Assembly (NCBI GenBank): GCA_002718455.1
Contig: PBER01000010.1
Location: forward strand, 26,016 to 90,015
Direction of reading: 5' to 3'
From: Chloroflexota bacterium
Lineage (GTDB): Bacteria; Chloroflexota; Dehalococcoidia; Lucifugimonadales; Lucifugimonadaceae
Length of the DNA: 64,000 nt
The notes under the pieces were generated by a model. That model ran no database searches and was not told the DNA's origin. It was given only the letters and a program-made list of their open reading frames with translations. Below, in pieces: positions 1 through 64,000 of the stretch; the stretch's first letter is position 1, and every line of letters starts with the position of its first letter. Both the position numbers and the translations under genes were made by a program.

Positions 1-1044
1 GTTCTACTTAGGATAGAAACGGATGAGGGAATTTTTGGAATTGCTGAAGGAGGAAGGAATTATAATTTATTCAAAGCTTATTTGGAAGAAACTATAAATC
101 CTTTACTTATAGGTATAGACCCTCGAAACCCAAAAATGATATGGGAAATGCTTACACACGGTACTGGACCAGGCCTTGCTACAAAACTCCCATCACAAAT
201 AGTTGGGACAATCGATGTTGCTCTTTGGGATCTTTCTGGAAAAGCTGCAGGGCTTCCTGTTTATCAACTTTTAGGTGGAGCAGCTAGAACTGAAATACCT
301 CTTTATTGGAGTAGGGGAAGCGGTTGGAGAAAAACTCCAGAAGAAATGCTTTCTGATGTTAAGCTGGGTTATGAAAAAGGATATAAGGCATACAAAATTA
401 GGATGGATTGGCGATCTTTCAGGCAAGATTCTAACCCTAAAAAAGATTTTAGTTTATTTGAAAAATGCAGAGAATTTTTACCAGATGACTGTGATTTAAG
501 TTTTGATGCTAATTGCGGGTATTCTGTTCCTACAGCGATTGAACAAGGTAAAAGATTCCAAGATTTGGGAATAGCGCATTTTGAAGAACCATTGCCCGAA
601 TATGATTATCCTGGATTACGTCAGGTTGTTGATGCTTTAGAATGTTCTGTCTCAACGGGTGAGCAAGAACCGAATCCGTATAGATTTAGGGATCTTGTTG
701 ATATAGGGAATCCAGATATTTTACAACCAGACATTTTGAATGTTGGAGGAATAACTGGATTACTTAAAGTTTATGAACTAGCTATGAATAAAAATAAAAT
801 AATTATGCCTCATTGCCCACAAGCTGGAGTAAATTTGATTGGAAGTTTACATGCATATAGCACAGTAACAAATGCAATAAGACCACATGAATTTTCAGAA
901 GAGTTCACAGGTCCAGTAGAAAATATTGCAAAGCTATTTAAAGAGCCTATTGTTCCAAATAATGGCTCAATAACTTTATCAGATAGACCGGGTCTAGGCT
1001 TAGAATATGATGAAAAAGAATTAAAGAAAGTAATAACAATATAG
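1..1044 (+). CDS. Enolase-superfamily sugar-acid dehydratase (mandelate racemase/muconate lactonizing enzyme family), 5' end cut by window
   Basis: Frame is open from base 1 (VLLRIETDEGIFGIAEGG...), so the listed TTG start at 82 is internal. Motifs YKIRMDW, SFDANCGYS, HFEEPLPEYD, STGEQE, MPHCPQAG match the metal ligands and catalytic His region of the MR/MLE family. Confidence 0.85.
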   Translation, partial: VLLRIETDEGIFGIAEGGRNYNLFKAYLEETINPLLIGIDPRNPKMIWEMLTHGTGPGLATKLPSQIVGTIDVALWDLSGKAAGLPVYQLLGGAARTEIPLYWSRGSGWRKTPEEMLSDVKLGYEKGYKAYKIRMDWRSFRQDSNPKKDFSLFEKCREFLPDDCDLSFDANCGYSVPTAIEQGKRFQDLGIAHFEEPLPEYDYPGLRQVVDALECSVSTGEQEPNPYRFRDLVDIGNPDILQPDILNVGGITGLLKVYELAMNKNKIIMPHCPQAGVNLIGSLHAYSTVTNAIRPHEFSEEFTGPVENIAKLFKEPIVPNNGSITLSDRPGLGLEYDEKELKKVITI

Positions 1045-1054
1045 AGGAGATGTA

Positions 1055-1810
1055 ATGAAAGATTTAAAAAAAATGATAGCAGATGGAGATCAAGTGCTTG
1101 GCGCAGGTGTTAAGTATGGTTCAGGAAAAGAAGATATTGAAAAACTATTGGATTATTATGACTATGATTTTGTAAGTGTTGATGGGCAACATTCCCCTAC
1201 AAATGAAGATTATCTTTTGAAAATATGTGAAGCGGCTTACGAACTAGATAAACCAATATCTTATAGAATGGATCATAGAAGACACTCATATCTTATTGGA
1301 AATTTACTAGATCATGGACCTACAATGATTGAAGTACCTCAATCAGAAGAAGTTGAATTAGTTAAAGAAGCACGAGATTATTTTTATTATAAACCAGAAG
1401 GAGTGAGAAGTTGGGGTGGTCCGGGTAGACCTCCCGAAGGATTGAAAGAGGTGGATCAACATTCGTATCCTGCATGGTGGAACAAAACGGGAGTATTAAT
1501 GATTCAGATAGAAACATTGAATGCCATAAATAATATCCCAAACTTTTCGGTAGAAGGAGTAGATTGTTTTTCATGGGGGCCTGCAGATTTAAGTATTGAT
1601 AGAGCTGCTCATCCTGAACATCCTTTTGCTAAAACAAACGAAACCGCTATAGAACATGCAGCTACGCTCTGTAAAGCCAATGGTAAAAAGTTATGTATCA
1701 GATCATATGATAAAACTCTCAGGAATAAATTTTTTGATTTGGGTGCTACTATATTGATGGAAAATCCATCGATGGAAGGTAAATTGGATCCAGATCTTCC
1801 ATTTGGTTAG
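1055..1810 (+). CDS. HpcH/HpaI-family class II aldolase, copy 1 (2-keto-3-deoxy sugar-acid aldolase-like)
   Basis: VSVDGQHSPTN, MIQIETLNAINN, SWGPADLS correspond to the HpcH/HpaI active-site motifs; AGAGGAGATG-type RBS upstream. Confidence 0.85.
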   Translation: MKDLKKMIADGDQVLGAGVKYGSGKEDIEKLLDYYDYDFVSVDGQHSPTNEDYLLKICEAAYELDKPISYRMDHRRHSYLIGNLLDHGPTMIEVPQSEEVELVKEARDYFYYKPEGVRSWGGPGRPPEGLKEVDQHSYPAWWNKTGVLMIQIETLNAINNIPNFSVEGVDCFSWGPADLSIDRAAHPEHPFAKTNETAIEHAATLCKANGKKLCIRSYDKTLRNKFFDLGATILMENPSMEGKLDPDLPFG

Positions 1811-1868
1811 ATATATCTTTTAGATGAAAAAGAATTATAGAAAGCAATAATAATATAGAGGAGATGTA

Positions 1869-2624
1869 ATGAAAGACTTAAAAAAACTGATAGCAGATGG
1901 AGATCAAGTTATTGGTGGTGCTGTAATGCATGGAGCAGGAAAAGAAGATCTTGAAAAACTATTGGATTATTATGACTATGATTTCATAAGTATCGAAGCA
2001 CAACATGCCCCAACAAGTGAAGATTATCTTTTGAAAGTATGTGAAGCCGCTTACGAACTAGACAAACCCATTCATTATAGAATTGATCATAGAAGACACG
2101 CTTACCTAATTGGGAATTATCTAGATCATGGCCCAACAATTATTGAAGTACCTCAATCAGAAGAACTTGATTTAGTTAAAGAAGCAAGAGATTATTTTTA
2201 CTATAAACCAGAAGGAGTGAGAAGCTGGGGTGGTCCAGGAAGACCTCCTGAAGGATTGAAAGAAGTAGATCAACATTCGTATCCTGCATGGTGGAACAAA
2301 ACGGGAGTATTAATGATTCAGGTAGAAACATTGAATGCCATAAATAATATTCCAAACTTTTCAATAGACGGGGTAGATTGTTTTTCATGGGGTCCTGCAG
2401 ATTTAAGTATTGATAGAGATGCTCATCCAGAACATCCTTTTGCTAAAACAGACGATACCGCTATAGAACATGCAATTACACTATGTAAAGCTAATGGTAA
2501 AAAGTTATGTATCAGATCATATGATAAAACTCTTAGAAATAGATTTTTTGATTTGGGTGCAACTATATTGATGGAAGTCCCATCGATGGAAGGTACATTG
2601 GATCCAGATCTTCCATTTGGTTAG
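1869..2624 (+). CDS. HpcH/HpaI-family class II aldolase, copy 2 (tandem paralogue)
   Basis: Same length (251 aa) and near-identical to copy 1, e.g. LVKEARDYFYYKPEGVRSWGGPGRPPEGLKEVDQHSYPAWWNKTGVLMIQ. Confidence 0.85.
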   Translation: MKDLKKLIADGDQVIGGAVMHGAGKEDLEKLLDYYDYDFISIEAQHAPTSEDYLLKVCEAAYELDKPIHYRIDHRRHAYLIGNYLDHGPTIIEVPQSEELDLVKEARDYFYYKPEGVRSWGGPGRPPEGLKEVDQHSYPAWWNKTGVLMIQVETLNAINNIPNFSIDGVDCFSWGPADLSIDRDAHPEHPFAKTDDTAIEHAITLCKANGKKLCIRSYDKTLRNRFFDLGATILMEVPSMEGTLDPDLPFG

Positions 2625-2766
2625 ATCTATCTTTTATAGGAATATTTAAGTTTTTTGAATAGAAATTGTTGTAAGTATTCTAAAACTAGTATTTTTTGTA
2701 TTAAAAAATATCTGTTAGGAGTTATTTGAATAATAATGCGAGTTATTTATTGCATGTTTAAGTGAT

Positions 2767-4011
2767 ATGAAAAAAAAGAAGAAAATTTTTTTTGGTTGGT
2801 GGATTGTACTTTCAGGAGCGTTAATGAATGGACTGGGAGGAAGTCTTCATTGGCAAGGTTTCACGGTATTATTTCTTCCTATTTCTCAAACATTTGGTAT
2901 TACATCTGCCCAAACTTCTTTATTATTTGCTTTAGCTAGAGCAGAAAATGGACTATTGGGGCCTATTACCGGCTGGTTAATGGATAAATTCGGACCTAGA
3001 CCATTAGCCATATTTGGGACAGCAATGGCGGGGATAGGTTATGTAATGCTTTCTAGAGTTGAAAACTACACTCAATTTCTTCTCATATACATCCTAGTTA
3101 TTTCTATTGGAGCTACTACTAGTTTTATGCAAACTTCATTTGTTGCATTAAATGTTTGGTTTGTGAAAAAAAGAGGATTAGTTATGAGTATTAATTCGGC
3201 TGCCTTTAGGTTGGGATCTGCTATTTTATTACCCATTTTTTCATTTTGTGTTTATAGATGGGGATGGCAAACTACAGTTTTATGGTTTGGAATTTTCTTG
3301 TTATGCTTTATTTCACCCTTAGGTTATTTTTTTAAAAAGTCTCCTGAATCAATGGGATTACTACCAGATGGAGATGAAGTAAAGTCTGAAAATACAGATC
3401 ATGCAGAAGAATTATCTGGATATAGCTGGAAAGAAGCAATTAACACATCTGTTTTTTGGTTTCTAACCTTGGGTACAGCGCTTAGAATTTCTATACATGG
3501 AGCAATTTTTGTACACATGATCCCAATGTTAGTATGGAAAGGCGTTACCCCACAAAATGCTGCGTCATATGTTGCCTTATTAGCTTTATTTGGAGTTCCA
3601 ATTATTATGATAGTAGGCAGGATTAGTGATAAATATGGTCGACCCAAAATTTTAGCTATTTGTTATTTTTTATCAGCTTTATCTCTACTTTTAGTAAATG
3701 TTTCACATAAACCATTGTTTTTATTATTATCTTTATTATTATTGGTTGGTTCTGAAGCAGGTTCCGGTCTTAATTGGTCATTGGTTGGAGATTTATTTGG
3801 AAGAAAAAATTATGGTATTATCAGAGGTTTACTAGGTCCTTTTTATAATGGTGCTTTGGTTATTACTCCTGTTGCAGCTGGTTATATATTTGATAAAACT
3901 GGGTCTTATGAATTAGTCCTTTTAATGGGGGCAATAATTTACATTATGGCTTCTTTGTCTTTTTTAATTATTGGAAAATTGGGAAAAACACTTATAAGTA
4001 ACAATAACTAG
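2767..4011 (+). CDS. Major facilitator superfamily transporter
   Basis: 414 aa, about 12 hydrophobic segments, MFS loop motif DKFGPRPLAIFGT; downstream of catabolic genes. Confidence 0.85.
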   Translation: MKKKKKIFFGWWIVLSGALMNGLGGSLHWQGFTVLFLPISQTFGITSAQTSLLFALARAENGLLGPITGWLMDKFGPRPLAIFGTAMAGIGYVMLSRVENYTQFLLIYILVISIGATTSFMQTSFVALNVWFVKKRGLVMSINSAAFRLGSAILLPIFSFCVYRWGWQTTVLWFGIFLLCFISPLGYFFKKSPESMGLLPDGDEVKSENTDHAEELSGYSWKEAINTSVFWFLTLGTALRISIHGAIFVHMIPMLVWKGVTPQNAASYVALLALFGVPIIMIVGRISDKYGRPKILAICYFLSALSLLLVNVSHKPLFLLLSLLLLVGSEAGSGLNWSLVGDLFGRKNYGIIRGLLGPFYNGALVITPVAAGYIFDKTGSYELVLLMGAIIYIMASLSFLIIGKLGKTLISNNN

Positions 4012-4085
4012 AAAGCGTTTATGTATATTCTTTATAAGTTTTTTTATTATAATGTATAGGTCTCTATTTTAGAAAGTGAAATATA

Positions 4086-4295
4086 TTGACTGCTTTACCT
4101 AAGAAAAAACATACCCGAGCAAGAAGAGGAAATAAAAGATCTCACAAGGGATTATCTAAAATCAATGGATATCTCTGTCCCGAGTGCAACGAACCTAGAT
4201 TACCTCATTCTATTTGTTCAAATTGTGGTGAATATAGAGGAAGACGATATCAGTCTACTCCTGAACCGGTATCAGAAGAAGCTACTCAAACTTAA
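4086..4295 (+). CDS. rpmF: 50S ribosomal protein L32
   Basis: ALPKKKHTRARRGNKRSHKGL and zinc ribbon CPECNEPRLPHSICSNCGEYRGR; TTG start. Confidence 0.93.
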   Translation: MTALPKKKHTRARRGNKRSHKGLSKINGYLCPECNEPRLPHSICSNCGEYRGRRYQSTPEPVSEEATQT

Positions 4296-5689
4296 TCTAA
4301 ATCCCTAATTTCTCTAGTCATACCCTCTATAGAATCTTTCGCGTCTCCAAATAACATATTAGTCTTTTCTAAGAAGAATAATTCATTTTCTACACCAGCA
4401 AATCCAGAAGCCATCGAACGTTTCAAAACTATAACTGATTTCGCCTTATCTACATTTAGAATTGGCATGCCATATATTGGAGAACTTGAATCGGTTCGCG
4501 CAGTTGGATTAGTTACGTCATTTGCTCCAACAACAACTGCTACATCTGTTCTGTCAAACTCTGAATTTATTTCATCTAAATCTTTTAATTCATCGTAAGG
4601 AACATTTGCTTCTGCTAATAAGACATTCATATGCCCTGGCATTCTTCCTGCAACAGGATGTATAGCATATTTTACATTTGTTCCTTTATCTTTTAGTAAA
4701 TTTGCCAATTCATTTATTTGATGCTGTGCTTGAGCTACTGCTAAACCATAACCCGGGACAAAGATAACGCTTTCTGCATATCCTAAAATCATTGCTGCAT
4801 CTTCAGTATTCAATGATTTTACTGGTCGGTTTTCATCACTGCCAGATTGGGTAGATCCATCCGCAACACCTATTCCTCCTAGCATTACATTAGCCAAAGA
4901 CCTATTCATTGCTTTAGTCATAATTCGAGTTAAAATTAACCCAGATGCTCCAACTAAAGATCCAGAAATAATTAATACTGGATTATTTAGAACAAATCCT
5001 GCTCCGGCACCAGCAATTCCTGAATATGAATTCAATAAAGCAACTACCACAGGCATATCAGCTCCACCAATAGGTATCACTATTAATAAGCCAACGATCA
5101 GTGACAATCCTATTAAGATATAGAGAAAATTGATCGAAGAGATATTTGGAATGGATAAAATGATAGCGAAAACAATAATTGCAATCAATAAGATAAGATT
5201 TAAATAATTTCTCAAGGGAAGTAAAATAGGTCTAGTTGAAACAATGCCTTGTAATTTACCAAAAGCTATAAAAGAACCCGTGAAGGTTAAAGACCCAATA
5301 ACAGTTGCGAAAGCTATAGATGCTAATGTAAATGTCCCCGTTATGGGTTCTCTTGAATACATTAGTTGATAAATTGCCACTAGTGCACTCGCACCTCCGC
5401 CAAATGCGTTGAAAACAGCAACTAATTGAGGCATTGCAGTCATTTGAACATATCTCGATAATACTAATCCTAATATTCCTCCAATGAAGAAACCAATTAT
5501 GATCCATTCAAAGTTAGTATTTGTATATTTTAAAATAGTGATTATTATTGCTATTAACATTCCAACAGAAGCTAATCTATTACCATTTCTTGCAGTAGCA
5601 GGAGATGCTAATCGTTTTAGTCCTATGATGAATAAAGAAGCTGATAAAAGGTAAAATATATTTTCTATATTTGACGAAATTTCTAACAC
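4292..5689 (-). CDS. pntB: NAD(P) transhydrogenase subunit beta
   Basis: GYGLAVAQAQHQINELANLLKDKGTNVKYAIHPVAGRMPGHMNVLLAEANVPYDEL and multi-TM N-terminus typical of PntB. Confidence 0.95.
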   Translation of the reverse strand: MLEISSNIENIFYLLSASLFIIGLKRLASPATARNGNRLASVGMLIAIIITILKYTNTNFEWIIIGFFIGGILGLVLSRYVQMTAMPQLVAVFNAFGGGASALVAIYQLMYSREPITGTFTLASIAFATVIGSLTFTGSFIAFGKLQGIVSTRPILLPLRNYLNLILLIAIIVFAIILSIPNISSINFLYILIGLSLIVGLLIVIPIGGADMPVVVALLNSYSGIAGAGAGFVLNNPVLIISGSLVGASGLILTRIMTKAMNRSLANVMLGGIGVADGSTQSGSDENRPVKSLNTEDAAMILGYAESVIFVPGYGLAVAQAQHQINELANLLKDKGTNVKYAIHPVAGRMPGHMNVLLAEANVPYDELKDLDEINSEFDRTDVAVVVGANDVTNPTARTDSSSPIYGMPILNVDKAKSVIVLKRSMASGFAGVENELFFLEKTNMLFGDAKDSIEGMTREIRDLD

Positions 5690-5691
5690 AA

Positions 5692-5979
5692 TTATTCCTT
5701 GCTTTTACTTTTTTTGAACATTGCTAACATACGATCGGTCACCATGAATCCACCGACAACATTAATTGTTGCTAATATTACCGCAAAGACAGACAATATT
5801 GTTGACAGCAAGCCATTTGCATTTGATGCGATAATGATTGCTCCTACAATTACAATACCTGATATAGCATTTGAACCTGACATTAATGGGGTATGTAACG
5901 TTGGTGGGACCTTTGTGATAACTTCATAACCAATAAATAAAGATAAAGCAAATATAATAATTAATGATATTAAATCCAA
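5692..5979 (-). CDS. pntA2: NAD(P) transhydrogenase alpha subunit, membrane part (PntA2 type)
   Basis: 95 aa, PPTLHTPLMSGSNAISGIVIVGA motif; between pntA1 and pntB. Confidence 0.92.
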   Translation of the reverse strand: MDLISLIIIFALSLFIGYEVITKVPPTLHTPLMSGSNAISGIVIVGAIIIASNANGLLSTILSVFAVILATINVVGGFMVTDRMLAMFKKSKSKE

Positions 5980-5981
5980 TT

Positions 5982-7091
5982 TTATACTCCTATTCTTTTC
6001 TTGCCTTTTTCAATTACCAGCATTGCATCAATTATTTCATCCTGGAGATTAATGTCCATTTTTTCATCTTTAATTAATAGTTCTATAAGACTTAATATGT
6101 TTTTTGAATAAACAGTTGATGCATCAAATGCCATTTCTGAAGGTAGATTTGATGGACCGTAGACTTTAGTATCATTAACCGTAATAATTTCTCCAAGTTT
6201 TGTACATTCGCAATTTCCACCAAAAGGTGCAGAAACATCAACTATAATGCTTCCTGGTTTCATTAATTCAACCGTTTTTTGTTCTATTAATCTTGGTGCG
6301 GGACGACCTGGAATCGCTGCTGTAGAGATAACTGCATCAGATTTTATTATATGTTCTTTTATAAACTCTAACTGTGATTTCTGGTTTTCTTCAGATTGTT
6401 CTTTTGCATATCCATCTTTTACTTCTGAATCTTCCGGTACTTCATCTGAAATGAACTTAGCTCCAAGAGATCTAATCTGTTCTCCAGCAGCCAATCTTAT
6501 ATCATACCCGGTGACTTCTGCTCCTAACCTCTTAACTGTAGCGATTGCTTGTAATCCTGCTACGCCTGCTCCTAATACCAATACTTTTGCTGGAGGAATC
6601 GTTCCTGCAGCAGTCATCATTAATGGTAGATATTTGTTTAATGAATTTGCAACAATCAACCCTGCTTTGTATCCTGCTATTGAAGCCTGTGAAGAGAGAG
6701 AATCAAGCTTTTGAGCTCTTGCTATTCTTGGGACAAATTCCATAGCTAGAAGAGATAAGTTATTCTTCTCGCAGATCTCGGTAACTTTGTTATCAGTTCT
6801 GACATTAGTTGTACTGATTACAAGGGAATCTTTTATATATTTATTATCTTTAGAAGAGAAAGCATTTACTGAGGTTATAATATTTGTACCATTTGATAAT
6901 TTCATAGAGACTTTTGCGCCCACATCTTCATATTGACCATTCAAAAAGCCTGCTTTTTCCCCAGCACCATCTTCCAGTTCCACTGACAAACCCATTTGTA
7001 TTAATAATTTAACATCTTTAGGAACTAATGAGACCCTGTTTTCAAGAGTATCATTTTCTCTCAATATCCCAACTGTTATTTTTTCAGACAC
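5982..7091 (-). CDS. pntA1: NAD(P) transhydrogenase alpha subunit, NAD-binding part (PntA1 type)
   Basis: VLVLGAGVAGLQAIATVKRLGAEVTGYDIR and IPGRPAPRLI; AlaDH/PNT fold. Confidence 0.93.
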   Translation of the reverse strand: MSEKITVGILRENDTLENRVSLVPKDVKLLIQMGLSVELEDGAGEKAGFLNGQYEDVGAKVSMKLSNGTNIITSVNAFSSKDNKYIKDSLVISTTNVRTDNKVTEICEKNNLSLLAMEFVPRIARAQKLDSLSSQASIAGYKAGLIVANSLNKYLPLMMTAAGTIPPAKVLVLGAGVAGLQAIATVKRLGAEVTGYDIRLAAGEQIRSLGAKFISDEVPEDSEVKDGYAKEQSEENQKSQLEFIKEHIIKSDAVISTAAIPGRPAPRLIEQKTVELMKPGSIIVDVSAPFGGNCECTKLGEIITVNDTKVYGPSNLPSEMAFDASTVYSKNILSLIELLIKDEKMDINLQDEIIDAMLVIEKGKKRIGV

Positions 7092-7208
7092 AATCTCTCC
7101 AATAAAAGGTTGATATAGTTTAGTTAAAACGAATTTACATATATATTATTTATCGAATTAGTTAATATCTCAAGTGAATAATATTATGAATTTAAAGGAG
7201 TTAATTTT

Positions 7209-7523
7209 ATGTATTTAATAAGAAGAACCTATAAAACAAAGCCTTACGAGGCTGTAAATGCAGCAAAATTAATAAAAGAACAAGCTGATTTATATACTTC
7301 TGAAGGCCATAGGAGTGAATGTAGAGTTTATTATAATTCAGGTACAACACCAGGAGAACCGAATAGAGTTTATCTAGAATGGACTGCTGAAGTATTTGAT
7401 AACCCAAGCAGGGAAGGTAATGTTATTCCTAAAAAGATAATGGAAGCTGGAGCTAAATATAGACCACTTCTAGATATAGATAATGGACCTTCAAATTGGA
7501 TTGAATTTTTTCAGATATTATAA
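7209..7523 (+). CDS. Conserved hypothetical protein (104 aa)
   Basis: ORF with AAAGGAG RBS just upstream of ATG; no motif I recognise. Confidence 0.6.
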   Translation: MYLIRRTYKTKPYEAVNAAKLIKEQADLYTSEGHRSECRVYYNSGTTPGEPNRVYLEWTAEVFDNPSREGNVIPKKIMEAGAKYRPLLDIDNGPSNWIEFFQIL

Positions 7524-7526
7524 ATT

Positions 7527-8999
7527 TTGAGAGAAACCATGTTTTTAAGTATCGATATAGGGACTTCTTCAATAAAATCTGCACTATTTAATAAAGAAGC
7601 AGAAATTGTAGGAGATTCTTTGAATTCTATCCTTCATGAACAGTCATTTACAAAATCAGGAGGTGTTGAGGAAGACCCCCAAAAACTATTCAATTCTACA
7701 TTAGAATCGATTTCTAGATTAAATACTTATGTTTTAGAGCATAACTTTAAAATTTTATCTGTAAGTATAACTTCCATTGTTTCGACTTTGGTTGGATTAG
7801 ATTCTAAATATGATCCAATTACTCCTGTTTATCTATACTCAGATACAAGAAATAAAGATTATGTAGATAAATTAACTGATAATGATGAAAATGATAGATA
7901 CCAAAGAACCGGAGTTAAAAACCACACTTCATATCAACCTTCTCGATTATTATGGTTAAGAGAAAATTATAATCAATATCATCAAGTTAAATATTGGGTA
8001 GATTTTCCTGTCTATTTGATGTGTAAACTATTCGCTCCACAAATGCCTTTGACTTCGTTTTCTTTGGCAAGTTGGTCAGGTCTATTTAATTTAAATACAA
8101 ATAATTGGGATAAAAAAACATTGTTAAAGTCTAAGATCTCTGAAAAAACTCTCCCTAATATAGCATCAACAAAAATGAATTTTTCTAAATTGACAGAACC
8201 ATACAATCAAAAGTTCCCTTCATTTGATAATATACCTTGGTTCATGCCCATAGCTGATGGTTTTGCAGCAACAATCGGATCTAATTGTATTACTGATAAA
8301 GATGCAACTATAACAGTAGGATCTACAACCTCAATGCGTTTTATTACTGAGAAAAATAATATAACTATCCCAGACGGATTGTGGAAATATAAATGTTATG
8401 AAAATACATTTGTTATGGGAGGATCATTGACAGAAGGAGGGAACAATCTGTTATGGTTAAGTAAAGTTTTTGATTTAGATTTTAATAATGATAAATACAT
8501 TCCTGAATTGATCAAAAATTATGTACCTGGGAATCATGGGTTAAGTGTTTTACCTTTTATATCTGGCGAAAGAGCCCCCGGTTGGAACCCAAGAGCTACA
8601 GGATCAATTTTTGGTATTAATTTCACTACAACTAAATACGATATTTTGATCTCTACACTTGAATCGATTTGTTATAGATTATTGTACGTAAAAAATAAAA
8701 TCAATGAAATTAATAAAAATTACGATTTTATTATTTCTGGAGGAGTAATAGACTTGATCCCTGATTATCCACAAATGTTAGCTGATGTATTGGGTAAAAA
8801 AATAATAATCAAAGATTTGAAAGAAGCTACTTTAAAAGGTGGAGCAATTTTAGCTTTAAGAACTTTAGGTTTTTGGAGATCATTTAAAGACAAAGATTCA
8901 AAGACAATTAAAATATTAAAACCTAACTTAAACAAAAATAAACAACATAAAAAATTATTTAATAAGCATGATAATTTTTATAATAAAACAATTGTTTAA
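7527..8999 (+). CDS. FGGY-family carbohydrate kinase (gluconate/xylulose kinase-like); ATG at 7539 is the more likely start
   Basis: FLSIDIGTSSIKSALF phosphate-1 motif, ISGERAPGWNPRATGSIFG, ISGGVIDLIPDYPQMLADVLGKKI FGGY signature region. Confidence 0.88.
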   Translation: MRETMFLSIDIGTSSIKSALFNKEAEIVGDSLNSILHEQSFTKSGGVEEDPQKLFNSTLESISRLNTYVLEHNFKILSVSITSIVSTLVGLDSKYDPITPVYLYSDTRNKDYVDKLTDNDENDRYQRTGVKNHTSYQPSRLLWLRENYNQYHQVKYWVDFPVYLMCKLFAPQMPLTSFSLASWSGLFNLNTNNWDKKTLLKSKISEKTLPNIASTKMNFSKLTEPYNQKFPSFDNIPWFMPIADGFAATIGSNCITDKDATITVGSTTSMRFITEKNNITIPDGLWKYKCYENTFVMGGSLTEGGNNLLWLSKVFDLDFNNDKYIPELIKNYVPGNHGLSVLPFISGERAPGWNPRATGSIFGINFTTTKYDILISTLESICYRLLYVKNKINEINKNYDFIISGGVIDLIPDYPQMLADVLGKKIIIKDLKEATLKGGAILALRTLGFWRSFKDKDSKTIKILKPNLNKNKQHKKLFNKHDNFYNKTIV

Positions 9000-9235
9000 C
9001 CGCCTCTTGGATAATTCTCGTCAGAATGTGATTCAATAATTATACTTTTTATAGCATTGAAATATTGAATTTTTTTTTCTAATTTAATGTCATTTTGTGT
9101 CGATTCACTATTTTCATTGAGAATCATTATTTCAGATGCTGTCTTTTCATATAATCCAGATAATTCTTTAATCGTAAGTTTATTTAAATGTTCGAATTCG
9201 TCGTTCATTAAACTATTTATGTCCACCAAATGCAT
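8996..9235 (-). CDS. Small hypothetical protein (79 aa)
   Basis: ORF overlapping the 3' end of gnd; no recognisable motif; coding status uncertain. Confidence 0.4.
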   Translation of the reverse strand: MHLVDINSLMNDEFEHLNKLTIKELSGLYEKTASEIMILNENSESTQNDIKLEKKIQYFNAIKSIIIESHSDENYPRGG

Positions 9236-10103
9236 TTCTCATGGCTGATAATATTTTTCCGGCGAAAGAACTATTTTGTCTAGAATTAAATCTTTGACTA
9301 ATAGATGAATAAATACTGGGTATTGGTACAGAAAGATCTATTGACTCTTTAATTGTCCATCTTCCTTCCCCCGAGTCACTTACTTTAGAATTATAATTGT
9401 TTAATTTGGGGTCTATTTTTAATTCAGATGCTATTAAATCTAATAACCATGATTGAATTACTGAACCAGTTCTCCAATTTTCTGTAATATCCTCAAGTTT
9501 AAATTTAAAATCAGGCTTATTTTTTAATATATCTAAACCTTCTGCTATAGATTGCATCATTCCATATTCAATTCCATTATGAATCATTTTTACATAATGA
9601 CCAGATCCAGATCCTCCTACATATAACCCACCTTTTGAATTTTTATCTGAAAGAGCCACAAATAATTCTTTTATTTCTTCATATATTCTTTTTTCTCCCC
9701 CGATTGTTAAGCAAAATCCATTTTTTAATCCCCAAATACCCCCACTTGTTCCACAATCAATAAAGTGAATATTGTTTTTCTGGCATTTGATAAAATTTTC
9801 TTTTGAATCTTTGTAGAAACTATTACCTCCATCTATTATGATGTCATCATTTCCTAATAAGTTATTTAATTCTTCTATTGTATTATTTGTCACAGACCCA
9901 CTGGGTAACATTAACCAAATAACTTTTTTACCATTAAATTTACTTATTAAGTCTTTTATACTCTTAGTGATTACTATATTTGAATCTATATTGATGGAAA
10001 CATTCTTATTTACGTCGTAACAATAAACCTTAAAATTATTGTTGCTGAGTTTTTCAGCTATTTGAGCACCCATTTTACCTAGCCCAATTACTGCTACTTC
10101 CAT
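9213..10103 (-). CDS. gnd: 6-phosphogluconate dehydrogenase, decarboxylating (short, YqeC/NAD type)
   Basis: AVIGLGKMGAQIAEKL, IDGGNSFYKDS, GTSGGIWG, SGHYVKMIHNGIEYGMMQ. Confidence 0.93.
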   Translation of the reverse strand: MEVAVIGLGKMGAQIAEKLSNNNFKVYCYDVNKNVSINIDSNIVITKSIKDLISKFNGKKVIWLMLPSGSVTNNTIEELNNLLGNDDIIIDGGNSFYKDSKENFIKCQKNNIHFIDCGTSGGIWGLKNGFCLTIGGEKRIYEEIKELFVALSDKNSKGGLYVGGSGSGHYVKMIHNGIEYGMMQSIAEGLDILKNKPDFKFKLEDITENWRTGSVIQSWLLDLIASELKIDPKLNNYNSKVSDSGEGRWTIKESIDLSVPIPSIYSSISQRFNSRQNSSFAGKILSAMRNAFGGHK

Positions 10104-10127
10104 TGGAGACTCCTTTATATATAAAAT

Positions 10128-10985
10128 TTAATTAATTTCTACCTTATTGACCCTATTAGAAGATAGGGTGTGTATATAAGATTCCAAATTAGATTTTATA
10201 TTTTCTATAACTTCATTTTTCATCATTTGTTTTGTACTCCAGGCAATTAAAGCATCTGAGAATATATCGCCATTAATTGCAAAATTCTCTAACCCTATAG
10301 CCTGCGATTCCATAGAGGTTTCGTTTGAGTTGATTTCTAGAATACAATTATTGTTTAAGTCATTATCAATATTAGCTAGACCTATTAGAGTTTTATCAAA
10401 CAATTCATCATCTGTTCTTCTGATACCCCACAAGGTAGGTCTTATACCTTCATTAATAAACTTTTCCATACCTTTGATGATTGTTTCTTTTTCATTTTGG
10501 TTTTGTGACATTTTATAACCATAAAAGATATCAATTATAAATCCTTTATTGTGTAAATTTGCGATATCAATTATATTTTTTATCCTGTCTATTGCCAGCT
10601 CTTCAGCTAATTTACTTCTATTTTCGTCAAAATAAATTCTGACACTGAATAAATTAGGATTGAATATTTTTAATATTTCCAGCACATCTTTTGAATTAGG
10701 AATTGCTAGCCCACCTCTGTTAATATGTTCTACAGATACTACCGTATTAATATTTAATTTCTTGGATGAAAATAAAATACTTTCACATAGGTTAGGTTCA
10801 CACCACAGATACAATTCATGAGGGGTTTTTATTTTTTGTATAGCTTGTAAAATCATGTTGGCAGCTAAATTTGCTCTAAGTTTTTCTGCAGCTGATTTGG
10901 GTCTTGCAGATTCCAAATTACATGATAATACATTTGTCCTATTATCTAGGCCAATAAATATTTTGTTTTCAGAAAGTTGTATCAT
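10128..10985 (-). CDS. Uncharacterised protein, possibly DUF2090/IolC-C-terminal-like TIM barrel
   Basis: VRIYFDEN..., EGIRPTLWGIRRTDDE, ...FAINGDIFSDALIAW resemble the DUF2090 pattern by eye only; inside the PPP cluster, overlapping pgi. Confidence 0.4.
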   Translation of the reverse strand: MIQLSENKIFIGLDNRTNVLSCNLESARPKSAAEKLRANLAANMILQAIQKIKTPHELYLWCEPNLCESILFSSKKLNINTVVSVEHINRGGLAIPNSKDVLEILKIFNPNLFSVRIYFDENRSKLAEELAIDRIKNIIDIANLHNKGFIIDIFYGYKMSQNQNEKETIIKGMEKFINEGIRPTLWGIRRTDDELFDKTLIGLANIDNDLNNNCILEINSNETSMESQAIGLENFAINGDIFSDALIAWSTKQMMKNEVIENIKSNLESYIHTLSSNRVNKVEIN

Positions 10986-12423
10986 TGTTTAGTATTTTAA
11001 ATTGTTTTTTTAGTTCTTCTAAATTAGTCTCTACAAAATAAACTTTTCTCTTCTTTTTTTTCAAAGCTAAATAATCAGCAATGGCTTGTGTTTTAACAAA
11101 CGTATTAAGAGTGTACAACGAATTCGGTATATTTAGGTCCACGTTACCGTGTAAGTTTATAAGTATATTTGTTATTTTGTGTTCGCTTCCTTTAAGCATT
11201 TGCCCAGTAGAGTGAAGATATTGAGGAGCAACATTTATTGAAAGGAAGATATTCTTTTTTGATAAATGTTGTTTTAAAATTTCAAATTTGCTAGAAAAAT
11301 CTACATCTTTATTTAATCCGAAGATACAAAAATTTATTATTTTAAATTTTTCAGGAATTTTCTTTCTAATGATTTTGGATATTTTATCACTAGAATATAC
11401 TTTATATTTAGAATAATCTTTTTCATTACTTGACAATATAATTTGTGTATTTATTTTTGTTTGTTCGACATTCGGTTGATCAAATGGTTGGATTTTTAAA
11501 AGTGATCCAAAAATAGCAATCACATATAACCAAATATGTAATTGATAAAAAAGATTTTCAGGACCTGATAGTTTCACTTCCAATTTTTTAGAATTTAAAA
11601 TGTTGGTATCATTCGAAAAATTAAGATAAGGGAATGGTTTTTTTACATTCATTAAAGGATACAAACCAGAATTGTTTTTACCTGTTGATTCTGAAATTAA
11701 TTGTTCAATCCATTCTTTAACATAATTATTTTTTTCAGAATTTATACCTAGTATCTTTAGCCCTTGATCAAATTGAGAAAACAGAAAGGCTATTTTGGGA
11801 ATTGCAGGGTTATTTTTAGAAATTATTCTACACTCTTTATTTGCTAAATTTATTTGATTGATAATATTCTTTACATTTACCCCTCCTAATATAAAAGGTA
11901 TGATTCCAAAATATGTACATAAACCAAATCTTCCTGGTATTTTTTTTGGAGTTATGAAAGTGTTTTTTTTATCAAACCTACTGTCATAATCATCAGATAT
12001 GAAATAAATATCTTCATGATTTTTTTCACCCAATATAGAATTCAGAATAAATGTCTCAATAGTTTTGCCAGATTTTGAGCAAACAATAATAGCACTTTCT
12101 TGTTCTTTAGAAATTTTTTGTATGAATTTTATTTTTTCGTTCTCAAAATTGTCTAAATAAAAGATTTTTTTTGGAAAATAAAAAGAAGCAATTTTAACTG
12201 AGCTAATTGCACCACCCATACCTATGAAAATATATTTTTTGTAAGATCTAAAACTTTTCTCAATCCCAGTAAAATTTGCTATATTTAGATCATCCATCCA
12301 ATCTAATGGAAATTCTTTGTAAGATTTGAAAGAGCCTTTATTGAAAATTTTTTTAGGTGATCTAAATAATTTTTCAATTATTTTTTGTTCCAAAATTAAA
12401 GATTCAATTTCAGAAATAGTCAT
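10969..12423 (-). CDS. pgi: Glucose-6-phosphate isomerase-like SIS-domain protein (divergent)
   Basis: FIGMGGAISSVKIAS, IVCSKSGKTIET, YLHSTGQMLKGSEHK, NTFVKTQAIADYLAL; directly downstream of tal. Confidence 0.75.
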   Translation of the reverse strand: MTISEIESLILEQKIIEKLFRSPKKIFNKGSFKSYKEFPLDWMDDLNIANFTGIEKSFRSYKKYIFIGMGGAISSVKIASFYFPKKIFYLDNFENEKIKFIQKISKEQESAIIVCSKSGKTIETFILNSILGEKNHEDIYFISDDYDSRFDKKNTFITPKKIPGRFGLCTYFGIIPFILGGVNVKNIINQINLANKECRIISKNNPAIPKIAFLFSQFDQGLKILGINSEKNNYVKEWIEQLISESTGKNNSGLYPLMNVKKPFPYLNFSNDTNILNSKKLEVKLSGPENLFYQLHIWLYVIAIFGSLLKIQPFDQPNVEQTKINTQIILSSNEKDYSKYKVYSSDKISKIIRKKIPEKFKIINFCIFGLNKDVDFSSKFEILKQHLSKKNIFLSINVAPQYLHSTGQMLKGSEHKITNILINLHGNVDLNIPNSLYTLNTFVKTQAIADYLALKKKKRKVYFVETNLEELKKQFKILNNDTTF

Positions 12424-12424
12424 C

Positions 12425-13465
12425 TTATTTTTTTTTGATTGATTTAATTTTTTTATTAACTGTCTCTAATACAGAACTGTAAGAATCTTGAAACAGTTTT
12501 ATTCCATTTAATAATAATTCTTGAGTAATCAAATTTAGATCAAGAATTTTATCTAAATCTTCCATAATCTCAGAATATGTTTCTGATATTTTTAATTTGT
12601 TTATTTTAAAATCTTCCTTTTTTAATAAATCATTTATTGTCTCTAAAGGTAATGTATTTATTGTTCCAGATATTGGTAAATTTTCACAATAATATGCAGG
12701 ATCTAAATCCTCAGCCTTCACACTAGTTGAAGCCCATAAAAGTTTTTGATAATTGTTTTTCATTATTTTTTTTGAGTTTAAATAATGTCCAAATGCCTTG
12801 AAAGAATTTGCAATTCCAATTTTATGAAAGAGTTTATTTGAATTTTCTAGATTCATATCAACGGCGGTATCTATTCTACTGATAAAGAATGAAGCAACAG
12901 ACTTTGAGGAAGTATTTGTTTTTTGAGATTGTAAAAAAGCTTGAAGGCATTTTTTGTATGAATCAAAAGAGAATAATAAAGTTATATTAATATTTATCCC
13001 ACTTTCCAACAAATGCTGTATTGCTGGAAAACCTAAATCAGTTCCAGGAACTTTTATCATCAAATTTTCTCTGTTTACTCTATTCCATAATCTCTTAGCT
13101 TCTTTTATAGTTTCTTCTGTATTATTAGCTAGAAAAGGATCTACTTCTAGTGAAACAAAACCATCAGTTCCTTCAGATTGTTTGTAAATTTTAAATAATA
13201 AATCAGAGGACCTTTGAATATCTCGTATGGCTAATTCTTCAAATACACCTTTTGGATCAGAAATATCATTAGAAATTTCTCTAATTGTTTCATCGTAAAC
13301 TTCTGAAGAGGATATGGCTTTATCAAAAATAGAAGGATTACTAGTAATACCTGTTATTCCTAAATCTATAATTTTTGATAGATCTCCAGAGTCTAACATC
13401 TGTTTACTTATTGAATCTAACCAAATGGATTGATTATTTGATATTAAATTTTTTATGTTTGACAT
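12425..13465 (-). CDS. tal: Transaldolase
   Basis: QSIWLDSISKQMLDSGDL, GITGITSNPSIFDKAI, SLEVDPFLANN, MIKVPGTDLGFPAI, ASTSVKAEDLDPAYY. Confidence 0.92.
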   Translation of the reverse strand: MSNIKNLISNNQSIWLDSISKQMLDSGDLSKIIDLGITGITSNPSIFDKAISSSEVYDETIREISNDISDPKGVFEELAIRDIQRSSDLLFKIYKQSEGTDGFVSLEVDPFLANNTEETIKEAKRLWNRVNRENLMIKVPGTDLGFPAIQHLLESGININITLLFSFDSYKKCLQAFLQSQKTNTSSKSVASFFISRIDTAVDMNLENSNKLFHKIGIANSFKAFGHYLNSKKIMKNNYQKLLWASTSVKAEDLDPAYYCENLPISGTINTLPLETINDLLKKEDFKINKLKISETYSEIMEDLDKILDLNLITQELLLNGIKLFQDSYSSVLETVNKKIKSIKKK

Positions 13466-13924
13466 TTATGAAAAATTATTTTTTTCTATTTGTTGAAGCT
13501 TTTCTTTTCTTCTTTGAAATCTTTTCTCTGGTTTATATTCTGCATTAACGAATGCTTCAACAATCTTGTTCGCTAGTTCTTCTCCAATAATCCTACCACC
13601 TAAACATAATACATTCATATCATCGTGTTCTACACCCTGAGCAGCTGAGTAAGTATCGTGACAGATTGCAGCTCTTACGTTTATGAACTTATTTGCAACA
13701 ACTGATGCTCCTACCCCAGAACCACATAATACAATCCCTTTATCATAGACCCCATGACTTATAGCTTCTGCTACATTTTTTGTTGTATCTGGATAATCAT
13801 CATCGGGAAAATATTCTTTCGAACCTAAATCTTTAACTTCATATCCGGAATTACTCAAAAGATTTATTATTTTGTTTTTTAATTCATAACCACCGTGGTC
13901 AGAACTGATACAAATTTTTACCAT
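13466..13924 (-). CDS. rpiB: Ribose-5-phosphate isomerase B
   Basis: ISSDHGGYELKNKI, GIVLCGSGVGASVVANK, NVLCLGGRIIG. Confidence 0.95.
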   Translation of the reverse strand: MVKICISSDHGGYELKNKIINLLSNSGYEVKDLGSKEYFPDDDYPDTTKNVAEAISHGVYDKGIVLCGSGVGASVVANKFINVRAAICHDTYSAAQGVEHDDMNVLCLGGRIIGEELANKIVEAFVNAEYKPEKRFQRRKEKLQQIEKNNFS

Positions 13925-13929
13925 GTTAA

Positions 13930-15939
13930 TTATTTTATAGAATTTTTTATGATTTTTTTTGTTTTATCAATTATTCTATCTGTTGAGAAACCGAATTTAT
14001 CAAGTACTTCACTTCCTTTTGCTGATTTCCCATAAGTATCCATTGATATTATTGTATCGTTGTTTCGAGTATATTTTTGCCATCCCAGACCAATTCCTGC
14101 TTCAATAGAAATAATCAGTTTGGATTTTTTTGAAATAATTTGCTCTTGATATTCTTTATTTTGTTCATCAAAAATTTCCCAACATGGCATTGAAACTACC
14201 CGTATTTTATACTCAGTGGCAAAATGTTTTGCAGCCTCTATGGTAGGTGCTACTTCTGAACCAGTAGATATAAATGTAATATCTGGGGTACCATCTGAAT
14301 TTTTATAACAAATGTATGCCCCTCTTAAGAAATCTTTTTCGTTAAGTTTTACTTTGGTAATAGATTCAAGGCTTGGGACTGCTTGTCTAGATAAAATCAT
14401 CGCTGAAGGATTTGATCTATTTGTTATTGTTGCCTTCCAAGATAACAAAGTTTCTTTTCTATCTGCGGGTCTGAAAACTTTTAAGTCAGGTATTCCTCTT
14501 AAACTCATAAGCTGAGAAATTGGTTGATGAGTTGGCCCGTCTTCTCCTAATCCTATCGAATCATGAGTAAGTATCCAAATGCTATTAAGCCCTGATAATG
14601 CACTAAGTCTTATAGAGCCTCTCATATAATCAGAAAAAATTAAAAACGTGCCTCCAAATGGTATTAATGACCCATGTGCAGCTATGCCATTTATTATTCC
14701 TCCCATTCCATGTTCCCTCACTCCAAATTTTATATTTCTACCAGTTGGTGATTTTTTGGAGAAATTTCCAGAATTATTAATATTTGTATTTGTTGAAGTT
14801 GTAAGATCTGCAGATCCTCCCAATAGATTAAATAAGCTTTCTGACAGTATGTTTATTGCTAACCCAGATGATGCTCTTGTTGCTTCTGGTTCATTGTTTT
14901 CTTTTATAATTGCATCCAATTCTTTAGCCCATCCATTGGGTAGTTTATTACTCATTAGTAAATTTAATTCTTTATATAAATCAGGGTGTTTCTCCTTATA
15001 TTCAGAGATTTGATTATTCCAGTTATTTTCAAGAATTTCTCCTTCTTTCTTTATAGTGCTCATATGTTCAAGAACTTCGTTTGGAATTTCAAATGGTTTA
15101 TATTCCCAATTTAATTTTTTTCTTGTTAATTCAGTTTCATCTTCTCCTAAAGGTTCCCCATGTGCTGTTTCTTTACCAGATTTATTTGGAGATCCATACC
15201 CTATTGTTGTATTGGCAATTATGAGACTAGGCTGATCTAAATTATTTTTTGCTTTTGTAATTGAGGCTTCTATTACATTAATGTCATTTCCATCAATATT
15301 TTCTGTTACATCCCAACCATAAGCCTTAAACCTTTGCGCAACATTCTCTGTAAAAGCTAAATCGTTTGAACCATCTATTGTTATATTGTTTGAGTCATAA
15401 ATGTAAATGAGTTTACCTAATTTAAGTGTTCCTGCTAATGAAGCGGCTTCAGATGAAATACCTTCTTGAAGATCACCATCTCCTACAATTGCATATATAT
15501 AATGATTGATTATTTGAGAATCGAGATTAAATTTAGAGGATAAAATTTTTTCAGAAATTGCCATTCCTACACCGTTTGCGAATCCTTGGCCAAGAGGACC
15601 AGTCGTTACCTCTATGCCCATTGAAGGATTTATTTCGGGATGTCCTGGTGTTTTGGAATTCATTTGTCTGAAATTTTTTAAATCATCTATAGAATATTTG
15701 TATCCTGATAAAAAAAGAGTTGAATATAATAGTGCAGAAGCATGACCATTAGATAAAATAAATCTATCCCTATTAAAAAACAAAGGGTTTTTTGGATTAT
15801 GTTTTATCATTTTTTTGAAGAGTACATATGCTATCGGTGCAACACCCATAGGAGCCCCCGGATGGCCTGAACTTGCTTGATTAACCTGGTCTATTGATAA
15901 AAACCTTAATGTATTTATTGTTTTTGAAACTATATCCAT
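13930..15939 (-). CDS. tkt: Transketolase
   Basis: NQASSGHPGAPMG, GDGDLQEGISSEAASLAG, TPGHPE, THDSIGLGEDGPTHQP. Confidence 0.96.
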   Translation of the reverse strand: MDIVSKTINTLRFLSIDQVNQASSGHPGAPMGVAPIAYVLFKKMIKHNPKNPLFFNRDRFILSNGHASALLYSTLFLSGYKYSIDDLKNFRQMNSKTPGHPEINPSMGIEVTTGPLGQGFANGVGMAISEKILSSKFNLDSQIINHYIYAIVGDGDLQEGISSEAASLAGTLKLGKLIYIYDSNNITIDGSNDLAFTENVAQRFKAYGWDVTENIDGNDINVIEASITKAKNNLDQPSLIIANTTIGYGSPNKSGKETAHGEPLGEDETELTRKKLNWEYKPFEIPNEVLEHMSTIKKEGEILENNWNNQISEYKEKHPDLYKELNLLMSNKLPNGWAKELDAIIKENNEPEATRASSGLAINILSESLFNLLGGSADLTTSTNTNINNSGNFSKKSPTGRNIKFGVREHGMGGIINGIAAHGSLIPFGGTFLIFSDYMRGSIRLSALSGLNSIWILTHDSIGLGEDGPTHQPISQLMSLRGIPDLKVFRPADRKETLLSWKATITNRSNPSAMILSRQAVPSLESITKVKLNEKDFLRGAYICYKNSDGTPDITFISTGSEVAPTIEAAKHFATEYKIRVVSMPCWEIFDEQNKEYQEQIISKKSKLIISIEAGIGLGWQKYTRNNDTIISMDTYGKSAKGSEVLDKFGFSTDRIIDKTKKIIKNSIK

Positions 15940-16044
15940 ATTATTAAAGGTAGGAATTTGAGGTTGTTTCCAACTCTATTGTATATAAGCGATGTAAAAA
16001 TAAAAGACTAGAAACAAATATATTTATAATAGAACTAAAAAAAA

Positions 16045-16959
16045 TTATGCCTTTGAGAAAGTTTTCATTTTGATAGAGTATAAGGATTTATCTGAAGTTA
16101 TATACAGCTGATCATAATTTGTACCACCAAAACATAAGTTTGCAGTTCTCTGCTCAGGGAGTTGTATTTTAGCTAATAAATCTCCATCTGGCGAAAATAT
16201 TTGAACTCCGTCCCAAGCAGATGAGAAAACATTACCATTTACATCTACCTTGATACCATCAGGAGAACCGGGTCTTGGTTTAGCAAATATTTTTTTGTTT
16301 GAAATTTTATTCTTTGTAACTTTAAAAGAATAAATCATACCCGATTTTCCTGTATCTGTTACATATAAAGTTTTTTCATCAGGTGAAAAAGCTATCCCAT
16401 TTGGTCCTTCTATGTCTGATGTCATTAAGTGAGTTTTGCCATTATTTTCTATCATGTAAACTCCATTAAATCCTAGTTCGCTAGGTGATTGGTACCCTTC
16501 AAAATTAGTTTTTATACCATATTGGGGATCAGTGAACCAAATTGTCCCATCTGATTTAGTTATAAGATCGTTGGGAGAATTTAATTTCTTCTCATCATAT
16601 TTGTTAGAAATTATACTCACTTCTCCATATTCATTGGTTTTGCTTATAGCTCTCCTTCCATGTTCTGCTGAAATTAGGTTTCCTTCTAAATCAGTTGAAT
16701 TCCCATTTGAGAAATTAGATGGGTACCTAAATACACCACTTGAATCATTTTTTGGATCGTAATAAAGCATCCTATTAAATGGGATGTCTGACCAAACTAA
16801 TATTTCTTTACATCTTAGATAAACAGGACCTTCTGCCCATAGGCATCCAACAAATAATTGTTTAATTTCTTTTTTTTGAATAAATAAGTTCTCAGCATCT
16901 TTTTGGAATATCTGGACTTCTTTTTTCAAATCATCTTCATTTCTGAATCTTTTGACCAC
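16045..16959 (-). CDS. SMP-30/gluconolactonase family protein
   Basis: LWAEGPVYL, LNSPNDLITKSDGTIWFTDPQYGI, GPNGIAFSPDEKTLYVTDT, PDGIKVDVNGNVFSSAWDGVQIF. Confidence 0.88.
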   Translation of the reverse strand: MVKRFRNEDDLKKEVQIFQKDAENLFIQKKEIKQLFVGCLWAEGPVYLRCKEILVWSDIPFNRMLYYDPKNDSSGVFRYPSNFSNGNSTDLEGNLISAEHGRRAISKTNEYGEVSIISNKYDEKKLNSPNDLITKSDGTIWFTDPQYGIKTNFEGYQSPSELGFNGVYMIENNGKTHLMTSDIEGPNGIAFSPDEKTLYVTDTGKSGMIYSFKVTKNKISNKKIFAKPRPGSPDGIKVDVNGNVFSSAWDGVQIFSPDGDLLAKIQLPEQRTANLCFGGTNYDQLYITSDKSLYSIKMKTFSKA

Positions 16960-16964
16960 AAGAA

Positions 16965-18338
16965 TTATCCGTTAGTATTTTTTTTCTTAAAAAGATGTTT
17001 TCTTAAATCTCTTGGGGGAAGTTGAATTTCATTCACTTGTTCTACATTAGATAATCTAGAGCAAACCCATTTTGTAAATTCAGAATCTGATCCAATCTTA
17101 GTCGTCTTGTTAGTATCGTACCCAAAAATGTTTTTATAATCGACATTACTATTAATTACTGTGCGTTTCAGATTGTCTTGTCGATGAGTTAGCAATTTAT
17201 AAATTAACTCATCTGACCAATTAGAATTTGAATGTCCCCATAAATCGTCAATAAACAAATATTCTATATTTTTACATCTTTCATATAGCACTCCATTCCC
17301 TTGATTATTTGTGTAACTATTTCTTACGCTTTCTAACAAATTTGACATTTTAGTGAAAAAGATTTCTTTACCTTTTGTTATCAATTCATTAGCTATCGCA
17401 GAGGAAAGATAACTTTTGCCTGATCCCTGAACACCATAAATGAATAGCCACATTGGATTGGATTTTTTGATGAAATCATTCGTTATTTCAATCATGCTTT
17501 TTATTGGAAACTTTTTATCATTTTCATAAGCTTTGAAGACTGTTTTTATATCAGATTTTTTGTGTATTTCTTCAATGCCAGACTTTATTATTTCAATATT
17601 TTTAGATTTAAACTCAATGTTTTCAACTAAATTAGGATCTGAAAATTTCATCTGAAATCTATCATTGAAATCAAATATAGATTTATTCAAGACTATTACA
17701 GTTGGTAATTTTCTGTTGTACCTATAGGTAAATAAATAATCAATTTTTTCTTCCACCCAATTAGAATTAATTTGAGTTCCAAAATCATCGATTATTAAAA
17801 ATGGTGATTCTATTAAAATATTATAAGAATCTTCATCGTTTGTTGAAATTGTAGATCTGATCTCTTCAATGACATTTTGCATCGACTTAAACGTAACTGG
17901 ATTGTTCCTCTTTACACAAGCGTGTGCTATCCCTAATGCCATATGTGTTTTTCCTGTACCTGTTGGTCCAGTTATAATTAACCACCCTCTAGGGTCCTCT
18001 GAATATAGTTTTGCTAATTCTAAATTTTTTGACAAGTTGCGCCCATCCGAAACTCCTATACTACCATCTGTTCTGAAATTATCAAAAGTAAACTCTTTTA
18101 ATTTATCAAGACCAAAAAGTCTCAACTTTAATAAATAATCCAAATTTTGATTTTTTTCATTTTGACATTCACAAGGTATAGCATTCCGACGAGTATTTGC
18201 ATCTTCTCCATCATCTAAGATCCATCTTGCCCCGTTACAAACGAGACATTCATTATCTAAATTTTCAAAATTATCATTAATATTGGGATCAAATTTTTCT
18301 TTATTTATTCTGTTTATGATTTCACTTAAGCTTTCCAT
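16965..18338 (-). CDS. Double-AAA+ DnaC/IstB-like ATPase (putative helicase loader)
   Basis: N-terminal Cx2C...CxC; two Walker A (GPTGTGKT, GVQGSGKS) and two Walker B (FLIIDDFG, YLFIDDLWG) motifs in one ORF; adjacent to dnaB. Confidence 0.82.
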   Translation of the reverse strand: MESLSEIINRINKEKFDPNINDNFENLDNECLVCNGARWILDDGEDANTRRNAIPCECQNEKNQNLDYLLKLRLFGLDKLKEFTFDNFRTDGSIGVSDGRNLSKNLELAKLYSEDPRGWLIITGPTGTGKTHMALGIAHACVKRNNPVTFKSMQNVIEEIRSTISTNDEDSYNILIESPFLIIDDFGTQINSNWVEEKIDYLFTYRYNRKLPTVIVLNKSIFDFNDRFQMKFSDPNLVENIEFKSKNIEIIKSGIEEIHKKSDIKTVFKAYENDKKFPIKSMIEITNDFIKKSNPMWLFIYGVQGSGKSYLSSAIANELITKGKEIFFTKMSNLLESVRNSYTNNQGNGVLYERCKNIEYLFIDDLWGHSNSNWSDELIYKLLTHRQDNLKRTVINSNVDYKNIFGYDTNKTTKIGSDSEFTKWVCSRLSNVEQVNEIQLPPRDLRKHLFKKKNTNG

Positions 18339-18341
18339 TAT

Positions 18342-19721
18342 TTATCCTTCTGTAATGGCTTGTTTATTTACAGAATCGATTGTTATAAACCTGCCTATCG
18401 AATCGTCAACGCCTAAGGGTATTGTATCTGTTGGACCATTTCTATGTTTTGCGATAATTATTTCTGCTTGGCCTTCTGGATATGGAATTCCAGGATTGTT
18501 TTTCATCCAATCTTCACGTGTAGTAAATTTTTCTTCTCTATGGATAAACATAACAACATCAGCATCTTGTTCAATTGAACCAGATTCTCGTAAATCAGAT
18601 AATAGAGGTCTGTGTGATTGCCTGTGCTCAATTGCCCTTGATAATTGAGAAATTGCAATTACAGGAACTTTTAAGTCTCGAGCCATAGCTTTAATTTGAC
18701 GAGAAATTTCTGAAACTTCTTGTGCTCTATTTGTGTCTCTGTTACCTTTATTTGTAGTAACAAGTTGCATGTAGTCTATTACAATAAAATCTAACCCATA
18801 TTCTAATTGTAATCTTCTTGCTTTCCCTCTCATTTCCGCTACAGCTTGTATAGGTGAATCATCAATAAAAATTGATAAATCAGAGAGTCTTCCAATAGCA
18901 TCAACTAGTCTGTTTTCATCTGAGCTACTTAATCTACGCATTCTTAAGGAATGCATATTGATTCTGCCTTGAGTTGAAAGCATTCTTGTAGCAATTTGTT
19001 CTCTTCCCATTTCCAAGGAGAATATTGCTACATTATTATTGTTAGAAGCCGCATTGATCGCAACATTAAGAGCGAACATAGATTTTCCAACAGATGGACG
19101 TGCAGCTATGACAATCATATCAGATCTTTGAAATCCACCTAAAAGATCATCTAATAAATTAAAACCTGAATTGACAGGTTGATTCTCATCATCAGACATA
19201 TCAGTTGATGAGCTCTCTAAATAAGGAGTGAGAGTTTCTCTTAAAGGAACAAAATCTCGGCTCGGTTGATCAGTTCTTATGTTATAAATTATATCTTCTG
19301 CCTTGTTTAAAGCGTTTTCAATGTCAGGGTTATTATCAAATCCAATATCTGAAATATTCTCAGCTGCAGAAATTAAAGTCCTCATTGTTGCTGTTCTTCT
19401 TACCAAATTAGCATAATGTTTGATGTGCAAAGATGTAGGCACTACATTTATAACTTTTGCTAGATATGCTCTACCACCAACTGATTCCAATTTATCAATA
19501 GTTTCTAGTTCATGAGCAATTGTGATCTGATTTATGGGTTGTTGTCTAGTGAATAGATCTTTTGCTATTTCAAAAACTAGCCTATTTGCTTCCATATAAA
19601 AATGCTCAGGTTCTAATATTGAAGCTATTTTAGAGAACGCCAAATCATCTATAAGCAATGAACCTATTACAGATTCCTCAGCGGACAAATCATGAGGGAA
19701 AAGTCTATCGGATAAAACCAT
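18342..19721 (-). CDS. dnaB: Replicative DNA helicase DnaB
   Basis: LFPHDLSAEESVIGSLL, ARPSVGKSMFALNVA, FSLEMGREQIATRML, DFIVIDYMQLV, SDLRESGSIEQDADVVMFIHR. Confidence 0.97.
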   Translation of the reverse strand: MVLSDRLFPHDLSAEESVIGSLLIDDLAFSKIASILEPEHFYMEANRLVFEIAKDLFTRQQPINQITIAHELETIDKLESVGGRAYLAKVINVVPTSLHIKHYANLVRRTATMRTLISAAENISDIGFDNNPDIENALNKAEDIIYNIRTDQPSRDFVPLRETLTPYLESSSTDMSDDENQPVNSGFNLLDDLLGGFQRSDMIVIAARPSVGKSMFALNVAINAASNNNNVAIFSLEMGREQIATRMLSTQGRINMHSLRMRRLSSSDENRLVDAIGRLSDLSIFIDDSPIQAVAEMRGKARRLQLEYGLDFIVIDYMQLVTTNKGNRDTNRAQEVSEISRQIKAMARDLKVPVIAISQLSRAIEHRQSHRPLLSDLRESGSIEQDADVVMFIHREEKFTTREDWMKNNPGIPYPEGQAEIIIAKHRNGPTDTIPLGVDDSIGRFITIDSVNKQAITEG

Positions 19722-19741
19722 ATTTAAAATTTAATTATTTT

Positions 19742-20353
19742 TTACTGTGTATCTGATTTATTATCTTCATTTTCAGGTAATTCAGAAGTGGTTTTATCAT
19801 CTTTTTTTTCTTTTATTGAATTATCTTTATTTATATTTTCTTTTTCTTCTAATTTTTTTAATTTTTCTTGTTCGATTTTATTTTCTTCTATCAAGATTTT
19901 AGATTCTTCGTCTGGGACTACATCTATTTCTAAATCAATTTCAACTTCTTCAACAAACTTTGCTTTTATCTTATAGTTTCCTATAGTACGAATGGGTTCC
20001 TGAATAATAAAATATCTTCTATTCATAGGTTTACTAATTAATGTCTCAGTATGATCGGCAATTATCGATGGAGTTATCGATCCATATAATCTACCTGTGG
20101 GTCCTGTTCTTACTTCAATTTTGATTGATGATTCTTGCAAAACTTCAGCTACTTCTTTCCAATCCTTAGTTTCTTCGATTCTTCTAACTTCAGCTTCAGC
20201 CCTGAGTTTTGTTGATCTTTGTAATGCTTCTTCTGTAGCCAAAACGGCTAGGCCATTAGGAATTAAGTAGTTTCTAGCAAATCCTGGTTTTACGTTTCTT
20301 ACATCTCCTGCTCGAGCTGTTGGTAACAAATCTTTTAAAAACAAAATGTTCAT
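19742..20353 (-). CDS. rplI: 50S ribosomal protein L9 with charged C-terminal extension (start corrected to ATG at 20353)
   Basis: MNILFLKDLLPTARAGDVRNVKPGFARNYLIPNGLAVLAT; GGAGG Shine-Dalgarno upstream of ATG at 20353, so the listed TTG start at 20371 is unlikely. Confidence 0.93.
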   Translation of the reverse strand: MNILFLKDLLPTARAGDVRNVKPGFARNYLIPNGLAVLATEEALQRSTKLRAEAEVRRIEETKDWKEVAEVLQESSIKIEVRTGPTGRLYGSITPSIIADHTETLISKPMNRRYFIIQEPIRTIGNYKIKAKFVEEVEIDLEIDVVPDEESKILIEENKIEQEKLKKLEEKENINKDNSIKEKKDDKTTSELPENEDNKSDTQ

Positions 20354-20370
20354 TTTTTGATTATCCTCCA

Positions 20371-20429
20371 ATCACATTTACTTAACACTGTTAAAATTTG
20401 CTAATATTAATTTCAAAGTATAATGTGAT
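20371..20429. promoter_or_regulatory. Divergent rplI/acsA intergenic region with ATCACATT...AATGTGAT inverted repeat and a TATAAT-like box
   Basis: Perfect 8-bp arms at 20371..20378 and 20422..20429; TATAAT at 20419..20424. Confidence 0.3.
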
Positions 20430-20479
20430 AACAAAATTATTTTATATATTTAAATGATAACTTAATTCAGGAGTGAATA

Positions 20480-22237
20480 ATGCAATTTGATGAAATCCTA
20501 AAAAAGACTGAATACACAGAATCAAATAAGCCTAATTTGAAAGACTATGAGAGCGCATACAATTCATTTGATTGGAATGACGATGGTTATTCACGATTGG
20601 AATGGCTTTCAGATGGCGGTTTAAACAACGCTTACGAATCAATTGACAAGCATGTTGCCAAAGGATTTGGTGATAAATTATCCATGATTTGGATAGGTAA
20701 AAATGGTGAAGAAGAAAAATATACTTACTCAGATTTTAAAGAAGAGTCCGACAAGTTTGCTCAAGTAATGATCAAATTAGGAATGGAAAAAGGTGATCGA
20801 GTGTTCATCTTTATGGATAGATTACCAGAATTATATTTTGCAGCCATGGGTATTCTCAAAGCAGGAGGTATAATTGCTCCATTATTTTCCGCTTTTGGAC
20901 CAGACCCGGTCAAAGATAGAATGCTAGATGCAGGAGCTACTTATTTGATAACTTCTCCTGATTTAAGAAATAAAATAAGCTCAATCATACCCGATATTAA
21001 AACTCTAAAAAATATAGTTGTTATCAATAAAGATAATCGCCAGAAAGAATCATTGGTTAAAGGAGATTTAGATTATTATGAATTGATGAAAAAAGTGAAA
21101 TCATCTGAATTTAGCATTGTAAATACTTCGCAATATGATTTTGCAATAATGCATTATACCTCTGGTTCTACAGGTAAACCCAAAGGTGTTTTGCACAGAC
21201 ACCAGGCTGTTGTCCAACAATTACTTACTGGTCATTGGGCCTTAGATTTAAGACCTGGAGATATGTATTTTTGTACAGCAGATCCTGGCTGGGTAACAGG
21301 TACATCTTATGGAATGATTGCTCCGTGGACAAATGGAGTTACTCAAATCATTTATGAAGGAGGGTTTGGAGCTTCTGCTTGGTATGAAATCATTGAAAAA
21401 TATAAAGTTGATGTTTGGTATACAGCTCCAACGGCTATAAGATTGCTTATGAGAGCAGGGGAAGATGTAGTAAAAAAATATGATCTTTCCTCTCTTCGTT
21501 TCATAGGTTCAGTTGGGGAACCATTAAACCCAGAAGCTGTTGTATGGGGTAATAGAAATTACAAAATGCCCATTCATGATAATTGGTGGCAAACAGAAAC
21601 GGGAGCTATAATGTGTGCTAATTTTTCATCCAATAAAATAAAACCTGGATCAATGGGTAAGCCAATTCCAGGAGTAACTATGGGTATTTTAGATGATGAA
21701 TACAATGAAATTGAAACTGATAAAAGTGGAATCTTAGCAGTTCGACCTGGCTGGCCATCTCAAATGTATGCATATTGGCAACAAGATGAAATGTATAATT
21801 CTAGATTTAAAAAAGGATGGTACATAACTGGAGATCAAGCTTCTTGTGATAAAGAGGGATATTTTTGGTTTCAAGGAAGGGCAGATGATGTTATTAATAC
21901 AGCTGGCCATCTGGTAGGGCCTTTTGAAGTTGAAAGTGCTTTAATTGAACATCCTGCTGTAGCAGAAGCTGGAGTGATAGGTAAACCTGATCCAATAGCT
22001 ATGGAAATAGTCAAAGCTTTTGTTACTTTAAATCCTGATTATGAACAAACAAATGATTTAAGAAGAGAATTGATTAGATTTGCAAGAGAAAAATTATCAG
22101 CTGGAGTGGCACCTCGAGAAATAGATTTTCTTGATACTATGCCAAAAACTCGATCAGGTAAAATAATGAGAAGGCTTTTAAAAGCTCGTGAACTGGGAGA
22201 GCCGGAGGGAGACATTTCAACTTTAGAAGATGATTAA
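20480..22237 (+). CDS. acsA: Acetyl-CoA synthetase, AMP-forming
   Basis: MHYTSGSTGKPKGVLH, HDNWWQTETGAIM, GWYITGDQASCDKEGYFWFQGRADDVINTAGHLVGP, PKTRSGKIMRR. Confidence 0.93.
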   Translation: MQFDEILKKTEYTESNKPNLKDYESAYNSFDWNDDGYSRLEWLSDGGLNNAYESIDKHVAKGFGDKLSMIWIGKNGEEEKYTYSDFKEESDKFAQVMIKLGMEKGDRVFIFMDRLPELYFAAMGILKAGGIIAPLFSAFGPDPVKDRMLDAGATYLITSPDLRNKISSIIPDIKTLKNIVVINKDNRQKESLVKGDLDYYELMKKVKSSEFSIVNTSQYDFAIMHYTSGSTGKPKGVLHRHQAVVQQLLTGHWALDLRPGDMYFCTADPGWVTGTSYGMIAPWTNGVTQIIYEGGFGASAWYEIIEKYKVDVWYTAPTAIRLLMRAGEDVVKKYDLSSLRFIGSVGEPLNPEAVVWGNRNYKMPIHDNWWQTETGAIMCANFSSNKIKPGSMGKPIPGVTMGILDDEYNEIETDKSGILAVRPGWPSQMYAYWQQDEMYNSRFKKGWYITGDQASCDKEGYFWFQGRADDVINTAGHLVGPFEVESALIEHPAVAEAGVIGKPDPIAMEIVKAFVTLNPDYEQTNDLRRELIRFAREKLSAGVAPREIDFLDTMPKTRSGKIMRRLLKARELGEPEGDISTLEDD

Positions 22238-22256
22238 ATAATTAGAAAAGGAAATC

Positions 22257-23414
22257 ATGACAACATCACAATGGGGATCTATATATAAAGATTTGGGTAT
22301 AAAACCAATAATTAATGCCACAGGGAGTGTCACAGCTTTGGGTGGTTCAATAGTTGCTGATGAAGTTAGAGCAGCTATGGAAATGTCAAACGACGTTTAT
22401 GTTCCTATGTCTGAATTAGAACAAAAAGCCGGAGGTGAAATTGCGAGAATTTTAGATGTCCCGGCAGCGTACATAACTTCAGGCGCTGGTTCTGCATTAA
22501 CTCTTGCAGCAGCAGCGTTTATGGCTGGTTCCGATGACGATAAAATTCAACAACTTCCAAATACTGATGGAATGCCAAATAAAATTTTGATTCAAAAAAG
22601 GCAAAGATATTGGTATGATCGATGTATGGAATTCTCAGGAGGTCAATTGGTAGAGGTGGGAAATGAAGATGGGACTTCTGCAGATCAACTTATTAAAGCA
22701 ATAAATGAAGATACGGCTTGTGTTCATTTTCCTGTTTATGAACAAAAAGAAATTGATGATAATATTTTGTCTTTAGAAGAAGTTATAGAAATAACGCATT
22801 CAAAAAACAAATTTGTTTCTGTAGATGCAGCAGGTCAAATTTATCCGCTAGAGAATTTTGGAAAATATGTTAAGATGGGAGCAGATTTTCAATGTATAGC
22901 TGCAAAATACATGGGGGCTCCCCATTCAACAGGATTAGCTTTAGGTACCGAAGAGATAATTGATGCTATATCTCGACATTCATTCATTGGCTACGAAAGT
23001 AGAAGAATACGAGGGATTGGCAGACCTCATAAAATAGATAGACAAGAAATCATTGGAGTAGTTGTAGCTGTGAAAAGATGGCTAAGTATGAATCATGAAG
23101 AAAGACTATCTAAAGCAGAAACACAAACCAATACAATATTTAACAAAATAAAGAACATTGATGGATTACAAGTAAAAATCATTAATAACATTATTGGTCA
23201 TCAACCCTTCGGTTTGTCTTTTGATATTGATGAATCAAAGTTTGGAATTAATAATGAATCGTTTGTTGAGTTGCTTAAAAATAACGAACCTTCCATCTGG
23301 ACACGAGTTCCTGATGGAGAAAAATCGATTGTTATACATGTTTTCGGAATGAATTCAAAAGAAGCAGAAATTGTAGGAGATTCAATATCTAAAATTCTAA
23401 AGGATATTAAATGA
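22257..23414 (+). CDS. SelA-like PLP-dependent enzyme (aminotransferase class V fold; DgaE/SelA-like lyase)
   Basis: LGIKPIINATGSVTALGGS, YITSGAGSALTLAAAAFMAG, FVSVDAAGQIYP, CIAAKYMGAPHSTGL. Confidence 0.75.
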   Translation: MTTSQWGSIYKDLGIKPIINATGSVTALGGSIVADEVRAAMEMSNDVYVPMSELEQKAGGEIARILDVPAAYITSGAGSALTLAAAAFMAGSDDDKIQQLPNTDGMPNKILIQKRQRYWYDRCMEFSGGQLVEVGNEDGTSADQLIKAINEDTACVHFPVYEQKEIDDNILSLEEVIEITHSKNKFVSVDAAGQIYPLENFGKYVKMGADFQCIAAKYMGAPHSTGLALGTEEIIDAISRHSFIGYESRRIRGIGRPHKIDRQEIIGVVVAVKRWLSMNHEERLSKAETQTNTIFNKIKNIDGLQVKIINNIIGHQPFGLSFDIDESKFGINNESFVELLKNNEPSIWTRVPDGEKSIVIHVFGMNSKEAEIVGDSISKILKDIK

Positions 23415-24274
23415 AGACAATTTCCTTATTGAGTCCTGGAGACATGGGCTCTAATATCGCTAAATTTTTAATTGATGGAGGTTACGAAATTATTTCACCA
23501 CTTGATGAAAGATCAAAATCAACTAAAGATAGAGCTAATAAAATGGGTATTAAAAATTGTCATACTCTAGAAAATGCAATAGATAACTCACAATTGTTGA
23601 TTTCGATTTTGGTACCTAGTGAAGCTTTAGGATTATCTGAGAAATTGGCAAGATTGGATAGTAAAACTAAGAATTCTATTTTATTTGCGGACTTGAATGC
23701 AATTGCACCGAATACAACTATCAAGATGGAAAATAATTTAAAAAATACTAAAATCACTTTTGTTGATGGTGGAATTATTGGCGGACCACCAAAAGATACT
23801 AATTTTCCAAGAGTTTATATTTCAGGTAGCAATTCTTACAAATTGGCTGAATTAAATAATAAAGGAATGAAAATTATAGATATGGGAGGTAATATTGGTG
23901 ATGCTTCAGCAATTAAAATGGCATATGCATCGATTACAAAAGGATATTCTTCTCTACTATTAGGAGCTATGTTTTTGGCGATAAAATCCAATAATTATGA
24001 CTTACTGATTAAAGAAATAGAATCTTCTCAACCAAATGTTTTTAAAGATTTAAATAATTTAAACTCTATTCCATCAAAAGCGCATCGCTGGATTGGTGAA
24101 ATGTATGAAATTTCTAAAACTTATGAAGGATATGAATTGTCTGGATCATTTCATGAAGCAGCCGCAACTATTTATGAAGAAGTTTCTAATTCTTTGTTAG
24201 GAAAAAACAGGCCCTCAAATAATCAAATAAATTTTAAAGGGAAAGAATTTTTTGAAAAATTAATGAGAGGATAG
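23411..24274 (+). CDS. NAD(P)-binding 6-phosphogluconate dehydrogenase-like protein with DUF1932-type C-terminus
   Basis: ISLLSPGDMGSNIAKFLIDGGYEII, FVDGGIIGGPP, SAIKMAYASITKGYSSLLLGAMFLA. Confidence 0.75.
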   Translation: MKTISLLSPGDMGSNIAKFLIDGGYEIISPLDERSKSTKDRANKMGIKNCHTLENAIDNSQLLISILVPSEALGLSEKLARLDSKTKNSILFADLNAIAPNTTIKMENNLKNTKITFVDGGIIGGPPKDTNFPRVYISGSNSYKLAELNNKGMKIIDMGGNIGDASAIKMAYASITKGYSSLLLGAMFLAIKSNNYDLLIKEIESSQPNVFKDLNNLNSIPSKAHRWIGEMYEISKTYEGYELSGSFHEAAATIYEEVSNSLLGKNRPSNNQINFKGKEFFEKLMRG

Positions 24275-25081
24275 TTGTGTTATTATTCCATCAATGTTTT
24301 TTGCTAATAAACTAAATTCTTCTAGTGATTTTGAATTATTAATTACAGTTGGTTCATATGAAGAAGAATAATCAGCTAACAATGAAATTTCGCTCAATAT
24401 AGGTAAATTAAGCTCTTCAGCCATTTCAATAGCAGCACCTTTTCCAAAAATCCCTCCTGTCATATTTTCAACAACACCAAAGACTTTCAAATTTAATTTT
24501 CTTATCATATTTATTGATCTTTTGGCATCTAAAGCTGCCAATTCTTGAGGAGTTGATACAATTATGAAACCATCTAGGTTGAGTGTTTGCATAACAGTCA
24601 AAGGAGCATCTGAAGTGCCAGGAGGTAAGTCACATAACAAATAATCTATATCATTCCAGTTTGTTCTAGAAATAAATTGGTTTATGGCATTATGAATCAT
24701 TGGACCTCGCCATATTATTGCTTCATCTTCATTCTCTTGAAAAAAACCCATTGACATGACTGATACACCATATTTATTGGGAGGTATCATTTTACCTTCT
24801 GAATCTGCTTGAGGCCTTTCGGAAATTTTCAATACTCTAGTGACATTAGGACAATCGATATCACAATCAAGAATCCCTACTTTTTTACCTTGTTTTGCTA
24901 AAATAATTGCAAGATTAGTTGTTATTGTGGTTTTTCCTACGCCTCCCTTGCCAGAATAAATTCCTATTTTGTAAGATATAGAATTTAGAGATTTGGATAT
25001 TTCTTGTTTTTCTTTAAATTGCTCTCGGACTTGTGCTAAACGTGCTTCCTCAGCAGGTGTAAGCTTTCTTGGTTCAGCCAT
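24260..25081 (-). CDS. mrp: Mrp/NBP35-family P-loop ATPase (Fe-S cluster carrier)
   Basis: GIYSGKGGVGKTTITTNLAIILA, DCDIDCPNVTRVL, DYLLCDLPPGTSDAPLTVMQ. Confidence 0.9.
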   Translation of the reverse strand: MAEPRKLTPAEEARLAQVREQFKEKQEISKSLNSISYKIGIYSGKGGVGKTTITTNLAIILAKQGKKVGILDCDIDCPNVTRVLKISERPQADSEGKMIPPNKYGVSVMSMGFFQENEDEAIIWRGPMIHNAINQFISRTNWNDIDYLLCDLPPGTSDAPLTVMQTLNLDGFIIVSTPQELAALDAKRSINMIRKLNLKVFGVVENMTGGIFGKGAAIEMAEELNLPILSEISLLADYSSSYEPTVINNSKSLEEFSLLAKNIDGIITQLSSH

Positions 25082-25387
25082 CTAATCTATACCTAAAAGT
25101 CGTTTTCCATCTTCAGTTATCAACTCTGGGTTCCATGGAGGCTCAAAAACTAAATCTACAACAACATCTTCAACATCTTCAATTTCCGCTATTCTCCATT
25201 CAGCTTGTTGTGCAATATATGGTCCCATTCCACAACCTTGAGCAGTAAGAGTCATTTCGACATGGACTTCATTATCTTCAACAGCAACATTATAAATTAA
25301 TCCCAAATCTACCACGTTTACAGGGATTTCAGGATCGTAGACTTCCTTTAAGGCTTCCATCACATCATCTTTTGTTAATTTACTCAT
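25082..25387 (-). CDS. MIP18/DUF59 family protein (SufT/PaaD-like)
   Basis: VMEALKEVYDPEIPVNVVDLGLIYNV, MTLTAQGCGMG. Confidence 0.9.
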   Translation of the reverse strand: MSKLTKDDVMEALKEVYDPEIPVNVVDLGLIYNVAVEDNEVHVEMTLTAQGCGMGPYIAQQAEWRIAEIEDVEDVVVDLVFEPPWNPELITEDGKRLLGID

Positions 25388-25429
25388 ATTGACTCCTTGA
25401 TAAATATTATATAATAAAAAATTTTATAT

Positions 25430-27421
25430 TTAAGTTGTTTTACTCACAATATTTTTTCTCAATTCACTTATTTGATCTCTTATGATGGCTGCTTTTTCAA
25501 ATTCTAAAGATTTAGCTGAATTTTTCATTTCTTTTTCTAATTCTTTGATTAATTTTGTTATTTGTTTTGGGGTATAATCTTCTTTTATTTCTACAATATC
25601 TTCTCCTAGTTGATTCTCCTTTATTCTAGCAGTTAAATCTTTGACTTCTTTTACTATTTTTTTAGGTATTATATTGTTCTTTTTATTATGATCTTTTTGT
25701 AATTCTCTTCTACGATATGTCTCAGATATGGCAAAATCCATCGACCTTGTTATTTTGTCCGCATACATTATCACTTTTCCCTCATCATGCCTAGCAGCTC
25801 TTCCGATGGTTTGAATTAATGATGTTGAAGATCTAAGATATCCTTCTTTATCTGCATCTAAAATTGCAACTAATGAGACTTCAGGTAAATCTAATCCTTC
25901 TCTTAAAAGATTTATACCAACTACTACATCGTATGTACCCAAACGAAGATCTCTTAAAATCTCAATTCTTTCTATTGTGTCTATTTCTGAATGAAGATAG
26001 TGCACTTTAATACCGATTTCTCTCATATATTCTGATAATTCCTCTGACATTTTTTTTGTTAAAGTTGTCACCAAACATCTTTGTTTTTTTTCAATATTAT
26101 TTTGTATTCTATTTACTAAATTATCTATTTGATTTTTTGTTGGTTCTACAATTATTTCAGGATCTAGTAAACCTGTTGGTCTAATTATTTGCTCTACCCG
26201 ATCTTGCTGCTCATTATTTTCGTAATTTCCTGGAGTAGCTGATACGAAAACAGTTTGGGGTATTTTATTTTCAAATTCGTTGAAGTTTAAAGGTCTGTTA
26301 TCTTTAGCTGAAGGAAGTCTGAATCCATGCTCAACTAACGTTGTTTTTCTTGAAAAATCTCCTTTATACATTCCATTTATTTGAGGTATAGTTATATGAG
26401 ATTCATCGATAAAAATCATATAATCTTCATTAAAATAATCCAATAGTGTCCAAGGTGCACTTCCTGGCTTTCTTCTACCTAAATGTAATGAATAATTTTC
26501 TACACCAGGACAAGACCCTGTTTCACGAAGCATTTCCAAATCGTAATTTGTTCGTTCACGCAATCTTTGTGCTTCTAATAATTTTCCTTCTTTTTCTAAT
26601 TCGTCTAATCTGAGGGATAATTCATTTTGTATGTCATCTATTGCATCTTTTAAACTTTCTTCAGGAGTAACAAAATGTTTACTTGGATAAATAGAAATTT
26701 TTTCCATATTTCTAAGTTTGTTTTTTGTTAACACATCTATTTCTGTAATTGTTTCTATTTCATTTCCATAAAATTCTATTCTGATTGAAAATTCTTCATA
26801 GGAAGGCATTATTTCAACTATATCTCCCTTGATTGAAAAAGTACCTCTTTTATTTTCATAATCATCTCGCATGAAGTACATTGAAATAAGCTTTTTAGAT
26901 AAATCACTTGATTTAATTTCATCTCCAACATTTAAATCAACTGAAATCGATTTGTATTCTTTAGGAGATCCTAGACCGTAAATACAAGATACCGATGCAA
27001 CTATAATTGTGTCATTTCTTGTTAAAACAGATCTGGTGGATGCATGTCTGAGTCTGTCTATTTCATCATTGATATCTGATTCTTTTTCAATATAAGTATC
27101 GGTTCTTGGTAAATATGCTTCTGGTTGATAATAATCATAGTATGAAACGAAATATTGAACAGAATTATGAGGAAAAAACTCTTGGAGTTCACTAGCCAAC
27201 TGAGCAGCTAAAGTTTTATTATGAGCTATTACTAAAGTTGGTCTTTGCACACTTTCTATAATTCCAGCCATGGTGTAAGTTTTTCCTGACCCTGTGACTC
27301 CCATTAAAGTTTGAAATCTCAAACCATTTTTTAAACCATCAACTAATTTTGAGATGGCTTTTGGTTGATCCCCGGTATGCTCAAAGGGTGAAACAATTTT
27401 GAATTTATTAGCTTTATTAAT
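25430..27421 (-). CDS. uvrB: Excinuclease ABC subunit B; proposed non-canonical ATT start at 27421..27419
   Basis: [34 protein letters not shown] domain at C-terminus. The conserved N-terminus [32 protein letters not shown] is encoded upstream of the listed start. Confidence 0.93.
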
Positions 27422-28211
27422 AGAATTTCCTTTTTTTACATATAAAAATTATTTCATTTGAATTTTCATCATATTGACCCTTATTATAATCTCCAAAAAT
27501 ATCAATTATTTCTAACCCAATTTCATCTGTTATTCGAATTACATCTTCAATATAGAGAAAATTTTCTACAGAAAATAATTCGACAGATAAATCACTTAGT
27601 TGTATTTTTAGATAATTTTTATGTATTCTTCTTTTAAAATCAACGTCACTTTTACTATATATTTCATAACTTTGCTTATTCAGTATTTTTTTTACTACAA
27701 AAGAGTAATTTTCAGTAGGCTTATAAAGATTAGGGTTGTGTAAATCAAAAATTAATAAACCATCTTTTTTTAGATGTTTGGACCCGATGCATAAAGCTTT
27801 AGTTTGATTATTTTCTGTTCCAGCATTCATTAAGGAATACGATGGATATATAACCAGATCATGAAGTTTATTGTTCATAGTATTATTGTTTTCTCTGATA
27901 TCTAACTTTTTCATATCTTCTTTGATTAAAGTAATTATTCCTTGTAATGGTTGTTTTATCTTAATCTTTGATTTACATACATTTAGCATATCTTGGCTAT
28001 CATCAACTCCAATCCAATTTACTTTATTTTGAAGACAATTTATAGGAACTCTGCCTGTTCCTACTCCCATTTCTAGAATATTTTTTGTTTTTGGAGTCAT
28101 AAAAGATTTATAGAATTCAAGATCATTTGGAGAAATCAAATGGTAAATTATATCGTACCATTTTGACCATTCTTTATAATTAGTTTTAGTTTGGCTCATT
28201 TTATAAATCAT
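27417..28211 (-). CDS. Class I SAM-dependent methyltransferase
   Basis: [17 protein letters not shown] motif [18 protein letters not shown] motif II. Confidence 0.75.
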
Positions 28212-28290
28212 ATGGGTTTACTTTATAAATTATTTATATATAAGTTAATAAAAGTTTAATGCTTAATATTTGTAATAATAAGTTAATTAT

Positions 28291-29454
28291 ATGAAATTAT
28301 CATCAAGACAATCTAGATTGGGTACAGAAACAGCTTTTGAAACGTTAGCAAAAGCGAAAAAGCTTGAAGCTCAAGGAAAAAATATAGTACATCTTGAAAT
28401 AGGTGAACCTGATTTTGATAGCCCTTCATATGTTATTGATGCAGCTAAAGAAGCTTTAGATCAAGGATTTACTCATTATGGCCCATCAGCTGGTCAACCA
28501 GAGTTAAGAAATGCAATTGCTATTCATCAAGGAGAATTCAATGGATATTCAATTTCACCAGAAAATGTTATAGTTACCCCAGGAGGGAAACCTGTGATGT
28601 TTTTTTCTTTGTTGGCGTTAATTGAAGAGGGAGATGAAGTAATATATCCGAACCCAGGATTTCCTATTTATGAATCAATGATTAATTACTCAGGTGGCAC
28701 ACCAATTCCTATGAAATTGGAAGAAGCAAAAGACTTCAATGCAAATATCGATGATTTGAAAAAATTGATTACAGATAAAACAAAAATGATGATTATAAAT
28801 TCTCCTAATAATCCTTGTGGATCAGTGACTACTAAGGATGATTTGGAACAAATTGCTGAGATAGCAATAGAAAATAATATTATAGTTCTTTCTGATGAAA
28901 TTTATAAAGATATGTATTACGAAGGAGAACATTATTCCATAACAAAATTTAATGGAATGAAAGAACGGACAATCATCCTTGATGGATTTTCTAAAAGTTA
29001 TGCCATGACCGGTTGGAGATTGGGGTATGGCATTTTTCCGGACTTTTTAGTTGAAGACATAACCAAATTAATGACAAATTCTGTTTCTTGTACTTCTGTT
29101 TTTAGTCAAATGGCTGCTATAGCTGCTCTAGAGGGATCCAGGGAATTCACTATAAACATGATGGAAAAATTTAAGATAAGAAGAGATATTATTGTTAATG
29201 GTTTGAATTCCATTGAAGGAGTAACTTGTAGAACTCCATTAGGTGCTTTTTATGCTTTCCCAAATATTTCCGGAACAGGATTGTCAAGTTCTGATTTCGC
29301 TGATATAGCATTAAATGAATATGGTGTAGCCTTATTGTCGGGTACTGCTTTTGGTGAATATGGAGATGATTACATTAGAATTTCTTTTGCAAATTCTGAG
29401 GAAAATCTTCTAAAAGCGATTGATAGATTAAACGATATGATAAAAAAACTATAA
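28291..29454 (+). CDS. Class I/II pyridoxal-phosphate aminotransferase (aspartate aminotransferase family)
   Basis: LEIGEPDFDSP, INSPNNPCGSV, LSDEIYKDMYY, LDGFSKSYAMTGWRLGYG. Confidence 0.92.
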   Translation: MKLSSRQSRLGTETAFETLAKAKKLEAQGKNIVHLEIGEPDFDSPSYVIDAAKEALDQGFTHYGPSAGQPELRNAIAIHQGEFNGYSISPENVIVTPGGKPVMFFSLLALIEEGDEVIYPNPGFPIYESMINYSGGTPIPMKLEEAKDFNANIDDLKKLITDKTKMMIINSPNNPCGSVTTKDDLEQIAEIAIENNIIVLSDEIYKDMYYEGEHYSITKFNGMKERTIILDGFSKSYAMTGWRLGYGIFPDFLVEDITKLMTNSVSCTSVFSQMAAIAALEGSREFTINMMEKFKIRRDIIVNGLNSIEGVTCRTPLGAFYAFPNISGTGLSSSDFADIALNEYGVALLSGTAFGEYGDDYIRISFANSEENLLKAIDRLNDMIKKL

Positions 29455-30420
29455 GATATTTATATCCAAAAATACTCCTTTGCCCCGCGAAGTTTTTATT
29501 ATATCCAAGTTGTTAGTCAAATTGTTTGCTTTTTCTCTTATCCTGAATATGTGAAGTCTCATAGCTGACTTATTTATATTTTGATTGTCGGGCCAAAGTA
29601 TTTTTTCTATTTCTTCATATAATAAAACCTGTCCATTTTTTTGGATTAGATTTTTTATTATGAGATACTCAGAATTAGATAAAGAAATTTCCTTATCTTT
29701 AAATTTTAGTAACTCCAAATTATCGTCTAGTTCAAAAAAAGAAGCTTCTTCTGAATTTTTTTGATTATTTGAAAAAACATTGCTAAAAGCAATATTATCT
29801 TTATTTGTTTCTAAGTTTCCTGATTTTATTCTGTTATAAAAAGAAATCAATTTACCTATTGATTCTAATTTATATTCGAGTAATTTAAATTCTTGATGCC
29901 CATCAAAGAAAACATAAACACAAGCATTAGTTTCCAGTCGATTGAGCATTGGTATTGCAATAACATATTTGAATTTAATTTCACTGAACCAATTGGGAAA
30001 TAAATCACTGTCTTTAATTTTGTCATATATTTTAGAATTACCAGTAGAGCCTGTAATAATTGCTAACGTATTATCTTGATTGAATTCAGAATTGAAAGAC
30101 TCCAAATTTAGTTCTTCAGAGCTACTAAAAGTTTTTGGTTTAAAAGACCCATTCATTTTGTCCATTTCAGTTATTATTACACATTCGCTATTAGATATAA
30201 TTCTTATAGAATTACATAAATCTTTATGATTACTTGTTTCTTTGTTCAGGAAATCAATACCATCAATTATTCTAGTTTTCTCATTAAGATCAATAATTCT
30301 ATTTTTTAAATAATCATTTTCTTTAGAGAATTTAATAGATTGATTTCTGAAAAATAAAAAACCAATAATAAACAAAATAAGTAAAGAAGCTAAGAATGTA
30401 ATGACTGAAATTATAAGCAT
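29449..30420 (-). CDS. Membrane-anchored transcriptional regulator: N-terminal TM, GAF-like middle, C-terminal OmpR-type winged helix
   Basis: TM ISVITFLASLLILFIIGFLFF; C-terminal ISLSNSEYLIIKNLIQKNGQVLLYEEIEKILWPD...MRLHIFRIREKANN...IKTSRGKGVFL matches trans_reg_C. The GAF assignment is weak. Confidence 0.7.
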   Translation of the reverse strand: MLIISVITFLASLLILFIIGFLFFRNQSIKFSKENDYLKNRIIDLNEKTRIIDGIDFLNKETSNHKDLCNSIRIISNSECVIITEMDKMNGSFKPKTFSSSEELNLESFNSEFNQDNTLAIITGSTGNSKIYDKIKDSDLFPNWFSEIKFKYVIAIPMLNRLETNACVYVFFDGHQEFKLLEYKLESIGKLISFYNRIKSGNLETNKDNIAFSNVFSNNQKNSEEASFFELDDNLELLKFKDKEISLSNSEYLIIKNLIQKNGQVLLYEEIEKILWPDNQNINKSAMRLHIFRIREKANNLTNNLDIIKTSRGKGVFLDINIL

Positions 30421-30471
30421 AATATTTTTTTCTATACGCTTATTTTATTTGAATTTGAAATTTATTATCTA

Positions 30472-31284
30472 CTAAGATTTAATATCTCTTTGATAGAAAA
30501 CGTAAAGTCCTATAATAAAACTTATTATAATCAATAATGAAATTACCAATATGTGAAGAGAATTTACACCATTTTGTATTACAGCATTACTATTATAGTA
30601 ATAGTGCAGAGCAATATACCTAGTAAAATCTAATTTATCTACAACAGTGTATATGGAATCAAATACATATCCAGTAATCGCAATAAAAGCAGTAATAGAT
30701 GCTGCTATAGATCTTTTACCTGTAATGGCTCCAATAGAAAACGAAATTGATCCAGTACACAACCCAAAACTAAATAAAGCAATTGCTGCATAGAGAAGGT
30801 TTATCAAACTAATATCAAAATTGAAGACTAATGACCCAATTCCAAGTGTTATTGCAAAAATTATGGCCAATAATAAAATACAAAAAACAAGTGCTAAGTA
30901 TTTTTCTATATAAAATCTAGTTCTAGAGATTGATAAAGTTAAAATTTGGTCTATTGTTTTATTCCCTTCTTCTGTTGCTATTGATGATGAGCCTATGGTT
31001 ATACCAAAAGCTCCAATAATTAAGGGTCCAATAAGATGCATGAATTCTCCATTTAAAAATCCAGTAACCGATAAATCATCTCCAAATCCGGCGATTGCTT
31101 TTACAGCATCGGGGAATAAATCTAACATTTGTCCAAATGTGTCTGAAAACAAGGTCCAAAAATACGTCAATAATAGAGTATATGCAACTGCTCCTAAGCA
31201 GAAAGAGATTATTTTTTTTCGGTTTTGATAAATATCGTTTCTTAGAATATACATTTTTTTAGAAATACTCCAATAAAGTTTCAT
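30472..31284 (-). CDS. ABC-2 type transporter permease
   Basis: About 6 TM segments; overlaps the ATPase gene upstream. Confidence 0.82.
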   Translation of the reverse strand: MKLYWSISKKMYILRNDIYQNRKKIISFCLGAVAYTLLLTYFWTLFSDTFGQMLDLFPDAVKAIAGFGDDLSVTGFLNGEFMHLIGPLIIGAFGITIGSSSIATEEGNKTIDQILTLSISRTRFYIEKYLALVFCILLLAIIFAITLGIGSLVFNFDISLINLLYAAIALFSFGLCTGSISFSIGAITGKRSIAASITAFIAITGYVFDSIYTVVDKLDFTRYIALHYYYNSNAVIQNGVNSLHILVISLLIIISFIIGLYVFYQRDIKS

Positions 31285-32134
31285 TTAGATCGGAAGTATC
31301 AGAATAGAGTTGTTCAATTTTATATTTTGATAAAAATTGAACAAAATCGTTCATTGATCCTACTATGTAAAAAATAAATTCATTTTCATTTCTAATATAG
31401 TTTTTTATTGCTTTGTTTTTTTTGATATCTTGTATTTTGGGGGATTCAACAAATGTAACGGTTATTTTTGTTAAAGACTTTCTGTTTAATTCTTCTTTAC
31501 TTTGTGAAGCAACTACTGATCCTTCTTTGATAATAGTGACTCGATCGCAAGTATTTTGAATTTCTAATAAATCGTGAGAAGACAGTAGGATAGTAGATCC
31601 TGATTGTTTTTCTTCTTCTAAAAGTTTACGAAACTCTCTTTGAAGGTTTGGGTCTAATCCACCTGTAGGTTCGTCAAGAATTAATAATTTGGGGCTTTTC
31701 ATAAATGCTTGAACTATACCTACTTTTTGTTTATTTCCTTTAGATAAATCTGCTATTTTTCTGTTAAAATCTAGATCAAATCTATTAGAAAGGTCTTCGT
31801 ATCTTTTGGATTTACTGTTTTCTAATCTAAGAAGATATTTGAAATAATCTATGGATCTCATGTTTTCATATGATCTGAAATCGCCTGAAAGGTATGATAT
31901 GTCTTTCCTTTGAATATGATTATTTTTTTTTATTTTTTCTCCCATGATATACATATCCCCGGAAGTTACATTTGTTAACCCTAAAAGACATCTCATAGCT
32001 GTGGTTTTACCAGCTCCATTTGCTCCTAGTAGTCCATGAACTTCCCCTTCTAATACTGAGAAATCTATTTCATTTAGAGCAGTTAAATCTCCAAATTTTT
32101 TTGTTAATTTTTCTACTTTTATCACTGTAGTCAT
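31259..32134 (-). CDS. ABC transporter ATP-binding protein
   Basis: GLLGANGAGKTTAMRCLLGL, LSKGNKQKVGIVQAF, LLILDEPTGGLDP. Confidence 0.93.
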   Translation of the reverse strand: MTTVIKVEKLTKKFGDLTALNEIDFSVLEGEVHGLLGANGAGKTTAMRCLLGLTNVTSGDMYIMGEKIKKNNHIQRKDISYLSGDFRSYENMRSIDYFKYLLRLENSKSKRYEDLSNRFDLDFNRKIADLSKGNKQKVGIVQAFMKSPKLLILDEPTGGLDPNLQREFRKLLEEEKQSGSTILLSSHDLLEIQNTCDRVTIIKEGSVVASQSKEELNRKSLTKITVTFVESPKIQDIKKNKAIKNYIRNENEFIFYIVGSMNDFVQFLSKYKIEQLYSDTSDLNETLLEYF

Positions 32135-32146
32135 ATGTAATTATTA

Positions 32147-32911
32147 CTAAATAGTTTTTGAATACATTTCAACGGATTCATCATTAAAATCAGCATTTGT
32201 AAATACTTTTTGAACATCATCTAAGTCTTCTAATTCGTCTAGTAATTTTAATGTTTGACTTGATTGATTTTTGTCTAAACTAACAGTTGAATTAGGGACT
32301 AGAGCTAATTCTGCTTTATCAATTGTAACGGAATCATTTTTTTGAATCTCTTTCTGAATATTTGAAAGATTCGTATAAGAACAAGTTATTTCTATGATTT
32401 TATCTAAAATATCAAAATCTTCTGCACCTTGATCAATAGTATCCAATGCAATAAGCTCTGGGTCTCCATCTGATATGGTCATTACAATCTGACCTTTTTG
32501 TTCAAAGTTCCATGATACCGCCCCGGTGGTTGCAAAAGTCCCTCCCGCCCGAGTTATAGTAGATCTTACACTTGCTGCAGATCTATTTTTATTATCAGTA
32601 AGAGTTTGAATTATGATTCCTACTCCTCCTGGACCAATTCCTTCATAGGTGATTTCTTCAAAACTATCTGCTCCACCTGCATTATTTCCTGAACCTTTAG
32701 CAATGGCTCTATCGATATTATCCTTTGGCATATTTTGAGATTTGGCATTATCAATTGCTAATCTTAATCTGAAATTCAATTCAGGATCTGAGTCTCCGCT
32801 TTTAGCTGCAACGGTTATTTCTCTTGATAGCTTAGTAAACAAAACACCTTTTCTTGCGTCTTGAATACCTTTCTTATGTTTTATGGTGCTCCATTTTGAA
32901 TGCCCAGACAT
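32147..32911 (-). CDS. yebC: YebC/PmpR family regulatory/translation protein
   Basis: MSGHSKWSTIKHKKGIQDARKGVLFTKL; YEGIGPGGVGIIIQTLTDNKNRS. Confidence 0.96.
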   Translation of the reverse strand: MSGHSKWSTIKHKKGIQDARKGVLFTKLSREITVAAKSGDSDPELNFRLRLAIDNAKSQNMPKDNIDRAIAKGSGNNAGGADSFEEITYEGIGPGGVGIIIQTLTDNKNRSAASVRSTITRAGGTFATTGAVSWNFEQKGQIVMTISDGDPELIALDTIDQGAEDFDILDKIIEITCSYTNLSNIQKEIQKNDSVTIDKAELALVPNSTVSLDKNQSSQTLKLLDELEDLDDVQKVFTNADFNDESVEMYSKTI

Positions 32912-32925
32912 AATATTTTCTCTAT

Positions 32926-33180
32926 TTACAAAATTTCCAGCATTATTTTAGTATTTTTTTTTGTTGATGCTAGTTTTAATATGTTTCTTATAGATTTAGC
33001 AACTTTCCCGTTTTTTCCTATTATCTTACCTTTGTCACTTTCGTCTACTGTCAATTTAATTATTGTTTTATTATCTTCATCAAAAGATTCAACATGAATT
33101 TGATCCTTTATTTCGACTAGACAACTTGCTATATACTCAACTAACTCTTCTGGATTGGTTGGATTACTATTTTTTCCCAT
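32926..33180 (-). CDS. khpA: KH-domain RNA-binding protein (KhpA-like)
   Basis: LVEYIASCLVE, VDESDKGKIIGKNGKVAKSIRNIL; follows rpsP. Confidence 0.92.
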   Translation of the reverse strand: MGKNSNPTNPEELVEYIASCLVEIKDQIHVESFDEDNKTIIKLTVDESDKGKIIGKNGKVAKSIRNILKLASTKKNTKIMLEIL

Positions 33181-33433
33181 TTTTTTTCTCTTTTATGGCA
33201 ATTCCTTTGGTCTTCATTAAGCTATAAACTGATTCTGAAGGTTGTGCTCCGTTGTTAATCCATTTAAATATTTTTTCTTCATCAATTGTAATGTCGGGAG
33301 GATCTTGCAAAGGATCATAAGTGCCTATCAAATCTATATACTTACCATTCCTTGGAGCCCTTTGATCGGCAACCACTATTCTGTAGAAAGGTTTTCCTCT
33401 ACTTCCCATTCTTCTAAGTCTAATTCTGACCAT
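33167..33433 (-). CDS. rpsP: 30S ribosomal protein S16
   Basis: MVRIRLRRMGSRGKPFYRIVVADQRAPRNGKYIDLIGTYDP. Confidence 0.97.
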   Translation of the reverse strand: MVRIRLRRMGSRGKPFYRIVVADQRAPRNGKYIDLIGTYDPLQDPPDITIDEEKIFKWINNGAQPSESVYSLMKTKGIAIKEKKNGKK

Positions 33434-33468
33434 TTAAATATGCCTTGTAGTTTGTTAACAAATTAATT

Positions 33469-34158
33469 TTACTCTACTTTATTGTCATTTATCCACACAG
33501 TTCCGTCTGAAAAAAATTCTTTTTTCCAAATAGGGACTGTTTTTTTTAATTCATCAACAAAAAATTTTGAAGATTCAAAAGCCTCTTTGCGGTGTTTACT
33601 TCTAATAATCAAAATCATACTTATTTCTCCAGGATATACATAACCTGTTCTATGGATCACTATTACATTATCAATTGACCATTTATCTTTGATTACTAAA
33701 ATAATTTGTTCAATTTCATTTTTGGCCATTTCTTCATATGATTCATAAAAAAGTTTTTCTACTTTTTTATTTTGATTGAATTCCCGAGTAACCCCATAAA
33801 ATGTGACTATAGAACCGTTGATTGAATCAATGTTTTGTGGAACAAATTCTTCAGCCAAAATTTTCTTTTTTGTAATAATTATGTTGTCTTTGATTGTTAT
33901 GTTGTTTCCTTTTCCGCCACTAACTGGTGGAATGATTGCTATTTCGTCTCCATCAAAAACCTCAGTATCCAAAGTGCAGTACTCCATATTTTTTGCATAC
34001 ATATAGTTTTTCCTATTTAATATTTCTATATTGTGTTCTTCTGCTATTAATTCAAGTATTTCTTTAATAGTTCTCACACCTTTAAATGAGACATTTAATT
34101 CATTCATCCCAATATCATCTTTGATTTTAGCAAAAAACTTTATTTTAATATTTGTCAT
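33469..34158 (-). CDS. MoaD-MoaE fusion (molybdopterin synthase)
   Basis: N-terminal ubiquitin-like MoaD ending PPVSGG at 33913..33918, then MoaE: GSIVTFYGVTREFNQ, VIHRTGYVYPGEISM, SKHRKEAFESSKFFVDELKKTVPIWKKE. Confidence 0.88.
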   Translation of the reverse strand: MTNIKIKFFAKIKDDIGMNELNVSFKGVRTIKEILELIAEEHNIEILNRKNYMYAKNMEYCTLDTEVFDGDEIAIIPPVSGGKGNNITIKDNIIITKKKILAEEFVPQNIDSINGSIVTFYGVTREFNQNKKVEKLFYESYEEMAKNEIEQIILVIKDKWSIDNVIVIHRTGYVYPGEISMILIIRSKHRKEAFESSKFFVDELKKTVPIWKKEFFSDGTVWINDNKVE

Positions 34159-34212
34159 TTGTTAGGTTCTTAGTTTTCATTTATAGTAAAATTATATTCT
34201 AGTTACATAAAA

Positions 34213-34301
34213 GGGGAGATCGCATAGAGGCCTAGTGCACCCGCCTGCTAAGTGGGAGGGGTTTACGCCCCACGCGGGTTCGAATCCCGCTCTCCCCGCC
34301 A
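34213..34301 (+). tRNA. tRNA-Ser (anticodon GCT), CCA encoded
   Basis: Acceptor GGGGAGA/TCTCCCC, anticodon arm CCCGC-CTGCTAA-GTGGG, long variable arm GGGG-TTTAC-GCCCC, T arm GCGGG-TTCGAAT-CCCGC, 3' GCCA. Confidence 0.95.
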
Positions 34302-34349
34302 TAAATTTGTTTTATACTTTAAAGTCTACAGACTTTTGAGAAATAGGAA

Positions 34350-35645
34350 ATGCTTGTAAATAAAAGTGAAATAGAGTCTTATCATATCTGGACTGTCGGA
34401 TGTCAAATGAATGTTGCGGATTCACAAAGAGTTGATGTAGGTCTAAATAAGTTAGGTCTTATAAAAGAAAGTAATATTGAAAATGCTAATATTATTGTTC
34501 TTAATACTTGCGTGGTTAGACAATCTGCGGAAGATACAGCCACAGGATTATTAGGGAAATTATTAAAGTTTAAAAATAATGATAAGCGTTATATATGTGT
34601 TACGGGATGTATGGTTGAGTCCAATACAAAAAACCTAAGTCAAAGATTTCCTCAAGTTGATTTATGGGCTAAACCTCAAGAAACTTCAAAAATAATAGAA
34701 AACATAGCGGATTATTTAAATCTTTCATCTGAAGGATGTGTTGAAAACCTTATTCCAAAAAGATCTAACTATACAGAATTTGTTCCTATAGTTCAAGGGT
34801 GTGATAAATTTTGCACGTTTTGTGTTATTCCTTACAGAAGAGGTAGAGAAGTAAGTCGAACAATTGATGAAATAATATTTGAAATAGAAACTTTGGCTAA
34901 TAATGGGACATTAGAAGTTACTTTATTAGGACAGAACGTTGATTCTTATGGACACGATTTGAATCCAAAAGTAGATCTGTCAGATTTATTAATCGAAGTG
35001 GAAAAAATCCCAATGATTAAAAGAATAAGATTTTTAACTTCTCATCCCAACGATATGTCAATAAAATTATTAGAAACCATAGGTTCTTTAGATAAAATCT
35101 GCGAATCAGTAAATCTTCCATTTCAATCTGGTTCAGATAGGATATTAGCAAATATGAGAAGAGGATATACAAGAGATCAATACTTATCAAAAATTGATCA
35201 AATAAAACTCATTTTACCTAACAGTACGATCACTACTGATCTTATTGTTGGATTTCCTGGTGAAAAAGAAGAAGATTTTGAAGATTCAATTGATATTTTG
35301 AAGAAAGTTAAATTTGATAAGGTACATGTTGCAGCATATTCTGAAAGAAAGGGAACTTATGCTTTCCGAAAAATAGATGATAATATACCAGTTAACATAA
35401 AAAGATTAAGGTTAAATAAAGTTAATAGATTACAAGAAGAAATCCAACTTGAATTAAATAATAAATATTTAAATAGTGTCTATAAGATTTTGATAGATGG
35501 AAAAACCAAAGATAGATTTTATGGAAGAACATTGGGTGATAAATTGGTTTATATTAAAGATATAAATGCATCTGATTTAGGAAGCATCATAGAAACAGAG
35601 ATTAATGAAGTTTCACCTTATTCATTAAGTGGTAGTAAAATTTAA
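34350..35645 (+). CDS. miaB: tRNA-2-methylthio-N6-dimethylallyladenosine synthase MiaB
   Basis: TVGCQMNVADS, VQGCDKFCTFCVIPYRRGRE radical-SAM CxxxCxxC, LPFQSGSDRILANMRRGYTRD. Confidence 0.93.
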   Translation: MLVNKSEIESYHIWTVGCQMNVADSQRVDVGLNKLGLIKESNIENANIIVLNTCVVRQSAEDTATGLLGKLLKFKNNDKRYICVTGCMVESNTKNLSQRFPQVDLWAKPQETSKIIENIADYLNLSSEGCVENLIPKRSNYTEFVPIVQGCDKFCTFCVIPYRRGREVSRTIDEIIFEIETLANNGTLEVTLLGQNVDSYGHDLNPKVDLSDLLIEVEKIPMIKRIRFLTSHPNDMSIKLLETIGSLDKICESVNLPFQSGSDRILANMRRGYTRDQYLSKIDQIKLILPNSTITTDLIVGFPGEKEEDFEDSIDILKKVKFDKVHVAAYSERKGTYAFRKIDDNIPVNIKRLRLNKVNRLQEEIQLELNNKYLNSVYKILIDGKTKDRFYGRTLGDKLVYIKDINASDLGSIIETEINEVSPYSLSGSKI

Positions 35646-35739
35646 TAAATTTTCTTTTTTACAAAAATAAATGTACAATAAAATACTTAAAATATCTAAA
35701 AAAATTATTATACTTACATATCTTATATAATAAAAATAA

Positions 35740-36957
35740 ATGGTTATAAAATCTAGCAATAAAATAGAAATACCTATAACAGAATTAGAGCAGTCTGCAT
35801 TTTGTCAAGATGGATCTAATTATAGAACACGTACACTAGAAGAGGAATTTAAATCGGGTGTTCGTTGGCAAAAAATACCTACAAGATATCTAAAACTTTC
35901 TCCAGAAGAAATTCAGGATTCAATAGCTGAAATAAAAAACTCATTGAAAAATCGAATCGTAGTATTGGGTCATCATTACCAAAGAGAAGACGTCATAAAA
36001 TATTCTGATATTCAAGGCGATTCATTCTTATTGTCAAAATTGGCAAGTGAAATGCAAAATTCAGAAATAATAATTTTTTGTGGAGTTCATTTTATGGCTG
36101 AAACTGCGGAAATCTTATCAAATGACAACCAAAAAGTTATTTTGCCAAATATGGCCGCAGGATGTTCAATGGCAGATATGGCAAGTTTTACTCAAGTTAA
36201 GGAATCATGGGTACAATTAACCTCTCAGTTGCAATCGAAGTCAGTAAAGAAGCCAATTATTCCAATTACTTATATGAATAGTACAGCATCAATAAAAGCT
36301 CATTGTGGTAAAAATGATGGAATTGTTTGCACGTCATCAAATGCATATAAAGCATTCGATTGGGCATTTAAAAAAGGAGAGAAAATTTTGTTTCTTCCTG
36401 ATCAACATTTGGGAAGAAATACTGCATATGATTATGGAATAAAAGAAGAAGAAATTTCTATATGGGACCCTTATGTTCCAAACGGAGGATTATCAGATCT
36501 TCAATTGTCTAACTCTAAGGTAATACTGTGGAAGGGACATTGTTCAGTTCATACTAGATTTACCGTTCAACAAATAGAATCTGCAAAAATAAAATTTCCA
36601 GATGTAAATATTTTAGTTCATCCTGAATGTACAAACGAAGTAGTATCAATGGCTGATTTTGTAGGTTCAACTGAATATATAAAAAATACTATAGATAATG
36701 CCCCTGCAAAATCTAAATGGGCTATTGGCACAGAGATTAATTTAGTTAAAAGATTAGCAAATACAAACAAGGATAAAAATATTTTTTGTTTAGATGATAT
36801 GATTTGTCCATGTTCAACAATGTATAGAGTTCACCCAGCATACCTATTATGGGTACTAGAAGGATTGGTTGCTGGTTATGTTATAAATCAAATAAAAGTA
36901 GAAGAAGAAGTAAAAGATTATGCAAAAATTGCTCTTCAAAGAATGTTAGATTTATAA
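35740..36957 (+). CDS. nadA: Quinolinate synthase A
   Basis: VVLGHHYQREDVIKYSDIQGDS, ILVHPECTNEVVSMADFVGST, MICPCSTMYRVHPAYLLW. Confidence 0.95.
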   Translation: MVIKSSNKIEIPITELEQSAFCQDGSNYRTRTLEEEFKSGVRWQKIPTRYLKLSPEEIQDSIAEIKNSLKNRIVVLGHHYQREDVIKYSDIQGDSFLLSKLASEMQNSEIIIFCGVHFMAETAEILSNDNQKVILPNMAAGCSMADMASFTQVKESWVQLTSQLQSKSVKKPIIPITYMNSTASIKAHCGKNDGIVCTSSNAYKAFDWAFKKGEKILFLPDQHLGRNTAYDYGIKEEEISIWDPYVPNGGLSDLQLSNSKVILWKGHCSVHTRFTVQQIESAKIKFPDVNILVHPECTNEVVSMADFVGSTEYIKNTIDNAPAKSKWAIGTEINLVKRLANTNKDKNIFCLDDMICPCSTMYRVHPAYLLWVLEGLVAGYVINQIKVEEEVKDYAKIALQRMLDL

Positions 36958-36973
36958 AATAAAGGATATTCCA

Positions 36974-37819
36974 ATAAATAACTCAAACATTCTAAATTTA
37001 GATACTATAATAGACTTGGCTATCGAAGAAGATCTACATTTAGGGGACATAACTACAGAGAGTTTGAATCTTAATTCAGAAAACGTGTCTTGCAAAATAG
37101 TATCAAAGGCTAAAGGAATTTTATCAGGCAATGGGGTTGCAAGTAGAGTTTTCAAGAAAATTGATGAATCGATTGAATATACAGAACAAACAAAAGATTC
37201 AGAAACTCTAAATAATGGAACTGTAATCGCAAACATATTTGGAGATAAAAACTCCATACTCACAGCGGAGCGTACTGCATTAAATTTTCTTCAGAGAATG
37301 TCAGGCGTAGCATCAATAACAAATGAATATGTAAATTTAGTAAAAAATATTTCTATATTTGATACAAGAAAAACCATACCTGGATGGCGTACTTTAGATA
37401 AATATGCAGTTAAATGTGGCGGAGGAAATAATCATAGAATGAATTTAGGTGATGGCTTATTAATTAAAGATAATCATATTTCAGCTGCTAATAAACAAGG
37501 GATATCGATAAAAGAATTAGTGGAAAAATCAAGAAATAATTCTCCTAAAAATTTGAAAATAGAAATCGAAGTTGACCGCTTAGATTTACTTAAAGAAGTT
37601 GTTGATACAAATATTGACATTATCATGTTAGATAATATGACTGATAAAATGATACAAAAATCAATCGAGATTATAAGAGGTAGAAAAATTATAGAAGTTT
37701 CTGGAAATGTTGATAAAGAAAGAATAGCCGAGCTTGACAACATTATAGGCATTGATATTGTATCAATAGGTAAAATTACTCATTCTGCAAAAGCCTTGGA
37801 TATATCTTTGATTATCTAG
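36974..37819 (+). CDS. nadC: Nicotinate-nucleotide pyrophosphorylase; proposed ATA start at 36974
   Basis: EEDLHLGDITTES, ERTALNFLQRMSGVAS, DTRKTIPGWRTLDKYAVKCGGGNNHRMNLGDGLLIKDNH. Frame extends upstream of the listed TTG start. Confidence 0.93.
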   Translation: MNNSNILNLDTIIDLAIEEDLHLGDITTESLNLNSENVSCKIVSKAKGILSGNGVASRVFKKIDESIEYTEQTKDSETLNNGTVIANIFGDKNSILTAERTALNFLQRMSGVASITNEYVNLVKNISIFDTRKTIPGWRTLDKYAVKCGGGNNHRMNLGDGLLIKDNHISAANKQGISIKELVEKSRNNSPKNLKIEIEVDRLDLLKEVVDTNIDIIMLDNMTDKMIQKSIEIIRGRKIIEVSGNVDKERIAELDNIIGIDIVSIGKITHSAKALDISLII

Positions 37820-38266
37820 TCATAATCTTGAGTCCAACATTAATGTTACAGGACCATCATTTATTATTTTTACGTGCATTTTTGCTCCAAAAATACCCTC
37901 TTGTATTTCTAAATCTGACTTTTTTAATTCATTTATAAACTCTTCATATTTTGCTAATGCATAATCTGATTTTGCAGATTCTATGAAGCTTGGCCTACGA
38001 CCTTTTTTTGTCATGGCATATAAAGTAAATTGACTGACAACTAAAATTTCTTTTTTAGACTCAATTAAAGATTTTTCAAAGTTATCAGAAGTTTCATTGG
38101 CGAATATTCTCAAATTAGTTATTTTATTTGCAAGATATTCCACATCTTTAGAAGAATCATCATTTTTAATGCCAAGAAATATTAATAATCCAGTATCAAT
38201 CCTTGATACAAGTTTGTTATTGACCATTACCGAAGCTTTTAATACTCTTTGAATTAAAGCCCTCAA
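37820..38266 (-). CDS. dtd: D-aminoacyl-tRNA deacylase
   Basis: MRALIQRVLKASV, VVSQFTLYAMTKKGRRPSF, NDGPVTLMLDS; TTG start overlapping upstream stop. Confidence 0.93.
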   Translation of the reverse strand: MRALIQRVLKASVMVNNKLVSRIDTGLLIFLGIKNDDSSKDVEYLANKITNLRIFANETSDNFEKSLIESKKEILVVSQFTLYAMTKKGRRPSFIESAKSDYALAKYEEFINELKKSDLEIQEGIFGAKMHVKIINDGPVTLMLDSRL

Positions 38267-38586
38267 TTTTTATTACTTGATTTAGTTTCTCTTTTTGTAG
38301 ATTTGGTTTCAGATTTTTTAGATTTTTTTTCGTTTTTGCCTGATTCTTTAATAGATTTTTTCTTTTGTTCATCAGATTTTTCAGTATGGTCAGATTTTTT
38401 TGATTTAGGGACCTGTTTATAATCAGTAGAGTAAAATCCACTCCCTTTGTAAATCACATTAGGGGTATCTGTCCATATTCTTTCCAGATGAGGGTTTTCT
38501 TCTTTAAATTTATCTATTGCACTAAAAGATAAAAGATATTCTTCGATTTCACCTGTTTCATTATTTCTAAATTCATATGTAGGCAT
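38263..38586 (-). CDS. FmdB-like protein lacking the zinc-ribbon cysteines, with Lys/Ser-rich tail
   Basis: MPTYEFRNNETGEIEEYLLSFSAIDKFKEENPHLERI start typical of FmdB-like/phage zinc-ribbon-like relatives; no CxxC. Confidence 0.65.
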   Translation of the reverse strand: MPTYEFRNNETGEIEEYLLSFSAIDKFKEENPHLERIWTDTPNVIYKGSGFYSTDYKQVPKSKKSDHTEKSDEQKKKSIKESGKNEKKSKKSETKSTKRETKSSNKN

Positions 38587-38593
38587 AATTTAA

Positions 38594-40789
38594 TTATAAC
38601 TTAGTACTGAACCCTTTATTATAACTTTTTAGTAAATTATCTGTTTCAAATGTTATATTTTTGAATATTATATCTTTGGATGTAACGATGCCAATTTCCT
38701 CCCAATCAAAACCCGCTAATACTTTAGAGATTTTGCCTTTATTTTTTGATTGGAAAGAGAAGATCACTCTGGATTGATCTTCTCCAAACATAGCGGGTGC
38801 CCAATCCTCAGGTAGAAGCTTATTTATTTCAACACCTAAATTGTTAAAATTGCATGCTTTGATTAGTGCAACTATAATTCCTCCTAGTGATGTGTCATGA
38901 GCAGATTCTAAAAGATTATTATCAACTAGTGTTCTTATTTGTTTTTGTAAAACTATTTCATAATCTATATCAAAAGATAACTCTCCTTTTGAATTATTTG
39001 AGATAATATTTTGAAATTCACTTCCTGACAATCCTTTTGTTGATCCCCAAAACTTTTTACCTAGTAAACCAACCGAATCTCCTATTTTATCAAATCCTAA
39101 AGATGGTATTTTATTTTTATTATTCATTATTCCCATAACTCCTATAATAGGAGTAGGATATATTGAAGAATCATGTCCTTCATTAAACAAACTGGCATTT
39201 CCACTTATGATAGGGATATCAAATTTTTCACAAGCTGTACTGAAACCTTTAAATGTTTCGATTAGCTCATAAGCCCCTCTTGGTGTGGTAGGATCCCCAA
39301 AATTCAATCCATCTGTTATAGCTATTGGATTTCCTCCCATGACTGAAACATTCCTACAAGCTTCAGCAATACTTATTTCCGCTCCTGTTTTTGGATCAAC
39401 ATGACAATATCTTGAATTACCATCACAAGAGAAAAGGAGCATTTTTTCTGTACCTTTTATTCTTATTACTGCTGCATCTTGTCCGGGTTCTATCACAGTA
39501 TTTGTTTGTACATGATGATCGTATTTTTGAAATATACTTTTTTTTGAAACTATATTATTAGAATTTATAATTTTATTTAAATATTTATCAATTATTTGTT
39601 TTTCAAATGATATATATTTTTTTTCCAATGTGAACGAATGTTTTTTAGGTTTGAAATCTACTATTATCTTTTCTAAATCATATTCAGGTGCTTCTGTTAA
39701 AATATTTATGGGAGTTTTAGATAGTAAATTGTTTTTATTATATACACTGGCATCATTTCCTTCTATAAATTCACCTATTATTGCACATTTCAAATCCCAT
39801 TTATCAAAAACCTCAAAAATCTCTTTCTCTTCATTAGGAGTCACTGCTAATAACATTCGTTCTTGAGATTCAGATAACATTATTTCATATGGAGTCATCA
39901 TTTTTTCTCTTGTAGGTACCTTTGAGACATCAATACTTATCCCTAAATTTGAACGTTTAGCCATCTCTATAGCTGCACTTGTAATTCCTGCGGCACCGCA
40001 ATCTTGCATTCCCACTAAACCCTTTAAGGAAGATATCTCTAGACATGCTTCTATCAATAGTTTTTCCAGAAATGGATTTCCAACTTGAACAGCAGATCGC
40101 AATTCTGTTGTTTCTTCAAAATTTTGAGATGCCAACCCTGAAGCACCATGAATTCCATCTCTCCCCGTTTCTGCTCCTACTAATAATAATAAATCACCTG
40201 GTTTCTCAGCTTTTGCACTTAATATCTTGTCTGTATCAACAATTCCCACACACATTGCGTTTACTAGGGGATTACTTTCATAGCAGGAATCAAAGAAACA
40301 TTCTCCACCAATATTTGGAATTCCTAAGCAATTGCCATATCCAGATATACCTCTAACAACTCCTTTTGCTATTTCAAGATTTTTAACATTCTCTAGATTA
40401 CTAAACCTTAAGGAGTTAAGTAATGCTATAGGTCTAGCACCCATGGCAAAGATATCTCTAACAATACCACCTATTCCTGTAGCTGCACCTTCATATGGCT
40501 CAATCGCTGAAGGATGGTTATGTGATTCTATTTTCATTACAATCGCCTTCCCATCACCAATGTTTATTGCTCCAGCATTCTCTTCACCTGCATTAGTAAT
40601 GGTTAGTTTAGAAGTAGATTTAATATTACGTAATAACTTTTTGGTGTGTTTATATCCACAATGTTCACTCCATAAAGCTCCAAATAACCCGAGTTCTAAT
40701 TCATTCGGTTCACGTTCTAATTTATCTACTATAGAGTTATATTCAGGAACCGTCAGTGCTAATTCTTTTAAAGTTTCAAGATTATACAT
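38594..40789 (-). CDS. purL: Phosphoribosylformylglycinamidine synthase subunit PurL
   Basis: ELGLFGALWSEHCGYKHTKKLL, KIESHNHPSAIEPYEGAATGIGGIVRDIFAMGARPIA. Confidence 0.96.
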   Translation of the reverse strand: MYNLETLKELALTVPEYNSIVDKLEREPNELELGLFGALWSEHCGYKHTKKLLRNIKSTSKLTITNAGEENAGAINIGDGKAIVMKIESHNHPSAIEPYEGAATGIGGIVRDIFAMGARPIALLNSLRFSNLENVKNLEIAKGVVRGISGYGNCLGIPNIGGECFFDSCYESNPLVNAMCVGIVDTDKILSAKAEKPGDLLLLVGAETGRDGIHGASGLASQNFEETTELRSAVQVGNPFLEKLLIEACLEISSLKGLVGMQDCGAAGITSAAIEMAKRSNLGISIDVSKVPTREKMMTPYEIMLSESQERMLLAVTPNEEKEIFEVFDKWDLKCAIIGEFIEGNDASVYNKNNLLSKTPINILTEAPEYDLEKIIVDFKPKKHSFTLEKKYISFEKQIIDKYLNKIINSNNIVSKKSIFQKYDHHVQTNTVIEPGQDAAVIRIKGTEKMLLFSCDGNSRYCHVDPKTGAEISIAEACRNVSVMGGNPIAITDGLNFGDPTTPRGAYELIETFKGFSTACEKFDIPIISGNASLFNEGHDSSIYPTPIIGVMGIMNNKNKIPSLGFDKIGDSVGLLGKKFWGSTKGLSGSEFQNIISNNSKGELSFDIDYEIVLQKQIRTLVDNNLLESAHDTSLGGIIVALIKACNFNNLGVEINKLLPEDWAPAMFGEDQSRVIFSFQSKNKGKISKVLAGFDWEEIGIVTSKDIIFKNITFETDNLLKSYNKGFSTKL

Positions 40790-41477
40790 TTTGGCTTATG
40801 TTTTCAATTATTGAAGTGAAAATTCTTTTCCCATCTTCACCACCTAATATTTTTTCACTGGCCTTTTCTGGATGTGGCATCATTCCTAAGACATTACCTT
40901 TAGAATTTACTATTCCTGCAATATTATTCACAGAACCATTTGGATTATAAATTTCAGTTTCATCACCTGTTTCTGATGAATAACGGAAAATAATTCTTTC
41001 TTCTTCTTCTAGTTTGTCCAGGTTGTATTTATCTAATTGAAAATTTCCTTCTCCATGTGAAATAGGGATGTTTATTATTTCGTTTTGTTTATATTGATCA
41101 CTATAAATTGATTGATTGTTTACCTTCAAAAAACTTCTTTCACATATAAAATCTAAATTCTTGTTCTTGATCAAAATTCCTGGTAACAAATTAGATTCAC
41201 ATAATATTTGGAATCCATTACAAATACCTAAAACTGCCCCCCCTTGTTTTGAGAATTCTATGACTTTTTCCATAATGGGAGAAAAACTTGCTATTGCTCC
41301 AGTCCTTAAATAATCTCCATATGAAAAACCTCCGGGTAATATGATGAAATCACAATTATTCAAACTTTGATCTTTATGCCAAATATACTCAGACTCAATC
41401 TTTATGACTTCGCTAAGTGCATAGAAAGTATCTCTATCACTCCAAGTTCCGGGGAAAACTACAATACCTATTTTCAA
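40782..41477 (-). CDS. purQ: Phosphoribosylformylglycinamidine synthase subunit PurQ
   Basis: LPGGFSYGDYLRTGAIA, VLGICNGFQIL, MMPHPEKASE. Confidence 0.96.
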   Translation of the reverse strand: MKIGIVVFPGTWSDRDTFYALSEVIKIESEYIWHKDQSLNNCDFIILPGGFSYGDYLRTGAIASFSPIMEKVIEFSKQGGAVLGICNGFQILCESNLLPGILIKNKNLDFICERSFLKVNNQSIYSDQYKQNEIINIPISHGEGNFQLDKYNLDKLEEEERIIFRYSSETGDETEIYNPNGSVNNIAGIVNSKGNVLGMMPHPEKASEKILGGEDGKRIFTSIIENISQNV

Positions 41478-41563
41478 TTTTGATAAACTTTTCAGCTAAA
41501 TAAATATAATCTAAAGGAAATGATAATGATTATTTTGGATTAACTAAAGAAGGAAATATAATA

Positions 41564-41761
41564 TTATTGTTGATTTTTTTGAGTTGTTCTAAAGCTTTTT
41601 CTTTTTTTGTTAGAGATTTTTTTCTTTCTTATAGAGGTAGGGGACTCAAAATTTTGTCTTCGTCTTGCTTCAGAAACAATAGATTCTTGTTGAACTTTTT
41701 TTGAAAATCTTCTCAGCAGTGCTTCAAAGCTTTCATCATCTTTTATATTTACTCTAACCAT
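41564..41761 (-). CDS. rpsU: 30S ribosomal protein S21
   Basis: MVRVNIKDDESFEALLRRFSKKVQQESIVSEARRRQNFESPTSIRKKK. Confidence 0.9.
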   Translation of the reverse strand: MVRVNIKDDESFEALLRRFSKKVQQESIVSEARRRQNFESPTSIRKKKISNKKRKSFRTTQKNQQ

Positions 41762-41809
41762 ATAGTTTTTCTTCTTTATAATTTTATTTTATATAAAAAA
41801 AATAAAAAT

Positions 41810-43276
41810 TTACATTCTTTCTATAATTTTTATTGCTTTATCTATTCTTTCTATAGATTTTTCTTTACCTAATGCTTCCATTGTGTGAAAAAGAGGAGGG
41901 GATTCTTTTCGACCAGTCAATGCTATTCTTATGGGGAAAAACAGTTGTCCAGCCTTTAAACCTAAGTTGTCAGCCAGTGCTCTGAACTTTCCTTCTAAAA
42001 TTTCAGGTTCTAAATTTTCTATTCCTTGTAATAATTCTGTTGATTTTTGCAAACCTATAATAATATTTTCTTTTGAGGTATTTTTGGGGAGCAATTGATC
42101 TGAATTGATTTCTAAATTGTCATAAAAAAAATAATTTAATAAATAAGAAGCATCTTTTATATTTTTTAACCTTTCTCTTATTAGAGGTGTAAGTTTTTCA
42201 ATTTGTGTTTTATCATTAATTCCCAGACCTTGATTTTCAATAGGTTTTGAAACTTGTTTAAATATAATTTCATTTAATTTTGTCGAATCCATGTTTCTAA
42301 TATATGAAGCATTCATCCATTCTAATTTTTCAGGATCGAAAACTGCCGCATGATCTAAAATCCTCTCTACGCTAAATTTTTTTATTATTTCTTTGATTGA
42401 CATAATTTCTGTGTTGTCACCTGGAGACCATCCAAGTAGGGCGAGAAAATTTAATAAAGCTTCGGGTAGATATCCTTTATCTTTATAACTCAACGCCGAT
42501 TCAGCTCCATGTCTTTTTGATAGTTTCGATTTATCCTTTCCCAAAATTAGAGGAACGTGTACATATTTTGGTAATTCATAACCTAATGCTTTATGTAAAA
42601 GAACGTGCCTAGGGGTACTAGAAATCCATTCTTCTCCTCGAATAACATGGGAAATTTTCATTTTATGATCATCAATGACGTGTGCAAAATGATAAGTTGG
42701 CATTTCATCAGATTTTAATATAATAAAATCGTCTATTTCTTTATGATCAAAGTTTACCTTTCCTCTTATTTCATCAAAGAATTCTATTTGTTCCTTAGGA
42801 ACTCTAAATCTGATGACAACTTGTTTTCCTACTTGTTTTCTAGCAAGTGCTTCTTTTTCTGTAATTTCTCCACGCCCATCGTATCTAGGAGGTATTTTGT
42901 TTCTTACTTGTTCTTCTCTTAAACTTTGTAATTCTTCTGGTGTTGCTCCATCATAATATGCAGAATTATTATTAATTAATTTTTGCACTTCTGTTTTATA
43001 AATATTTTTTCTTTCAGATTGTCGGTATGGCTCAAATGGTCCTCCTATATCGGGCCCTTCATCCCATTGCAATCCTAACCATTTTAAACTTTCAATTATT
43101 GTTATTTCAGATTCTTTGTCATAACGGGCTCGGTCGGTATCTTCGATTCTTAATATGAATTTCCCATTATTTGCTTTAGCAAACAACCAATCAAAAATAG
43201 CTGTTCTTAAACCACCAATGTGCATATCTCCAGTAGGGCTGGGGGCGAACCTCACTCTAACCATATTATTTGTCAA
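41810..43276 (-). CDS. gltX: Glutamyl-tRNA synthetase
   Basis: VRFAPSPTGDMHIGGLRTAIFDWLFA; KDKSKLSKRHGA. Confidence 0.96.
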   Translation of the reverse strand: MTNNMVRVRFAPSPTGDMHIGGLRTAIFDWLFAKANNGKFILRIEDTDRARYDKESEITIIESLKWLGLQWDEGPDIGGPFEPYRQSERKNIYKTEVQKLINNNSAYYDGATPEELQSLREEQVRNKIPPRYDGRGEITEKEALARKQVGKQVVIRFRVPKEQIEFFDEIRGKVNFDHKEIDDFIILKSDEMPTYHFAHVIDDHKMKISHVIRGEEWISSTPRHVLLHKALGYELPKYVHVPLILGKDKSKLSKRHGAESALSYKDKGYLPEALLNFLALLGWSPGDNTEIMSIKEIIKKFSVERILDHAAVFDPEKLEWMNASYIRNMDSTKLNEIIFKQVSKPIENQGLGINDKTQIEKLTPLIRERLKNIKDASYLLNYFFYDNLEINSDQLLPKNTSKENIIIGLQKSTELLQGIENLEPEILEGKFRALADNLGLKAGQLFFPIRIALTGRKESPPLFHTMEALGKEKSIERIDKAIKIIERM

Positions 43277-43280
43277 ATTT

Positions 43281-44174
43281 TTACCTTTCTATAGAATTTG
43301 AAAACTTTTCTAAATCTTCTGGGATTGTGGATTCAAAAAATAACACATTTTTATTTATAGGATGTTTAAAACTTAATTTAGAAGAATGTAAAAATGGTCG
43401 TTTTAAATCTAGTTCATTAATTGAAGATCCATACATTTTATCTCCAACTAATGGATGTCCCAATTCTGACAAATGAACTCTTATTTGATGCATCCTTCCC
43501 GAAAATAATTTTATTTCTAAAAGAGTAAATTTAGAATAATACTTTTTACAAGAATACAGAGTTTTGGATTCTCTTCCCCCTGATATAATCTTCCTTTTTA
43601 AAGGATTATTAGGGTCTCTTAAAATTGGAGCATCAATAATGGCCTTTGGTTTAATTGGTTTGCCATGCACTAGAGCAGTATATATTCTTTCTATTTCTCT
43701 TTTAAGAATCATTTTCTTTAACAAACTGTATGCTCTTTGACTCTTAGCAACTATCATAATTCCAGATGTTCCTTTATCCAATCTGTGCACGATTCCAGGC
43801 CTATCTTGATCTCCAACAGAAATAATTTCTGGGAATTTTTTTATTAATATCCCGTTTAAAGTATTTTCATGATTTCCATTTACTCCATGTGTTGAAATAT
43901 TGGCTGGCTTTTCTATGACGATTATATCTTCATCATTATGATAAAAACGTATATCATGAGATAAATTATTTTTTGAAGTACTACTAGTATCCAATTTTAA
44001 AATTACAAGATCTCCTGGGCTTAAAATTTGAGATTTTTTTGTAACTATAATGTCATTGACATTGCACATTTTATTTTTTATTAAATTACTTATTTTTTCA
44101 CGAGATAAATCAGAATTTTCAGCAATTATTTTATCGAGCCGTTCTGTTTTTTTGTTTTTTAAAGAAATTTCCAT
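43281..44174 (-). CDS. rluD: RluA-family pseudouridine synthase
   Basis: S4-like N-terminus, PGIVHRLDKGTSGIMIVAKS, GRMHQIRVHLSELGHPLVGDKMYG. Confidence 0.92.
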   Translation of the reverse strand: MEISLKNKKTERLDKIIAENSDLSREKISNLIKNKMCNVNDIIVTKKSQILSPGDLVILKLDTSSTSKNNLSHDIRFYHNDEDIIVIEKPANISTHGVNGNHENTLNGILIKKFPEIISVGDQDRPGIVHRLDKGTSGIMIVAKSQRAYSLLKKMILKREIERIYTALVHGKPIKPKAIIDAPILRDPNNPLKRKIISGGRESKTLYSCKKYYSKFTLLEIKLFSGRMHQIRVHLSELGHPLVGDKMYGSSINELDLKRPFLHSSKLSFKHPINKNVLFFESTIPEDLEKFSNSIER

Positions 44175-44668
44175 TATTTTAATTTCTGAATGAATATTGC
44201 ATCGAAAATATAAATCCCTATTGCAATTGTTATTGAGGAGTCTGCAATATTAAAAACAGGCCACCATCCTACATCTATAAAATCATTAACATAACCAAAT
44301 CTTATTCTATCTAAAATATTACCAAGAGCTCCACCTACAACTAGGCCTGAAAATATTCTGATCAATATCCTGGGCTTATCAATAGTAAACAAATATATTA
44401 TTAATATAGATGCGATAATTAGCGATAGGATTAATAAGATAATCCCGAAATTTTCAAATAAACTAAAAGCCATTCCAGTATTTCTAGCATAAGTTATCCT
44501 AATTATTCCTTCTGCAGGAATGGATTCTCCTAGTGACATATTTTTATAAACTGAATATTTTGTTATTTGGTCTGATATAAATACAAACAAAAAGACAGGA
44601 AAAATATATTTGTCCTTAAATACCCAAGAGTGAACTATTTTACGAAAAAACATCATTAATAAATTCAT
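44174..44668 (-). CDS. lspA: Lipoprotein signal peptidase
   Basis: DQITKYSVY, YARNTGMAFSLF, GGALGNILDRIRFGYVNDFIDV, FNIADSSI. Confidence 0.95.
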   Translation of the reverse strand: MNLLMMFFRKIVHSWVFKDKYIFPVFLFVFISDQITKYSVYKNMSLGESIPAEGIIRITYARNTGMAFSLFENFGIILLILSLIIASILIIYLFTIDKPRILIRIFSGLVVGGALGNILDRIRFGYVNDFIDVGWWPVFNIADSSITIAIGIYIFDAIFIQKLK

Positions 44669-44723
44669 ATTTATTTATTTTAATTATAATCTTAATTATA
44701 TTCTTATAGATATGATGTAAAAA

Positions 44724-45764
44724 ATGGGGGAAACTTTGTTAATTGATCTAAGATCTGATACTGTAACTAAACCTTCGCCAGATATGAGAAAAGCCATGGC
44801 TGAAGCAGAAGTTGGAGATGATGTTTATGGAGATGATCCTACTGTAAATGCGCTAGAAGAAAAAGCAGCTGAGTTGTTTGGTAAAGAATCAGCCCTTTTT
44901 GTTACATCAGGAACTCAAGGCAATTTAGTTTCTGTTTTATCACAAACAGGTAGAGGTGATGAGATTATACTTGGGAACCAATCACATATTTATAGTTCTG
45001 AGGCAGGTGGTGTATCTGTATTAGGAGGAGTGGTAATGTATCCTCTTGAAACTAATCAAAATGGAACTATTGATATTCAAAAAATAAAAGATGCTGTCAA
45101 AGGAGATGATTATCATAAACCTCGTACAAAACTATTTTCTTTTGAGAATTCTCATAATTGGTCAAGTGGTAGACCTATAAACAAATTAGATTCTGACAAA
45201 ATGGCTAAAGCAGCTAAAGAAGTAGGTTTAAGAGTTCATGTTGATGGAGCAAGAATCTTTAATTCAGCAGTATCTTTGGGGATCCCCGTAAAAGAGTTAA
45301 CAGAAAATGTAGATTCAGTTACTTTTTGCTTATCTAAGGGTTTAGGATGTCCTATAGGTAGTGTAATTGTCGGCGAAAAGGATCAAATTATTGAAGCTAG
45401 AAGAGTAAGAAAAATTCTCGGATCCGCCATGAGACAAGTAGGAGTTATAGCTTCGTGTGGAATTGTAGCATTAGATACAATGATTGAACGATTAGAGGAT
45501 GATCATGAAAACGCTAAAAAATTAGCCATTGGTTTATCTGAGATGGATATTATTGAAATAGATGCTGATAATATTTATACAAATCTTGTGAGATTCAAAA
45601 TCACTAATCAAAAAGGATTTGAATTTGCAGAAAAACTTAAAGAATATGGAGTGCATATTAATGGTGGTGAATCTGATTTAAGAATGGTTACCCATTATGG
45701 GATTGAATCAAGTGATATCGATAAAACTATTGAAGCAGTTTCAAAAGCTGTAAATGTAATTTAA
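44724..45764 (+). CDS. ltaE: Low-specificity threonine aldolase family
   Basis: DLRSDTVTKPSPDMRKAMAEAEVGDDVYGDDPTVNALE, VHVDGARIFNSAV, CLSKGLGCPIGSVIVG. Confidence 0.94.
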   Translation: MGETLLIDLRSDTVTKPSPDMRKAMAEAEVGDDVYGDDPTVNALEEKAAELFGKESALFVTSGTQGNLVSVLSQTGRGDEIILGNQSHIYSSEAGGVSVLGGVVMYPLETNQNGTIDIQKIKDAVKGDDYHKPRTKLFSFENSHNWSSGRPINKLDSDKMAKAAKEVGLRVHVDGARIFNSAVSLGIPVKELTENVDSVTFCLSKGLGCPIGSVIVGEKDQIIEARRVRKILGSAMRQVGVIASCGIVALDTMIERLEDDHENAKKLAIGLSEMDIIEIDADNIYTNLVRFKITNQKGFEFAEKLKEYGVHINGGESDLRMVTHYGIESSDIDKTIEAVSKAVNVI

Positions 45765-47080
45765 GTGTCTTTCCAAAGCTGTTCAAATTTTTCTTTTAAT
45801 CTTTTCTCTGTTCCTAGATCTTTAGGGGCATAAAATCTTTTGTTTGAAAGGTTTTTAGGGAAGTTGTTTTGTCTGATGAACCCTTCTTTAGAATTATGGT
45901 CGTATTCGTATCCCTTACCTGCTCCAAATTCTTTATCTAAATCTGTGACAGCATTTATAAGATGCAAAGGGACTTCAGTTATAGGATTATTAGTAACTTC
46001 TGAAAGTGCGGAATTTATTGCTTTATATGAAGAATTGCTTTTATCGCAAAGGGCTAGGTAAATAGTAGCATTTGCTAAAGGGATTCTTGCTTCGGGCATA
46101 CCAATCTTACTCACTGCATCAAAAGCTGCATTTGCTATTATCATCGCATTTGGATTTGCTAACCCAACATCTTCAGATGCACTTATAATTAATCGTCTTG
46201 CAATAAATACTGGATCTTCTCCGTTCTTTAGCATTCTAGCAAGATAATATATTGCAGCATTAGGATCTGAACCACGAATTGATTTTATAAACGCAGAAAT
46301 ATTATTGTAATGATTGGAGCTGTTTTTATCGTAAATATTTTGATTTTCTAATAATATTTTTACTGTGGGCGCTTCAATCTTTTTTTCATTCTTTTTTGAA
46401 ATTGTTGACATGATAGATAGTTCCAAAGTATCTAAAGCTTTCCTAGCATCACCATTTGATCCGTTTATAATCAAATCAAGAACATCGTCGTTCAATATTA
46501 TTTTTTCAATAGAAATACTAATTTCTTTATCACTCAGTGCTTTATTTATTAGAGATTTTATAGAATCACTACTATGTGGAGTGAATCTGAAAATTTTGAC
46601 TCTTGAAATGAGAGGGTTTATTATTGAAAAACCTGGGTTTTCTGTTGTAGCTCCGATTAATACAATTACCCCATTTTCTACTAACGGTAACAGAGTATCT
46701 TGTTGACTTTTAGAAAAACGATGAATTTCATCTAAAAATAGGATTGTTTTGTTATTATTTGCTCTTGTTCTATTATTTATAACTTCATCAGATATTTTTC
46801 TAATGTCTGATAGCCCAGCAGAAACAGCAGACATCGACCTGAAATTCATTCCAACCTCTTCAGCTATTAGCTGAGCTAAAGTAGTTTTACCGGTTCCTGG
46901 TGGTCCCCAGAAAATCATTGATGGAATAGTTTTATTTTTTATAAGATTAATTAGGATTTCACCTTGTTTCATTAAATGTTCTTGCCCCAAAAAATCTTTC
47001 ATCTTTTTTGGCCTCATTCGTGTAGACAATGGTGATTGAGATAATAATTCTTTTCTTATATTGTGTTCAAATAAATTCAT
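45761..47080 (-). CDS. rarA: Replication-associated recombination protein A (RarA/MgsA AAA+)
   Basis: LSTRMRPKKMKDFLGQEHLM, WGPPGTGKTTLAQLIA, LFLDEIHRFSKSQQDTLLP, IGATTENPGFSI. Confidence 0.95.
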   Translation of the reverse strand: MNLFEHNIRKELLSQSPLSTRMRPKKMKDFLGQEHLMKQGEILINLIKNKTIPSMIFWGPPGTGKTTLAQLIAEEVGMNFRSMSAVSAGLSDIRKISDEVINNRTRANNNKTILFLDEIHRFSKSQQDTLLPLVENGVIVLIGATTENPGFSIINPLISRVKIFRFTPHSSDSIKSLINKALSDKEISISIEKIILNDDVLDLIINGSNGDARKALDTLELSIMSTISKKNEKKIEAPTVKILLENQNIYDKNSSNHYNNISAFIKSIRGSDPNAAIYYLARMLKNGEDPVFIARRLIISASEDVGLANPNAMIIANAAFDAVSKIGMPEARIPLANATIYLALCDKSNSSYKAINSALSEVTNNPITEVPLHLINAVTDLDKEFGAGKGYEYDHNSKEGFIRQNNFPKNLSNKRFYAPKDLGTEKRLKEKFEQLWKDT

Positions 47081-48435
47081 TATTTTTTAAAAAACATATT
47101 AATTTTTTCTATGAAATATTCATCATTGTCTTCAATTATTGTCCTTAAATCAAAAATCAATATATCTTTTTCAATTCTGCCTATGATAGGTATTTCTTGT
47201 TCTAATAAAAAACTTTCAATTTCTCGTATAATTTTTTTATTATTTAATACAATCCCTGCACTGTCAATATATGTGTCTGGGAATGTTCCTCCACCAATAG
47301 TAGATTTTATATTTTTGCTTGATTTAAAAAAATTCCCATTTATCTTTTTCTCTATAAACTTTGCTCTTTCAAATAACTCTTTTTGTGTTTTACGCAACAT
47401 GGACCAGAAAGGAATTTCCTCTTCATATTCTCCAGAAATATAATACAGAAGGGTTTGGTGTAGAATGCTAAGATTCAGTTTATCTATCCTTGCTGCTCGG
47501 CTTAATGGGAAATTATTTATTTTTTCAATATATTTTTTTTCTCCAACAATAATTCCCGCTTGAGGACCACCTAGCAACTTATCACCTGAAAATAAAGTAA
47601 TAGTAGCTCCTTCTTTGACACTCTCACTTACTGTTTTTTCCTCAGGTAACCCAAATTGAGAAGTATTTATTAATGCACCAGATCCTAAATCATGAATTAT
47701 GGGAATATTAGCTTTATTGCCAATTTTTGACAATTCGCGCATACTGACTTCTTCTGTAAATCCTTTTATTTTGTAATTTGATTTATGGACCTTTAAAATA
47801 GCTGCTGTATTTGCATTTATATTTTTTTCATAATCTGAAATGTAAGTTTTATTTGTTGTTCCAACATCTTTAATTGTCAAACCGGATAATTCAATTATTT
47901 CTGGAATTCTAAAACCCCCTCCTATCTCTACAGATTCTGATCTGGAAATCAATATTTCCTTGTTTTTACCTAAAGGTGCTAGAGAACATAGTAATGCCAT
48001 AGCATTATTATTAACCACAGTCCCTGATTCAGCTCCAGTTAAAATTGTTAATAGATTAGATATTCTCTCTGTTCTTTTGTTGCGTTTTTTATTCGATATA
48101 TTTAATTCAAGATCAGAGTAATCTGTAACGAGGGTTTCAATATTTTTTATTGCTTTTTTTGAAATTGGTGATCTACCTAAATTGGTATGTAAAAGTACAC
48201 CTGTGCCATTGATTACTTTGTTGAATTTTAAATTTTTTAATGTTTCCACATTTTGGACGATGTTATCAATGATTTGTTTTTCACTAATGACATTGTTTTT
48301 TTTATGGGCATTTTTTCTTAAATCTGCCAAATCTTTATTTATAATATCTTTAAGAATTACTTTATTGATTCTTAGGTTAGTTATTTTTTTATTTATTAAT
48401 ATTTTGTTAACACTAGGTATGTTTCTAAGGTTCAT
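47080..48435 (-). CDS. selA: L-seryl-tRNA(Sec) selenium transferase
   Basis: VINGTGVLLHTNLGRSPIS, TLFSGDKLLGGPQAGIIVG, FPLSRAARIDKL. Confidence 0.92.
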   Translation of the reverse strand: MNLRNIPSVNKILINKKITNLRINKVILKDIINKDLADLRKNAHKKNNVISEKQIIDNIVQNVETLKNLKFNKVINGTGVLLHTNLGRSPISKKAIKNIETLVTDYSDLELNISNKKRNKRTERISNLLTILTGAESGTVVNNNAMALLCSLAPLGKNKEILISRSESVEIGGGFRIPEIIELSGLTIKDVGTTNKTYISDYEKNINANTAAILKVHKSNYKIKGFTEEVSMRELSKIGNKANIPIIHDLGSGALINTSQFGLPEEKTVSESVKEGATITLFSGDKLLGGPQAGIIVGEKKYIEKINNFPLSRAARIDKLNLSILHQTLLYYISGEYEEEIPFWSMLRKTQKELFERAKFIEKKINGNFFKSSKNIKSTIGGGTFPDTYIDSAGIVLNNKKIIREIESFLLEQEIPIIGRIEKDILIFDLRTIIEDNDEYFIEKINMFFKK

Positions 48436-48578
48436 CGCATTCTTTATTTATTCACATATTCTTCTTTTTTTATTCTATATCAATTGAATCAAAAGAAATA
48501 AAATTATATATTTGATTTGATTATGAAATAAATAATCCTATTTATTTCTAAACTTTAATATTAATTGGAGAATAATTA

Positions 48579-49427
48579 ATGGTCAAACAAACTTACAAAG
48601 AAGTTAATGCTGAAGAATATATAGTAGAAAAAGAACCTTTTTTTGTTCCCATTGCTGATGAGATCACAGTTTTTGAATCAGCATATAATCAGCGAATTCC
48701 AGTACTTCTTAAGGGACCTACAGGGACCGGAAAAACTAGATTTGTTGAATATATGGCATGGAAAATAAATAATAATAAAGGTTCTACCAAAGATGTTCCT
48801 TTGATAACCGTAGCATGCCACGAAGATTTAACTGCAAGTGATTTAGTTGGAAGATATTTATTAGATGCGAATGGTACCAGATGGATCGATGGTCCTCTTA
48901 CTCGATCGGTTAAATCTGGAGGAATATGTTATCTTGACGAGGTGGTTGAGGCAAGAAAAGATACGACTGTTATCATTCACCCATTAACTGATCATAGAAG
49001 AACTTTGACTATAGATAAATTAGGACAAGTTGTTGAAGCAGATGAAGGTTTTTTGTTGGTGGTTTCTTATAATCCTGGATATCAAAATGCTGTAAAGGAT
49101 CTGAAACATTCTACCCGTCAAAGATTTGTTGCTATTGAGTTTGATTTCCCTGATGTAGAAAGAGAAAGCAAAATAATATCTCATGAAGCTGGGGTTAAAA
49201 AAGACATTTCTGATCAACTGGCAATTTTGGGACAAAAAATCAGAAATCTTAAGGAACATGGATTAGAAGAAGGTGCTAGTACCAGACTGTTGATTTATGC
49301 GGCAAGATTAATTAAACAAGGGATTAGTCCTAAAAGAGCTTGCCAGGTTTCTTTGACTTGGGGAATTACTGATGAACTACAAATACAAGAAACTGTTGAT
49401 CAGATAGTATCGTCTATTTTTGAATAA
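48579..49427 (+). CDS. MoxR-family AAA+ ATPase (CbbQ/NirQ/NorQ-like)
   Basis: PVLLKGPTGTGKTRFVEYMA, VACHEDLTASDLVGRYLL, GGICYLDEVVEARKDTTVIIHPLTDHRR. Confidence 0.88.
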   Translation: MVKQTYKEVNAEEYIVEKEPFFVPIADEITVFESAYNQRIPVLLKGPTGTGKTRFVEYMAWKINNNKGSTKDVPLITVACHEDLTASDLVGRYLLDANGTRWIDGPLTRSVKSGGICYLDEVVEARKDTTVIIHPLTDHRRTLTIDKLGQVVEADEGFLLVVSYNPGYQNAVKDLKHSTRQRFVAIEFDFPDVERESKIISHEAGVKKDISDQLAILGQKIRNLKEHGLEEGASTRLLIYAARLIKQGISPKRACQVSLTWGITDELQIQETVDQIVSSIFE

Positions 49428-49998
49428 ATTGAACAATTCAGATAAGTATCATCAATTAAAAAAAGAAGTAACAAGTAGAAAATCTCAACTGATAAGTGAA
49501 AATAATGAAGAGTTGAGATTGGCCGCAGTGAGTATTCTTATAGAGAATGACAACAAAGATTATCCAATATATATGATTAAAAGAGCGGATGAAGGCGTAC
49601 ACGCTCTTGAATGGGCTTTTCCTGGGGGTAAATATGAACAAGAAGATGCAGATTTGCTTGATACTGCAAAAAGAGAAACTCATGAGGAAATAGGTATATC
49701 AAATGACTTTATTTCTTTTTGGGGACCTTTAGATCCCGTTTATACTTTAGGTACAGGGTGGAAAATCTTTCCCTTTATAGGGGTTGTAAAATCAGATATC
49801 AAAACTGTAAAGAATGAGGAAGAAATACAAGAAATAACTAAAATCCCATTATTTAAGTTGTTAGAATCTAAAAATAATAGATATGTTTCTTTTACAACAA
49901 ATAATGGTAGGATAGATTCTAAATCATACGTTTATGAAAATAAATTAATTTGGGGGGCATCCGCAAGAATAATATCTCAAATCAATAGTTTTATTTAA
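49420..49998 (+). CDS. NUDIX hydrolase, CoA-pyrophosphatase-like
   Basis: MIKRADEGVHALEWAFPGGKYEQEDADLLDTAKRETHEEIGI. Confidence 0.8.
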   Translation: MNKLNNSDKYHQLKKEVTSRKSQLISENNEELRLAAVSILIENDNKDYPIYMIKRADEGVHALEWAFPGGKYEQEDADLLDTAKRETHEEIGISNDFISFWGPLDPVYTLGTGWKIFPFIGVVKSDIKTVKNEEEIQEITKIPLFKLLESKNNRYVSFTTNNGRIDSKSYVYENKLIWGASARIISQINSFI

Positions 49999-50001
49999 CA
50001 A

Positions 50002-53000
50002 ATGCCTAAATATGAACATACTAAAATCAAAAGATTATTAAAAGCTTATCCAAAAGAAGTTTCAGAAAACTATACCTATTCTCGAGGAATATTAGAAAAT
50101 AAATTACCAGAAGAAATTCTATCTAATTGGGAAAATGTTGGATTAAGTTTAGCACAGGAAAATACACATTCATGGGAATGTGCGCTATCTTTTTTTAAAG
50201 TGTCAGTTGAGGTACAACAGCATCTGCCTTCTGGTCAATTTATTGGCTGGTGTGACTCTGGACTTAAATTGACTAGAAAAAGTACTAAAATCTCCATTTC
50301 TTTTTTTGATTCAAGCCCAAAAACCATGACAAGATTAAGACCAAGATATATAGAAGATTGGGTTTCAAGGGTAGAGAGCCTCTATAAAGGTACCTGGAAA
50401 TCTACAATACTAACATGCAATGTTTTTGAATTAACACCAACTATTTTGGAAACTATTTCATTTGATCAATACTGTAAATTGATAGAATTTATCGAATCTT
50501 TATCTAATAGATCTTATGATATAGCAAGTGAAATATTAGAAACTTCAACCAAAATATTTTCAGTAAATTTTCCAGAAATCGATGATTTACTTCAACTATC
50601 AACATCCATTACTGAAGCAGAATGGAGAGATGTCAAACCAACATACGAAATTATCTTAAATCAAATAGTAAAGCTACCAAATGCAAATATAAAACTTATA
50701 TTTGATATGGCAAAAAGATTATTTGGATTGTCTGGTATACACATTTCAAATTTCTTTTCTATGATCATGAAAACTTTGGCATTAGTAAATAAAGATGATA
50801 GAGATGAAATTTTACATATGGTTCAACACGTAGTAAATAATGCCCCTTATGTAACAATGGATTTCTTGAAGAGCGTTCCTACTTTACTTGAAACATTGGA
50901 TTTAAATCAATTAGATCAATGGAAAAATAATGGGATTAGATTAGCTTTAGACCAGGATACAAACCCAACTCCAGCAAATCAATTTTTCAAATTAGAATCA
51001 AAAATGGCCAAAGATCTTATCGATAAAATCTCTTCAAGTGTTGAATTAAATAGAATCAAGGAATTGATGAAATTGTATTGTACAGGATTGTCTGGGGATG
51101 ATGTTTCAGTTGCGAATTCATCAAATCTTTCTGAAAAAAATATAGGGTGGACTCAATCAGATCTCCCAACATCAGATGGTAAAACTATTTATCTTCCAAA
51201 TGTAGTTAACAAATATCAAATAAAAGATCAAAACTTTGATTATTATAAAGTGATTGCTACTCATCAAGAAGCTCTATTGGAATTTGGAACATTTAAATAT
51301 GATCCTAAAATTAAACCAAAAAATAGAAAATCATTAAAAATTCACAATAGACTAAAAAAAGAGTTAAACGAATCACAAGAAGAACATGCGACTAGATTTG
51401 CAAAAGTGCTAAGAGCAATCCCTCCTTTTAGCTCAGATCCACAATTGGCATCTGATTTATTTGAAATAATTGAAAATTATAGAGTTGATCAGAAAATTAT
51501 TGATAAATATAAGGGATTAAGAAATGCTTTTATAAATGTTCAATACGAACAAGTCATTGAGCGTAAAAATTCATCTGAATTAAATGAACGCGAAGCAATG
51601 ATTGAAGAGATAATTAAATTTACCCTAGGTAAAAGAAAAAACTTCAAAATAAGACGCGGATTTACCAAAGAATTCAAGGCTATTATCGGGTACTTCTTGA
51701 CTTTGAAAAGAATAGATGGGAGTGTTGAAGATTCTATGACAGTTGCAGTTAGAACTTTTGATAGAATTGCTCGATTACCTAATAATGAACCTGTTCCAGA
51801 TGAAGAAATAGAAAATATAGATATAGACGAATCTGAAGAAGATAATTCTTCTGATGAATATGAGGATGAACAAAAAATCAATGAAATGATGAATTTTTTT
51901 GGAACTCCTGAATCTTCAGAAAATGGAGAATATGATGGTGATGAAATTTCACCTTCTGATGAATTAGAAGAGGAATACAATTCTCCAGAACCTGTTGAAT
52001 ATCAAGGAGATTTCAAGCCTGAGTTAGGTCAATTGTTAACGGAAATGTTGACAGTTGAAGGAGATGATATGCTTGGAGAAGGTGAAGAAATGCAGGGACT
52101 AACGCAAGAGCAAATTGAAGAATTAGTTAAAAATTCACCAGACTTAGAAACTAAAGAAGCTGATGAAAACTCTGAATTAGACTCTGAGGCTAACCAAGAA
52201 TTATTAGAAAACTTGATGAAAGAAATAAAAAATAGAGATTTGGATAATTCTTCATTTTCAGGTGGAGAACCACTACATTTTGATGAAGAGGGAGGACCTT
52301 TGGAGGCAACAGCTCCCGACACATTTACCTATGATGAATGGGACTTTAGAGATGTAGAATATAAACCTAATTGGTGTCTTTTGCATGAAAAAAAATTAGC
52401 TGACGGAGAAACAAACTTTTATAAAGAAACCTTAACGAACAATTCTTCACTCGTATATCAGATTAAAAAACAATTTGAATTAGTTTTTCCTGAAATGTAC
52501 CGTAAACAAAAGCGCCTTGAAGATGGTGAGGAGGCTGATCTCGATGCTGGAATCGAAGCACTTATAGATCTAAGATCTAATGTAACACCAGACGAAAAGA
52601 TATATTGGAGAAGGAATAAAACTGAACGTTCCGTTGCTGTAGCCTTACTTATTGATATGAGTGCTTCAACAGCTGAAGCTATAGATGATGGAACTAAGTC
52701 TTCGAATGATGATTGGGGAGCTCCTGATGATCCTGTAGAGTATATGGTGTGGTTAAGATCCAGACGAGCTGAAGGATTGAGAAGATCATATAAAAGAATA
52801 GTGGATGTTGAAAAAGAAGGAATTGTTCTAATGGTTAATTCTTTAGAAACACTTGGTGATGATTATGGAGTTTATGGATTTTCTGGGTACGGTAGAGAAA
52901 ACGTTGAATTTTACACAATAAAAGATTTAGATGAAAAATTTTCAGATACTGTTTCAGGAAGAATTGATAGAATTGCACCTTTGCATGCAACAAGAATGGG

Positions 53001-53319
53001 TCCTGCTATAAGACACACAATCTCTAAATTGGAAAATCATGAAGCAAGATCAAAGTTTATGTTTTTGATAACTGATGGAAGACCACAAGATCGCGGATAT
53101 TCACGTGAAGGAGTGGAAAAAGAATATGCTGTTTATGATACTCGTCAAGCATTATTGGAAGCTAAACAAAAAGGTATAGTTCCTTTTTGCTTAACTGTCG
53201 ACAAAGCTGGACATGATTATCTTAAAACTATGATGGATGATTTTTCATATGAAGTTCTTTCTGACATATCTATGCTACCTGCAAGATTACCTGAATTATA
53301 TAAAAATCTTACTTCATAG
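50002..53319 (+). CDS. Large VWA-domain protein (CbbO/NorD-like), 1105 aa
   Basis: C-terminal MIDAS-type VALLIDMSASTAEA and LITDGRPQDRGY; acidic linker; downstream of the MoxR-type ATPase. Confidence 0.82.
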   Translation: MPKYEHTKIKRLLKAYPKEVSENYTYSRGILENKLPEEILSNWENVGLSLAQENTHSWECALSFFKVSVEVQQHLPSGQFIGWCDSGLKLTRKSTKISISFFDSSPKTMTRLRPRYIEDWVSRVESLYKGTWKSTILTCNVFELTPTILETISFDQYCKLIEFIESLSNRSYDIASEILETSTKIFSVNFPEIDDLLQLSTSITEAEWRDVKPTYEIILNQIVKLPNANIKLIFDMAKRLFGLSGIHISNFFSMIMKTLALVNKDDRDEILHMVQHVVNNAPYVTMDFLKSVPTLLETLDLNQLDQWKNNGIRLALDQDTNPTPANQFFKLESKMAKDLIDKISSSVELNRIKELMKLYCTGLSGDDVSVANSSNLSEKNIGWTQSDLPTSDGKTIYLPNVVNKYQIKDQNFDYYKVIATHQEALLEFGTFKYDPKIKPKNRKSLKIHNRLKKELNESQEEHATRFAKVLRAIPPFSSDPQLASDLFEIIENYRVDQKIIDKYKGLRNAFINVQYEQVIERKNSSELNEREAMIEEIIKFTLGKRKNFKIRRGFTKEFKAIIGYFLTLKRIDGSVEDSMTVAVRTFDRIARLPNNEPVPDEEIENIDIDESEEDNSSDEYEDEQKINEMMNFFGTPESSENGEYDGDEISPSDELEEEYNSPEPVEYQGDFKPELGQLLTEMLTVEGDDMLGEGEEMQGLTQEQIEELVKNSPDLETKEADENSELDSEANQELLENLMKEIKNRDLDNSSFSGGEPLHFDEEGGPLEATAPDTFTYDEWDFRDVEYKPNWCLLHEKKLADGETNFYKETLTNNSSLVYQIKKQFELVFPEMYRKQKRLEDGEEADLDAGIEALIDLRSNVTPDEKIYWRRNKTERSVAVALLIDMSASTAEAIDDGTKSSNDDWGAPDDPVEYMVWLRSRRAEGLRRSYKRIVDVEKEGIVLMVNSLETLGDDYGVYGFSGYGRENVEFYTIKDLDEKFSDTVSGRIDRIAPLHATRMGPAIRHTISKLENHEARSKFMFLITDGRPQDRGYSREGVEKEYAVYDTRQALLEAKQKGIVPFCLTVDKAGHDYLKTMMDDFSYEVLSDISMLPARLPELYKNLTS

Positions 53320-53323
53320 TTTT

Positions 53324-54313
53324 TTATTGAAAAAATGAAAGAGTTTTATCCCCCCATTTTTTTTCTACGACAATTACATCTTTTGTTTCTTTAGCCACAA
53401 CATAATAACCAGTTTTATCTTCAGTAATATTTCCTATACTCATTGATGTGTTATATATGGTTCGATTTCCTTTAGAATCAAGAGAAACAGTTTTGATATC
53501 TATATATGGTGCATCGGGACCAAGTCCATACTCTTCGTAATCCTCTACAAACATTAAATTTAATTTCTCAGCTTTTAAAATTGATATTTCAGAAATATGT
53601 TGTACATTATTGATAATTAATTCTGAATCTGCTTCATTATCTCCATCACATGGATTCCCTTTTATTGGTAAAGCACATTCATGCCATTTTTCATCATTTT
53701 TATTTTTACCAAATGCTTTATAAATTTTGCTATTATTTATGAGTACAAATTCAATTGCTTCCAACGGGTCCAGTTCAAACATCCATGCAGGATAAGGAGG
53801 ATCTTCAATTAATCTTGAGAAAACTCCATACCAAGTATTATCTATCATTACTAGTTCTGTTTGGCCTTCCATATAAGCATAATTATTTATTCCATCAGGT
53901 GTCATATCACCTATGTAGAGTGTTCTTTTATCACCATTTTTTAGGTACAAAGTAATTTGTAAGTTGGGATCTTCTAAGCCATATTTAGATTTGTTATCTA
54001 TATCATCTGATAACGTTCTATATAGTTTTGGGCCTGCCAATAAATCTATGATTCCTCCCCATCTATAACTGTCTGCAGGAATTCCATCAAAATTATCAAA
54101 AAACCAATTATGATCAGTTCCTGAATGCCAGCTTAATGTTTTAGAACCCTTAGTTATAGATATATTTGTCAGATCCTGAGAGGATACTCTATAAAAAAAA
54201 GTACTTGTGTTTTTTTCATCTTCTTTTCCAATATCAGATTTGTAAATTAAAACTCCAAAAATGGATACCCAAGATAAAATGCAAATTAGTAATAATGAAA
54301 TTCTTAAATTCAT
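53324..54313 (-). CDS. DUF4340-like membrane-anchored protein
   Basis: N-terminal TM, KSKYGLEDPNLQITLYLKNGDKRTLYIGDMTPDG; 3' of Gld-like ABC genes. Confidence 0.72.
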   Translation of the reverse strand: MNLRISLLLICILSWVSIFGVLIYKSDIGKEDEKNTSTFFYRVSSQDLTNISITKGSKTLSWHSGTDHNWFFDNFDGIPADSYRWGGIIDLLAGPKLYRTLSDDIDNKSKYGLEDPNLQITLYLKNGDKRTLYIGDMTPDGINNYAYMEGQTELVMIDNTWYGVFSRLIEDPPYPAWMFELDPLEAIEFVLINNSKIYKAFGKNKNDEKWHECALPIKGNPCDGDNEADSELIINNVQHISEISILKAEKLNLMFVEDYEEYGLGPDAPYIDIKTVSLDSKGNRTIYNTSMSIGNITEDKTGYYVVAKETKDVIVVEKKWGDKTLSFFQ

Positions 54314-54314
54314 T

Positions 54315-56063
54315 TTATCTTCTTCGCCACCAGCTTACCATACCCGCAATTCCTATTGAAATTGGCATTAATAACCAACCACTCCATCTTATAAAATCTC
54401 TTTCACTTTTGGTTAAAACTAGTTCTCTAAATGCTGCAGTTTTTGGTCTAATTGTTATTAGTTCATAATCTTTTGCAAGCCAGTTTATACTATTTACAAA
54501 TAGATCTGCGTTTTTGGCTGAACTAGAATATTTATTAGAAGCAAAATCAGTGTCTCCTATAACAACAATTGAAGTTTGAGCTAGTGTTCCATCCGATTTT
54601 TCTTTAGGACTTTTCCCTATTTCTGAAATAGCTTCTACCAACATAATTGTTGGGAATGGACCTAGAGTGTCTGATTCAGAATTGTATTTTACCGTTTCAT
54701 TTTCTTGGGTTTTTTGTGCCCAACTTTCCAAAGTTGTGAAAGCAAGAGGTACATGTATTACAAAAGGTTCTCCATTTTCAGCAATAGGTATAGTATCAGG
54801 ACTGTATGTTGATCCAATGTATGCTGAACCAGGAAAATACAGAACATCAAAATCTTTGGTTATTTCATGAGGTAATATTTGTCCATTGGTTTTTTTTAGT
54901 TGTAGATAACTTGGTTTAGGAGCTACGAAACTTGCCATATCAAATATTGTTCCTTCTCCCACTGCAAGCCCAAATTTATATAGAAAAGTTTTTATACCCT
55001 CCGGAGTTAATTCTGGTTCTATGAGAACTAACAATGATCCTCCCATCCACAAATATTCTGAAATAATAGCAGAATCTTGTATTGAAAAACCTTTCTCTGC
55101 ACCTGCTATAACAACAACAGCTGGTATATTTTCCTCAGATAGAAGAATTGCCAATTCTTGAGATGTTGCAGATAGCACTTTATAATTTTGTGTCATTAAA
55201 TCTGAATAGATTAAACCCATACCTTTTGAAGTTTGATCAAAATCTGTAATATCTCTCTCTCCGTGTCCGGTTAAAAATATTACCTTTTTCTGCTTTATTT
55301 GACTTACAATAAGAAGCCCTGTAATGATGTCTTGCTCACTAAAAATAGTTGTTCCCTGTCTTCCGTTTATAATTTGAGATCTTCTGGAATCTATGCCTTC
55401 AATTACCAGTGAGGGGAAATAATTTACTCCATATTTAGCTGCGGAAGAGGGATCTAATTCTGGGTCAATTCTTTCGTAAGATAAATCTACTTTTTTAGAC
55501 CTTCTTTTAAATTCTAATAATAGATCTTCAATTGATCTCCAACCTGCTGCTTTTTCAGGGGTATTAGTTGCTATAAAAACCGTAATTTTAACATCTTCTT
55601 TTAAGTTGGCTATTACTTTTACAGCTTGGTCTTCGAGAATAAATTGTTTTGTCGCAGTAGTATCAACTCTTAACCATTCTGGTTGATTTGGCTGTGAAAC
55701 CAACCAATATAATAGTGAATTGATTACTATTATTAATCCTAATGAACTCAAAAATATAATAGAACTATTTAGTCCATACCTTCCTCTTCTTCCAAAAATA
55801 AAGAACAATATGCTTCTCCAAGATAATAATCCTAATAGGATTAAAAGGATAAGTCCAACTAAAACAAACCAAAGACCTATTTGTGATATGTCTCTCAAGA
55901 AAATCCATATAATAAAACCTAAAACAATGGAGAGCAATCCACTAAGTAATACACCTTGCTTTACTGACCTAATGTTTTGTTTTATGCTTGAAGCCAGTCT
56001 GGAAAAATTAAATTTAGTAGATTCTATAGAAGGTCTTTTTTCTTTATTGTTCATTATCTCCAC
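54315..56063 (-). CDS. GldG-like ABC auxiliary protein
   Basis: TM segments at both ends, LFLTGHGERDITDF, MGGSLLVLIEPELTPEG, VVIGDTDFASNKY. Confidence 0.82.
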   Translation of the reverse strand: MEIMNNKEKRPSIESTKFNFSRLASSIKQNIRSVKQGVLLSGLLSIVLGFIIWIFLRDISQIGLWFVLVGLILLILLGLLSWRSILFFIFGRRGRYGLNSSIIFLSSLGLIIVINSLLYWLVSQPNQPEWLRVDTTATKQFILEDQAVKVIANLKEDVKITVFIATNTPEKAAGWRSIEDLLLEFKRRSKKVDLSYERIDPELDPSSAAKYGVNYFPSLVIEGIDSRRSQIINGRQGTTIFSEQDIITGLLIVSQIKQKKVIFLTGHGERDITDFDQTSKGMGLIYSDLMTQNYKVLSATSQELAILLSEENIPAVVVIAGAEKGFSIQDSAIISEYLWMGGSLLVLIEPELTPEGIKTFLYKFGLAVGEGTIFDMASFVAPKPSYLQLKKTNGQILPHEITKDFDVLYFPGSAYIGSTYSPDTIPIAENGEPFVIHVPLAFTTLESWAQKTQENETVKYNSESDTLGPFPTIMLVEAISEIGKSPKEKSDGTLAQTSIVVIGDTDFASNKYSSSAKNADLFVNSINWLAKDYELITIRPKTAAFRELVLTKSERDFIRWSGWLLMPISIGIAGMVSWWRRR

Positions 56064-56815
56064 CTTCTTGATTCTAAGATAATTACTGTGAGTAATAAAA
56101 ATACTATTGTAATAGAAATATAAAAAACAACATCTGTAATTGAGAAAATACCTCGCGCAAAATCTGCGAAATGGCCACTCTCTGCAACCCCTAAGGCCCC
56201 AAGATCAAAAACAGAAAATGAAGCTCCTAATTGCATAAAACTTAATATATCACTTCCTATTCCTTGTATTCTGGAAGCCACAAAATCAACAATAGTTAAT
56301 GCCGTAAGAATCCCTGATCCAACTACCAAACCAACAATTTGATTTGGTGATAGAGCTGATGCAAACAACCCAATTGCTAGCGTTGAAGAAGCATACAATA
56401 ATAGGCCCAATAGACCATTAAATAAAGGGCCAGTATCAGGATCTCCAAAAATGTATAAAATAATTACGAAATACATGGATAAAATAATCATTATAATTAC
56501 GGTTAGGAAGGCAGCCAAAAATTTTCCTATTACAACTTCAGCTTCTTTTACAGGAGAGGTTAAAAGTAATTCAAGAGTCCCTAATTTTTGTTCCTCAGCT
56601 ATTAATCTCATTGTTATTGCTGGAGACATGAAGATCATAAAAAAAGTCGCTCCCGCCAAATATCCTCTTATACTTGCTTCAGAAAATGCATCTGAAACTG
56701 ATGCAACAAAGAAAAAACCTGTTATAGCTAAATAAGCTGCTGCAACAATATATGCCATAGGAGAGGCAAAATAGGTTTTTAATTCTTTACTTAAAATTAT
56801 GATTATATTTTTCAT
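56054..56815 (-). CDS. GldF-like ABC-2 permease
   Basis: KELKTYFASPMAYIVAAAYLAITGFFF, MRLIAEEQKLGTLELLLTSPVKEAEVVIGKFLAA. Confidence 0.88.
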   Translation of the reverse strand: MKNIIIILSKELKTYFASPMAYIVAAAYLAITGFFFVASVSDAFSEASIRGYLAGATFFMIFMSPAITMRLIAEEQKLGTLELLLTSPVKEAEVVIGKFLAAFLTVIIMIILSMYFVIILYIFGDPDTGPLFNGLLGLLLYASSTLAIGLFASALSPNQIVGLVVGSGILTALTIVDFVASRIQGIGSDILSFMQLGASFSVFDLGALGVAESGHFADFARGIFSITDVVFYISITIVFLLLTVIILESRRWR

Positions 56816-56824
56816 TTGATCATT

Positions 56825-57784
56825 TTATTTATCTTGAGTAAGCTGTAAAAATATTTCTTCTAATGTCATAGGCAGTGGCGTTAGATTTCTTAACCCCCAA
56901 CCATTATCTACTATTAGTTTTGCTATTTTTTCTGATGAATTATTATTTGATTTGGTATCAACAAGTATTGAATGATAATTTTCTTTTGAAGCTTGATCTA
57001 ACTTTTCTGCTCTAGTATCGCTTCTAACATCTATTATGTTTTTAATTTTTCTTATTGCAGATATTGCTGTTTTAGGATCTGTACCAGATACTCCTAATTC
57101 AATTCTTTCATTACCAGAAAGCCTTTGTGATAAATTAGAAGGTTTATCATCAGCAACAATTCTACCATCTGAAATTACTAATACTCTGGGACATATTGTC
57201 GATACTTCCGGAAGAATATGTGAAGAGATAAGTAATGTGTGAGATTCTCCTAATTCACTAATCAACTCTCTTGTTTCCACAACTTGTATTGGGTCTATAC
57301 CAATCGTTGGTTCATCCATAATTAAAACGTCTGGTTCATGTAAAATTGCTTGGGCAATTCCGGTTCTTTGTCTATAACCCTTTGATAATTTACCAACGAG
57401 AGTATTTCTGTAATCTCCTAACTTAACATGATCAATGACTTTAGGTATTCTTTCTTCAACCCATTTTCTATTCATTCCTCTAATTCTGCCCATAAAAGTT
57501 AGATAATCTATAACTGTCATATCAAGATACAGAGGAACAGTTTCGGGTAAATAACCAATATGTCTTCTAGCGTCAAGCGAGTATTTTACTGTATCAAATC
57601 CACTTACAGTAATATTTCCTGATGTGGGGGGGAGATATCCTGTAATACTACGCATGGTAGTCGTCTTACCAGCACCATTAGGGCCTAAGAATCCTACTAT
57701 TTCTCCTTTTAGAACTTCAAAAGAAACGTCTATAACGGCCGGGTATGGGCCGTAATTTTTATACATATGTTCTACTCTAATCAT
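56825..57784 (-). CDS. GldA-like ABC ATP-binding protein
   Basis: GFLGPNGAGKTTTMRSITGYLPPTSG, LSKGYRQRTGIAQAILHEPDVLIMDEPTIGIDP. Confidence 0.93.
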   Translation of the reverse strand: MIRVEHMYKNYGPYPAVIDVSFEVLKGEIVGFLGPNGAGKTTTMRSITGYLPPTSGNITVSGFDTVKYSLDARRHIGYLPETVPLYLDMTVIDYLTFMGRIRGMNRKWVEERIPKVIDHVKLGDYRNTLVGKLSKGYRQRTGIAQAILHEPDVLIMDEPTIGIDPIQVVETRELISELGESHTLLISSHILPEVSTICPRVLVISDGRIVADDKPSNLSQRLSGNERIELGVSGTDPKTAISAIRKIKNIIDVRSDTRAEKLDQASKENYHSILVDTKSNNNSSEKIAKLIVDNGWGLRNLTPLPMTLEEIFLQLTQDK

Positions 57785-57880
57785 ATTTAAATACTCTTAT
57801 ACAAAAAAATCACGTAAATTAAGTTTATCTAAAATTGTCAAAATACACATTATTGTAGAAGAACATTTATAATTATTTAT

Positions 57881-59053
57881 ATGAGTTTAGATATTGATAA
57901 TATATATGTTGATAATGCTGCTACTACTAAGGTAACTTCAGAAGTTTTAGATGAAATGCTACCTTATTTTTCTGAAAACTTTGCTAATCCTTCCGGTTTG
58001 TATTTGATGAGTCAAGATTCAAGAGCCGCAGTCGAATTTTCAAGGGAAAAAATTGCTAAAGCTATAAATTCAAGTAATTCAGAAATAATATTTACTAGTG
58101 GAGGCACTGAGTCTGATAATTTGGCTTTTAAAGGTTTATTAGCGAATAAAATTAAAAATGATCAAAATGAAATTATAATTTCCACAATAGAACATCATGC
58201 AATTATACATCCTGCAGAACAAATGAAGGAATTAGGCTATTCAATTTTTCACTGTCCTATAAATAAAAAAGGATTTGTCGAAATAGATTCTTTAAATAAA
58301 TTAATTACTAACAAGACAAAGTTTATTTCTGTTATGTACGCGAATAATGAAATAGGAACCATACAGAAAATAAAAAAACTTGTTGAGATGACTCGCAGGA
58401 AAGAAAAAGAATTTGGAATAGAAATTATTTTTCATACTGATGCAGTTCAAGCGGTTGGGAAAATACAAATTGATGTTAAAGATTTGGATGTTGATGCCTT
58501 ATCAATATCCGCACATAAATTTAATGGCCCTAAAGGAATAGGGGCTTTGTTTTTAAAAGAGAAACACACGATTACCCCATTGATAGATGGAGGAGGACAG
58601 GAAAGACAAAATAGGTCTGGGACAGAAAATGTCCCAAATATAGTCGGATTTGGTAAAGCAATTGAACTAGCAGAAAAAAACAGATTGAAATTTTGTGAAC
58701 ATACGTTATCTTTAAAAATGGAATTTATAAATCAAATCAAAAATGATTTCCAAGAAATTATTTTTCACAGTGAAATAGAAGAATCTCTTCCAAATATAAT
58801 TAATTTTTCTATACCAAATGTACATGGTGAACCAATTCTTATAGCTCTTGATTTCAAGCAAATTATGGCAAGTAGTGGAAGTGCTTGTTCTACAGCTTCA
58901 ACGGAACCTTCTCATGTACTTTTGGCTAAAGGAATTGATAAACAGACTGCACTAGGTTCAATAAGGATTTCCTTTGGAATCAATAATACGTTTGAAGAAA
59001 TTAAGTATATCAATAAGTCTATTATAGAAGTTATAAATGATCTAAAATCATAA
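57881..59053 (+). CDS. Cysteine desulfurase (NifS/IscS family)
   Basis: YVDNAATTKV, IFTSGGTESDNLAFKG, HTDAVQAVGKI, SISAHKFNGPKGIGALF, SGSACSTASTEPSHVL. Confidence 0.94.
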   Translation: MSLDIDNIYVDNAATTKVTSEVLDEMLPYFSENFANPSGLYLMSQDSRAAVEFSREKIAKAINSSNSEIIFTSGGTESDNLAFKGLLANKIKNDQNEIIISTIEHHAIIHPAEQMKELGYSIFHCPINKKGFVEIDSLNKLITNKTKFISVMYANNEIGTIQKIKKLVEMTRRKEKEFGIEIIFHTDAVQAVGKIQIDVKDLDVDALSISAHKFNGPKGIGALFLKEKHTITPLIDGGGQERQNRSGTENVPNIVGFGKAIELAEKNRLKFCEHTLSLKMEFINQIKNDFQEIIFHSEIEESLPNIINFSIPNVHGEPILIALDFKQIMASSGSACSTASTEPSHVLLAKGIDKQTALGSIRISFGINNTFEEIKYINKSIIEVINDLKS

Positions 59054-59074
59054 TTAGTGAATATTGTCTAGACT

Positions 59075-59923
59075 ATGAATAAAAAAACTAATACTAAACC
59101 TACGCTTGATTACGGTAAATTTTCTGGTGAAAAAGAAAAAATTGATATTGCATTTAGTCATATAATCAACAATGAATATGAATATGGGCCTGTGTTCGAA
59201 AAAACAGAAAAAATATACACTGTAACTAACATAGAAACTTCTTCTACAACACCTCTGGTAAGCAGGATATATTTTACTTTCCAAATTGATAAATACGATG
59301 AAACCGGAGATGAACATGTAGAAATAGATTCGGATAATAAAATACTTACAAGGAGAATAACATCATTCCCTAAGCAAAAAAAACCACTCCCTTTGATAAT
59401 AATCACAGCTTTTTCTTTGTTGATAGCAATAATTGTTATTCCATGGGTATTGTTGAATTCAGATACTGCTGATCCATTGTATAAAGCAGGAAAAGTATTA
59501 TGGATTAAAAGCGAAGAACCTGTTTTTCAAAAAGTTGTAAATTATGAAGGTCCTGATTCAATTTCGGGGAAGTTAGTTAGTTGGGAAATAACCGGTGTTG
59601 ATGATCAAAATTATCTGGGATTGGTTAAGTTAAAAATAATGAACGAAACAGCAAATACAATTACACTAGATATCAATGAAGAATGTGCCGAACTTCTGGC
59701 ATCAAATAAAAAGACATATTATCCTGCAAATTCTCTTACGAGAGCGTATGATGTATCTAAAATAAACAAAAAAAACCAAATGGACTTTGTTCCATTATGG
59801 GGAACAGTTGAGTTAACAGCGGGTACACTGGTTACAGGATATTTAGTCTTTGATCTACCTAATGATGTAACATTTAGTCGCTTAAGATGGATAGCAAGTG
59901 ATACTGTGACCATAAACTATTAG
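59075..59923 (+). CDS. Hypothetical single-TM protein, C-terminal domain resembling DUF4352-like folds
   Basis: TM PLPLIIITAFSLLIAIIVIPWVLL; C-terminal ...LVKLKIMNETANTITLDINE...TAGTLVTGYLVFDLPND. Confidence 0.55.
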   Translation: MNKKTNTKPTLDYGKFSGEKEKIDIAFSHIINNEYEYGPVFEKTEKIYTVTNIETSSTTPLVSRIYFTFQIDKYDETGDEHVEIDSDNKILTRRITSFPKQKKPLPLIIITAFSLLIAIIVIPWVLLNSDTADPLYKAGKVLWIKSEEPVFQKVVNYEGPDSISGKLVSWEITGVDDQNYLGLVKLKIMNETANTITLDINEECAELLASNKKTYYPANSLTRAYDVSKINKKNQMDFVPLWGTVELTAGTLVTGYLVFDLPNDVTFSRLRWIASDTVTINY

Positions 59924-59928
59924 TTTTA

Positions 59929-62490
59929 ATGAAGAGAAAATCTAAAGAGAACCAAGAAAAATTATCACCCGGACGAAGACAATATTTGAATATCAAAAAT
60001 CAATATCAAGATTGTCTTTTACTGTACCGTATGGGAGATTTTTACGAAACCTTCGATGAAGACGCAAAAATTTTATCTTCAGTTTTAGACATTGCATTAA
60101 CAGCTAGGGATGTAGGATCAAAAAATAAAGTTCCACTTGCTGGAATCCCTTACCATTCTCTTGATAATAGCCTTTCAAAACTTATGGATTCTGGATTGAA
60201 AGTTGCGATAGCAGAACAAACATCTGATCCAAAAGAGGCCAAAGGAATTGTTGATCGTGCGGTAACAAGAGTTCTTACACCAGGTACAATTACCGCTCCT
60301 GATATGTTAAATGCTAATGAGCATAATTTCTTGGTAAGTATTGTCATCGACAAAGATGAAGTGGATATAAGCGCTTTAGATGTTTCTACAGGAAAATTTG
60401 AAACATATTTTAGTGATTTACTTAATCTCCAAAATGAAATTGAACGACTAAGCCCCAAAGAAATTATTTTTGTTAAAAGTGATAAAAAAATTATATTTGA
60501 TTATTTTTCAAATTACCATTTGAGAGAATATATGGGAGAAGTAAGAAACGTTAATATTGCCCGAAACGTTATACTTTCACATTTTGAAATTGAAAATCTT
60601 TCTCAAATACAATTAGAAAATCGAAAGACTTTATTAATGTCTGTTGGGATCATTCTTGATTACATTAATTCAAATTACAAAGATTATTTGAAAAATATTA
60701 TTTCGCTTAATAATATTGATCGTTCAAAGGATATGATACTAGATTTTGTAACACTTAGAGACCTTGAAATAACAAAATCACTTACAGGAACTAATGAAGT
60801 AAATACGCTTTATCAGTTTATGGATAGAACCAAGACTCCTATGGGTGCTAGACTTTTAAGAAATATCATTCTCACTCCATCACAAGATCTGGAATTGATA
60901 AATGACAGACAAAATAAAATCCAATGGTTCAATCAACAGCATGTTCCTCTTCAGGATCTGGATGAAAAACTGGGAAGAATAAACGATATTGAAAGAATAA
61001 TTAATAGGATTTTTATAAAAAACTGTTCAGTTAGAGATTTGATATCTCTTTACCATAGCCTCAATATAATACCTGAAATATTTAATCTTCTAGCAGAATC
61101 TAATTTCTCTCTAAAAACTAATTTAAAAGAAATAAATGATATCTCTGAATATTTGATAACTTCAATCAATATGGATACTTCGTCTGATGTAGGTTCTGGA
61201 GAAATAATAAAAAAAGGATTTAACTTGGATCTTGATGATCTTGTTGAAATGAAATTCCATTCAAATTCATTGATATTACAATTAGAAGAGTCTGAAAGAA
61301 AAAGGACACAAATCAATAATTTAAAAATTAGATATAATAGGGTATTTGGATATTATATTGAAATTACCAAATCACATTTAAATAATATCCCAGACAATTA
61401 TATCCGACGTCAAACATTAGCTAATGCAGAAAGATTTTACACAGATGAATTGAAAGATTTGGAGGAGAAAATATTAAATGCTGATGAAAAAATAAATAAC
61501 CTTGAAGTACTTATTTTTGACCAAGTGTGTGATAATTTATCTTCCTTCAAAAAAACATTGCTGCAATTGAGCAACGAAATAGCAATGATTGATTCAATTT
61601 ATTCGTTTGCAAAAATTGCATATGAAAATAATTGGGTACGACCTATAGTATCAGATGACAAGAATTTTGAAATCAAAGATGCACTTCATCCTGTTATTGA
61701 TAAAATACTTGGATTTGGAACTTTTGTACCAAATGATCTTATTTTTGAAAACCATCAAAATACAGCAATAATAACAGGAGCTAATATGGCTGGGAAATCA
61801 ACTTTCTTGCGAACAATTGCTATACAATTTATTTTGGCTCAAATAGGCTCTTTTGTACCTGCTTCAAGATGCAAGATAGGAGTTGTAGACAGGATTTTTA
61901 CTAGAACTGGTCTAACAGATGATATAAGTTCAGGAAAATCAACATTCTTAATTGAAATGGAGGAAACAGCTAGAATTTTAAGACTTGCAACTAATAAATC
62001 CTTTGCGATATTAGATGAAATAGGGCGGGGGACAAGCACCTATGATGGATTGGCTATAGCATGGTCTATTTTGGAATATATAAACAATAATCCTCATAAA
62101 CAATTCAGGACTTTATTTGCAACGCATTATCATGAATTGACAGATCTCCCTAATTTATATAAAAATATAATCAATTTACATGTCGCAGTCAAAGAAGAAA
62201 ATAATTCAATTAATTTTCTTCATAGAATTGTTGAAGGATCTTCCGAAAGATCGTATGGAATTAATGTCGCAGAGATAGCTGGAATCCCCGAAGAAGTCAT
62301 CTCTCAATCAAAGATTTTATTAGAAAAGTTTGAAAACAACACTATTACTACTGATGAAGGTGTTCAAATGGATTTATTTAATGATAATAATGATGAAGTT
62401 GTTGAAAAATTAAAGTCTCTTGATCTAAATACAATTTCACCTATTGAAGCCATTAATTTTCTAAATAAAATAAAGAAACAAATAGATTAA
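59929..62490 (+). CDS. mutS: DNA mismatch repair protein MutS
   Basis: LLLYRMGDFYETFDEDA, ITGANMAGKSTFLRTIA, FAILDEIGRGTSTYDGLAIAW. Confidence 0.97.
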   Translation: MKRKSKENQEKLSPGRRQYLNIKNQYQDCLLLYRMGDFYETFDEDAKILSSVLDIALTARDVGSKNKVPLAGIPYHSLDNSLSKLMDSGLKVAIAEQTSDPKEAKGIVDRAVTRVLTPGTITAPDMLNANEHNFLVSIVIDKDEVDISALDVSTGKFETYFSDLLNLQNEIERLSPKEIIFVKSDKKIIFDYFSNYHLREYMGEVRNVNIARNVILSHFEIENLSQIQLENRKTLLMSVGIILDYINSNYKDYLKNIISLNNIDRSKDMILDFVTLRDLEITKSLTGTNEVNTLYQFMDRTKTPMGARLLRNIILTPSQDLELINDRQNKIQWFNQQHVPLQDLDEKLGRINDIERIINRIFIKNCSVRDLISLYHSLNIIPEIFNLLAESNFSLKTNLKEINDISEYLITSINMDTSSDVGSGEIIKKGFNLDLDDLVEMKFHSNSLILQLEESERKRTQINNLKIRYNRVFGYYIEITKSHLNNIPDNYIRRQTLANAERFYTDELKDLEEKILNADEKINNLEVLIFDQVCDNLSSFKKTLLQLSNEIAMIDSIYSFAKIAYENNWVRPIVSDDKNFEIKDALHPVIDKILGFGTFVPNDLIFENHQNTAIITGANMAGKSTFLRTIAIQFILAQIGSFVPASRCKIGVVDRIFTRTGLTDDISSGKSTFLIEMEETARILRLATNKSFAILDEIGRGTSTYDGLAIAWSILEYINNNPHKQFRTLFATHYHELTDLPNLYKNIINLHVAVKEENNSINFLHRIVEGSSERSYGINVAEIAGIPEEVISQSKILLEKFENNTITTDEGVQMDLFNDNNDEVVEKLKSLDLNTISPIEAINFLNKIKKQID

Positions 62491-62504
62491 TCTTTTATTG
62501 AAAG

Positions 62505-64000
62505 TTAAGACAGACTCAAAAATAGTGGCCCAAAAATAATAGATACTATGGCCATTAATTTCATCAGTATATTAATTGCGGGTCCGGATGTATCCTTAAA
62601 AGGATCTCCTACAGTATCTCCTGTAACTGCAGCTGCGTGACTATCAGAACCTTTTCCTCCATGATTACCTAGTTCGATATATTTTTTTGCGTTGTCCCAC
62701 GCGCCACCTGAATTGGCCATAAATATAGCTAGTAAAAATCCAGAAACTATAGAACCCGCCAACAATCCACCTAACGCATTTGCCCCTAGAAAGGGTAAGA
62801 TCCCGACTAGTATTGGCGTGATTATTGCTAGTAATCCAGGAAGTATCATTGCTTTTAGCGATCCAGTAGTAGATATTTCTACCGCCTTGGCTGCATCTGG
62901 TTTCACACCTTTTTTACCTTCTTTAAGCCCAGGTATTTCCCTGAATTGCCTTCTTACTTCTTCAATCATTTCACCTGCGGCAGTACCAACTGCTTGCATT
63001 GTTAATCCAGCAAACACAAATGGTAATAAACCACCAATAATTGTACCAACCAAAACTTTTGGATCCATAAGGTTAAGTGAAGTGATTTCTGCAACAGTTC
63101 CATAGGTTGCCATAAGAGCTAATGCGGTTAAAACAGCTGATCCAATTGCAAATCCTTTTCCTGTTGCAGCAGTAGTATTTCCTAATGCATCCAATGCATC
63201 AGTTCGTTCCCTAACTTTAGGATCTAAACCTGCTTGCTCTGCAATTCCACCAGCATTATCTGCTACAGGGCCGTATGCGTCTGTCGCGAGTGTTATACCC
63301 AATGTAGATAACATTCCTACAGCGGCCAGGCCTATTCCGTATAATCCAAGTATCGGATTCTCTTGTCCTCCAGCTAAAACGAAAGATAGCATTATACCAA
63401 CAATAATAGAGATTGTAGGAATAATGGTTGAGTAGAGACCTACAGCAATTCCAGCTATTATAGTTGATGAATGACCTGTTTCGGATTGAGCAGCTATCCA
63501 TTTTACTGGACGATATTCATAAGATGTAAAATATTCTGTTGCAGTTCCAATAACAATTCCTACCAAAAGACCAACCACTATAACCCAAAATAGATTGAAA
63601 TTGATTTCATTGAAGTAAATATATAAACCACTACCAATCAATGTTAATATTCCCGCTCCAAAGATAGCGTATCTTAAGGTCCAAAGAAGTTGCCCCATTG
63701 TTGCATTATCTTTTGTTCTAACTAGGAAAGTCCCAATTATTGAAGAGATTATTCCTATACTTGCAATAATAACTGGAAGAATTACTAATTGGTCGCTTAT
63801 GCTTTTAGTAGCTGCGACAGCCAATGCAATTGTCGCTATTATGGATCCGGCATATGATTCAAATAAATCTGCTCCCATTCCAGCTACATCACCTACGTTA
63901 TCGCCAACATTGTCTGCTATAACTGCCGGATTTCTTGGATCATCTTCTGGTAAACCTTCTTCTACCTTACCTACCAAATCAGCACCAACATCAGCAGCTT
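62505..64000 (-). CDS. hppA: Membrane-bound ion-translocating pyrophosphatase, N-terminus beyond window end
   Basis: ADVGADLVGKVEEGLPEDDPRNPAVIADNVGDNVGDVAGMGADLFESYAGS; frame open to base 64000. Confidence 0.96.
   Translation of the reverse strand, partial: AADVGADLVGKVEEGLPEDDPRNPAVIADNVGDNVGDVAGMGADLFESYAGSIIATIALAVAATKSISDQLVILPVIIASIGIISSIIGTFLVRTKDNATMGQLLWTLRYAIFGAGILTLIGSGLYIYFNEINFNLFWVIVVGLLVGIVIGTATEYFTSYEYRPVKWIAAQSETGHSSTIIAGIAVGLYSTIIPTISIIVGIMLSFVLAGGQENPILGLYGIGLAAVGMLSTLGITLATDAYGPVADNAGGIAEQAGLDPKVRERTDALDALGNTTAATGKGFAIGSAVLTALALMATYGTVAEITSLNLMDPKVLVGTIIGGLLPFVFAGLTMQAVGTAAGEMIEEVRRQFREIPGLKEGKKGVKPDAAKAVEISTTGSLKAMILPGLLAIITPILVGILPFLGANALGGLLAGSIVSGFLLAIFMANSGGAWDNAKKYIELGNHGGKGSDSHAAAVTGDTVGDPFKDTSGPAINILMKLMAIVSIIFGPLFLSLS

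Follow-up and report, generated by a model that had tools for sequence, protein, structure and literature searches.

AUH start codons in described systems

Translation initiation at AUA, AUU or AUC (collectively AUH; NTG denotes ATG, GTG and TTG) is itself established, and such starts are usually treated as curiosities. In infC, where AUU, AUA or AUC codons serve the autoregulation of IF3 in E. coli (PMC5472188), Streptomyces and S. aureus, a conserved AUH codon with a Shine-Dalgarno (SD) sequence operates alongside a normal initiator tRNA. The AUU start of E. coli pcnB is presented, in the title of a paper cited in PMC13009471, as the second chromosomal example. Four AUH sites are reported genome-wide in S. 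aureus, with AUA in ccpN and citZ and AUU in cvfC1, and AUA and AUU starts there give about 10% of AUG activity (PMC13009471). Streptomyces sigR has a conserved GTC start that gene callers overlooked and for which repression by IF3 has been proven experimentally (PMC5472188). Of 61,358 starts that were ancestrally AUG in 36 groups of genomes, one had changed to AUU (PMC5622118).

The DNA analysed here (the window, 64 kb on contig C10) belongs to a 1.3 Mb assembly (G000; about 30% GC, 83% complete) whose size and GC content match the streamlined, small-genome SAR202 bacteria of the ocean (Dehalococcoidia; PMC11994032). It was compared within a set of nine genomes of the genus (G000 to G008, G000 included), mostly metagenome assemblies, the nearest relative being G002 (Dehalococcoidia MAG JAPYUX010000001; NadC 93% identical), and sequence was sampled beyond the window from G000 (464 kb), G005 (900 kb) and G002 (500 kb). 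As in the described infC systems, conserved AUH codons with SDs are found beside an initiator tRNA that looks normal, and infC itself starts at AUA here, but infC is one gene under feedback from its own product whereas here many unrelated genes are concerned. With sigR the likeness is a conserved non-NTG start that annotation misses, and the difference lies in the codon and in the experimental proof, the AUH starts here being read from sequence. With S. aureus it is the use of AUA and AUU by an ordinary bacterium, although there each genome has just a few such genes, their SDs being extended, and here at least 6 of 353 are concerned, with moderate SDs. A literature search found nothing on SAR202 start codons, and a spread of AUH over many genes with fixation throughout a lineage is, as far as we found, undescribed.

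The start of nadC

The upstream gene nadA is followed by nadC in all nine genomes, and the product in the window, an enzyme of NAD synthesis, scores 274.5 bits against the NadC profile TIGR00078 (curated cut-off 198.4). The earlier note had placed the start of nadC at ATA 36974 behind AAAGGA, and on re-reading its positions for the TAG, the AAAGGA, the ATA and the TTG at 37016 are all exact (Table 1). After the TAG the frame runs ATT TAT AAA ATA AAG GAT ATT CCA ATA (36974) AAT AAC TCA, and the first in-frame NTG, as that note had also said, is the TTG at 37016, which has no SD and leaves M-A-I-E before EDLHLGD. Three further AUH codons precede the ATA (ATT 36950, ATA 36959 and ATT 36968, the last 1 nt from the SD); none is conserved across the genus.

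Table 1. Positions in the window of the nadC and uvrB loci
Feature	Position	Strand	Remarks
nadA, upstream gene	35740..36957	+	stop 16 nt before AUA, just 5' of the SD; ATG start conserved 9/9
In-frame TAG bounding the nadC frame	36947-36949	+	
Shine-Dalgarno AAAGGA of nadC	36961..36966	+	7 nt spacer to AUA; AAGG conserved 9/9
nadC, carboxylating nicotinate-nucleotide diphosphorylase	36974..37819	+	281 codons from AUA; orthologues in all nine genomes
AUA start codon of nadC (putative)	36974..36976	+	column holds AUA or AUU in all nine genomes, never NTG
TTG, standard caller's choice, rejected as start	37016..37018	+	not conserved; inside modelled helix 17-30
uvrB	25430..27421	-	AUU start 27421..27419; 664 codons including stop; NF003673 equivalog 1029.9 bits
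Shine-Dalgarno AAAGGA of uvrB	27428..27433	-	6 nt before AUU

The case for the ATA comes from the genus. Its column holds ATA in seven genomes (G000, G001, G002, G004, G005, G006 and G008) and ATT in two (G003 and G007), so that A and T are invariant, and no NTG occurs at the nadC N-terminus in any of the nine. An AAGG precedes the codon at a variable spacing in every one of them, a motif met in the −15 to −6 window of 2.3% of random positions; the SD duplex energies, −3.3 to −5.6 kcal/mol, are moderate and are reached by 5-16% of random positions. Just four codons upstream of the AUH codon, the frame is closed by a stop in G003, G005, G007 and G008, so that no upstream start is possible in these four, and similarity among the orthologous N-termini extends up to the AUH codon. 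An assembly error at the nadC start was rejected, since the same layout recurs in nine assemblies.

A start at TTG 37016 or another downstream NTG, giving a shorter N-terminus, would be the conventional choice, the TTG being the first NTG of the frame and the TIGR00078 profile beginning just two residues before it. That TTG is however private to G000; it is TTA in G002 and absent from the others, where the next NTG lies further downstream, and so the prospect that orthologues would show NadC beginning there, raised in the earlier note, is not what the clade displays. In an AlphaFold2 model (mean pLDDT 86.7) residues 1-12 are disordered and residues 17-30 form a helix, with the ATA at residue 9 and the TTG at residue 23 (L23), so that a TTG start would cut helix 1 and an AUA start would keep it whole. 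Taken with the missing SD and with similarity reaching back to the AUH codon, this makes a downstream start very improbable. Slightly more improbable still is a NadA-NadC fusion made by stop readthrough or frameshifting. It has in its favour the position of nadC immediately after nadA and, in several congeners, a shared frame; however the relative frame varies (in G005 and G008 nadC follows a stop in one frame with nadA, and in G000 and G004 the two genes are in different frames), so that different species would need different tricks, and what is conserved is the AAGG-spacer-AUH layout and not the nadA/nadC junction.

Initiation at the AUH codon is thus left as the reading that the alignments favour, and almost certainly nadC starts at AUA or AUU in the nine species, with no normal start codon. 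This appears to be private to the genus, as among SAR202 relatives and diverse bacteria outside it an NTG falls in the interval from −12 to +8 codons around the column in 94 of 95 nadC genes, and the remaining one has an ATG at −13. As a separate observation, three genomes of genus g6 (L164, L174 and L175) share an ATG placed 13 codons ahead of where nadC usually starts, possibly an N-terminal extension.

Probable AUH starts in other genes

When the start regions of 54 genes of the window were compared with up to eight congeners, a conserved NTG was found in nearly all, the clear exceptions being nadC and uvrB. The AUU of uvrB overlaps the stop of the gene upstream (AUUAA); the AUH start that the earlier note had proposed for this gene is present in G000 and its nearest relative G002 (2/9), and the other seven congeners have ATG. 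Elsewhere in the window two adjacent and very similar 251-codon genes on one strand (1055-1810 and 1869-2624) apparently represent a tandem duplication.

In the larger samples of sequence 353 genes could be compared between G000 and G005, and 274 of these share an NTG column; the remaining 79 were reviewed manually. Six in G000 proved to be without a usable NTG, and in each of them an AUH stands where the start would be expected; these are nadC, uvrB, infC, recF, folD and an ABC ATPase. As AUH makes up 10.1% of codons, six of six would arise by chance with a probability of about 1e-6, a figure that is indicative since the genes were classed by eye. At least 1.7% of comparable genes (6/353; 95% interval 0.6-3.7%) would then have AUH starts in G000, and the same review in G005 gave recF, folD, nadC, infC, valS and folE. 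At published rates of two to four per genome, the chance of finding 6/353 would be roughly 2e-5 to 2e-8, a calculation that compares different methods, and the excess over other genomes rests on these literature rates.

Two kinds of gene emerge. In the first the AUH codon is constant: infC has AUA in nine of nine genomes, rsfS AUA with an SD in eight of eight, and recF AUH in all nine with hardly any SD in the genus. Position 1 of the RecF profile NF010680 coincides with the AUA, and of the 21 outgroup sequences compared 20 carry AUH in this column (ATG in G054, L358). Across the recF family column (L295-L303, L339-L359) AUC is found in GC-rich genomes and AUA or AUU in AT-rich ones, and in L349 and L340 an in-frame stop stands directly 5' of it. 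AUH is likely to be the recF start in the GC-rich outgroups too, to judge from these alignments, where several frames are open upstream, some with an NTG there. The second kind comprises uvrB, folD, valS, folE and the ABC ATPase, in which AUH has been exchanged with AUG or GUG from one species to another, indicating that AUH is tolerated there. AUU or AUC is present in valS in 5/8 and AUU in folD in 4/8, and folE has GTG in G000 (C5:45613-46173, L234) and AUA in G005 (C6) with AGGAGG ahead of both. Full-length valS occurs twice in G007, on separate contigs (L307; C21:51913-54546); the copies share 74% and 73% identity with the query and may reflect contamination or a mixture of strains.

A conserved AUH codon alone is indistinguishable from an internal Ile codon, and the case is built on close upstream stops and the absence of NTG. 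Two automated approaches proved too noisy and gave no support: when an unsupervised EM was run on the full set of 61 codons, probability leaked to codons beside the start, and when shared columns were tested for SDs against decoy families of codons, the decoy AAH picked up more genes than ATH. Relying on G002 alone, at 93% identity, raised false flags, since conservation there extends into the upstream DNA as well.

The earlier note had read nadC and uvrB as signs of a lineage-wide relaxed start-codon rule. The phenomenon is larger than was stated there, extending to infC, recF, rsfS, folD, valS, folE and the ABC ATPase, so that its lineage-wide character is borne out, and it concerns a minority of about 1.7% of testable genes; some of these AUH starts are conserved rather than loosely tolerated.

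Initiation machinery and the proposed role of weak starts

A relaxed rule seated in the machinery is not borne out by ordinary-looking IF3, initiator tRNA and 16S 3' end. The initiator tRNA of G005 (L196:1501-1575) has the CAU anticodon, the GGG/CCC stem and, at its acceptor end, U1 paired with G72. The tRNA loci read in G000, an 83% complete assembly, included no recognisable initiator. The 16S tail reads GGATCACCTCCTTTCT, with a normal anti-SD, and IF3 aligns over its whole length to E. coli IF3, so that by full-length alignment in the case of IF3, and by inspection of the G005 tRNA and the anti-SD, no obvious defect was seen. A change of code by which AUA is read as Met and is an ordinary start might be suggested by AUA being the commonest AUH start here. 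In alignments of 2248 internal AUA codons, however, 72% stand opposite Ile, and Met is missing from the six residues most often found there (the sixth at 1.3%); AUU and AUC also serve as starts, and the idea is refuted for practical purposes. The AUH starts here are no code change, and a machinery defect behind them is not visible.

A more serious contender, and one that we consider unlikely without dismissing it, is that AUH starts have no regulatory role and arose purely by drift, the genome being AT-rich and its initiation apparatus lax. The 30% GC of the genome and the exchange of NTG and AUH between species in uvrB, valS, folD and folE speak for it. Against it nadC, rsfS, infC and recF have never gone back to AUG in nine species, though a single transition would turn AUA into AUG; relatives of 55-66% GC likewise have AUH in the recF column, and IF3, initiator tRNA and anti-SD have a normal appearance.

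We favour instead a mechanism in which translation of nadC would begin at AUA 36974 with the usual initiator fMet-tRNA, positioned by the AAAGGA, and ribosomes terminating on nadA 16 nt upstream would probably aid initiation by coupling. The pairing of AUH codons with CAU would be weak at the third base, and such pairing is disfavoured by IF3 (PMC10158994), so translation may be low and IF3-sensitive, and NadC may be held below NadA from one message by its weak start. In nadC, recF, rsfS and infC the weak start, kept across species, probably holds translation low and responsive to IF3. That nadC starts at AUA 36974, and that AUH is a regular minority start class of this SAR202 genus, conserved as a weak start in some genes and tolerated in others, we regard as very probable. 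More tentatively, and with slightly more doubt than belief, AUH might be a standing second start class of SAR202 at large, marking a weakly translated, IF3-controlled gene set (nadC, recF, rsfS, infC and others) with some AUH starts fixed family-wide irrespective of GC content.

Standard gene finders would mis-annotate the AUH-start genes of these SAR202 bacteria. A lineage with AUH in more than 1% of its genes, some of them conserved through a family, would if true be one whose proteins gene callers truncate or lose, and would offer a natural system for asking what purpose the discrimination by IF3 serves.
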